Source: an uncultured Treponema sp.
Lineage (GTDB): Bacteria > Spirochaetota > Spirochaetia > Treponematales > Treponemataceae
Reading direction: 5' to 3'
DNA length: 40,468 nt
Assembly: GCA_947177175.1 (NCBI GenBank)
Contig: CAMWTK010000017.1
Location: 1-40,468 of the forward strand
Positions 1 to 40,468 of this stretch are shown here, one piece after another. The position numbers were made by a program, and so were the translations under genes. Within the stretch, counting starts at the first letter, position 1. Each line of letters begins with the position of its first letter. The notes under the pieces were generated by a model. The model searched no databases and was not told the DNA's origin. It saw nothing but the letters and a program-made list of their open reading frames with translations.

Positions 1-2
1 AC

Positions 3-86
3 ACATTCATCCCGAAACTCGAAAAATACGGCTATATCAGGACAGAAAAGAAACATATCTCCGTCACCGAACTCGGCGACGGGTGA
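3..86 (+). pseudogene. C-terminal remnant with winged-helix look, possibly type IA topoisomerase
   Basis: Frame 3 is open from the window edge and reads ...IPKLEKYGYIRTEKKHISVTELG before a TGA at 84-86. The pattern LxKxGYIRxEKKHIxxTELG is typical of the end of type IA topoisomerase cores, but also of winged-helix regulators, so the family is uncertain. A topoisomerase normally continues well beyond TELG, whereas here the reading stops two residues later and an unrelated outer-membrane-type sequence begins in another frame. I read it as the truncated tail of a gene whose main part, if present, lies left of the window. Confidence 0.4.
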
Positions 87-748
87 TGCGAATAAAAAAG
101 CCGACAGGAATTACAATGTCGGGTGGAGTGCGTTCGTCAGCCCCTCGTTCAAAAAACTCTTTACGGCAGAAGTATTCGCCAAAGGCTACAAGAACAAAGA
201 TGACAAGCAGCAACTTTTCTTCGGCGCATACATCACGCCCACTGTCGTTTCCATGATTAAGGACTCGGCGTTCGGCGGCTCTGTCTATCTGGACGACGGC
301 GAGCTTGAGGAATGGAACATCGACCTGCGGTGTGTACTCCAGCTGAGCGAAAAACTCAAAACTCACCACACTGAACAAACTTGCGTACAAGGATACGCCG
401 ACCACGCTTACGGGCAATATCGGATTTGGATCAAACTTTATATGCAAGCAAGTGCTGTGGGATATGGTGAGCATTGAGTACAAGCTGAACGATACGGTTG
501 CCCTCACGAGTACGGTCGGTCAGCAGACCGCACTCAAAACGGGTAAATTTAAAAACGGCGAGAGCAAGAGCGAAACAGATGGTGATAAGGGTACGACAGT
601 GTATGTGTATCCGCATGTACAGGTTTTTGCGAGTAGCACCGCTTCAATCACGGCGAGCGCGGTAATCACGTTTGACCGAATCAATATAGCTGGCAATGAC
701 GTAAGAACGCTCGTCAATGTGCCGCTCGTTGTGAAACTAGCTCTGTAA
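85..748 (+). pseudogene. 5'-truncated, frameshifted outer-membrane beta-barrel-like protein
   Basis: Frame 1 from about position 85 encodes alternating hydrophobic/polar segments (NYNVGWSAFVSPSF, LFFGAYITPTVV). It continues naturally in frame 2 after the A-run at 358-361: LSEKL in frame 1 becomes KLTTLNKLAY in frame 2. The rest runs in frame 2 to a stop at 746-748 with further strand-like segments and a C-terminus VPLVVKLAL, as in Treponema surface-barrel proteins. No signal peptide or start precedes it, so the N-terminal part is missing. One extra A in the four-A run would explain the shift. It could be a silent donor cassette for a full-length surface-protein gene elsewhere. The exact family is not recognised. 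Confidence 0.5.
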
Positions 749-791
749 TAAGAGAAAATCTCTTTCTGCCGGTACGCACCCGTGTGCCGGT

Positions 792-819
792 ATCCCCCGC
801 GTGGGCGGGGGATTTTTTT
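792..819 (+). terminator. Rho-independent terminator after the outer-membrane remnant
   Basis: The stem ATCCCCCGC (792-800) pairs perfectly with GCGGGGGAT (805-813) around a four-base loop and is followed by a T-run to 819. It separates the remnants on the left from the efflux operon. A weaker imperfect hairpin precedes it at about 768-790. Confidence 0.85.
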
Positions 820-874
820 ATTACTTTTACCCATTTTCGGTGTTATCTCTTATAGAGAGGGAAAGGGAGTGCTG

Positions 875-2179
875 ATGAGAAAATCGGTTTTGCTTGCGCT
901 CGCGGTTGCGTGTGCGGCTCACATTCCGGCGCAGACTGCCCGTGACGGGCGCGTCGCGCTTTCCCTTGCGGACGCGGTGGACATGGCGCTTGAGCGCAAC
1001 GTGACGATTGCCCGCAACACTATCTCACTCGGCGCAGACGAGCGCGCAAAATCACATGCCTGGAACAGCATCAGTCCGTCCGCGAGCGTTTCGGGCGGGC
1101 TTTCCACCATTCCCGACGGCATTGGCGACAGCGGCAGTCCGTCCGATTATACGGCGGAGCTGAGCGGCGCAATCAGCCTTTCGTTCTCGCCGAACCTGTT
1201 TACTTCTATAAAATCCGCGCGGATTTCATACGAACAAGGGGTCGTCTCGTATGAGCAGGCGTGCCGCACGGTCGAGCTGAACGTGCGCGAGGCGTTCTAC
1301 GGGCTGCTCTATGAGAAAGAGAACATCACCTTGCAGGAACGCAACTTGCAGACGGCAAAAGATCAGTACGAGCAGAACCTCGCCAAATACAATCAGGGGC
1401 GCATGAGCGAGCTGGACGTGCTGAGCGCGGAAGTGCGCTACAAAAGCTTGCAACCCACGGTGGAAAACGCGCATATCACGTTCACGAACGACTTGGAGGC
1501 ATTCGCGCAGTTAATCGGCATGGACGGAACGGCGCAGATTGACTTGCAAGGCTCGCTCGACGACGTGCAGATTTCCGGGCGGGTGACCTTGGACGGCGTG
1601 GAAATCAACGCGCCCGCCGTCGTCTCGCTCCAGAAGCAGCTGGAAAAGGCGCAGAACGACCTGCTTGCCGCGCGGTTTTCTGCCTACGCGCCGTCAGTCA
1701 CCGCGCGCTGGTCGCACGGGCTTTCGTCCCGCCCGGCAAACGGAGAACGCTCGACCACGGACAGCGGCTCTCTTTCGCTCACGGCGACCATTCCGCTTGA
1801 CGGCTTACTCCCCTGGTCGCAGCGCGCGGACGGCGTTGCCAGCGCACAGGACACGATTGCCGACCTGGAATTGCAGCTTGCCGACGCGCGGCGGTCGCTT
1901 GCGGTCTCCACGCAGAGCAGTCTGCGCAAAATCAGCCAGTCGCAGTCGTCGCTCACGTCGCGGCAGGCAAACGTGGAGCTTGCGCAGCGCACTTACGACA
2001 TGACCTTGCAGGCGTACAACCGCGGCACGAAAGACTTGCTCAGCCTGCAAAACGCCAGCGACGACTTGCTTTCGGCGCAGGTGAACCTGATGAGCGAACA
2101 GCGCGCGCTCATCAGCGCGGTACTGGCACTGGAACATACAATCGGCGTTCCGTTCGGGACGCTTTCAGACAAAAAATAG
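875..2179 (+). CDS. TolC-family outer membrane efflux protein
   Basis: This 434-residue protein is the outer-membrane channel of a tripartite RND efflux system. It starts with a signal peptide (MRKSVLLALAVACAAHIPAQ) and has two outer-membrane-efflux repeats: long helices with coiled-coil composition at about 130-240 (YEKENITLQERNLQTAKDQY, NQGRMSELDVL) and 340-420 (AQRTYDMTLQAYNRGTKDLL). The duplicated YNxGRxSELDxL / YNRGTKDLLSL motif is typical of the family. I chose the ATG at 875 because a GGGAG box sits five bases upstream and the signal peptide begins there. An in-frame GTG at 869 is the alternative. The membrane-fusion gene follows after eight bases. Confidence 0.9.
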   Translation: MRKSVLLALAVACAAHIPAQTARDGRVALSLADAVDMALERNVTIARNTISLGADERAKSHAWNSISPSASVSGGLSTIPDGIGDSGSPSDYTAELSGAISLSFSPNLFTSIKSARISYEQGVVSYEQACRTVELNVREAFYGLLYEKENITLQERNLQTAKDQYEQNLAKYNQGRMSELDVLSAEVRYKSLQPTVENAHITFTNDLEAFAQLIGMDGTAQIDLQGSLDDVQISGRVTLDGVEINAPAVVSLQKQLEKAQNDLLAARFSAYAPSVTARWSHGLSSRPANGERSTTDSGSLSLTATIPLDGLLPWSQRADGVASAQDTIADLELQLADARRSLAVSTQSSLRKISQSQSSLTSRQANVELAQRTYDMTLQAYNRGTKDLLSLQNASDDLLSAQVNLMSEQRALISAVLALEHTIGVPFGTLSDKK

Positions 2180-2187
2180 GAACGGAT

Positions 2188-3120
2188 ATGGCAAAAATAC
2201 GAAAATCTTATATCGTCATGCTGATAACGACGGCGGTGACCGTGGCGTTGGTCATGGTCGCCCTGAACATCGTCAAGAAAAACAAGGAAGGTACGCAGAA
2301 CGGGCGCGGCAGGGGCGGCACGACGTTCAGCGTCAGGACGATGACGCTCAAAAAGACGACGCTGCACGACTACATTTCCACCAACGGCGAAGTCGAGGCG
2401 CAAAGTTCGGTCGAAGTCTTTCCCGACATGGCAGGGCGCGTCGCCTCGGTTGAGGTGCAGCTGGGATCTTCCGTCAGCGTCGGGCAAGTCATCGCCTATA
2501 TCGACCCGAACGAGCCGGGCGTGCGCTACGTGCAGAACCCAGTATACGCGCCAATCAACGGCAGCATCGTCACCACGCCGCTCAAAGTCGGCACGAAAGT
2601 CTCCGCGAATTCGGTCATCACGACAATCGGCGACATCAAGCACTTGCAGGTGACGGCGAACATTCCCGAACGATTCGTCTCGCTGCTCAAGCCGGGGCTG
2701 ACGGCGCACGTCATGCTGGAATCCTATCCCGACGTCGTGTTTACCGCGCGGGTGAGCCGCGTCTCTCCCGTGGTCGATGCCATGAGCAGGACAAAAGAAA
2801 TTATCCTCACGTTCGACCGCAACGACGCGCGGATCAACGCGGGCATGTTCGCCAAGGTCATCTTGTACACGGTGGATTATGCCGGCTTCGTGGTCATGCC
2901 CGCAGATTCGCTCGTGAGCAAGGACGACCATTATTACGCCTACGTGCTGCAAGATGACAGCACCGTCCAGCGGCGCGAAGTGACGCTCGGCAGGACGGTC
3001 GATGCCGTCGTGCAGATTCTGGACGGGCTTGCGGAAGGCGAATCCGTCGTCGTGGAGGGGCAGACCGCGCTTTCTGACGGCGCGAAAGTCCGCGACATCA
3101 CGAACGGGGGCGAGCAATGA
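2188..3120 (+). CDS. RND efflux periplasmic adaptor (membrane-fusion protein, HlyD/AcrA family)
   Basis: This 310-residue adaptor links the inner-membrane RND pump to the TolC-like channel. It has one N-terminal membrane anchor (about residues 10-28), then a lipoyl/barrel-sandwich half motif (VEAQSSVEVFPDMAGRV, VQLGSSVSVGQVIAYID), a second half (YAPINGSIVTTPLKVGTKV) and a beta-barrel domain (LTAHVMLESYPDVVF). The C-terminal membrane-proximal domain ends in LDGLAEGESVVVEGQ, a signature of this family. It is short because the helical hairpin between the lipoyl halves is minimal, as in many anaerobe adaptors. Its stop overlaps the pump's start by four bases (ATGA), which implies translational coupling. 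Confidence 0.92.
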   Translation: MAKIRKSYIVMLITTAVTVALVMVALNIVKKNKEGTQNGRGRGGTTFSVRTMTLKKTTLHDYISTNGEVEAQSSVEVFPDMAGRVASVEVQLGSSVSVGQVIAYIDPNEPGVRYVQNPVYAPINGSIVTTPLKVGTKVSANSVITTIGDIKHLQVTANIPERFVSLLKPGLTAHVMLESYPDVVFTARVSRVSPVVDAMSRTKEIILTFDRNDARINAGMFAKVILYTVDYAGFVVMPADSLVSKDDHYYAYVLQDDSTVQRREVTLGRTVDAVVQILDGLAEGESVVVEGQTALSDGAKVRDITNGGEQ

Positions 3121-6100
3121 GCGTGACCAAGCAGACGCTCGAACATCCCGTCCTGACGCTCATGGTGTTCGTGCTGCTCGGCATCATGGGCATTTTTGTG
3201 TTGCAGAACGTGGCGATGAGCCTGTGGCCGGACATTGACTATCCCGTGCTGAGCGTGAGCGCGACGTACACGAACGCCGGGCCAGAGACGGTCGAAAAAT
3301 CGATTACCAAAGTGCTTGAAGGCGCGTTGGTCAGCCTGAGCAACCTAAAGACGATGACCAGCACGTCGAGCGAGGGGCGTTCGCGCGTCAACCTTGAATT
3401 CAACTACGGCACGGACCTTGACCAGGCGGTGAACGACGTGCGCGACAAGCTTGACCGCGTAACGCGCAGCCTGCCCGACGACGTAACGCCGTCAATCTTC
3501 AAGATGGACGCGGATGCCATGCCGATTCTGCGCATTGCCGTGCGCGGCAACCGCTCCAACGACGACCTCAAGCAGATTGCCGAAGACACAATCGTGGACA
3601 TCTTGGAGCAGGCGGAGGGCGTTGCCGAAGCGAGCGTGTACGGCGGGCGCACCCAAATCGTCCGCGTCGAGCTGAGCGAGAACCGCCTTGCCGCCTACGG
3701 GCTGACGATTGCGACCGTCTCCTCCGCGCTGGGCAAGCAGAACCTAGAACTGGGCGGCGGAAAAATCAACGAAGGCAGAAGAGACTACACCATCCGCACC
3801 ACCGGCGAATTCACGAGCATTGAGGACATCAACAATACCGTCATCGCCACCGTCAACGGCTACGACGTAAAACTTTCCGACCTCGGCACGGCGTTCATGG
3901 GCTATGCCGACGCGACCAATATCGTGTCAATCAACGGCGAGCCGGGCATTTACGTGAGCGTCACCAAGCAGTCCGGCTCAAACAGCATTACGGTCGCCAA
4001 CGCCGTGTATGAGAAACTCGACGAACTCAAGGACATGCTCCCCACCGACGTGACCTTGCAGATTATCCGCGACGACACCGACGCAATCCGCGACACGCTG
4101 AGTACCCTGCTCGACAGCGCGTGGCAGGGGCTGCTGCTTGCGGTGCTGGTGCTGTTCGTCTTCCTCAAAAGCATGAAAAGCACGATCATCATCGCCATCA
4201 GCATTCCGCTTTCAATCGTCATCACGCTGCTGTGCATGAACTTTGCCGGCATCACGCTCAACATGATTACGATGACGGGGCTGATTCTAGGCGTGGGCAT
4301 GATCGTTGACGCGTCAATCGTGATGATTGAAAACATTTACGTGTACCGCGCGCGGGGCGCAAAGCCAAAAATCGCCGCCGTACTCGGCTCAAGCGAAATG
4401 GTCATGTCCGTGCTGAGCGGCAACATGACGACAATCTGCGTGTTCGTGCCGTTCCTTTTCTTTATGCGCGACCTGGGACGCATGGGGCAGATGTTCAAGG
4501 GCATTATCTTTACGGTCGTCATCGCGCTCGTGTCGTCTTTGTTCGTGGCGATTTTTTTGGTGCCCGTGCTCGCGGGACATTTCCTGCCGCTCACCAACCG
4601 CAAGGAAAAGCCGCTCAAAAGCAAATTCCTCATCGCGCTGTACGCCGCGTTTGACGTGCCGATGAACGCGATTACGGCACTGTACCGGCGCGCGCTCAAA
4701 AGCGCACTCGGACACCGCAAGGCAACCACGCTCATCTGCGTCTGCGCGCTCGCCGTTGCCGTCGCGTTCGTGCCGACAATCCGCACGCAGATGATGACGG
4801 GTGGACATGACGACAGCGTGACGGTGAACGTGCGCCTGCCCATCGGTACGCGGCTTGCGGAGACAAAGGCCGTGCTCAACCAGCTTGAGGACATCATCAC
4901 GCACGAAGTGAACGGCTACAAGACGCTCATTTCCACGGCAGGGAGCGGAACGTCGTCATACAGCGGCTCGATTCAGATTCAGCTGCCCGACAGCGACGAG
5001 CAGATTGACGACGACGTGACCATTCAGAACAAACTGCGCGCGCATTTTGGCGATTTCCCCGCCGACGTGCGCCTGAGTTTCCGGCAGGGCACGGCGCGGC
5101 AAATGGCAGGAAGCGACATCGAACTGAAAGTGCGCAGCGACAGCCTCGACCTTGCCCTGTACGTGGCGAACCAGCTGGAATCGGTCATGGACGATATGGA
5201 CGACATCGGCGAGGTGACAATCGACACGGAAGAAGGGCTGCCGTCCGTGGTGATTGACATTGACCGCCAGCGCGCGTATGCGTTCGGCGTGGACGTGACG
5301 ACCGTGGCGCGTGAAATCAATTACGCGATTGACGGCGTGACGGCGACCACATACCGCAAGGACGGCAAGGAATACAACGTCAAAGTAATGTACCAGCCGT
5401 CCGACCGCCAGAAAGTCGCCGACCTGGAGCAGATTTTTGTGCGCGGCACGAACGGTCTGGTCAGCGTGGCGAATTTTGCAACCGTGCAGAAAGGATTGGG
5501 TCCCGTCACTATCCGCCGCGACAACCAAATGCGCATTGTCAAAGTGAGCGCGGACGTGCTGACCAACAAGGACGTGCGTGCCGTCATCGACGACCTCAAA
5601 GAAAACGTGGCCAACACGTTCATCGTTCCCGAAGGCGTGACCATTGCCTATGAAGGCTCCTGGAAAGACACGCAGGAACAGTGGCTCGTGTACGGTCGCA
5701 TCATCTTTATGGCAATCCTGCTCGTCTTTGGCGTGATGGCAGGAACGTACGAAAGCTTCAAAGCGCCGATCATCAACCTGTGCACCATTCCGTTCCTCAT
5801 TATCGGCGTGGTGCTCATTTACAAAGTGACCGACCAGGCGATGAGCACCGTCAGCGCAATCGGGCTGATTATGCTGGTGGGCATCGTCGTGAACAACGGC
5901 ATCATTCTGGTGGACTACACGAGCCTGCTCGTCAACCGCGGGCGCGAACTCAAAGCCGCCTGCCTTGAAGCCGGATGCAGCCGCCTGCGCCCCGTCCTGA
6001 TGACCACGCTCACCACAATCTTGGGTATGCTTCCCATGTGCTTTGCGTCGAGCGGCAGCGCGGGCATGGTGCAGCCGATTGGCGTTGCGGTCGTGGGCGG

Positions 6101-6233
6101 ATTGGCATCGTCCACGTTCGTCACGCTGTTTTTCATTCCCGTGCTTTATTCGCTCGTGATGAAGCAAAAGCCAAAAGAAAGCCCGCTCACGTTCGCGCTT
6201 GCGGACGCGGCAGACGGCAAGGAGACTGACTGA
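3117..6233 (+). CDS. RND efflux transporter, inner-membrane pump (AcrB/HAE type)
   Basis: This 1038-residue protein is a full-length RND pump with the expected duplicated layout. It has a TM1 helix near residue 20, a first porter domain (about 40-330), TM2-6 (335-550), a second porter domain (560-860) and TM8-12 (870-1010). The TM4 motif reads GMIVDASIVMIENI: one of the two consecutive acidic residues of AcrB is retained and the second is alanine. TM10 reads GIVVNNGIILVDY, without the AcrB lysine. This pattern is known from non-AcrB HAE pumps such as SwrC-like ones, so it is probably a subfamily trait, not damage. Substrates cannot be read from the sequence. The gene is coupled at both ends to its neighbours. 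Confidence 0.93.
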   Translation: MSVTKQTLEHPVLTLMVFVLLGIMGIFVLQNVAMSLWPDIDYPVLSVSATYTNAGPETVEKSITKVLEGALVSLSNLKTMTSTSSEGRSRVNLEFNYGTDLDQAVNDVRDKLDRVTRSLPDDVTPSIFKMDADAMPILRIAVRGNRSNDDLKQIAEDTIVDILEQAEGVAEASVYGGRTQIVRVELSENRLAAYGLTIATVSSALGKQNLELGGGKINEGRRDYTIRTTGEFTSIEDINNTVIATVNGYDVKLSDLGTAFMGYADATNIVSINGEPGIYVSVTKQSGSNSITVANAVYEKLDELKDMLPTDVTLQIIRDDTDAIRDTLSTLLDSAWQGLLLAVLVLFVFLKSMKSTIIIAISIPLSIVITLLCMNFAGITLNMITMTGLILGVGMIVDASIVMIENIYVYRARGAKPKIAAVLGSSEMVMSVLSGNMTTICVFVPFLFFMRDLGRMGQMFKGIIFTVVIALVSSLFVAIFLVPVLAGHFLPLTNRKEKPLKSKFLIALYAAFDVPMNAITALYRRALKSALGHRKATTLICVCALAVAVAFVPTIRTQMMTGGHDDSVTVNVRLPIGTRLAETKAVLNQLEDIITHEVNGYKTLISTAGSGTSSYSGSIQIQLPDSDEQIDDDVTIQNKLRAHFGDFPADVRLSFRQGTARQMAGSDIELKVRSDSLDLALYVANQLESVMDDMDDIGEVTIDTEEGLPSVVIDIDRQRAYAFGVDVTTVAREINYAIDGVTATTYRKDGKEYNVKVMYQPSDRQKVADLEQIFVRGTNGLVSVANFATVQKGLGPVTIRRDNQMRIVKVSADVLTNKDVRAVIDDLKENVANTFIVPEGVTIAYEGSWKDTQEQWLVYGRIIFMAILLVFGVMAGTYESFKAPIINLCTIPFLIIGVVLIYKVTDQAMSTVSAIGLIMLVGIVVNNGIILVDYTSLLVNRGRELKAACLEAGCSRLRPVLMTTLTTILGMLPMCFASSGSAGMVQPIGVAVVGGLASSTFVTLFFIPVLYSLVMKQKPKESPLTFALADAADGKETD

Positions 6234-6517
6234 TGTACCGCGCCGAAATCATCGCAAACCAGTCCGTGCAGGACGACATCACCGAAGCACTGGAAGCCGC
6301 CATTCCCGGCGTGCGCTACACGATTCTGCCGCTCGCACACGGACGCGGCGGCTCAAACCGCAAACTGGGCAGCACCACCTGGCCAGAAACCAATTTCGTC
6401 CTGTTCGCCTACGTTGCGGACGCGGACGTTCCGACCGTCAAGCGCATCATCGCGGCAATCAAAAACCGCTTTGCCGACGAAGGCATAACGCTCTTTTTGG
6501 TCCGCGCGGAAGATTGA
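6233..6517 (+). CDS. PG0541-family transporter-associated protein (small, PII-like)
   Basis: This 94-residue soluble protein matches the PG0541 transporter-associated family, which sits beside RND efflux genes in anaerobes. Visible family features are the N-terminal EIIANQSVQDDI, the central HGRGGSNRKLGSTTWPETN and a C-terminal beta-alpha-beta like PII signal proteins (VKRIIAAIKNRFADEGITLFLV). It starts on the last base of the pump's stop codon (TGATG), so it is translated with the pump. A regulatory or sensing role toward the pump is plausible from context and fold, but is inference. Confidence 0.8.
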   Translation: MYRAEIIANQSVQDDITEALEAAIPGVRYTILPLAHGRGGSNRKLGSTTWPETNFVLFAYVADADVPTVKRIIAAIKNRFADEGITLFLVRAED

Positions 6518-6559
6518 CACGCCCCGTGCCCCATGATATGCTGAACAAGAGGTCAACAC

Positions 6560-6808
6560 ATGATAGTATCCATTCTTATCACCATTTTAATCGGCGCGCT
6601 TATCGGCTGGCTGGCAGGTCTGCTGATGAAAAGCCACCACGGTTTCTGGATGAGCTGCCTGCTCGGTATTGTCGGCTCGTTTTTGGGCTGGGGTATCGCA
6701 AACCTTATCAGCCTGAGCGGCGGCATTATCGTTGACGTGCTGATACGCATTGCCGGCACGTGCCTTCTGATTGCCATCGTCCGCGCGATTATGGGCAAAA
6801 AATTCTGA
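6560..6808 (+). CDS. GlsB/YeaQ/YmgE family small membrane protein
   Basis: This 82-residue protein has three predicted membrane helices with glycine-rich faces (LIGALIGWLAGLLM, LLGIVGSFLGWGIANLI, LIRIAGTCLLIAIVRAI). The GWLAGLLM...GIVGSFLG pattern is that of the GlsB/YeaQ/YmgE family, formerly called transglycosylase-associated, linked to envelope stress in other bacteria with no proven biochemical activity. An AGAGG box lies eight bases before the ATG. It follows the efflux operon by 42 bases and may be co-transcribed. A multi-hairpin repeat and a terminator follow directly. Confidence 0.85.
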   Translation: MIVSILITILIGALIGWLAGLLMKSHHGFWMSCLLGIVGSFLGWGIANLISLSGGIIVDVLIRIAGTCLLIAIVRAIMGKKF

Positions 6809-6814
6809 TACAGG

Positions 6815-6888
6815 AGGGGGAAAGCCTTCCCCCTAGGGCGCACTCCGTTGCGCCCATACCCCCTTCGCCTAGGGGTGCGCCCCTAAAA
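6815..6888 (+). repeat. Dispersed multi-hairpin element, copy A
   Basis: This begins seven bases after the glsB-like stop. It contains three stem-loops in a row: AGGGGGAA/TTCCCCCT (6815-6834), GGGCGCA/TGCGCCC (6836-6855) and AGGGG/CCCCT (6871-6884), with a CCCCCTT block between the last two. The same order of blocks recurs at 7871-7924 (minus strand), 37464-37566 (plus) and, more diverged, 39250-39470 (minus). Confidence 0.8.
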
Positions 6889-6915
6889 CCCCGTACCATC
6901 CGCGGGGCATTTTTG
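6889..6915 (+). terminator. Probable terminator after the efflux/glsB unit
   Basis: CCCCG (6889-6893) pairs with CGGGG (6903-6907), followed by CATTTTTGTG. It lies at the end of repeat copy A and just before the stop of the convergent prmC gene. The stem is short, so confidence is moderate. Confidence 0.5.
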
Positions 6916-6923
6916 TGTGCACG

Positions 6924-7799
6924 TTATTTCCTACCGATGACGTTGCGCAATTGCCCGCTCAAATCTTTTTCTATATGAATATCTTTTAGTCCCGCCTGCG
7001 CAAAATATGCCGCCGCCTGCCGCGCGTTGTATTCGCCCGTCTCCACAAGCAATATGCCGCCGTCCGCAAGGTGCGTATAGGCCTGCGGCACAAACCGCCG
7101 AATGAGCGCAAGCCCGTCTTCCGTGCCGCTCCAGGCGCCGTTTTCTGCCACGTCGCCGTCAAGCGCGAGCAGCGGCTCGCTGCGGCCGTCCCGCAACAAC
7201 TCGCGCGCCTGCGTGTGCGGCACATACGGCGGATTTGCGGCAATCACCAAAAATGTCTGCGGCACGTGCGCGAACAAATCTGACTGCACGAACCGCACGT
7301 CGTCCGATACGGCGGGCGCAAGCAGACGGCGGGCGTTTGTCCGCGCCACCTGCAATGCGTCCGCGCTCACGTCAACGAGCGTGAGCGAAATGCCGCCGCC
7401 GAGCGCGCACAGCACGGAAATGCCGACGCAGCCGCTTCCCGCGCACATATCGCAGACGGCGATTTTTTGCTGCGGCCACGCCGCCTGCATTGCCCTGACG
7501 GCGGCAATCGTCTGCTCGACAAGCAGTTCCGTGTCCGGCTTGGGAATGAGCACGGCAGGGGTCACGTAAAAATCATTGCCAAAAAACGCCTTGCTGCCCG
7601 TGATATACGCAATCGGGAAACCCGTCCGGCGCGTGGCGGCGGCCTCTTGCGCGGCGGCGACTTGTGCGGCGGTCAGCGAATCGTCGCGGCACAACAGCAG
7701 CTGCGTTTTGTCGCAATGCAGAATCCATTGCAAAATGCAGTCCGCGTCCAGCTGCGGCGTGGGGGACGTGTCAAGCAGGGCGGCGATGTGCCGCTTCAT
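6924..7799 (-). CDS. prmC: Peptide chain release factor N5-glutamine methyltransferase
   Basis: This 291-residue enzyme methylates the glutamine of the GGQ motif of release factors using S-adenosylmethionine. The SAM-binding motif VCDMCAGSGCVGIS and the catalytic NPPY (AANPPYVP) are both present, as is the N-terminal helical domain (PQLDADCILQWIL). The frame stays open further upstream to 7943. The extra 48 residues, however, are the translation of a dispersed hairpin repeat and do not resemble the family, so I start at the ATG at 7799 (MKRHIAALLD), which gives the normal length. The ribosome site there is weak. It lies downstream of prfA on the same strand, a classical functional pairing. 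Confidence 0.92.
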   Translation of the reverse strand: MKRHIAALLDTSPTPQLDADCILQWILHCDKTQLLLCRDDSLTAAQVAAAQEAAATRRTGFPIAYITGSKAFFGNDFYVTPAVLIPKPDTELLVEQTIAAVRAMQAAWPQQKIAVCDMCAGSGCVGISVLCALGGGISLTLVDVSADALQVARTNARRLLAPAVSDDVRFVQSDLFAHVPQTFLVIAANPPYVPHTQARELLRDGRSEPLLALDGDVAENGAWSGTEDGLALIRRFVPQAYTHLADGGILLVETGEYNARQAAAYFAQAGLKDIHIEKDLSGQLRNVIGRK

Positions 7800-7870
7800 G
7801 CTGCCGACGGTATGCGGGGCGTTACGGGGACAGGGGCGACCGCCCGGAACAGGTGCGACAGTTTCCCCGT

Positions 7871-7924
7871 TAGAAGGGGGTGTGTGAGCAACGCAGTGCG
7901 AACCAGGGGGAAGACTTTCCCCCT
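7871..7924 (-). repeat. Dispersed multi-hairpin element, copy B
   Basis: Read on the minus strand it starts 22 bases after the prfA stop with AGGGGGAA-gtc-like loop-TTCCCCCT (7905-7924). A block GTTCGCACTGCGTTGC follows, matching the second hairpin of copy A in diverged form, then ACCCCCTTCT. It lies between prfA and prmC in the orientation of the genes and keeps an open reading frame that falsely extends prmC. Confidence 0.75.
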
Positions 7925-7946
7925 CCGGGAATTCTGCGTCCACGCG

Positions 7947-9026
7947 CTATGCCCCTGCCGCTTCCTTAAACTGCTCTTCTTTGGCGTACACGTTGAGCGC
8001 GTCGAGCATGTCGTCCATGTTGCCCATCATAAAGCCCGGCAGGTTGTGGACGCTCAGGTTGATGCGGTGGTCGGTTATCCGGTCCTGCGGAAAATTGTAC
8101 GTACGGATTTTTTCGGAGCGGTCGCCGTTGCCCACCATGCTCCGGCGGGCGGAAGAACGCTCGGCATCCAGTTTGCTCTGCTCAAAGTCGAACAGCCGCG
8201 CGCGCAGCACCTGCCACGCTTTTTCTTTGTTCTTAATCTGCGATTTCTGATCCTGCTGAATGACCACGATGCCCGTGGGAATATGCGTCAGGCGCACCGC
8301 GCTGTCCGTGGTGTTGACGCACTGCCCGCCCGGACCGCCCGCGCGCATAACGTCCACGCGCACGTCGTTCGGGTTGATGTGGATGTCGGCTTCCTCCGCT
8401 TCGGGCAGCACCGCCACCGTTGCCGTGGAAGTCTGCAACCGCCCCTGGCTTTCCGTGGCGGGAACGCGCTGTACGCGGTGCACGCCGCTTTCCCACCGCA
8501 ACGTGCCGTACACGAATTTGCCCGCGATTGCCGTGACGATTTTGTTGAAGCCGCCCACTTCGGTTTCCTGCGCTTCCATTGTCTCGGTTTTCCAGCCTTT
8601 GCGGTCGGCAAGGTGGCAGTACATTTCCCACAGGTCGCGCACGAACAGGCTCGCCTCGTCGCCGCCCGCCGCCGAACGGATTTCAAGGATGATGTTTTTC
8701 TCGTCGAGCGGGTCGGGCGGAATCAGCTTGAGCTTGAGCCGCTCTTCCATCTGCGGCAGTTGCTCTTCCAGCGTCTTCAGCTCTTCGCGCGCCATTTCTT
8801 TCATTTCCGCATCGTCTTCGGCGGTAATCATCAGCTTTGCGTCTTCAATGCCCTGCAACATCTTGCGGTATTCGTCGCCGAGCGCGTTCACCTCGCTCAA
8901 ATATCCGTGCTCGCGCATGATGTCCTTGTATTTTTTCTGGTCTTTCACGAGGTCGGGATTCTGAATCGCTTCGCCCACTTCCCCAAACCGCGCCGCCAGT
9001 TCGTCAAGTTTCTTGAGTAAGTCCAT
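7947..9026 (-). CDS. prfA: Peptide chain release factor 1
   Basis: This 359-residue release factor reads UAA/UAG stop codons. The codon-recognition tripeptide PAT is seen in QRVPATESQGRLQTS, distinguishing RF1 from RF2 (SPF). The peptidyl-tRNA hydrolysis motif GGQ lies in RAGGPGGQCVNTTDSA. The N-terminal coiled coil (residues 1-100) and the C-terminal FNFPQDRITDH-type segment (YNFPQDRITDHRI) are intact, and the length is normal. The substrate relationship with prmC downstream is direct. No stop-codon-based autoregulatory frameshift, as in prfB, is expected or seen. Confidence 0.97.
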   Translation of the reverse strand: MDLLKKLDELAARFGEVGEAIQNPDLVKDQKKYKDIMREHGYLSEVNALGDEYRKMLQGIEDAKLMITAEDDAEMKEMAREELKTLEEQLPQMEERLKLKLIPPDPLDEKNIILEIRSAAGGDEASLFVRDLWEMYCHLADRKGWKTETMEAQETEVGGFNKIVTAIAGKFVYGTLRWESGVHRVQRVPATESQGRLQTSTATVAVLPEAEEADIHINPNDVRVDVMRAGGPGGQCVNTTDSAVRLTHIPTGIVVIQQDQKSQIKNKEKAWQVLRARLFDFEQSKLDAERSSARRSMVGNGDRSEKIRTYNFPQDRITDHRINLSVHNLPGFMMGNMDDMLDALNVYAKEEQFKEAAGA

Positions 9027-9207
9027 GCGCTATTTTAACAGAAAAAAGGCGAAGGGGGAAGTGCGCGAGGGCGGCGAACCGTTCTGCCAGCAAGAATGCT
9101 GTCGTAAGAACAAAAACGATATGTATAGTAAAATGCACGAAATATACGCAACGTTCTGAAAGGAAAATCAGGATTATTTTTCGTAAGCATTATCCACCGG
9201 CATCAAA

Positions 9208-11313
9208 CTAAAGCTCATCGTCTTTATCGACTATGTAAATGCGGAATTGTTCCGTTATGCCGTACAAGTCTAGCAGTTGCTTTGTGTATCCGCGCGAACT
9301 GAGCGAGCTCAACACACTCTCCGAAAAATAATCCGTGCCGCCAATCCGCTTGCCGTTTACGAGTTCTTCCTTATCAGCCGAAATGACCGGGCTTTTTCGA
9401 GAATTATCCGACTTGCTGTTCGTTGACTTGTGGATTTTGTTTTCCTTTACGGCGGAATTAAATTTTTCAGGGTCGATTTCGTGGCAAATCCGGCAGACTT
9501 CGTTAAAAAGCTGATTCCATGCCATTACGGAGATTTCCTGTTCGCCGTAGCCGAGTTTTTGAATTCTTGTGCTGTACATATTTGTGTCGATATCGGCAAC
9601 AGGATACCAGCCTGTCGCCGCCGACGAATGTTTCAGAGGTCTTGTGCGCGCAAGCGGCGGGTAAACGGCTTTGCACGCGGCTTCTGCGATTTTTCTGTTG
9701 CGTTCTTCCAACTGTGTTTCCGACCATTCATCATACAGGGCGACTTCTTCCGTCACCTTGAACTGAGATTTTTTCAGCTGCGCTGCCTTTTCATGCCACG
9801 GACGGTTTGATCCCGCAGAATTGTCGCCCTGCGACAAAATCGTCAGGTTTCCGACGGCGTTCACGTATTTTTCATACAGTTCGGCCGCCTTTTCTTTTCC
9901 GCCGAGATGTTCGTTCCACCACGGAGAAAGTGTCTGCGGCATAAGGTGCTCTACCGTCACTTTTTCAATCGGCACGGAAATACAATGCCTGCCGTTCTCC
10001 TCGATTCTCAAGAAAACCACCCTTCCGTACCGATAATTTATTTTTTTCGACTGCATCAGCGCCGCCTTGAATTCCGTATCGTCGGGATAGCGCCCCGAAT
10101 TGTTCCCGCTGTTTGAGAGTTCGTAATACAGGGAGTCAAAATTCAATGCGAGAGGATTTTCTTTGTCCGTCATTTTCTCAAGAATCTGATGAATGACAGC
10201 GCGAAGCGCTCCGCCGCCGCCGCTCGGAGTTACGATTCTGTAGCGCAGCAGGAAATCCGAAAGCAGGCGGAACATTTTCCGCAGTTCCGCGCGGTGTGAA
10301 TCGTACCGCTCAAAAAGAAGATACATATACAGCGGATACACGTCGTCAGTTTGCAGCACGTTGAATTCTTTGATTGACTTTTTGATTTCATCGTCGGCGC
10401 AACGCTCGGGCGCGACAAGCCATGCATAGAACGGCGCGTAATGCAGCATTTCTGCAAGCACGGTCTCATGCGAAACATCGTCTCCGCTGATTTTCGCCTT
10501 GAATTTTGCGTACACTTTGTCGTTCTCAACGTCGTCTTTTGTCTTTAAGACAAGATAATCCTTTGCGAAGCGCGAAATGAATTCGTTGCCGATTTCTTTT
10601 TCGATTTTTACCCAATAATCCTGATACAGGCATTCCTGTTCTTCCGTGGAATTTGAAATCAGCAGGAAATTTCGAATCAAGTCAGCGGGCGACAGCGGCT
10701 TTCCGGTCGAATTGATTTTCTCAAAAACCGTCTGAACCGCCTCAAGGTCATTTTCAATCTGAAGGTTTACGTCCACAACTTGAAGCTGCCCTATGGTGTC
10801 ATAGATTTTTTCGAGCGCGATGTCCGACGTTTTCAGCCGGTCGATGAAATGATGATAATTTTTTACGATGTTCGATTCTTTGTGCAAATTCGGGGTATGT
10901 TCCGCAACGGCGCAGAAACTTTCAAAATCATAAGAAGTCTGTTTGAGGCGGACGCGGAGAGTCGCATTCTTTACATTGTTCTTGAGATACTGATCGTCGA
11001 TGCTTTCTTTTAATTCTTCGTCATCGGACAAATCGCGTATTGCGCACAGCAAGAGGACGATTGTCGTAATGCGCTGCTGGCCGTCAATCAGAATGATTTC
11101 CGTGAACGCCGCGCCGTTGTTTTTTCCGGTGTAATAGACGATATTTCCGAGATAATGCGGCTTGCCTTTATCATGGGCAGAAATAATGTCATCAAACAAC
11201 TCGTCGCACTGCTCTACCGTCCACTCATAATTCCGCTGAAATGGCGGAATAATAAACACCTTATGATTATTGTTTCCGATGAATTCCAAAATGCTCAAGT
11301 CGTTTGCTTTCAT
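9208..11313 (-). CDS. DUF262/DUF1524 fusion protein (GmrSD-like, putative phage defence)
   Basis: This 701-residue protein has an N-terminal DUF262 domain (about 1-230) with the ParB/Srx-like nucleotide-binding motifs PPFQRNYEW and LIDGQQRITTIVLL. A DUF1524 HNH nuclease-type domain follows (about 440-540) with VEHLMPQTLSPWW and NAVGNLTIL. A C-terminal module (about 560-701) contains YFSESVLSSLSSRGYTKQLL and is also seen at the end of other DUF262 proteins. The DUF262 plus HNH arrangement is that of type IV modification-dependent restriction (GmrS and GmrD fused) and of the BrxU-like defence family. Key motifs look intact. Base composition is lower in GC than the flanking genes, and it sits in an apparent insertion between prfA and an ABC operon. 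Confidence 0.82.
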   Translation of the reverse strand: MKANDLSILEFIGNNNHKVFIIPPFQRNYEWTVEQCDELFDDIISAHDKGKPHYLGNIVYYTGKNNGAAFTEIILIDGQQRITTIVLLLCAIRDLSDDEELKESIDDQYLKNNVKNATLRVRLKQTSYDFESFCAVAEHTPNLHKESNIVKNYHHFIDRLKTSDIALEKIYDTIGQLQVVDVNLQIENDLEAVQTVFEKINSTGKPLSPADLIRNFLLISNSTEEQECLYQDYWVKIEKEIGNEFISRFAKDYLVLKTKDDVENDKVYAKFKAKISGDDVSHETVLAEMLHYAPFYAWLVAPERCADDEIKKSIKEFNVLQTDDVYPLYMYLLFERYDSHRAELRKMFRLLSDFLLRYRIVTPSGGGGALRAVIHQILEKMTDKENPLALNFDSLYYELSNSGNNSGRYPDDTEFKAALMQSKKINYRYGRVVFLRIEENGRHCISVPIEKVTVEHLMPQTLSPWWNEHLGGKEKAAELYEKYVNAVGNLTILSQGDNSAGSNRPWHEKAAQLKKSQFKVTEEVALYDEWSETQLEERNRKIAEAACKAVYPPLARTRPLKHSSAATGWYPVADIDTNMYSTRIQKLGYGEQEISVMAWNQLFNEVCRICHEIDPEKFNSAVKENKIHKSTNSKSDNSRKSPVISADKEELVNGKRIGGTDYFSESVLSSLSSRGYTKQLLDLYGITEQFRIYIVDKDDEL

Positions 11314-11364
11314 TGATTGTTTTTCCTCGTGTTTTTCTAAATCATGCTATATCTTAGAATAAGA

Positions 11365-11393
11365 ATTATAGCATAATATAAAAACTTTATAAA
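11365..11393 (-). promoter_or_regulatory. Candidate promoter of the DUF262/DUF1524 gene
   Basis: On the minus strand TTTATA and TATAAT are separated by 17 bases, and the start codon lies about 52 bases downstream. The -10 is a perfect consensus and the -35 matches four of six. It is placed back to back with a candidate promoter for the divergent gene. Confidence 0.5.
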
Positions 11394-11405
11394 GAATGAT
11401 ATAAT
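11377..11405 (+). promoter_or_regulatory. Candidate promoter of the decaying AT-rich gene
   Basis: A consensus -10 TATAAT lies at 11400-11405 with a poor -35 17 bases upstream. A GAGGAGAAG ribosome site and the ATG at 11431 follow. The overlap with the opposite-strand promoter suggests that the two genes arrived as a divergent pair. Confidence 0.4.
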
Positions 11406-11430
11406 CATAACAGAGGAGAAGAAACTGAAA

Positions 11431-12753
11431 ATGCCTGATTATGAGCAGAGAATAAAAGCGGAAAAAATAAAATGTGCGAAAAATGATTTTGAATTGTTGC
11501 TAAGTCACAGCAATATTGCATTCTACAAAGGATGTGAAATAACTCAAATTTTTTTTATACGATAAGTGTACAAAAGAAGCAAAAAAATGATTCCTTAATT
11601 TACAAAACATGATATAGAACGCATTCAGTTTTCTCAAGAATTATATCAACGATTTCAAGAAATGGAAAAAGAATGCAACGGTCAGATATAAGATTTATTC
11701 TTTGCAGAAAGTGACAAAGCAATTTTTGCATACTGCAATATATACCGTAACAAGAATTCCGATTTATCAAATGATGCGATAATGAAAATAAAAGAATATA
11801 TTTCACTTGCCATGCGCTTTTATAATGATTTTGTTAAGACATTAGCTATCCTAAAACTATTTTTTGCCATAAAAATTATGACATATTTTTCACAGAATTT
11901 TGACTTGTTGGATACAACATTGCTGACCACAAAGCACACAGATAAAATAAACAAACCGCTCGATAATATGAGTTTTAATATACAAGTGCCTAAAGATGCA
12001 CCTTATAACGAAAGGAAACTACAGTCTCTTTTCACAGAGGCACTTGAAAAAAAAGACTTCCATGGAATTCTAGGTATTATGGACTATCTTTCTCATCATT
12101 CAAATATCTTCAACAAATTGAATTTAACATGGGAAATTTTTATTCAATGGATTTGGTTCTATGATAAAGAAATCGTGCTGAACTTTTTATCAAGAACGCA
12201 AAATTTTATGAACATTGAATTTGTTTTTCAATCGCTCAAAAACGATATTTTTTCAATTTTGCCGCGCTTAACCCATCAAACAAATTGCTATACATTGCTT
12301 CGTGGGATTTCAATCTTCTTTGAGGAACTTGAACACACGCCATACATGAGCAATAGCGAATTCGAAAAAATTCCGGACTACTCTGATTTTTTAATCAATT
12401 CATTGCATGAACATCAACAAGAATTTCGCAAATACATGCAGCTCCTAAGAATATCCCATTTGAAAGCATATAATTTTACCATGGGCATTGTCCTTGCCAA
12501 AAATCAAAAACTTTTGCCATTTTACATTGATTTTATTGATACAACTATTCAACCTAGTTATGCATTTTCAAAAGGATTTTTAAATAATTGTATGAAATTT
12601 TATATGATATACGACAAAACCGCAATTGATACCATGAAAAACATATTATCAGTGCCGCAGGAATATAGAACTATAATAGTAAAAAATTTTAGCAATGAAG
12701 AATTAAAATCACATTTCAATAAATTGACAGCAATAACTAGAACAATCATATGA
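11431..12753 (+). pseudogene. AT-rich decaying gene of unknown function
   Basis: A good ribosome site (GAGGAG) precedes ATG at 11431. The first 44 residues (MPDYEQRIKAEKIKCAKNDF...) end at a TAA at 11563-11565, beside an eight-T run. A second stop follows at 11596-11598. The same frame then resumes with coding-like sequence (HDIERIQFSQELYQRFQEME), meets a TAA at 11689-11691 and continues open to 12753. The last open part alone could encode 323 residues from the ATG at 11782. Between the early stops the sense seems to pass through another frame (LYDKCTKEAKK), as expected after homopolymer indels. The protein is helix-rich without a recognised domain. AT content is far above the neighbours, indicating recent transfer. 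Assembly error in homopolymers is an alternative for some of the breaks. Confidence 0.6.
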
Positions 12754-12817
12754 AAAAGTCACCCAAGGAACAGGGCTGCCGCTTGAGCAGGTAGAGCAGC
12801 TGCGGCAGGACGGCTAG
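12752..12817 (+). pseudogene. Short GC-rich C-terminal remnant at the island's right edge
   Basis: One frame reads EKVTQGTGLPLEQVEQLRQDG and then TAG at 12815-12817, directly after the AT-rich gene's stop. The TGLPLEQVEQL pattern resembles the extreme C-termini of Rpn/PD-(D/E)XK transposase-like proteins, but the fragment is too short to be sure. Composition switches from AT-rich to GC-rich at about 12753, so this may be what is left of the gene interrupted or replaced by the insertion. Confidence 0.35.
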
Positions 12818-12846
12818 CGCACGGGCATCTGCCATCCCTTGCTTTC

Positions 12847-12882
12847 CCGCACCGTATCTTTTCATGGCGGTGCGGTTTTATT
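12847..12882 (+). terminator. Rho-independent terminator before the ABC operon
   Basis: CCGCACCG (12847-12854) pairs perfectly with CGGTGCGG (12868-12875), followed by TTTTATT. It would end transcription of the remnant to its left. Confidence 0.8.
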
Positions 12883-12887
12883 ATAAT
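12859..12887 (+). promoter_or_regulatory. Candidate promoter of the ABC/GldG operon overlapping a terminator
   Basis: TTTTCA (12859-12864) and a consensus TATAAT (12882-12887) are 17 bases apart. The -35 lies in the loop of the terminator hairpin and the -10 in its T-rich tail. A GCTGCC/GGCAGC hairpin lies in the presumed leader at about 12899-12915, before an AGAGGG ribosome site and the ATG at 12938. Confidence 0.5.
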
Positions 12888-12937
12888 AGAGACTACGTGC
12901 TGCCCGTGCGGCAGCGGACAAAAAAACAGAGGGTACT

Positions 12938-13897
12938 ATGATAGAAGTTGCGCACTTGTCCAAGCAGTTTGGGACATTTCGTGCGGTGGACGACATCAGT
13001 TTTTCCATTCCGACGGGGCAGATTGTCGGTCTGCTCGGCCCGAACGGGGCGGGAAAGACGACCACCATGCGCATGATTACCGGCTTCCTGTCGCCGACGG
13101 CGGGGAGCATTTCAGTTGACGGCACGGATATTTCCGAAAATCCCGTGGAGGCAAAGCGAAAAATCGGCTATATGCCCGAAAGCGCGCCGCTCTACAGCGA
13201 CATGATTGTGGACGACTACCTGCGCTACGTGGCGCAGGTGCAGGGCGTGAACGCGGACGAAAAAGTGCCCGCGCTGTGCGAAACCTGCGGGCTGAAAGAG
13301 GTGATGCACAAGAACATCGCCGACCTGTCGCGCGGATACCGCCAGCGCGTGGGGCTTGCGCACGCGCTCATGAACGACCCGGAAATCCTCATTTTGGACG
13401 AGCCGACGAGCGGACTTGACCCCAACCAGATTCAGGACGTGCGCGATGTCATCAAGGAAATCGGCAAGACGCGCACGGTCATCATCTCCACGCATATTCT
13501 GGGCGAAGTGGAGATGCTCTGCGCGCGCGTCATCATCATCGCCAAGGGAAAAATCGTGGCGGACAGTCCTACGGACGAACTGCGCGAGAAATACGGACAC
13601 GCGGCGAGCGTCTTCGTGCAGGCGGCGGGCTGCTCGTATGACGAGCTGGCTGCCGCAGTGAGCGGGGCGACCGGGGTTGCGGGCTGCACGAAAGAAGCCG
13701 CTGAGGCGGTGGAAGGCATGCAGACGACCGCGCTTTTGGCACATGCCGACGGCGACGCAGAAATCCGTCCCGCCGTGTTCAAGGCTATTGCCGAAAAAGG
13801 CTGGACGCTATACGAACTTTCACTCCGCCGCAACAGCCTGGAAGACGTGTTCCACGCGCTCACGCAGAGCGACGCGGCACAAGGAGAAGCACAATGA
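12938..13897 (+). CDS. ABC-2 type transporter ATP-binding protein (GldA/CcmA-like)
   Basis: This 319-residue ATPase has Walker A GPNGAGKT at 34-41, the ABC signature LSRGYRQR at 130-137 and Walker B LILDEP at 151-156 followed by TSGLDPNQ. Beyond residue 220 is a C-terminal extension typical of GldA-type ATPases with the final motif SLEDVFHALT. It forms an operon with an ABC-2 permease, a GldG-like protein and a DUF4340 protein, each overlapping the next by four bases. In Bacteroidetes the equivalent complex is tied to gliding. In spirochaetes, which lack that motility, the substrate is unknown and an envelope role is inferred. Confidence 0.92.
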   Translation: MIEVAHLSKQFGTFRAVDDISFSIPTGQIVGLLGPNGAGKTTTMRMITGFLSPTAGSISVDGTDISENPVEAKRKIGYMPESAPLYSDMIVDDYLRYVAQVQGVNADEKVPALCETCGLKEVMHKNIADLSRGYRQRVGLAHALMNDPEILILDEPTSGLDPNQIQDVRDVIKEIGKTRTVIISTHILGEVEMLCARVIIIAKGKIVADSPTDELREKYGHAASVFVQAAGCSYDELAAAVSGATGVAGCTKEAAEAVEGMQTTALLAHADGDAEIRPAVFKAIAEKGWTLYELSLRRNSLEDVFHALTQSDAAQGEAQ

Positions 13898-14622
13898 ACG
13901 CACCCAAAAAATCCCATCCCGCGCTCATCATCATGCGGCGCGAGCTTGCCGCCTATTTTGCCAGCCCGATTGCCTACATCGTGATGGGGCTGTTCCTGAT
14001 TGTGTCGGGCGTCTTCTTCTTTATGACGTTCTTTCTGGCGAACCGCGCCGAACTACGCGACTTCTTTTCGCTGCTGCCGATAACGCTGTCGTTCTTCATT
14101 CCCGCGCTCACCATGCGTATGCTCGCGGAGGAAAAGCGCAGCGGGTCGATTGAGACGCTGCTCACCCTGCCCGTCACCGCGCTTGACGTGACGATGGGCA
14201 AATTCCTTGCGGCGTTCGTGAGCGGGGCGGCACTGCTCGTTCCGTCGCTCGCCTACGTCGTCACCTGCGTCATCTTCGGCGCGCCGGACGCAGGCCCGAT
14301 CGTGGGCGGGTACGTCGGCACGCTCTTCCTCATTGCGGCGTTCAGCGCGATCGGGCTGTTCGCCACGAGCCTGACGAAAAACCAGATCGTCGCGTTCTTC
14401 ATTGCCTGCCCGATCTGCCTGGCGTTCTCACTGCTCGGCGGATTCTTGGTGTTCCTGCCCGCATGGCTGGTCAACATCTGCTCGTACTTTTCCGCGTACA
14501 GCCATTTCGTTTCTATTTCACGGGGCATCATCGACACGCGCGACCTGCTCTATTTCGTGTCGCTGACGGCGCTGTTCCTTGCGCTCACCGTGGAAATCCT
14601 GAAAGGAGGCAGCCGAAAATGA
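13894..14622 (+). CDS. ABC-2 type transporter permease (GldF-like)
   Basis: This 242-residue membrane protein has about six helices. It begins with IIMRRELAAYFASPIAYIVM, the usual start of GldF/NosY-type permeases, and contains the amphipathic MRMLAEEKRSGSIETLLTLPV motif that couples to the ATPase. It overlaps the ATPase gene (ATGA) and the GldG-like gene. The length is normal and no breaks are seen. Confidence 0.92.
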   Translation: MNAPKKSHPALIIMRRELAAYFASPIAYIVMGLFLIVSGVFFFMTFFLANRAELRDFFSLLPITLSFFIPALTMRMLAEEKRSGSIETLLTLPVTALDVTMGKFLAAFVSGAALLVPSLAYVVTCVIFGAPDAGPIVGGYVGTLFLIAAFSAIGLFATSLTKNQIVAFFIACPICLAFSLLGGFLVFLPAWLVNICSYFSAYSHFVSISRGIIDTRDLLYFVSLTALFLALTVEILKGGSRK

Positions 14623-16685
14623 AAAAACTGCTCGATTATCTCAAGTCACCCCGCAGCGACATCGTGCTGTTCGCGGTGTTCCTGCTGCTGCTCAACATGG
14701 TCGCCTACCGCGCGTTCTTCCGCGTCGATCTGACCGCGCCGCGCTCGTACTCGCTGTCCAAGGCGAGCATTCAGACCGTGCGCACGCTTGAAGAGCCGCT
14801 GAGCGTAAAGGTGTTCTTCTCAAAGAACCTGCCCGCGCCCTACAACAGCGTGGAGCAGTACGTGCGCGACCTGCTCACCGAATACAAGGGCAAGGCGAAC
14901 CGTTATTTTTCTTACGAATTCTTCGATATGTCCAAGCCCGACAACGAACGGATTGCCCGCAACTACCGGCTGAACCAGATGCAGATACGCGAGGTCAAGA
15001 ACAACGAGGTCGGCTTCAAGCAGGTGTGGATGGGCATGGTGTTCACCTATGCCGACACGGTGGAAATCCTTGACGGCATCGCGTCGGAAGAGGGGCTGGA
15101 GTACAAAATCACCACGACTATCAGCACGATGATTGCCACGACGAACACGCTCGCCGGGCTGAACGGAACGGTCGCGCTCACGCTCTACAAGACCGATGCC
15201 ATGCGTGACCTGGGAATTCAGGGCTTTGGCGAGATGGAGACGGAAATCCGCCGCGCCTATACGGTGGTCAACGCGAAGAATCAGGACAAAATCGCCTTTT
15301 CGGTGATTGAGCCGACGTATGAGGAAGCCATACCGATCGTGCAGCAGTACGGCATTCAGGCAATCAACTGGGACAACGGCGCGCAGCACGGTGTGCTCGG
15401 TCTGGTGCTTTCCTACGGCGATTCGTTCCGCACCATGCCCGTCCGCCTTGCGCGCGACTTCTTTGGGCGCAACTACATTGCGGGGCTGGACACGTTGCAG
15501 GACGACCTTGCCGAAAGCCTCAAGAGCCTGGTGTCAAAATCCGTGGAGATCGGCTATATCCGGGGACACGGCGAGTGGGATCCCACTGACGAGGAGAACG
15601 GCGCGCTCGCGCTTGCCAACCTGCTCAAGGACCGCTATTCGTTCAAGCTGCTCGACCTGCGCACCGACGACATCACGCCGAACCTGACGAGCGTCATCAT
15701 CAACGGGCCGAAACGCGCCTTTACCGACGCGGAGCTGTACAAGCTTGACCAGTACCTGCTGCGCGGCGGCAACCTCATGCTGTTTATCGACCCCGTGGAC
15801 GAAGTGCTTCCCGCCGGGGAAATGGCGTACTACCAGCAGCCCAGCTACAACGCGATTGACGTGGGGCTGGAGCGGATTCTGGACAAGTACGGCATTGCGT
15901 TCGGCAAAAATTACGTGCTTGACGAGCGGTGCTACCGGCAGCAGAGTCAGGGCTACGGCTCAATGCCGATTTATTTCATTCCCGAACTGCAAAAGCAGAA
16001 CATGAACCAAAAAAGCGTCATCAGCAAGAACCTGGGCTATGTCTACTTCATGCAGAACAGCTCAATCGACGTGAGCGGGGCGCAGGAGGCGGACGGCGAG
16101 AACGTGACCGTGCTCGCCAAATCGTCGCCGCGCAGCTGGCTGATGAGCGGCTCATTCCACACGAACCCGACATTCCTGCGCGTACCGGCGGACAAAAGCC
16201 AGCTCAAAAGCGAGAACCTCGCCGTCCTAGTGGAAGGCAGGTTTGCCAGCGCGTTTGACGCGAAGCCTGCGGACGACGGGCAGGGTGACCAGACGCTTTC
16301 GGTGAGCGACCACTTGGACAAAAGCATCCAAAACGGCAAGATTTTCGCGGTCGGCTCGTCCAAGCTGACGCGCCCGCAGCTGCTGGTAAACGACGAGCAG
16401 CCCGTTTCGATTTTCGTGCGCAATGCCGTGGACTACATGAACGGCGAGGCGGATTTGTGCGCAATGCGCACCAAAGGGCTTTCGCTCAACACGCTCAAGA
16501 CAAAGACGGGCAAAGCGGTGAGCGCGGCAAAATATACCAACACCTACGGACTGGTCGTGCTCGTGGCGGTCATCGGGCTGATCGTGTGGCAACGGCGCAA
16601 CGCCCGCCGCAAGAAAATCCGCATGACCTATAATCCCCACGACAGCCGCGAAGCCGGAGACGGCGCAAAGGAGGACACCAAATGA
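14619..16685 (+). CDS. GldG-like ABC-associated membrane-anchored protein
   Basis: This 688-residue protein has an N-terminal membrane helix (about 15-35), a large extracytoplasmic region and a C-terminal helix (TYGLVVLVAVIGLIVWQRR) followed by a basic tail. N-terminal motifs VDLTAPRSYSLSKASIQTVRTLEEPLSVKVFFSK (segment about 35-69) and the following IRGHGEWDP and LRGGNLMLFIDPVDE motifs are characteristic of the GldG/uncharacterised ABC auxiliary family. The frame is open further upstream inside the permease, but the ATG at 14619 overlaps the permease stop and starts the anchor helix. It probably works with the ABC permease at the cell envelope. Confidence 0.88.
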   Translation: MKKLLDYLKSPRSDIVLFAVFLLLLNMVAYRAFFRVDLTAPRSYSLSKASIQTVRTLEEPLSVKVFFSKNLPAPYNSVEQYVRDLLTEYKGKANRYFSYEFFDMSKPDNERIARNYRLNQMQIREVKNNEVGFKQVWMGMVFTYADTVEILDGIASEEGLEYKITTTISTMIATTNTLAGLNGTVALTLYKTDAMRDLGIQGFGEMETEIRRAYTVVNAKNQDKIAFSVIEPTYEEAIPIVQQYGIQAINWDNGAQHGVLGLVLSYGDSFRTMPVRLARDFFGRNYIAGLDTLQDDLAESLKSLVSKSVEIGYIRGHGEWDPTDEENGALALANLLKDRYSFKLLDLRTDDITPNLTSVIINGPKRAFTDAELYKLDQYLLRGGNLMLFIDPVDEVLPAGEMAYYQQPSYNAIDVGLERILDKYGIAFGKNYVLDERCYRQQSQGYGSMPIYFIPELQKQNMNQKSVISKNLGYVYFMQNSSIDVSGAQEADGENVTVLAKSSPRSWLMSGSFHTNPTFLRVPADKSQLKSENLAVLVEGRFASAFDAKPADDGQGDQTLSVSDHLDKSIQNGKIFAVGSSKLTRPQLLVNDEQPVSIFVRNAVDYMNGEADLCAMRTKGLSLNTLKTKTGKAVSAAKYTNTYGLVVLVAVIGLIVWQRRNARRKKIRMTYNPHDSREAGDGAKEDTK

Positions 16686-17215
16686 CAAGACGGAAACTAC
16701 TGCTGCTGGCGGGCATTGGCGTGCTGCTGTGCGCCTACGTCGCCCAGACGATTAGCGCGCACCGCTCGCCCGTCAAGGAGTACGTGCTCAAGGACGAGCC
16801 GGACACGATTACGATTGAGTCCGCCGCAAACGGCACGGTGACGCTCACCAAGGACGGCGACGCATGGCTCGTGGACGGGCAGCCCGCAGAGGAGAACCAA
16901 ATCTATCTCCTGACGAACGCGCTCAAAAGCGTAAAGACGCTGGGCACGGTCTCCCGCTCCGGCGCGGAGCGCGACGTGCAACGCTACGGCCTGGACGACA
17001 TGAGCAGCATTACCGTGCGCGCATCCAAGGACGGAACGCCGCTGCGCACGCTCACGCTCGGAAAAGCCGCCGTCAATGCCGACCAGACGTATATTCGCGT
17101 GGACGGCGGTGCGGAGACGCTCATTGCGAGCGGCAACCTGCGCGGCCAGTTTGACGTGACCGCCGAAGACCTTGCCGCCGAGCCGGAGACGGACGAAACG
17201 GCAGAAGCCGAATAA
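16682..17215 (+). CDS. DUF4340 domain protein
   Basis: This 177-residue protein has an N-terminal anchor (KLLLLAGIGVLLCAYVAQTI) and a DUF4340 domain. The domain shows the repeating pattern IESAANGTVTLTKDGDAWLVDGQ, and then YGLDDMSSITVRASKDG and TLTLGKAAVNADQTYIRVDG. DUF4340 genes regularly follow GldG-like genes, and here the starts and stops overlap by four bases. It is shorter than many family members, which often carry two or three repeats. The acidic tail (EPETDETAEAE) is low complexity. Function is unknown, but extracytoplasmic partnership with the ABC complex is likely. Confidence 0.85.
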   Translation: MTRRKLLLLAGIGVLLCAYVAQTISAHRSPVKEYVLKDEPDTITIESAANGTVTLTKDGDAWLVDGQPAEENQIYLLTNALKSVKTLGTVSRSGAERDVQRYGLDDMSSITVRASKDGTPLRTLTLGKAAVNADQTYIRVDGGAETLIASGNLRGQFDVTAEDLAAEPETDETAEAE

Positions 17216-17230
17216 CACGATTACGGACAA

Positions 17231-17265
17231 AAAAATCCTGCGGCTGCTCGCCGCAGGATTTTTTT
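17231..17265. terminator. Bidirectional rho-independent terminator
   Basis: AAAAATCCTGCGG (17231-17243) pairs with CCGCAGGATTTTTTT (17251-17265) around a seven-base loop, giving A-runs and T-runs on both sides. It lies between the convergent ends of the DUF4340 gene (plus) and purB (minus) and can serve both. Confidence 0.93.
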
Positions 17266-17267
17266 GC

Positions 17268-18689
17268 TTACTGCATCAGCGTTGCGTATTTCTGCGCAAG
17301 CCGCTTTGACTTGACCGCCGCAAGCCCGCAGTAATTCGCCGGGTTCTCAAAGAACGTCGCCGGGTTCGCGATGCCCAGTTTTTCCAGCTGCGCGGTGATT
17401 TTTGCGAACGCGTCCTCATGAGTTTTCAGCACCTCAAAGAACGATTTTCCCGTCTCCTCGGCTTCCAGCGTGATTTTGCGGATAATCTCATGCCCGTCGT
17501 TCACGCCGGCTTCGCCCAGCAGGATATAGGCAGGCTCGGCAAGCACGCCGCCGCGCACCTTGCCGCCCGCGTCCTGCAAATTGCGCGCCATGCCTGCTTT
17601 GTCCGCCTGCAAGCCCTTGACGACCGAATGCATACGGGCAACCGCCATCGTAAAGCCGGAGACATAATCGCTGATAAACCGCTGGCTCGCCGAATTGGTC
17701 AGGTCGCGCTGATGCTCGCTGATTTGGTCCATGTAGAACGTCATCACGCGCGGACACATCGCCTTCCACAAGGACTTGACGTGCTCGCTGTTCCAGGGGT
17801 TGCGCTTCTGCGGCATGGTGGAAGAGCCGACCTGCGTGGACGCAAAATACTCGAACACTTCGCCAATCTCGCTGCGCTGCAAGTTGCGCAGGTCGTCGGC
17901 AAGGTTCGCGATAATGCCGAACGCCACGTTCATTTCGAGCAGGAGGCGCAGCACGTGTTCCGGCTCAACCAGCTGGTTCGCGTACTCGCTCGGCTTCAGC
18001 CCCAGGAACGCGGTGTATATGCGCTCCAGTTCTTCGGGGTCTTTGACAATCATGGAAGGACCGTTGTACGAGCCGACCGGGCCGGCAAGCTTGCCCACCA
18101 GATCGTTACTCAGTTCCTCAATGCGCAGGATTGACTTGCCGAGCCGCGCGACGAATTCGGCTATGCTCCAGCCGAACGTAATCGGAACGGCATGCTGCCC
18201 GTGCGTGCGCCCCACCTGCGGCGTGTCGCACTCGCACTCGGCAATCTCGCACAGGCACAACTCCAGTTTTTTGAGTTCGGGAAGCACGACGTGCTGCGTC
18301 ACGTCGCGCATCCGGCAGGAAAGCGCCGTGTCCAGAATATCGACCGAGGTCGCGCCCAGATGGACGAGCGGCCCGATGTCGGCATCGACGCTCCGCTTCA
18401 TCACGTTGACGAGCGCGCGGATATTATGCTTCGTTTTCTCTTCTTCGGCGTACACGGCTTCGGGGTCGATGTTCGCGGCGATGTCGTCCAGCTTTTTTGC
18501 GATGTCGTCCGTCAGCTCGCCCCGCATTTTGAGGTGCGCCTTGACCAAAGCTGCCTCGCACAGCGCGCAGGAACGGACGGAAGCCTGCTCGGAAATATAC
18601 TGCGACAGCCCGTCAAACACCGCCTTTTCGGAAAGCGAATAGCGGTGGTCGATACATGAAAGATTCTCAAAAATATTGCGTGTTTCCAT
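17268..18689 (-). CDS. purB: Adenylosuccinate lyase
   Basis: This 473-residue enzyme catalyses two steps of purine synthesis, cleaving SAICAR to AICAR and adenylosuccinate to AMP with release of fumarate. The fumarase/aspartase-superfamily signature is GSSTMPQKRNPWNSEH (about 288-303). The histidine segment GRTHGQHAVP is at 160-169, and HLGATSVDILDT is at 110-121. The length fits the longer PurB group found in spirochaetes. It stands alone, 56 bases from the next gene upstream on the same strand, and ends at a shared terminator. No promoter is obvious in the short gap. Confidence 0.95.
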   Translation of the reverse strand: METRNIFENLSCIDHRYSLSEKAVFDGLSQYISEQASVRSCALCEAALVKAHLKMRGELTDDIAKKLDDIAANIDPEAVYAEEEKTKHNIRALVNVMKRSVDADIGPLVHLGATSVDILDTALSCRMRDVTQHVVLPELKKLELCLCEIAECECDTPQVGRTHGQHAVPITFGWSIAEFVARLGKSILRIEELSNDLVGKLAGPVGSYNGPSMIVKDPEELERIYTAFLGLKPSEYANQLVEPEHVLRLLLEMNVAFGIIANLADDLRNLQRSEIGEVFEYFASTQVGSSTMPQKRNPWNSEHVKSLWKAMCPRVMTFYMDQISEHQRDLTNSASQRFISDYVSGFTMAVARMHSVVKGLQADKAGMARNLQDAGGKVRGGVLAEPAYILLGEAGVNDGHEIIRKITLEAEETGKSFFEVLKTHEDAFAKITAQLEKLGIANPATFFENPANYCGLAAVKSKRLAQKYATLMQ

Positions 18690-18745
18690 ACCGCATTATC
18701 GCCGATATGGGCGAAAAATGCAATGCCACAAAAAATATCGGTACG

Positions 18746-19600
18746 TTACCCGTCCTGCCGCCATGCGTCCAAGAATTCCAGCATGAACTGCTGCACGTTG
18801 CCAAACCACTTCTTTTGCAGCCGGCATGCTTCCCTGCCGAGGTAGCGGAAATGCCAGCATTCCCACATATAGCCCGTCACATCCTCGTAGCCCTGCGGAA
18901 AGCTGAGCGACCAGCCGTAGTCGGCGGCGTGGGCGTACACCCATGCGCCCATTGCCGTGTCCGCCCAGTCGTCCGTAATCGATCCGAAGTCCACGGCAGC
19001 ACCCAGCTGGTGCTGGCTCGTTCCGGGACGCGCGCTGTACCGCTCCGCCTGCTCCAGCCCGTCCTCGCGCACGTAGCGGGCGAACAGCCGCTCCTGATAC
19101 GCATACGATCGGTACGTCGAGCTGACCAGCAGCGTGATGCCGTCCTGCAACGCGGCGCGCGCAAGGTCTTCCAGCGCGTGGTAGGCTTCGGGACGGAGCG
19201 ACAAATCGTTGCGGTTCACGTTCCACAGCTCATTGCGCGTGACGGGAATCAGATCCTTGGGCACATAGTCCGCGGCGACAGGGTGCGTCTTGTCAATCAG
19301 CCGGTACAGGCTCAGGTCGTCCGCGCGGAACGCCGCTTCTGTTTCCAGCACGGCGCGGAGGTCGGCAAGCAATTCGTTCGGGTTGCCGTTGGGAATCGCC
19401 GCCTTTGCCCGTTCGCTCATGCCGCTCAGCACGCGGTGCAGTTTTTGCAGTTCGGGCGGGAGTTCCTTGCGCAGTTCGGGGGAACGTTCCTCCCCGCGCG
19501 GCGCGGCGGACGCGGACGACGAAACGGCGGTCGCCTTGTTGCACGAAAGCGTCATACCGGCGCACAAAGCCGCAAGGACGAACAGGACGGTTTTTCGCAT
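18746..19600 (-). CDS. M15-family D-alanyl-D-alanine carboxypeptidase (VanY-like) lipoprotein
   Basis: This 284-residue peptidase is predicted to trim stem peptides of peptidoglycan outside the cytoplasm. The start MRKTVLFVLAALCAGMTLSC has a lipobox ending at Cys20. The zinc site is seen as SQHQLGAAVDF (His197, Asp204) and ECWHFRY (His250), all characteristic of VanY-type M15B enzymes. STYRSYAYQERL matches the family's substrate-binding arginine motif. Its ATG overlaps the STAS gene's TGA, so it is the last gene of the SpoIIE/STAS operon, hinting that the signalling module affects the cell wall. Confidence 0.88.
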   Translation of the reverse strand: MRKTVLFVLAALCAGMTLSCNKATAVSSSASAAPRGEERSPELRKELPPELQKLHRVLSGMSERAKAAIPNGNPNELLADLRAVLETEAAFRADDLSLYRLIDKTHPVAADYVPKDLIPVTRNELWNVNRNDLSLRPEAYHALEDLARAALQDGITLLVSSTYRSYAYQERLFARYVREDGLEQAERYSARPGTSQHQLGAAVDFGSITDDWADTAMGAWVYAHAADYGWSLSFPQGYEDVTGYMWECWHFRYLGREACRLQKKWFGNVQQFMLEFLDAWRQDG

Positions 19601-19926
19601 CAGTTTACTTCCGTCACGGAGCGGATAATATGGAACGTGTCGGCAAAGCCCGTGTCGTCGATTGCCTGCCGCACGTCGCCCGACGGATTCATCAGGTACA
19701 GTTTGTGGCGGGTGTCCTCGCCGTCGTTGTGTCCCGCCATGAGAATGCCCATGCCGCTCGAATCAATGCCCGTCACGTTGGCAAGGTCAAGCACCAGGTT
19801 GGTCGTCTTGACGTAATCGTACACCTTCGTCTGCAATTCCGCCGACGTATACGAATCGATCGTGCCCGTCAGCTCCAGCAGAATATAATTCGCGCCGTCT
19901 TTTTCCCTAATCGCCAGCTGTTCCAT
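19600..19926 (-). CDS. STAS-domain anti-sigma factor antagonist
   Basis: This 108-residue single-domain protein fits the SpoIIAA/RsbV type. The phosphorylation-site motif is VTGIDSSGMGILMAG, with the conserved serine pair in place, and the N-terminal strand QLAIREKDGANYILLELTGTID is typical. In known systems an HPK-like anti-sigma kinase phosphorylates this serine and a SpoIIE-type PP2C phosphatase removes it. Two such phosphatase genes lie directly upstream in the same operon, but no anti-sigma kinase gene is seen in the window. Confidence 0.88.
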   Translation of the reverse strand: MEQLAIREKDGANYILLELTGTIDSYTSAELQTKVYDYVKTTNLVLDLANVTGIDSSGMGILMAGHNDGEDTRHKLYLMNPSGDVRQAIDDTGFADTFHIIRSVTEVN

Positions 19927-19938
19927 CGATTCCTCCTG

Positions 19939-22101
19939 CTAATTTGAAAGGCATTTCAGCACCAGAATGCTCACGTCGTCGTCCAGCTCCTTTGAGAGGA
20001 AGTTGACGAGCGAATCAAAAATGAACTGCGCCATCCGCATGCCGTCGTACATGACATTTTCGGTAATCGCTTTCTGCACGCGGTCGCGCCCGAATCGGGT
20101 GCCGCGCAACGAGCGGCAGTCAATCAGTCCGTCGGTACAGGCCACCACGATGTCGCCCGGATTGAGCTGCAATTTCTTTACCTTGATGAGCGGACCGATG
20201 TCCTTGGCAAAGCCGAGCACGCGCCCTTCGCCCTGCACCTCAATCACGTTGTTGAACGCGCGGGTGTACACGAACAGCGCCGGAATGCCACAGTTGATGT
20301 AATACATCGTGTTGTCGGAAAAATCAATCAGCCCGAACACGCCCTCAAAGAACGTGCCTTTGGGCAGGTTGAAGCGGATAAACTGGTTCACCTTTTCCAC
20401 GAGCAGCTTAAAGTCGTGCGTCTTTGCCAGGAACGTGCGGATAATCGACTTGACGATGACCATGCTCATGCTCGCGCTGATTCCCTTGCCGCTCAGGTCG
20501 CCCATCACAAAAATGTGCCGCGTGTCGCTCAGGCGGATCAAATCCACGAACTCGCCGCCGATGTTGTGCGCGTGCCGCATCAGGTAGCCCGCGTTCATCT
20601 TGGGATTCCGTATCGGATCCATGTTCTCCTGAATCGACGTGATAATCTGCGCGGACATCTTGATCTCGCGGTTGACCGTTCCCACGACGCTCTGATTCGC
20701 GATGTTCTTCATATAATAACCGAACACGAAGAAGTACGAGTACAGCCGCGTAAAGACTTCCTCGTCGTAGTCGTTGTACACGTTGCCCGCCGATTTCTTG
20801 CCGAGCAGCAGCGCGCCGAGCAAGTGCCGCCCCTCAATCAGCAGGATAATGGCATCGCAGTCCGCCTTGTCGAACAATGCCTGCAATTCGGCGCGACTCA
20901 CCCCGTAGTTGTAGCCGTTGTCAATCGCGCTGCGCAGCAAAATAGTACGGTTTTGGTTCAGCAGCGAGTCGAGCACTTTTTCGCCCGTAGGAATGCGGGT
21001 CGCCGCCCAGCCCTCCTCGTCATACGCCGATTCCAGCATGTCCATGTTGTTGTTGACCAGCACCTGCACCTTTTGCAGGCCGATGTTCCGCGTGAGCATC
21101 TCGCGCATATTTTTGACAATCTGATCGGGCGAATCGGAATAGTCGAGCGTCGCAAGGTCCTTTTCCAGCTGCTCCACATACAGCGTCGTGCGGAACAGCG
21201 TCAGCCGGTTAAAGATTTTCATGATCTGGTACGAAACCGTCAGCGCGACCACCACCACGCAGAACACCAGCGCGAAGAATTCCAGCGGCGAAACAGAAAT
21301 CCGCCGGTGCAGGACGGGGAACAGCAGCCCGATGATTGCCGCCGGAAGCAGGTAGCACAGCAGGAAGCGCAGCACCATGCCCAGCACCGCAATGCCGTCA
21401 TACAGCAGGTTCTGCATTGCCACGCGCACGAGCATGACGTTCACCAGCAGGAACGCGGCGGGGAACAGCGTCTCAAACAGCGGCACGCGCTCCGAGGCCG
21501 TGCCGAGCACGTACAGCGCAATCCAGAACACCACCAGCGCGGCGGCATTCAGAATCGTCTTCTGATGGTCAAGCCGCGCCTCGCGCGCTTCGGAGCGCAG
21601 CAGCATGATCAGCACGGAGACGACCGGCAACACGACCATCAGCATGAATTTATAGAAATCGTACCAGGAGAACGGCACGTACTGGTTCAAGTCCGAGCTG
21701 AACAGCGGCAGCGCCGTCACGTGAATGCCCAGGTACTCCGTCACATCGACCGCCGTAATAAAATGGAACACGCACGCCGTGCAGAGGGCAAGCAGCCCGT
21801 ATTCCCCGATCTTTGCGGCAAGCGGGCGCGCGGCAGACGGAAAGAACACGCAGTACGCGCAAAACTCCAGCGCGTACCATGCCATGACCACGAGCGCGAC
21901 CCGCCCGCAGAATTCCGCGAGCCGCGGCGGGGCGTACTTGCAAGAGAACACCGTCGCCGCCATGACGAACGCCAGCACCGCCAGCAGCCCGTTCAGCATG
22001 GCAAACGGATTGTTCCGCTGGTCCTCCAGCTTCTGGTCGATGTGGTACGAATACCAGATCAGAAACCCGCCGATAATTACGTTCAGAACGACATATACCA
22101 T
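19939..22101 (-). CDS. Membrane SpoIIE-type PP2C phosphatase with GAF-like domain
   Basis: This 720-residue protein has about eight N-terminal membrane helices (residues 1-300) and a coiled/GAF-like sensor region (about 310-470). A C-terminal SpoIIE PP2C phosphatase domain (about 490-720) carries the metal-binding GDLSGKG at 534-540 and DDDVSILVL near the end. It should dephosphorylate the STAS protein encoded 12 bases downstream. The membrane part suggests it senses an envelope or small-molecule signal. In the phosphatase domain the early GGEFVD replaces the usual GGDFYD, a conservative change of one metal ligand (Asp to Glu). Confidence 0.85.
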   Translation of the reverse strand: MVYVVLNVIIGGFLIWYSYHIDQKLEDQRNNPFAMLNGLLAVLAFVMAATVFSCKYAPPRLAEFCGRVALVVMAWYALEFCAYCVFFPSAARPLAAKIGEYGLLALCTACVFHFITAVDVTEYLGIHVTALPLFSSDLNQYVPFSWYDFYKFMLMVVLPVVSVLIMLLRSEAREARLDHQKTILNAAALVVFWIALYVLGTASERVPLFETLFPAAFLLVNVMLVRVAMQNLLYDGIAVLGMVLRFLLCYLLPAAIIGLLFPVLHRRISVSPLEFFALVFCVVVVALTVSYQIMKIFNRLTLFRTTLYVEQLEKDLATLDYSDSPDQIVKNMREMLTRNIGLQKVQVLVNNNMDMLESAYDEEGWAATRIPTGEKVLDSLLNQNRTILLRSAIDNGYNYGVSRAELQALFDKADCDAIILLIEGRHLLGALLLGKKSAGNVYNDYDEEVFTRLYSYFFVFGYYMKNIANQSVVGTVNREIKMSAQIITSIQENMDPIRNPKMNAGYLMRHAHNIGGEFVDLIRLSDTRHIFVMGDLSGKGISASMSMVIVKSIIRTFLAKTHDFKLLVEKVNQFIRFNLPKGTFFEGVFGLIDFSDNTMYYINCGIPALFVYTRAFNNVIEVQGEGRVLGFAKDIGPLIKVKKLQLNPGDIVVACTDGLIDCRSLRGTRFGRDRVQKAITENVMYDGMRMAQFIFDSLVNFLSKELDDDVSILVLKCLSN

Positions 22102-22104
22102 TTG

Positions 22105-23511
22105 TTACCCCTGCACCTTCGCCACCAGCATCGTCACGTCGTCGCGCAGCTTCTTGTTCCCGTTGTAGTCAAAAATCAGCGACACCACGTCGTCAATGAA
22201 TTCCTGCGGATCCTTGCCCGCCGCCCGCTTGATCGTCGCGTCGAACACGTCCGTGTCGCCCAGCTCCACGCCCTCGTCGTTCATCACCTCGGAAACGCCG
22301 TCGGACGCCATCATAATCACGTCGCCGCTGAACAGCCGCTGCTCGGCAACCGTCACGTCGTCCAGCGGCAGAATGCCGACGAGCGAGCAGTTTGACGTGA
22401 GCGGCTTGATGCGGTGCCCCGTCGGCGAGCGCGTGATGATAATCGGGTCGGACATGGACGCATTGATGTAGCGTATCTTCATCTGCGCCGTGTCGATAAT
22501 GCCGATGAACACCACCGTATATTTGTCCTGCAAGCGCATGCTCTTGATCGCCGCGTCCACCGCCACGAGCATACCCGGCAGGTCCTCCTTGTTCTCCATG
22601 ATCTTCACCGTGTTCATCACCAAGCCCATGACCAGCGCGGCGGCAAGCCCCTTGCCCGAAACATCGCCCAGCATGACGAGCGTCTTGTCCTCGTCAATCG
22701 GCAGCACCGTGTAATAGTCGCCCGACACGTTGATGAGCGGGCGGAAATACGCCGCCAGCCGCACCCCCTTCACCTCAGGCATCTGCTGCGGCAGGAACGC
22801 CCGCTGCACCGCCGCCAGCTGCTCCCATTCCTTGGAAAGCTCGGCAATCTCCGACAGCCCCGAAATAATGCGCCGCCGCATCTGAAAGCGGCGGAACTCG
22901 TCGTACAGCAGCCGGTAAATCTCCGTGTCGAACAGGCGCGTGTAGCGGCAGAACACGAACAGGTGCTGCCGGTCGCCCGAAAGGAAAAATCCCCTAGCCC
23001 GCTTCTGCGTGGAGACAATGCCCATGCCGTCGCCCAGAAAGAACAGCCCCTCCGCCCAGTCCGCGCTGAAATTCATGCGCAGCGCGGCCGCCGTCTCCGG
23101 GTCGCTCGTCAGGCGGCTCGGGCTGTTGTACAGCACGTAGTTCGTCTCGCGGTCAATGTACAGCACCGAACAGTCGCCAATCTGCTCCAGCTGCTCGCTG
23201 ATGAGCGTGGTAAAGTCCTCAAGCGAATAGCAGAAACGCAGCTTGTTGACAAACGTGTTCAGCAGCGCGGTCTCGCCCGTGGTCAGCGTCCGCCTGCCCA
23301 GCCACACCCTAAAGTTCGCGTAAATCGACGAGCCGACGAACAGCAGCAGGCAGAACAGGATGCCGGTCACGGCCATGGGGAACAGGTTGGGATACCGGCT
23401 GAACGCATTTTCTTTCTGCAACGGGACCAGGTACAGCGCGAGCAAGATAAAGGACACGGCAACCGCCAGGTAGATCACCGTCAACATAATCCGTCTGTTC
23501 GATTTATACAT
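22105..23511 (-). CDS. Membrane SpoIIE-type PP2C phosphatase
   Basis: This 468-residue protein has two N-terminal helices (about 10-30 and 45-65) and a sensor-like middle (75-200). The C-terminal SpoIIE phosphatase domain contains AVQRAFLPQQMP, VSGDYYTV and GDVSGKG (282-288), ending with LRDDVTMLVAKV. I place the start at the ATG at 23511 because a GGGG box lies about five bases upstream. An in-frame GTG at 23517 is possible. Only three bases separate it from the second phosphatase gene, so the two are translated together. The promoter must lie in the repeat-rich gap upstream. Confidence 0.87.
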   Translation of the reverse strand: MYKSNRRIMLTVIYLAVAVSFILLALYLVPLQKENAFSRYPNLFPMAVTGILFCLLLFVGSSIYANFRVWLGRRTLTTGETALLNTFVNKLRFCYSLEDFTTLISEQLEQIGDCSVLYIDRETNYVLYNSPSRLTSDPETAAALRMNFSADWAEGLFFLGDGMGIVSTQKRARGFFLSGDRQHLFVFCRYTRLFDTEIYRLLYDEFRRFQMRRRIISGLSEIAELSKEWEQLAAVQRAFLPQQMPEVKGVRLAAYFRPLINVSGDYYTVLPIDEDKTLVMLGDVSGKGLAAALVMGLVMNTVKIMENKEDLPGMLVAVDAAIKSMRLQDKYTVVFIGIIDTAQMKIRYINASMSDPIIITRSPTGHRIKPLTSNCSLVGILPLDDVTVAEQRLFSGDVIMMASDGVSEVMNDEGVELGDTDVFDATIKRAAGKDPQEFIDDVVSLIFDYNGNKKLRDDVTMLVAKVQG

Positions 23512-23607
23512 ACGCACCCCACAAATCCATTCACCCGATTATATCATATATTCGGCAGAATAGCTGACCGGGAACAGAGAAAAACGCCCGCGCCCCGCAG
23601 CCAATGC

Positions 23608-23822
23608 CTCCCGCAGATGCGGAAAATGGGGCAGACGCAGGCGGGGATTCCGTATGGTACGGAAAGACGAGCGAATAAAAAGTACATTTCCGTATGGCAC
23701 GGAAAATCAGCCGATTGAATATCGCATTTCCGTATGGTACGGAAAGTCAACTGAATAAACATCGCGTTTCCGCACGGTACGGAAAGCAGGAAATATATTT
23801 TTCGCTCCGTGTGGTACGAAAA
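23608..23822. repeat. Tandem array with a 40-bp period and palindromic core
   Basis: Six units begin near 23608, 23647, 23687, 23727, 23767 and 23804. The four central starts are exactly 40 bases apart. The core is the 19-base inverted repeat TTTCCGTATGGTACGGAAA, with an eight-base arm on each side of TGG. Variants include CCGCA/TGCGG in the first unit, which keeps full pairing. The 21-base segments between cores are also related to each other (ending GAATATCGCA, GAATAAACATCGCG). The array fills the 386-base gap between the divergent phosphatase operon (minus) and the DUF6261-like gene (plus). Confidence 0.9.
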
Positions 23823-23897
23823 TCGGCTCTTTTTCCTTTTCTTTCCGTAGTATTTGCAGTATAGTTGAGGCAGACTGACAACGACAAAGGAGCGTCT

Positions 23898-24635
23898 ATG
23901 AAAAAACTGAGAAACCAACTCCGCAACGCCGAGGCCGACGGGGTTTCGGACACGATCGTGCGGCTGTTCAGGGCGGACGCGGGGGCGCAGAAGGACCCGT
24001 TCCTTGCGGCGACCATGGCGCGGCTTGAGACGCTCTCGCAGCAGATAACGACGGCAACCATGCAGGACAAGGCGGTGTCCACGCTCAAGGCGGCGGACGG
24101 CGCGCGCGACGAGGCAATCCGGACGCTCGGCACGATCCTTGCCGCCTACGCCGTGTTCCCGATCGCGGAAAAGCAGGCGCATGCCGTGCCGCTCAAGGCG
24201 GTGTACGACAAATATGCCAAGGCGGGCATCACGGCGGCCAACTACACGAGCGAGTCGTCCCTCACCGAAAGCCTGCTTGAGGACTTTGCGGCGGACGGCC
24301 TTGCGGACAACATCGCCGCGCTGGAGGGCGTGGCGGAATCGCTCGCGCAGGTACGCGAGCGGCAGGACGCGTTCACGGCGGCGCGCGATGCCTACATGGC
24401 GGCCGCGGCGAACAAGGGGGCGACCGCCTCCAGCTTCAACAAGCCGATCGTGTCGCTCATCAACGACAAGCTCATTCCCTACCTGGACGCGATGGTGATT
24501 GCGGAGGACGCGGACTGCGCGGCGTTCGCGCGGAGCGTGGCGGCGGAGATTGCCCGCATGAATGAGACGGTGGCAAAGCGCATAAAGAAGCGCGCGCCCA
24601 CGGCGGCGGACGGCGGCGAAGCGGTCAGTCCTTGA
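23898..24635 (+). CDS. DUF6261-like helical protein
   Basis: This 245-residue protein starts at the ATG at 23898 behind a strong AAAGGAG site (23886-23892). It begins MKKLRNQLRNAEADGVSDTI and is almost entirely alpha-helical, alanine-rich and without signal peptide or membrane segments. The layout of an LRNAE-type start followed by two helical bundles resembles DUF6261 proteins, best known from Bacteroidetes, so I assign it tentatively. No catalytic motif is visible. The gene lies 75 bases after the 40-bp repeat array, and its last 11 bases overlap the 3' end of the convergent helicase gene. Function unknown. Confidence 0.6.
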   Translation: MKKLRNQLRNAEADGVSDTIVRLFRADAGAQKDPFLAATMARLETLSQQITTATMQDKAVSTLKAADGARDEAIRTLGTILAAYAVFPIAEKQAHAVPLKAVYDKYAKAGITAANYTSESSLTESLLEDFAADGLADNIAALEGVAESLAQVRERQDAFTAARDAYMAAAANKGATASSFNKPIVSLINDKLIPYLDAMVIAEDADCAAFARSVAAEIARMNETVAKRIKKRAPTAADGGEAVSP

Positions 24636-26946
24636 CCACAAAGAGCGAGTGCTGCTGGTACTTGGGGATAAAGCGTTTGCGCGCGCCGTGGGCAAACTGC
24701 ACGGTAATCAGGTATTCGCCCCCGTCGCCCCGGCCACCCGCAATGATCACGCCGTCGCCGTAGTCGTCATGGCGCACGGTCGCGCCCGGGCAGAAGGTCT
24801 TTGCGATCGGGTCGTCATCAAAGTCGGGGTGGGAAAGCCCGTTCGCGCCGAAGTCGCCGCCGTGCAGTGCCGTCGCGTCCGCGTCTTCGTCCTGCCGGAA
24901 TCCGTAGGGGCGGTGCCCGATGACCTTGAGGTTCTCCTGCCCCATTTCCAGCAGGAACGGGCTTGCCTGCATGTATTCCGTGCGCGCGTACATGCGGCGC
25001 ATGGCGCAGCTCGTCAGGTACAGTTCGTCCTTGGCGCGGGTCACGCCCACATAGCACAGGCGGCGTTCCTCTTCCAGTTCTTCGCCCGCTTTTTCCGCAC
25101 GGGGGAACAGCCCGCGCTCCATGCCCGTCATAATGACGCGGGGGAATTCCAGTCCCTTGGTGTTGTGCAACGTGATGAGCGTCACGCTGTCGGGCGTGTC
25201 AGCGGCATCGCTTGCGAGCGTGCGGTCAAGCTCGATGGCGTCCAGAAACTCCAGCAGCCCGGCGGTCGTGCACGGGTAGAGCGACGCGCTGTTGGCAAGC
25301 TCCTGCACGTTCGCCACTTTCTGCGTGCCCGCCACTTCGTCCTTGCTCTCGTGGTAGTCGAGCAAGCCCGACTGCTCCGCCGCCAGCTCCACGAGCGCGG
25401 AAAGTTTGTCGCCCGCTTGCACCGGCGCGGCGGGTGCGGCAAGTTTTTCGGCGCATGCGTCCAAAACCGCCACGAACTGCGTCAGCCCCTCGCGCGCCTT
25501 CTTGCTCAGGCTCGGCGCGAGCCGCCGGCTCGTCTCGCGCAGGTCGTATGCGTCCGCGCCCGCGCCGTCCGCCAGCGTTTCGCGCGCCGCACGGACGATG
25601 TTGTCCTGCGTCGTCTCGCCCACGCCGCGCGCGGGTTTGTTCACCACGCGCCGGAACGCAATTTCGTCGCGCGGGTTGGCGATGAGCGCGAGCAGGGCGA
25701 GGATGTCCTTTATCTCCTCGCGCTCGTAGAATTTGAGCGAGCCGACCACGGTATACGGTATCTTGCGGTGCAGGAATTCGCTCTCAAAGCCGAGCGACTG
25801 CGCGTTCGTGCGGTACAGAATCGCCCAGTCCATGTACGGCACGCCTTTTTCGTGCGTCAGCTCGATGAGGTCGGCGCAGAACTGCGTCTCCTCGTCCTGA
25901 TTCGGCAGGAACGCGAGCACCGGCGTTTTTCCCGCGCCGCGCTCCGCAACGAGCGTCTTTCCCAAACGACCGGCGTTGTGCCTGACCACGTTGTCCGCAA
26001 TCCGCAGGATTTCCGCCCTGGAACGGTAGTTGCGCTCCAGACGAACCACCGTCGTACCCGAAAACTCTTTCTGGAAGTTGAGGATGTTCTTGATTTCCGC
26101 GCCACGGAATTTGTAAATCGACTGGTCGTCGTCGCCCACCACGCACACATACGTGCCGCTGCCTTCCTGCACGCCGCTGAGCACCTGCAACAGCCGGAAC
26201 TGCGCCACGTTCGTGTCCTGGTATTCGTCCACCATGATAATCCTGAACCGCTGATGCACCTGACGGCGGAGGCGTTCGTCCTGCTGAAGCACGAGCAGGG
26301 GCAGCAGAATCAGGTCGCCAAAGTCGGCGTTGCCCGTCTCGCGCAGGCGTTTCTGGTACTGGGTGTACACCGCCGGAAACTGCGGGTCGGTGTCGATGTC
26401 GGCAAGCGCGGGATTGTCGGGGAGCAGGCAGTAGTCTTTTGCGAGCGCGATTTTGTGCGCGTACCGGTTTGCCTGCTGCTTGGTCAGCCCCGGCACTGCC
26501 TTAGCGACGAGCGTCGCCATGTCGTCGTCATCGTACACGGTAAAATTGGGGGCGAGCGCGGCAGCCTCGGCATGAAGCCGCAGAAACCACGCCCCGAACG
26601 AATGGAACGTGCGGATATGCGCTTTTTCGGCGCGCGGCTCAAGCTGCACGGCGCGCTCCTGCATTTCTTTGGCGGCTTTTTTGGTAAACGTGACGGCAAG
26701 GATTGCGCGCGGGTCAACCTGCCGCTCGCCAATCAAATATGCGATTTTGGTGGTAATCACGCGGGTCTTTCCGCTTCCCGCGCCAGCCAGAATCAGCAGC
26801 GCGCCGCCCTCATGCACCACCGCCGCATACTGCTCCGGGTTCAGTACCGAAAGATACGATTTCGCCCGCTCGGAAACCGATTCCGTGCCTGCCTGCGGCG
26901 TATATGTCTTGCGCAGTGCCGAAAGAATGTCGTCGTCTGTCGCCAT
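24625..26946 (-). CDS. uvrD: UvrD/PcrA-type superfamily 1 DNA helicase
   Basis: This 773-residue ATP-dependent 3'-5' DNA helicase acts in repair and in clearing replication conflicts. SF1 motifs visible in order are NPEQYAAVVHEGGALLILAG with Walker A AGAGSGKT (54-61), TFTKKAAKEM, TFHSFGAWFLR, the Walker B box VDEYQDT (about 239-245), GDDDQSIYKFRGA, LERNYRSRAEIL, TLHNTKGLEFPRV and VGVTRAKDEL. Length and motif set are complete. The ATG at 26946 follows an AGGGGA box by seven bases, and a TTG six bases earlier is less likely. It is the last gene of a minus-strand run starting at ftsH. The C-terminal KFIPKYQQHSLFVVKD-like tail overlaps the DUF6261-like gene tail to tail. Confidence 0.95.
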   Translation of the reverse strand: MATDDDILSALRKTYTPQAGTESVSERAKSYLSVLNPEQYAAVVHEGGALLILAGAGSGKTRVITTKIAYLIGERQVDPRAILAVTFTKKAAKEMQERAVQLEPRAEKAHIRTFHSFGAWFLRLHAEAAALAPNFTVYDDDDMATLVAKAVPGLTKQQANRYAHKIALAKDYCLLPDNPALADIDTDPQFPAVYTQYQKRLRETGNADFGDLILLPLLVLQQDERLRRQVHQRFRIIMVDEYQDTNVAQFRLLQVLSGVQEGSGTYVCVVGDDDQSIYKFRGAEIKNILNFQKEFSGTTVVRLERNYRSRAEILRIADNVVRHNAGRLGKTLVAERGAGKTPVLAFLPNQDEETQFCADLIELTHEKGVPYMDWAILYRTNAQSLGFESEFLHRKIPYTVVGSLKFYEREEIKDILALLALIANPRDEIAFRRVVNKPARGVGETTQDNIVRAARETLADGAGADAYDLRETSRRLAPSLSKKAREGLTQFVAVLDACAEKLAAPAAPVQAGDKLSALVELAAEQSGLLDYHESKDEVAGTQKVANVQELANSASLYPCTTAGLLEFLDAIELDRTLASDAADTPDSVTLITLHNTKGLEFPRVIMTGMERGLFPRAEKAGEELEEERRLCYVGVTRAKDELYLTSCAMRRMYARTEYMQASPFLLEMGQENLKVIGHRPYGFRQDEDADATALHGGDFGANGLSHPDFDDDPIAKTFCPGATVRHDDYGDGVIIAGGRGDGGEYLITVQFAHGARKRFIPKYQQHSLFVVKD

Positions 26947-26957
26947 AGGCAAATCCC

Positions 26958-28478
26958 CTACCCGCGCGTCAAATCTTCCGCGAACAGAAGCGCCGGCGCG
27001 GCAATCGTCGCGTTCAGCGGGCTGTCGGCAACAAAATCGCCGTTCAAATCAACGTCGCCGCTCGAAACGACGCGCACCCGCACCAATCGGCCGCTCTGCA
27101 CGGCAGCGACCGCCGCCTTGTCGCTGCGGTCGTACCGAATGACCACGCTGCCGTCAACGTCCGGTGCCTGAAACCAGGCGCGTCCGATGGCAAGCCCTTC
27201 GTCGTCATGCCCGGCGGGCGGCACGAGCACTTCTTCCACAAGTACGTCGTATATTTTGCCCGTGCGCCGCGCAAGCCGTTCCCGCGTCAGCTCCGCCTGT
27301 ATGGCAGCAAGTGCGTTCGCACGGGCGCGGGCAGTTTTTTTGGGAACGGGCGGTCTGAACGCGGCGGCAGGTGTGCCGTCTTCCTTGCTGTAGGGAAAGC
27401 ACCCGCTCCAGTCCGCTTCTATGGCGCGCAAAAAATCCTGCGTCCGCTGTGCCGCCTCGTCCGTCTCACCGGGAAAGCCCGTCAGGAACGTCGTGCGGAT
27501 TGCCGCGTCGGGAAAGTACGAGCGAATCTGCGCGACGAGGTTTTTGTACGCCACCGCCGAGCCGACGCGGTTCATCGCACGGATAGTCGCGTCGTCGCCG
27601 CTCTGGAACGGAATGTCAAAATACGGAAGCAAACGGTCGTCCTGTTTGATGACCGGCAGAATGTCGGGATTAAAATGGTCGGGGTGGATATACAGCAGGC
27701 GCACGCGGAACGTGCCGTTCATGGCGGAAATCGCTTTGAGCAGCGAGCACAAACCACTTTCGCGCGGCGAGTCCGCAGTATCGTCCGGCGAATCGACCGC
27801 GCCCGGCGTTCCTTTGGGCAAACACGTGCGCCCCTGACCGAACACGTTGTCGTCCGCGCCCGTGCCGTATGCCGCCAAATCCTGCCCGATCAGGTTGATT
27901 TCGTATACGCCTTTGGCGACAAGCGACGCAATTTCTGCCACGATGTCGGCGGCAGGGCGGCTGCGCAACTGCCCGCGGATAATCGGAATCGCGCAGAACG
28001 AGCAGCGGTTGTTGCAGCCTTCGGTAATCTTTACGTATGCCGCGCCCGCAAACGACAGCAACAAATCGCGGTCTCCGCCGCACACGCCGCGCTGCGCGGG
28101 AACAAGCACCGGGTGCGCGCCTGCCATAAGCGGCTCAATCAGTTTTTCCAACTGCGCAAGGTCACCGTTGCCAAAAATGCCGTCCGCCTCAGGAAGCTGT
28201 TCCGACAGCTCAGCGGCGTAGCGTTCGGCAAGGCAGCCTGCCAGCAGGATTTTTGCATTCGGGTAGCGTTCGCGCGCGGCAAGCACGGCGTTCAGGCTTT
28301 CGGTCTTTGCGCTTTCAATAAAGCCGCACGAATTGACGATAATCAAGTCCGCCTTGTCCGCAGAAAACACCGGCGCGTAGCCTTTCTTGCGGAGCAGGGA
28401 AACCATCAACTCCCCGTCCACCTGATTTTTTGCGCACCCGTGCTGATCGATAAAAAATGTCCGTTGTTCCTGCGCCAT
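26958..28478 (-). CDS. rimO: Ribosomal protein S12 methylthiotransferase
   Basis: This 506-residue radical-SAM enzyme adds a methylthio group to an aspartate of ribosomal protein S12. The N-terminal domain has its three cluster cysteines (DQHGCAKNQ, VNSCGFI, AGCLAERY). The radical-SAM motif CNNRCSFC lies at 155-162, and a C-terminal TRAM-like region follows residue 430. DQHGCAKN and the IPFQSGDD motif favour RimO over MiaB. About 36 residues (206-241, from ADDNVF to RESG) are inserted between the usual QDLAAYG and LLKAI motifs, and this stretch is low in conserved character. I start at the ATG at 28478. A TTG at 28496 overlapping the rodZ-like stop is less likely. Confidence 0.93.
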   Translation of the reverse strand: MAQEQRTFFIDQHGCAKNQVDGELMVSLLRKKGYAPVFSADKADLIIVNSCGFIESAKTESLNAVLAARERYPNAKILLAGCLAERYAAELSEQLPEADGIFGNGDLAQLEKLIEPLMAGAHPVLVPAQRGVCGGDRDLLLSFAGAAYVKITEGCNNRCSFCAIPIIRGQLRSRPAADIVAEIASLVAKGVYEINLIGQDLAAYGTGADDNVFGQGRTCLPKGTPGAVDSPDDTADSPRESGLCSLLKAISAMNGTFRVRLLYIHPDHFNPDILPVIKQDDRLLPYFDIPFQSGDDATIRAMNRVGSAVAYKNLVAQIRSYFPDAAIRTTFLTGFPGETDEAAQRTQDFLRAIEADWSGCFPYSKEDGTPAAAFRPPVPKKTARARANALAAIQAELTRERLARRTGKIYDVLVEEVLVPPAGHDDEGLAIGRAWFQAPDVDGSVVIRYDRSDKAAVAAVQSGRLVRVRVVSSGDVDLNGDFVADSPLNATIAAPALLFAEDLTRG

Positions 28479-28488
28479 GACGACACCG

Positions 28489-29580
28489 TTAGTCAAGCGG
28501 TATGATAACCACTTTGTATTTGCCGTCCGTGTCTTTTATCCACCGAATGTCCTGCGCAATGACTTCGCCCGCCTTTGACACGCCCAAATCATACGTCTTG
28601 CCGTCGGCGATAATCTGCATTTTTGCCAAGTTGCCGTTGGATGCCCACACGCGCATCATGTTGCTCGCGGTCACGTTCACGACATCGCCGCTCGCAAAAT
28701 AATCTTCGGTCGTGTCCTTGCGGTCGGGGCGGAAACGGAACACGCAGCCAGCGCGGAACGTAACGTTGAGCGTAAACGGATACGGACGGTTGTCCTCAAA
28801 CACGACGGTGCGGTTCTGATTCTGCGGCAGCGACTCGGCGTTCAGAATGTCGCTTTCTTTAGTCGCCGCCACCGCCGACCCCGAATCGTTCTTGAGCATG
28901 ATGCGCACTTCCGCGCCGCGCTCGGTCTCATTCGCGGAGACATCCGACACGTACACAATCATTTCCGGCACGGCATCGCCGTCCACGTCGATCTCAAGCT
29001 CTTCCGACAAATCGACGTACTGAATGCCGATTGGCGTCTCAATCCCGAACGTGCCTTCGGATGTTTTTGCCACGGTCAAAATGACGTTTCCGCCCGCCGT
29101 TCCCAAAACAAGCTGATCGCCTTTGTACAGACGCTGCGCAAGCGGATGGTCGCCCAGCTCATATTTTGCGTTCTCCGCCTGATTCCGCAGCGCAAGCTCG
29201 CGTTCGGGGTCGTTCATGTAGCGGCGGTAGAAGAAAATCGAAAGGAATACCGTCGCGCCCACAAACACGATAATGCCGATGACAACCGTCGGAATAATCC
29301 AGCGCGGACGCTGCTTGGCAATCAGCCCTTCGGGAATGGGAGATTCCTGCAACGTCTTCGCGCGGTACAGGTTGTTCAGTTTCTCCTTGTCAAGGCCGAG
29401 GTATTCGGCGTAATTGCGCAGAAAGCCAACCAGATACGCCTCGCCCGGGAACATATCCGTCGCCTCTTCCTCCAACGCCTCCAAATACCGGCGGGCAATC
29501 GTCGTCTCCCGCGAAATCGTCTCAAAGTCAAGCCCTCTCGCAAGGCGAGCCTCTTTTAGCAGTGCGCCATAACTTTCCAT
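28489..29580 (-). CDS. rodZ: RodZ-like helix-turn-helix membrane protein
   Basis: This 363-residue protein has an N-terminal RodZ-type HTH (GALLKEARLARGLDFETISRET...GFLRNYAEYLGL, residues 4-67) and a basic stretch (KQRPR). One membrane helix (about 95-118) and an extracytoplasmic region follow, with a final beta domain (VWASNGNLAKMQIIADGKTYDLGVSKAG) resembling DUF4115. RodZ anchors MreB cytoskeleton filaments and supports cell shape. The middle region (about 150-280) is larger than in E. coli. It lies six bases after the LolA-like gene and ten before rimO, so it belongs to the same transcript. The MreB interaction is inferred from family knowledge. Confidence 0.82.
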   Translation of the reverse strand: MESYGALLKEARLARGLDFETISRETTIARRYLEALEEEATDMFPGEAYLVGFLRNYAEYLGLDKEKLNNLYRAKTLQESPIPEGLIAKQRPRWIIPTVVIGIIVFVGATVFLSIFFYRRYMNDPERELALRNQAENAKYELGDHPLAQRLYKGDQLVLGTAGGNVILTVAKTSEGTFGIETPIGIQYVDLSEELEIDVDGDAVPEMIVYVSDVSANETERGAEVRIMLKNDSGSAVAATKESDILNAESLPQNQNRTVVFEDNRPYPFTLNVTFRAGCVFRFRPDRKDTTEDYFASGDVVNVTASNMMRVWASNGNLAKMQIIADGKTYDLGVSKAGEVIAQDIRWIKDTDGKYKVVIIPLD

Positions 29581-29586
29581 GTCTGC

Positions 29587-30261
29587 CTACTCCGAAAAGA
29601 GAAAATTGTTGTAATAGTTCGCGGACGACGGCGGGTCATAGATAAAACGCTGGTCAGAAATCCCCGAATTGATGACATAGTTCGTAAAATTGAAGCTGAA
29701 CGTCTCGCCCTGCGGCGTAACCGCTTCTATCCTGCGGATAAGCTTTGAGTCGGGCAGAATCGCCACCCGGATAAAGCGAAACGCCTCGCTCGTATTGCGG
29801 CGGCTCAGTACCAGCTTGACCACCATTTCGTCGCTGTTTTCGTCCAGCGGAACGGCTTCCGGGCCGACTTCGTATGCCACGGCATAATAGCGGCTCATCA
29901 GCGAAAGCCCCTGCGGGGTCGCCAAATTCGCGCCGCCCGTCGCGGACGATTTTTCCACCACCTGCTGCAAGACAGCATCCGAGCCGGGCAGATAAATAGT
30001 GAGCGTGTCGCCGCTGTACGTAATCACCTGGTTTTCGGGATTTGAAAAATCGATGCGGAGCAAATCAGGACGCTTGAAAGAAATCTTGCCTTCCATATTC
30101 TGCCGCCCCGCCTTAATGTCGGCGGTCGCCTCGTAATCCTGGATTTTGCCGTACTCTGCGGAGACCGTCTGAAAAAAAGCGGCGGCAGTCAGAATGGACT
30201 GCGCGTTTGCCAACGCAAGAGAAAAAAAAGCAAGCGCGCACACGGCGCATCGTCTCTTCAT
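29587..30261 (-). CDS. LolA-like outer-membrane lipoprotein carrier protein
   Basis: This 224-residue secreted protein has a signal peptide (KRRCAVCALAFFSLALANAQ, cleavage near ANA-Q). A LolA/LolB-like half-barrel follows: YGKIQDYEATADIK, MEGKISFKRPDLLRIDFSNPENQVITYSGDTLTIYLP and DSKLIRRIEAVTPQGETFSFNFTNYVIN. These are the characteristic LolA strands that hold the lipid moiety of lipoproteins in transit across the periplasm. The segment DPPSSANYYNNFLFSE closes the protein. It lies between ftsH and rodZ-like genes. Confidence 0.8.
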   Translation of the reverse strand: MKRRCAVCALAFFSLALANAQSILTAAAFFQTVSAEYGKIQDYEATADIKAGRQNMEGKISFKRPDLLRIDFSNPENQVITYSGDTLTIYLPGSDAVLQQVVEKSSATGGANLATPQGLSLMSRYYAVAYEVGPEAVPLDENSDEMVVKLVLSRRNTSEAFRFIRVAILPDSKLIRRIEAVTPQGETFSFNFTNYVINSGISDQRFIYDPPSSANYYNNFLFSE

Positions 30262-30326
30262 TATAAAGCCCTCAACGTGTCCTTGTATGATAATTTATCT
30301 TGCACGAATATGCAACGCATACCGTT

Positions 30327-32384
30327 TTACGCACCGTCCGCGCCCTGCGCATCGCCCGGCGTTCCGGCATTTTCGGCGGCAGGTTTTTCCGCCGTCGCCT
30401 GCGGGAATCCCGCGTCGGCAAGAATCTGATAGAATTCCTTGCCCTCCAACGTCTCAATTTCGATGAGCCGCGTGGAAATGCGCTCAAGCAACGCTTTCTT
30501 TTCCGTGAGCATACCGAACACGGCGGTGTACCGCTCGCTGATGATTCGCGCGATTTCCTCGTCAATAAACCGCTGCGACTCCTCGCTGTACTCGCGGATA
30601 AGGTTCGGCTCGCCGCCCCGGTTGCCAAGTACGCCGCGGCCAAGCGTCATGTTCTTGAATTTTTCGCTCATGCCGTAATCGGTAATCATGCTCTTTACGA
30701 TGTCCGTGGCGCGCGCGATGTCATTTGACGCGCCGGTGGAAATATCGCCCAGCATCACTTCTTCTGCCGCACGACCGCCCATCAGATCGTCCACTTCGCC
30801 TATCATGTCCGTGCGCGTCTGGAAATGCTTTTCTTCTTCCTCGCGGAACTGCGTGAATCCGCCCACACCGTGCGAACGCGGCACGACGGTAATCTTGTTG
30901 ACCGGCGTATGCCCCGGCGTGAATGCGGCGACAAGCGCGTGTCCTGTCTCATGCACCGCAACGAGCCGCATTTCCTTTTCATTTTCTTTGCGCGTCTTTT
31001 TCTTCAGACCGATACTTACTTTGTCAATCGCCTCGTTAAAGTCGAGCATGCTCACTTTGGCACGGCCGTTCCGCACCGCAAGCAACGCCGCCTCGTTCAC
31101 CACGTTCGCCAGATCCGCGCCCGCAAAGCCCGTCGTGCCATGGGCAAGCGAATTGAAGTCCACATCGTCGCCCAGCTTGACGTTCTTCGCGTGGATTCTC
31201 AGAATCTCCTCGCGACCTTTCACGTCGGGACGCTCAACGGGCACTTGCCGGTCAAAACGACCGGGACGCAACAGCGCAGGGTCAAGAATGTCCGCGCGGT
31301 TCGTCGCCGCAAGGATAATCAGCCCTTTTTCGTTGTCAAAGCCGTCCATCTCCACGAGCAACTGGTTCAGCGTCTGCTCGCGCTCGTCGTTGCTTGACAG
31401 GCTGTTCACGCGGCTCTTGCCGATTGCGTCGATTTCATCAATAAAAATGATGCACGGGGCTTTCTCGCGCGCCTGCTTGAACAAATCGCGCACCCGGCTC
31501 GCGCCCACGCCCACAAACACTTCCACAAAGTCCGATCCGCTGATCCTGAAGAACGGAACGCCCGCCTCGCCCGCAACCGCGCGCGCAAGCAACGTCTTTC
31601 CCGTTCCCGGCGGTCCGACGAGCAACACGCCCTTGGGAATTTTTCCGCCGATGTCAGTGTATTTTTTCGGCTGCTTCAAAAAGTCCACGACTTCGACCAG
31701 CTCTTCTTTCGCCTCGTCCACGCCGGCAACGTCGGCAAAACGAGTCTTTACCTTGCCTTCGTCAACGGCCTTGTTCCGCGCGCCGCCGCCGCCAAAAATC
31801 GACCCCATGCCCCCGCCGATGCCGCCGCCCATCCGACGGAACAGAAGCACGTACATCAAGAAAATAATGCCAAACGGAACGATGAAATTCAGCAGAATGT
31901 TCACGAAATAGCCGTTCTGCTTGGGAACGAATTTATAGTCGATGCCTTTTTCGTCCAAAAGCTGAATGAACGACGACAGCATGATTCCCGTCGTCTTGTA
32001 GACCTGCCGCACCGGCTCGTCCTGGCGCGCGCGCGCAAGGGCAAACAGGCTGAGCGGCGACGAATCCTGCGCCGCCGGCGGCGTTTCGATTTCAGGTCCG
32101 TAGCCGATGAACACAGTGTCGGTCATCTCCACTTTGACAATCTGCCCGTCCTCTATCATCTGGCGGAACGCCGAAAAATCAATCAGCACGTCGGGTTTCT
32201 GCACCAGAAACATATTGACGAACGCAAGCCCCGCCACGATGATGAGCATCACGCCCCAAAACGGAAACCGCGGGGGCTTGTCGCCCCTTTTCTTGTCGTC
32301 GGGGTCGGTCGAAAGCCTGAAAAAGCTGTACGGATCGTGGTCGTCTTTTTTCTTCGGTTCTTTGTCGTTGTTCTCTTCGCTCAT
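30327..32384 (-). CDS. ftsH: ATP-dependent zinc metalloprotease FtsH
   Basis: This 685-residue membrane AAA+ protease degrades misassembled membrane proteins and regulators. It has two membrane helices (about 42-60 and 162-183) around a periplasmic loop. Walker A GPPGTGKT is at 257-264, Walker B FIDEID at 314-319, the second region of homology includes [20 protein letters not shown], and the zinc site HETGH is at 478-482. The frame is open 45 codons further upstream, but the ATG at 32384 has an AAGGA box and begins the normal soluble N-terminus. The N-terminal cytoplasmic part (about 40 residues, charged) and the alanine-rich tail are longer than in E. coli. Confidence 0.97.
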
Positions 32385-32418
32385 ACGGTCCTTCACGGGC
32401 AAAAAATGATACTTTTTC

Positions 32419-32447
32419 AGTATACGAAATTTCCCGCAAATAGTCGA
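32419..32447 (-). promoter_or_regulatory. Candidate promoter of ftsH
   Basis: On the minus strand TCGACT and TATACT are separated by 17 bases, matching the housekeeping consensus at four and five positions. It ends 35 bases before the ftsH start. It overlaps a candidate flagellar-type -10 on the other strand. Confidence 0.45.
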
Positions 32448-32450
32448 TAA
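32443..32450 (+). promoter_or_regulatory. Candidate sigma-28-type -10 element for fliS
   Basis: GTCGATAA differs by one base from the flagellar sigma-28 -10 consensus GCCGATAA. It lies 83 bases before fliS. The matching -35 is weak (ACGAAATT), so this is only a candidate. Confidence 0.3.
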
Positions 32451-32532
32451 AATCCGCGCTTTTTCGTTAAGATTTTTTGCCGGATTCCGAAAATCTGAAT
32501 GGAGAACCGACCAGCGCACACGGAGGTATTAC

Positions 32533-32976
32533 ATGGGGTTTCAACATGCCTATTCGGCATATCAGCACACGGCAGTCAAAACGGCAAGCCAGGGAAAACT
32601 GGTCGTCATGCTGTACGAAGGCGCGATCAAGCAGCTGACCGCCGCAGAAAAATGCTTTGACCTCGTGGCGGGCAAAGTCCCCGCGCATGAAATCGAAAAA
32701 TTCGGCAACCATATCATGAAGGCGCAGGAAATCATCGGGGAATTGCAGACCTCGCTCGACATGGAAAAAGGCGGGCAGATCGCGCAGAACCTGATGTCGC
32801 TGTATGTGTATTTCAACCGCGAACTTATGGAAGCAAACATCAACAAGGACAAAAGCAAGATTGATTTTGTGCACACGATGCTGAGCCAGCTTGCGGAGGC
32901 ATGGGAGACGGCGGCGAACAACACGGCAAACGCCGCCGCAGTGACTGCCCGCCCGGCACTGAACATCACGGGCTAG
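32533..32976 (+). CDS. fliS: Flagellar export chaperone FliS
   Basis: This 147-residue helical chaperone binds flagellin in the cytoplasm before export. Typical features are the N-terminal YSAYQHTAVKTASQGKLVVMLYEGAIKQL and the middle FGNHIMKAQEIIGELQTSLDMEKGGQIAQNLMSLYVYFNREL segment (about 57-98). A GGAGGT box lies upstream of the ATG. The flgN-like gene follows after ten bases, so the two chaperones are co-expressed. Both point to periplasmic flagella of a motile spirochaete. Confidence 0.95.
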   Translation: MGFQHAYSAYQHTAVKTASQGKLVVMLYEGAIKQLTAAEKCFDLVAGKVPAHEIEKFGNHIMKAQEIIGELQTSLDMEKGGQIAQNLMSLYVYFNRELMEANINKDKSKIDFVHTMLSQLAEAWETAANNTANAAAVTARPALNITG

Positions 32977-32986
32977 GAGCGAAAAT

Positions 32987-33481
32987 ATGGAACAGACGCT
33001 GACACAGCAAGAACTTGACGAGCGCGTGGCGATTTTGCAGCGATTCAGAAGCCTGCTTGAAAAACAGCGGAACAAATTCCGCGAGTACCTGCACGTGCTG
33101 GAACAGCAGCAGGACACCATTGCGGAAGAAGACGGCGACGGTATGCTCGCCCACACCGAACTGGAAACGCAGATTCTGGAACATATCACGGGGCTGCAAA
33201 AAGTCATCGTGCCGATGCAGTCGTTGTACCAGACGATTGCGGGCGACATTCCGGCGGCAGACAACGCGAACATCGAGCAGATGCAGGACGATCTGGAACG
33301 CATCCGGCGGCAAGTGCTCACCCAAAACGAAAAGAACCGCGAGCTGCTGCGCGCGCATATCAAACAAATCCGCTCGCAGCTGGACACGCTGATGCAGCAC
33401 AGTCCGTACCGCGGCCGGCGCAGCATTTATGCGGAAAACACCGCCGTCACGACGGGCAACATGATTGCCGTTGACGCATAA
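32987..33481 (+). CDS. flgN: FlgN-like flagellar export chaperone
   Basis: This 164-residue, highly helical, glutamine-rich protein has long amphipathic heptads (VAILQRFRSLLEKQRNKFREY, IEQMQDDLERIRRQVLTQNEKN). Its C-terminal SPYRGRRSIYAENTAVTTGNMI matches the end of FlgN-family proteins, which escort hook-filament junction proteins FlgK and FlgL. Position directly behind fliS supports this. Sequence conservation in the family is low, so the call relies on length, helical pattern, C-terminus and context. Confidence 0.75.
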   Translation: MEQTLTQQELDERVAILQRFRSLLEKQRNKFREYLHVLEQQQDTIAEEDGDGMLAHTELETQILEHITGLQKVIVPMQSLYQTIAGDIPAADNANIEQMQDDLERIRRQVLTQNEKNRELLRAHIKQIRSQLDTLMQHSPYRGRRSIYAENTAVTTGNMIAVDA

Positions 33482-33491
33482 CCGCCGCACC

Positions 33492-34280
33492 ATGAAAAAA
33501 CGCTGGCACATCACCTACAACGCGCCCGTCACTCTCACGTTCGCATTGTTCTGCGCGCTCGTCCTGCTGACGGATTCGCTGTTGCAGCATCAGCTGATAC
33601 CCGCGCTGTTCACCGCGCCCGGCGCGCCGTTCGACTACCACAACCCGCTCAATTTTTTGCGCCTGCTCACGCACGTGTTCGGACACGCGGACTGGAATCA
33701 TCTATTGGGAAACCTCGCGTTCATCCTGCTGCTCGGTCCGCTCATGGAAGAACGCTACGGCTCGCCCATGCTCGCGCTGATGATGACGGCGACCGCGCTC
33801 GTGACGGGGGTCATCAATGCCTGCCTGATTCCCGCCGGACTGCTCGGCGCAAGCGGAATCGTGTTCATGCTCATCGTGCTCGCCTCGCTTTCTACGATTG
33901 AAAAGGGCGAAATCCCCATTTCTTTCATTTTTATCATCGCCATTTATCTGGGGCGCGAACTGGGCGGCGGCGCAAAGGCGGCAAACGTCGCGACCGTCGC
34001 GCACATTGTCGGCGGCCTGTGCGGATCGCTGTTCGGCTTTATGATCGCGCCGAAAAAACGCGCCGCCAAAAAATCCGGGGACGAAAAAACCGCCGCCGCA
34101 AAAACGACGCACAGCGCGGACGAAGCAAAGCCGCAGACAAACTACGAAAAACTGCGCGAACGCCTGCGCGAGCGGCAAGAACAACTGCGCCAAACGACCG
34201 GCAACGCCGCGCAGGCAACTCGCCCCGCCCCGTCTTCCGCCGACGGCGAAACCACCGTCCTCGGCACGCTCTCGCTCTGA
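33492..34280 (+). CDS. Rhomboid-family intramembrane serine protease
   Basis: This 262-residue membrane protein has about six helices. The catalytic serine sits in GASGIV (Ser121), the catalytic histidine in VAHIVGG (His171), and the rhomboid motif HADWNHLLGN is at 65-74. The C-terminal 75 residues are cytoplasmic, charged and low complexity (KKRAAKKSGDEKTAAAK, REQLREQLRQ-type coil). It should cleave membrane proteins within their transmembrane segment. The substrate is unknown. The ATG at 33492 lies ten bases after flgN. An in-frame TTG inside flgN is rejected because the N-terminus would be non-membrane filler. Confidence 0.87.
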   Translation: MKKRWHITYNAPVTLTFALFCALVLLTDSLLQHQLIPALFTAPGAPFDYHNPLNFLRLLTHVFGHADWNHLLGNLAFILLLGPLMEERYGSPMLALMMTATALVTGVINACLIPAGLLGASGIVFMLIVLASLSTIEKGEIPISFIFIIAIYLGRELGGGAKAANVATVAHIVGGLCGSLFGFMIAPKKRAAKKSGDEKTAAAKTTHSADEAKPQTNYEKLRERLRERQEQLRQTTGNAAQATRPAPSSADGETTVLGTLSL

Positions 34281-34395
34281 TTGCACACGCCGTTTTCGGT
34301 ACGCGATTTATCGTTATCTTTTTCACAGAAAATCCGATTTTTCAGCCATAGCCTTGCTTTTTCGCGCCAAAAACCGAATTTTCGCCCCGTTTTGA

Positions 34396-34425
34396 TTGAC
34401 CGACGCCCGCGCAACTTGCTACAAT
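34396..34425 (+). promoter_or_regulatory. Promoter of rex-serC-serA
   Basis: TTGACC (34396-34401) and TACAAT (34420-34425) are 18 bases apart, close to the housekeeping consensus. The first in-frame ATG (34424) lies in the -10 box, which supports the later ATG at 34475 as the rex start. Confidence 0.65.
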
Positions 34426-34434
34426 GACCGCACA

Positions 34435-34465
34435 TTTTCGTTACAAAAATCACAGTAACGGAAAA
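34435..34465 (+). promoter_or_regulatory. Inverted repeat in the rex leader, possible operator
   Basis: TTTTCGTTAC (34435-34444) is mirrored by GTAACGGAAAA (34455-34465) around ten bases, right after the presumed transcription start. Rex proteins often control their own genes from sites of this kind. The half site GTTAC differs from the usual TTGTGA Rex box, so it could instead be an RNA hairpin. Confidence 0.4.
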
Positions 34466-34474
34466 ACGGCGGCG

Positions 34475-35128
34475 ATGAAACAGATTCCTGAACCGACGCG
34501 CAAACGGCTGGTAATCCTTGCCCAGCTTCTGGCGCAACAGGACACAGAAAAAATCACTTCGGTCACGATTGCGCGGCTGACGGGCTGGTCGCAACCGCTC
34601 ATCCGGCGCGATATTTCGCAGGTAGGCTGCTCAGGCGCGTCGAACGGCTACCGCCTGGACGACCTGCGGACGGCAATCGCCCGCGCGCTCAACATTACGG
34701 ACGGGCAGAAACCGTGCTGCATCGTCGGGCTGGGTCGGCTGGGGACGGCGCTTTTGGAAAACCGGCTTTTTGACCGCTCGCCGTTCAAAATCGTGGCGGG
34801 ATTCGACGCGAGCGTGAATCGCACGGAAGTCCTGCGCTCCACGTTCCCGCTGTATCCGTCAAGCCAGCTGGAATCCGTCATCCGGCGTATGCAGATTGAG
34901 TACGCAATCCTCGCCGTTCCCGACGCGAGCGCGCAGGAAACGGCGGAACGGCTCGCACGGTGCGGCATCCGCGGCATCGCCAATTACACGGGAACCGTGC
35001 TTTCGCTCGACGACAGCATCGCCGTGGAATATGCCGCGCCTGCCCTGCTGCTCACGCATCTGCTGGCACGAACCGAAAACGAATCACGCGGAACGGCAAA
35101 CAGCCGCATTCCCCGTGACGCATCATAA
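34475..35128 (+). CDS. rex: Redox-sensing transcriptional repressor Rex
   Basis: This 217-residue repressor senses the NADH/NAD+ ratio. Its N-terminal winged-helix domain (IPEPTRKRLVILAQLLAQ...QPLIRRDISQVGCSGASNGYR) and the NAD-binding GLGRLG at 85-90 are in place. The C-terminal helix that swaps between subunits (EYAAPALLLTHLLARTENES) is also present. Rex controls fermentation and redox genes in anaerobes. The start at 34475 gives the normal Rex length. SerC and serA follow after 22 bases, so NADH-dependent serine synthesis might be under Rex, which is inference. Confidence 0.88.
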   Translation: MKQIPEPTRKRLVILAQLLAQQDTEKITSVTIARLTGWSQPLIRRDISQVGCSGASNGYRLDDLRTAIARALNITDGQKPCCIVGLGRLGTALLENRLFDRSPFKIVAGFDASVNRTEVLRSTFPLYPSSQLESVIRRMQIEYAILAVPDASAQETAERLARCGIRGIANYTGTVLSLDDSIAVEYAAPALLLTHLLARTENESRGTANSRIPRDAS

Positions 35129-35150
35129 AAACGACAAGAAGGAGAAACCA

Positions 35151-36278
35151 ATGAGTCGTGTGTATAATTTCAGCGCAGGACCGAGCTGCCTGCCGGAAGA
35201 AGTGCTGCGCGAATGCGCGGCGGAAATGCTGGACTGCAACGGAACGGGACAGTCCGTCATGGAAATGAGCCACCGCTCCGCCGCATACGAGCCGATCATC
35301 GCGGACGCGGAGGCGATGGTACGCAAGCTGATGCACGTGCCGGACAACTACAAAGTGCTGTTCGTGCAGGGCGGCGGGTCAACGCAGTTCGCCATGGTCG
35401 CGCAGAACCTGGGCATTAGGCACAAAAAAGCCGCCTATATCGAAACGGGCGTGTGGGCAAAAAAAGCCGCCGCCGAAGCAAAGAAACTGGGCGTTGCGGT
35501 GGATGTCATCGCGTCAAGCAAGGACAAGCAGTATTCGTACATTCCGCGCGTGGAGACCGTGACGGGCGATTACGACTATGTGTACATCTGCCTCAACAAC
35601 ACGATCATGGGAACGCATTACGAGTACATTCCCGACACGGGCACTATCCCGCTGGTCGCGGACATTTCGTCCTGCGTACTGAGCGAGCCGCTTGACGTGT
35701 CGAAATTCGGGCTGCTGTTCGCGGGCGCGCAGAAAAACCTCGCCCCGGCAGGCGTGACGCTGGTCATCGTGCGCGAAGACCTCATCCCCGATCCGGAGCA
35801 GTGCCTGCCGGGAACGCCGACCATGCTCGCCTACAAGACACACGCGGACAACGGCTCGATGTACAACACGCCGCCGTGCTACACGATTTACGTGCTCGGA
35901 AAAGTGCTCCACTGGATCGAACGGAACGGCGGGGCGGAAGGCATGCTCAAGCGCAACAAGGAAAAGGCAGACTACCTGTACGATTTCCTTGACCATTCCG
36001 ATTTCTACCACGCGACCGCAGAAAAAGGCAGCCGCTCGCTGATGAACGTGCCGTTCCTGACCAAATATTCCACCGGCGCGACGGACGACGCGAGCCTCGC
36101 AAAAGAAAAGGAAATCAACAGCGCGTTCGTCAAGAACGCCGAAGCCGCCGGACTGGTGAACCTCAAAGGACACCGCCTCGTCGGCGGCATGCGCGCGTCC
36201 ATCTACAACGCCATGCCGCTTGACGGCGTAAAAGCCCTGGTCACATTCATGCAACAATTCGCGGAGGAACACAAATGA
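35151..36278 (+). CDS. serC: Phosphoserine aminotransferase
   Basis: This 375-residue PLP-dependent enzyme transfers the amino group of glutamate to 3-phosphohydroxypyruvate in serine synthesis. It starts at ATG 35151 behind AAGGAG, with the family start VYNFSAGPSCLPEEVL. Other motifs are GGGSTQFAMV at 74-83 and the PLP lysine in FAGAQKNLAPAG (Lys195). HRSAAYEPI and HRLVGGMRASIYNAM at the C-terminus are also diagnostic. An ATGA overlap couples it to serA. The upstream frame is open only as a shadow inside rex. Confidence 0.97.
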   Translation: MSRVYNFSAGPSCLPEEVLRECAAEMLDCNGTGQSVMEMSHRSAAYEPIIADAEAMVRKLMHVPDNYKVLFVQGGGSTQFAMVAQNLGIRHKKAAYIETGVWAKKAAAEAKKLGVAVDVIASSKDKQYSYIPRVETVTGDYDYVYICLNNTIMGTHYEYIPDTGTIPLVADISSCVLSEPLDVSKFGLLFAGAQKNLAPAGVTLVIVREDLIPDPEQCLPGTPTMLAYKTHADNGSMYNTPPCYTIYVLGKVLHWIERNGGAEGMLKRNKEKADYLYDFLDHSDFYHATAEKGSRSLMNVPFLTKYSTGATDDASLAKEKEINSAFVKNAEAAGLVNLKGHRLVGGMRASIYNAMPLDGVKALVTFMQQFAEEHK

Positions 36279-37456
36279 TGTATAAAATTCAGACACTGAA
36301 CAAAATCAGCGCGATCGGACTGGACAATTTCCCGCGCGAACACTACGAAGTCGCCTCAAGCATCCTTGACCCGGACGCGATTTTGGTGCGCTCGCAGGAA
36401 ATGCACGACATGGCACTCTCGCAGACAGTAAAGGCAGTCGCGCGCGCGGGCGCGGGCGTGAACAACATCCCCATTGCCGACATGACCCAAAAAGGCATCG
36501 TCGTGTTCAACACGCCGGGCGCGAACGCGAACGCCGTCAAGGAGCTGGTCATCCTGTCGCTGCTGCTGTCCAGCCGCCCGGTCGTGGCGGCGAACGCCTG
36601 GGTCGGCAGCCTTGCGGGAAAAGGCGCGGAAATCCCCGCGCTCGCAGAAAAAGGCAAGAGCCAGTTCGTCGGCCCGGAAATCAAGGGCAAGACGCTCGGA
36701 GTCATCGGGCTGGGCGCAATCGGCGCGCTGGTCGCGAACGCCGCCATTGAGCTGGGCATGAACGTCATCGGCTACGACCCGTTCCTGTCGGTGGCGGCGG
36801 CATGGAGCCTGAACCGCAACGTCATCCACGCGGAGACGCTCGACGCCGTATTCGCCAAGTCCGACTACATCACCGTGCACGTCCCGCAGACCGACGACAC
36901 CAAGGGCATGATCAACGCCGCCTCAATCAAGACGATGAAAGACGGCGTGCGCATCATCAACGTGGCGCGCGGCGGACTGGTGAACAACGCCGACATCCTC
37001 GACGCGCTCAACAGCGGAAAAGTCGCCGCGCTCATCACCGATTTTGCCGACGAAGACCTGCTCAAGAACGAAAAAGTCATCTGCTTCCCGCATTTGGGCG
37101 CATCCACCCCCGAAGCCGAAGACAACTGCGCGATTATGGCCGTCAAGGAACTGCGCGACTTCCTCGAAAAAGGAATCGTCGTCAACTCCGTCAACTTCCC
37201 CAAATGCGTCACCGACAACCCCGTACCCGCCAAAGGAACGCGCCTGTGCATCAGCCACAAGAACGTTCCCGGCATGATCGCGAACTTCACCACGATCCTC
37301 GGCGACGCAAAACTGAACATCGCCGGAATGCTTGACCAAAACCGCGGCGACTTCGCCTACGCGCTCATCGACGTGGACGGCTCCGTCCCCGAAGAAACCC
37401 TGCGCAAACTGGCAGCCGTCGAAAACGTCATCAACGTCCGCCCGATTTTCGGGTAA
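36275..37456 (+). CDS. serA: D-3-phosphoglycerate dehydrogenase with ACT domain
   Basis: This 393-residue enzyme oxidises 3-phosphoglycerate with NAD, the first step of serine synthesis. The NAD-binding motif GLGAIG (145-150) is present, as are the catalytic arginine segment NVARGGLVNN (Arg232) and the histidine in PHLGASTPEAE (His273). A C-terminal ACT domain (about 320-393, starting SHKNVPGMIANFTTIL) is present, so feedback control by serine or another amino acid is likely. It resembles the shorter SerA type with an N-terminal RSQEMHDMAL segment. It starts four bases inside serC, and a hairpin repeat element follows the stop within ten bases. Confidence 0.95.
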   Translation: MMYKIQTLNKISAIGLDNFPREHYEVASSILDPDAILVRSQEMHDMALSQTVKAVARAGAGVNNIPIADMTQKGIVVFNTPGANANAVKELVILSLLLSSRPVVAANAWVGSLAGKGAEIPALAEKGKSQFVGPEIKGKTLGVIGLGAIGALVANAAIELGMNVIGYDPFLSVAAAWSLNRNVIHAETLDAVFAKSDYITVHVPQTDDTKGMINAASIKTMKDGVRIINVARGGLVNNADILDALNSGKVAALITDFADEDLLKNEKVICFPHLGASTPEAEDNCAIMAVKELRDFLEKGIVVNSVNFPKCVTDNPVPAKGTRLCISHKNVPGMIANFTTILGDAKLNIAGMLDQNRGDFAYALIDVDGSVPEETLRKLAAVENVINVRPIFG

Positions 37457-37463
37457 ATAGGGA

Positions 37464-37566
37464 AGGGGAAAAGCCTTTCCCCTCGGGCGCACTTCGTTGC
37501 GCCCGCCCCCTTTCTGCGGGGAACGCTGTTCTTGTAAAAAACAGCGTTCCCTCCTGCCCCGCAACG
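37464..37566 (+). repeat. Dispersed multi-hairpin element, copy C
   Basis: It starts eight bases after the serA stop with AGGGGAAA/TTTCCCCT (37464-37483). GGGCGCA/TGCGCCC (37485-37504), a CCCCCTTTCTGCGGGG block and a strong GGGAACGCTGTT/AACAGCGTTCCC hairpin (37519-37551) follow. The first two hairpins match copy A almost base for base, and the last block matches copy D. The final hairpins may act as terminators without long T-runs. Confidence 0.8.
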
Positions 37567-37619
37567 CCCCAAAACTCCGCTCCGCCCTTTTCCATAACAA
37601 CTATGCTGTGTCTGTTTGC

Positions 37620-38105
37620 TCCATTAAGCAGAAAACTCCCTATTTCATCACGGACATTGCCATATCGGACACTGAAATGATGAAATCAGCATTGTTTTAT
37701 CTTATATCAAGCAATATATGACGTATTCTGTCCTGTTTTTTCTTACATCAGACACTAAAAATTATAGGAATAGCACAATATATTTCCATATCAAACAGGA
37801 AAATCATATTTTCATCTTGAGCATTCTTATATCCAGCACGGTTATAGAAAAAATGACTTGATTATTTCTCATAACAAGCATGAAGTATCATTTTTTATCG
37901 TGTTTTTTCTCATGTCACGCACGTTTTTTCAAAAAATGACGTGATTCATTTCCATATCGAGCAAAAAATATCATTTTTCATCTGGATAATTCTTATACCA
38001 AGCAGTTTTTTAGCAGAATCTACCTCATCCCGTGCCATATTTTGCAGAAAATCATGTTTCTCGCCCCGTTTTTTCTCATATCAGGCAGATTTCCTGCGGA
38101 CTTGC
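37620..38105. repeat. Degenerate tandem array with a 41-42 bp period, about twelve units
   Basis: An 11-base anchor with consensus CATATCAAGCA begins at 37620, 37661, 37703, 37744, 37787, 37828, 37870, 37911, 37953, 37994, 38035 and 38076, so steps are 41-43 bases. The intervening segments are AT-rich, usually ending TTTTTTCT or ATTTC just before each anchor. They alternate loosely between an ATCATTTTTCATC type and an AAAAAATGAC type, giving a hint of an 83-base double period. There is no open frame through it. It fills most of the gap between serA and the broken lipoprotein gene (37457-38337). From 38106 to 38337 I see only AT-rich promoter-like sequence before the lipoprotein start. Confidence 0.88.
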
Positions 38106-38337
38106 CCGAATGGCATGTCCACACGACGGGCTGACGCGCTACAGGCGGCAGCAGCCCCCGTTCTCCGGGACAGCCCGTCCGTCTCCAAGCGGGAAGAAAC
38201 AGTCGCGCCGCCCGCGACGGACGGAATCCCGTCAAAAACGCGCGCAAAGTGGTCGGATAACTATAAAAAAATAGTATTTTCTCATCATTGTATAGTATGA
38301 TATAAACATCACAACATTTTTCCTAGGAGGAACGGAA

Positions 38338-39149
38338 ATGATGAAAAAACTTTCAAGAATCGCGCTGCTCGCGGCAGCGTCGGCGTTCATGCTCGCGGTG
38401 TTCCCCGCGTGTGGCGATGATGGGGATGATCCGAGCGTGGAAATCACCGGAGAGAAGACGGTGAAGATGGGGGAGACGCTTGGTCTTCCAGCGATGAATC
38501 CGTCGCGACGGTCGCCGCGGATTCCGACGACCCGTCAAAGGCGAACGTCACGCCGGTTGCGGAAGGCACGGCGACAATCACGGTGACTGCGACAGTAGGC
38601 GACACGGTAGCGACCGCAGATGTTACGGTCACTGTCGCAGCTGAGGGAAGCACCCCACCGTCACAAACAGAAAACTACACTCTGAACATTGAAAACCTAA
38701 CAGCATTAGGAAATGTAAAAGAAAGCTCCAAGGACTTTGATACCACTGTCACAAAGATTTGGGCGGTCGCAACAAATAAGTCAATCCAAGGATTTGCTAA
38801 CGGCACACCGCCATTCATCAAAATGACTGGGGGCGGAGCGAATGTTAGTGCAAATGCAGAATACGGCTTACAAGTAAAAATTTCAGCCGCCGCAACAATT
38901 ACCATTACGGCACTGTCAAAGCAAGGAAAAAGCACCAATCAATGGATACTGAAAGGAATGGACGGAGCATCCGATGTTGATAGCACAGGAACGCCAGCCG
39001 TCGCCGCGGCAGAACTCAAAAGCGACAACCTTTCACAAAACACGAAACCGGCAACGCTTACATTTGCAGATGTTCCGGCAGGAACTTATATGCTCGGACC
39101 AAAAGCCGACGGCGGCTATCTGTTCAGCCTCAAGATTGCGTACAAATAA
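38338..39149 (+). pseudogene. Lipoprotein with Ig-like (Big_2) domain, broken by an internal deletion
   Basis: TAGGAGG precedes the ATG at 38338. The start KKLSRIALLAAASAFMLAVFPAC has a lipobox cysteine, and then a Big_2-like domain begins (VEITGEKTVKMGETL). After CTT at 38478-38480 the frame is lost. In another frame the domain resumes directly with WSSSDESVATVAADSDD, so the strands normally lying between GETL and WSSSDES are missing. The second frame then stays open to 39149 with TATITVTATVGDTVATADVTVTV and a C-terminal beta domain ending PAGTYMLGPKADGGYLFSLKIAY, seen on other spirochaete and Bacteroidetes surface proteins. As it stands only an 82-residue lipoprotein would be made. The ligand is unknown. 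Confidence 0.65.
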
Positions 39150-39202
39150 GTTTTAGGTTTTGTGCATGACTACACGGACGTTGCTCAAACAGCGTCCGTC
39201 TG

Positions 39203-39243
39203 CCGCCCCAGCGCATCGCAATGTGCCGGGGCGGTTTGTTTTT
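39203..39243 (+). terminator. Terminator after the lipoprotein pseudogene
   Basis: CCGCCCC (39203-39209) pairs with GGGGCGG (39228-39234), followed by TTTGTTTTTT. A second stem ACGGACG/CGTCCGT lies just upstream (about 39174-39199). Confidence 0.75.
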
Positions 39244-39249
39244 TACACG

Positions 39250-39470
39250 CCGGGAAAAAATCTTCCCGGGGCGTTGCGGGCGGACGCAAATGCCCTTTCC
39301 AAAAGCAACGTTCCCCGCAGAGGGGGTGTTTAAAAAACAGCGTTGCTGTTTTTTAACTGACAGTTTGCAAAGCAAACTGTCGCGTTGACATATCCGCTTG
39401 TGCTGGAGCGAGGGGCTTTCGCAACGAGCACGGCTGTGCGAAGTTTCAAGCGGACTTCCCCCGCCTCGCA
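39250..39470 (-). repeat. Dispersed multi-hairpin element, copy D (diverged)
   Basis: Read on the minus strand it begins about 40 bases after the stop of the rightmost gene with GGGGGAAGTCC. A CGCAC...GTTGCG block, the hairpin GACAGTTTGC/GCAAACTGTC and a strong AAAAAACAGC/GCTGTTTTTT hairpin follow. It continues with CCCCCTCTGCGGGGAACG and CCGCAACGCCCC, which match copy C. Most of the 357-base gap 39150-39506 is this element plus the terminator, and no gene is seen there. Confidence 0.55.
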
Positions 39471-39506
39471 ATGTAACAGGAAACCGTCTGTCATTTTCAA
39501 GACAAT

Positions 39507-40468
39507 TTAAAGAACACCGCCTTCAATTTGCACGAACGCGGTCTTGTGTTCTTCGTTGTAGAAACTCGCAGTCACTTTGTACGGAATCTGCTGCTGCGCA
39601 ACGGTGCTGACAGTTTCATACAGGCGGCGTTCATTCGAAGTTTTAGTCGCCTTTGTTTTCCCCGTCGTCTCGGACGACACGGCGAGCGCGCGATACGAGG
39701 CTATTTTTCCGAGCGCGATGCTTTCCGCAATTTTGAGCGCAGTCTCTTTGTCCCCGCCCTGCTTCATTCCGCAGGAAACGAACTTTCCTTCCTCCACAAA
39801 AAGCCGCTCGCTGTACCATTCCGGCGCAGGCACTTCTTTAAAAGCGCGCGCGGCGGAACTCTTCCTGTTCCCCGCCCCTGAAAGTGCCGAGCGGATTTTT
39901 TCCGCCGAGGAAATTCTGGCTTCCGAAACCGCGCGAACGCCCTCGTATGTAATCGGTGTCTGCTCTCCTGCCACGCCAGTTCCGTTTGTCACGGTGATTG
40001 TCCTGATTCGGATTCCGCCGCCGTCCCGGAGTTTTCCTTCGGTCATATTTTTCGTGAAAAAAGTCTGTTCGGAAAAATTTCCCAGGGAAGCATGAGTCGT
40101 AAGCTCGAATCCGCTCCTGAACGTTCCGTCCGGAAGCACGACAGTCGGCCACGGATCAAAATCCCCATCCTGCGCGTCCGCATACTTCCATATATAGAGC
40201 CCGTCGCTTACCGTCACGATTTGGCTTCGCCCCGTGCCGCTGTCGGTCGCATGGTACTCACCGTCGAATTCGCTTCCCGCGCGGTCGCCCGAATCCGAGC
40301 GCAAAAGCATGCCTTTCACCGAAAGCTGGAACGTCTGCCCGTTCTCTTCGTAAAATCCGAAAAATGAAAGGCTGCCGTCTTTTTTGTACGAGCCTTGGAT
40401 GGTGGCGTTCTCAGGGCTGGACACAGTTCCGTCCGCGCCAAGCTCGAGCAAAAGCCCTGTCTCCGGGT
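39507..40468 (-). CDS. Partial secreted/surface protein with LPP20-like C-terminal region
   Basis: The frame is open to the right window edge, so the N-terminus lies outside; at least 320 residues are visible. The first part (about 1-170) is beta-rich with glycine/aspartate turns (GSYKKDGSLSFFGFYEENGQ). The last 110 residues (PEWYSERLFVEEGKFVSCGMKQGGDKETALKIAESIALGKIASY) have the pattern of LPP20-type lipoprotein domains, where a W-x-x...GxGxx...A-rich helix unit precedes VTASFYNEEHKTAFVQIE. No catalytic motif is recognised. A surface or periplasmic location is inferred from this similarity. A hairpin repeat follows the stop. Confidence 0.6.
   Translation of the reverse strand, partial: PETGLLLELGADGTVSSPENATIQGSYKKDGSLSFFGFYEENGQTFQLSVKGMLLRSDSGDRAGSEFDGEYHATDSGTGRSQIVTVSDGLYIWKYADAQDGDFDPWPTVVLPDGTFRSGFELTTHASLGNFSEQTFFTKNMTEGKLRDGGGIRIRTITVTNGTGVAGEQTPITYEGVRAVSEARISSAEKIRSALSGAGNRKSSAARAFKEVPAPEWYSERLFVEEGKFVSCGMKQGGDKETALKIAESIALGKIASYRALAVSSETTGKTKATKTSNERRLYETVSTVAQQQIPYKVTASFYNEEHKTAFVQIEGGVL

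Follow-up and report, generated by a model that had tools for sequence, protein, structure and literature searches.

A tandem array of short palindromes forms one module with the DUF6261 gene that follows it, and in some gut Treponema this module is repeated 20–26 times per genome with other palindromes. Judging from sequence comparison, DUF6261 proteins probably bind the dyads upstream of their own genes as DNA sites lying on one face of the helix, and probably autoregulate through them. An earlier note on this DNA had described the array and its neighbour gene; that DUF6261 is the partner of the array, that the module is repeated and that the dyad varies with the N-terminus of the protein were not among its points.

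The array in the window

The window (the whole stretch of 40 468 nucleotides that was analysed) is a contig of a 2.38 Mb genome bin, G000, which is 90% complete. Related proteins come from gut and rumen Treponema. The array (23607–23822) consists of five dyads of the 19-bp type at a 40-bp step and a sixth, decayed one 37 bp beyond. The following features were located.

23538–23543, minus strand: TATAAT, the –10 element of the divergently transcribed SpoIIE-phosphatase gene, kept in relatives whether or not they have the array
23607–23624, plus strand: dyad unit 1, CTCCCGCAGATGCGGAAA, with changes in both arms, kept in the close relative
23647–23665, plus strand: dyad unit 2, ATTCCGTATGGTACGGAAA (read directly, array finder)
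23687–23705, plus strand: dyad unit 3, TTTCCGTATGGCACGGAAA (read directly, array finder)
23727–23745, plus strand: dyad unit 4, TTTCCGTATGGTACGGAAA, perfect (read directly, array finder)
23767–23785, plus strand: dyad unit 5, TTTCCGCACGGTACGGAAA (read directly, array finder)
23804–23822, plus strand: dyad unit 6, CTCCGTGTGGTACGAAAA, decayed, 37 bp past unit 5 (by eye)
23886–23892, plus strand: ribosome-binding site AAAGGAG of the DUF6261 gene (read directly)
23898–24635, plus strand: gene of the DUF6261 family (PF19775), paired with the array (Pfam E 9.9e-14; orthologue in the close relative G077 95% identical)
23901–23924, plus strand: codons 2–9 (KKLRNQLR), candidate dyad-reading segment, containing 5 of the 12 substitutions that separate the protein from its G077 orthologue

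Six 19-base dyads at an almost exact 40-base step had been described, which holds for five of them: the step between the dyad starts 23647, 23687, 23727 and 23767 (19 bp each, read directly) is exactly 40 bp, the centre of the first unit (23616) lies 40 bp upstream of the next, and only the decayed sixth unit (centre 23813) departs from it, at 37 bp. The paired change to CCGCA/TGCGG in both arms of unit 1 was seen as reported, with a loop one base shorter. Units 3 and 5 (23687 and 23767) also carry changes of the type that would leave G-U pairs on the minus strand, but the one in the sixth unit is of G-U type on the plus strand. Tandem Repeats Finder (TRF) gave a period of 40, 3.5 copies and a 77% match, and the array finder a score of 27.0; in 260 kb of Markov-shuffled sequence no chain scored above 14.1. 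The connectors (21 bp) are related to each other and the dyads vary, as expected of the tandem repeat proposed earlier; the near-identical repeats and unrelated spacers of a CRISPR array were not found. Rfam and tRNA scans gave no match.

The downstream gene had been called DUF6261-like, and its product matches PF19775 with 52 bits (gathering cut-off 27). The neighbours of the array and this gene encode a SpoIIE phosphatase and a UvrD helicase. The –10 element of the phosphatase gene was placed outside the module because it is conserved in relatives irrespective of the array. Elsewhere in the window (37781–38010), beyond the gene that ends at 37456 and before the one that follows, lies a second, AT-rich tandem array with a TRF period of 83 (2 × 41.5 bp), probably another array without an adjoining DUF6261 gene.

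Arrays in the genome and in a close relative

Arrays were searched as palindromes at a 38–43 bp step. G000 (844 kb searched) yielded 13 of them and the close relative G077 (671 kb searched) 19, with scores of 15–82 (shuffled maximum 14.1). This search of the genome and its relatives, which the earlier note had suggested, shows that the arrays recur genome-wide and in both genomes. The array is no merely local, drifting duplication; it is the upstream part of a recurrent module. Stems vary between arrays (CCGTA, CCGCA, CCTTA, CCACA, CTACA, AAAACG, AACGGCA, AATTTGG and others), and a connector core near GCCCGGACGNAWWTT is common to many. At the two inner stem positions of 47 window-type units, 31 two-sided changes were counted against 13.5 in shuffles, in line with the constraint on dyad symmetry that had been suspected; taken alone this excess is partly circular, because the units were found by palindromy. 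In G000 and G077 the arrays occupy convergent, divergent and co-directional gaps.

Among 146 genomes of the genus, repeats of the pattern TTTC-N11-GAAA were mostly at chance level, the exceptions being G000, G077 and G083. In G083 (89% complete) such arrays are present and no DUF6261 was found. Many arrays away from DUF6261 genes bear dyads of known modules; for one common dyad family in such positions, AACGGCAAAATGCCGTT, no matching module was found in the sample.

At the window locus, the flanks in G077 are 94–98% identical to those of the window. The G077 array stands at the same place and unit 1 is conserved, but its arms read CCCACA..TGTGGG where the window has CCGTA..TACGG. The DUF6261 orthologues differ in parallel, KKLRNQLR accompanying CCGTA and QKLRGRIH accompanying CCCACA, and 5 of the 12 substitutions between them fall within residues 2–9 (p = 2.5e-5). 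Arms and N-terminus both differ between the two genomes, and the pair would stay matched. At another site, an 11-unit array of G077 (L078, 10051–10438) corresponds to about one unit in G000 (L109, near 18407) between flanks that are 96% identical.

Three further loci were noted. At one locus, arrays of about 41 bp in G000 (L022, 11000–11480) correspond to a palindromic array of about 28 bp, CACCCCTATAAGGGTGAGA, in G077 (L133, 11700–12560). In L113 (14845–15310) a switch of stem from CTACA to CCTTA inside one array coincides with a reversal of the connectors' orientation. In L160 (1491–1812) a hybrid unit, TTTCCTTATTGTAACGAAA, joins a CCTTA-stem block to a CGTTA-stem block, as if arms were turning over singly.

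Linkage of arrays to DUF6261 genes

DUF6261 is expanded in G000 and its closest relatives, with 21 matches in G000, 26 in G077 and 23 in G087; within the genus the family was found in only 14 of 118 genomes, and it was found in none of 14 control genomes. With palindrome chains, arrays were detected upstream of 44/72 DUF6261 genes and downstream of 5/78. When palindromy was ignored and only tandem repetition at 34–49 bp within 700 bp of the gene was scored, arrays (period 40–42 bp, about 41) were present upstream of 69/72 genes. The downstream side gave 1/64, the upstream regions of ordinary genes 33/523 and shuffled sequence 0/72. Because array matches had led to this first set of genomes, a second set to which DUF6261 alone had led was tested in the same way; there, 17 of 19 genes had an upstream array. 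The genes with no detectable array were thus 3/72 and 2/19. Each paralog group of DUF6261 has its own palindrome, and the end of the array lies at a median of 97 nt from the start codon. In many class-1 leaders (e.g. L102, L222, L087) a GC-rich hairpin, CCGCCGCGTATGCGGCGG, directly precedes the ribosome site.

In Prevotella nigrescens, too, a DUF6261 gene (42% identity) is accompanied by a 41-bp array (dyad TTGCCGAGGTTCGGCAA), whose repeats are unrelated, and the linkage therefore spans two phyla. The annotated start of this gene (L251, 3839–4792; NZ_CP082843.1) falls inside the array; the true start is likely about 150 bases further on.

Searches of Pfam, NCBIfam, PADLOC and PDB sequences returned DUF6261 as the sole significant family, with a body that has no known relative, and no recognisable DNA-binding domain was found with Pfam, NCBIfam or PDB sequences. 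The AlphaFold model (pLDDT 49) was unusable for a fold search, and the literature on DUF6261 consisted of unrelated work. IMG/VR scans revealed no viral origin. Two short, unannotated fecal ‘Bacteriophage sp.’ records contain DUF6261 homologues; one such record (L281, MT839608.1) has degenerate TTGATTACAATCAA dyads upstream of its DUF6261 protein.

Period and covariation of dyad and N-terminus

The repeat period depends on the class of protein. Class 1 (proteins starting with about MKEIQ) has 42-bp units in 41/43 modules and class 2/3 has 41-bp units in 31/40, the window array, in class 2/3, having a period of 40 bp. These class-dependent periods of 41/42 bp, close to four helical turns, are the main reason why a role at the DNA level is preferred.

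The class-1 body is nearly constant, whereas residues ~5–10 are hypervariable (entropy 1.4–2.3 bits) between near-invariant neighbours. In the 43 class-1 modules the dyad correlated with the N-terminal residues when the body was controlled for (partial Mantel r = 0.67, p = 0.001), and not with the body when the N-terminus was controlled for (0.03). In class 2/3 the corresponding correlation with the N-terminal residues was 0.29 (p = 0.001), and the connector tracks the protein body rather than the N-terminus. The class-1 signal is confined to the six residues (0.67): the residues on either side gave 0.10–0.11, synonymous sites at most 0.19 and the leader between array and gene 0.14–0.31. Proximity linkage was rejected as its cause, because it would give the opposite pattern, and leader and synonymous sites barely correlate.

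Individual segments are paired with individual dyads. [ST][LI]PLT[ST] goes with TCCGAGG..CTCCGA in 13/13 modules (0/30 without the motif), SIFLG[NG] with TCAAGTG..ACTTGA in 7/8 (0/35), SI[AS]LVN with TCAAAT..TTTGA in 3/3 (0/40) and xxY[VIL]GG with AATTTG..CAAATT in 8/10 (0/33). These patterns were written after inspection of the data; the Mantel test is independent of them. Of the two options that the earlier note had offered, the protein-binding site is favoured, the N-terminus varying with the dyad as if the protein read the array next to its gene.

Alternative explanations

The other option was RNA hairpins made from the minus strand, and the mismatches speak against it. Wobble-type changes lack a strong strand bias, whether counted by connector orientation (23 vs 40) or by gene orientation (20 sense vs 34 antisense, with 129 other mismatches). 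The latter count also lacks the excess of G-U on the sense strand that would be expected if the array were transcribed in the DUF6261 leader and the protein bound tandem RNA hairpins, either in the manner of a type III toxin–antitoxin system or as an RNA autoregulator. The layout agrees with such a leader: the array precedes the gene on its coding side (the median of 97 nt), no clear promoter separates it from the gene, a GC-rich hairpin precedes the ribosome site in many class-1 leaders, and tandem repeats ahead of a gene are the type III arrangement (PMC5086642). However, the class-fixed 41/42 bp fits helical phasing and has no obvious reason in RNA, some dyads have conserved C-C mismatches or are symmetric to the axis without a loop (TCCGAGGCCTCCGA), and arrays away from DUF6261 occur in convergent, divergent and co-directional gaps alike. 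We consider a leader RNA of this kind unlikely.

Still less probable are selfish, REP-like repeats that spread and become uniform by slippage and conversion, keep their symmetry by template switching at quasi-palindromes and are linked to DUF6261 by hitch-hiking. They would account for the differences in copy number, presence and arms between regions of the two genomes that are 94–98% identical, and for the reduction from 11 units in G077 to about one in G000 at one site. They would not account for a linkage that is upstream only (69/72), for a correlation that is restricted to six residues and lacking at synonymous positions, or for the same module in another phylum; nor is there a shared RAYT-type transposase, G077 having no Y1_Tnp match above cut-off. 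That the class-1 arrays, with units of 42 bp or 14 codons, encode repeats within a reading frame upstream is highly improbable. Open frames were in excess (1.70 per array vs 0.70 expected from column shuffles, e.g. L087, L131, L212), but third-position variation was not (126.8, 126.0, 134.5), the frames differ relative to the gene, and units of 40 or 41 bp shift the frame at every unit. The lack of a third-position signal largely refutes the coding reading.

Proposed function

On the preferred reading, DNA binding by DUF6261, the protein would be a sequence-specific DNA-binding protein acting as a dimer, whose N-terminal segment contacts both half-sites of the dyad. The four-turn spacing would place the sites on one helix face, where the helical bodies may assemble side by side, cooperatively, and so form a nucleoprotein array ahead of the gene. 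The direct effect is likely to be control of DUF6261's own expression; arrays without an adjoining DUF6261 gene may be extra targets of the same proteins in trans. A promoter search on both sides of the arrays found no consistent promoter, which leaves the autoregulation unanchored.

With about even chances, DUF6261 represents an unrecognised class of DNA-binding protein with a short, exchangeable recognition segment of about six residues, and the 20–26 largely separate protein/array pairs per genome, together with the arrays elsewhere, would constitute a network of nucleoprotein arrays. An uncharacterised family would gain a concrete and testable function, the proposed target adjoining the gene of each member. 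Dozens of natural protein/site pairs that differ in about six residues would allow a recognition code to be read and tested directly. If true, the proposal would account for a class of fast-changing intergenic repeats in gut Treponema, and it predicts the same arrangement in Bacteroidota.

Comparison with known systems

Neither the DUF6261 family nor the pairing of array and segment matches any described kind found, and none of the families tested fits. REP elements with RAYT appear closest in looks. Palindromes that are short, intergenic and clustered, with variable stems, a conserved unpaired part and several families per genome, are common to the DUF6261 arrays and to REP/BIME elements with RAYT transposases, CGTC-tagged REPs and Neisseria dRS3; CGTC families have been reported in Spirochaetes (PMC3733652). 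The DUF6261 arrays differ in being arranged head to tail at a fixed 40–42 bp and in the linked gene, which is DUF6261 and not a Y1 transposase. The GTAG that adjoins the stem in GTAG REPs was absent from the unit alignments, and the CGTC next to the stem with a CCA tail that marks CGTC REPs and dRS3 was not found; a CGTC-like core occurs mid connector, several bases off the stem, in some dyad families only. PF01797 (Y1_Tnp) matched two IS200-like copies of the same score with an internal TAG, plus a fragment, in G000 and nothing above cut-off in G077, so no association of a RAYT with the repeats was found.

The type III toxin–antitoxin systems (ToxIN, CptIN, TenpIN) share the paralog-specific tandem repeats directly upstream of a single protein gene, but the DUF6261 arrays carry no RNA-structure signal and their units are DNA-like dyads. 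No homology of DUF6261 to ToxN, CptN or TenpN was found in the Pfam, NCBIfam, PADLOC and PDB sequence searches. No consistent terminator was seen between repeats and gene; by eye, hairpins are present before some class-1 genes, a few of them ending in T runs. By eye, too, the N-terminal segment with a helix after it is similar to the ribbon–helix–helix fold of ParR-type binders, which contacts DNA by an N-terminal strand; the AlphaFold model of DUF6261 is poor, and no Pfam ribbon–helix–helix match was obtained up to E 10. Iteron arrays of plasmid replication initiators are helically phased sites upstream of the gene of their binder; no replication-initiator domain was seen in DUF6261, which differs also in its many copies in the genome.

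The closest working analogy is ParR/parC, in which a repeat array likewise lies upstream and its cognate binder, ParR, is linked to it. Many ParMRC families coexist in one species group, with matched sites and no cross-binding (PMC9426499). The DUF6261 modules differ in being chromosomal, in their 20–26 copies per genome and in their palindromic units at four turns, and the neighbours at the window locus encode a phosphatase and a helicase rather than a ParM ATPase. Binding of a protein to repeats that precede the gene encoding it is nevertheless a familiar principle.
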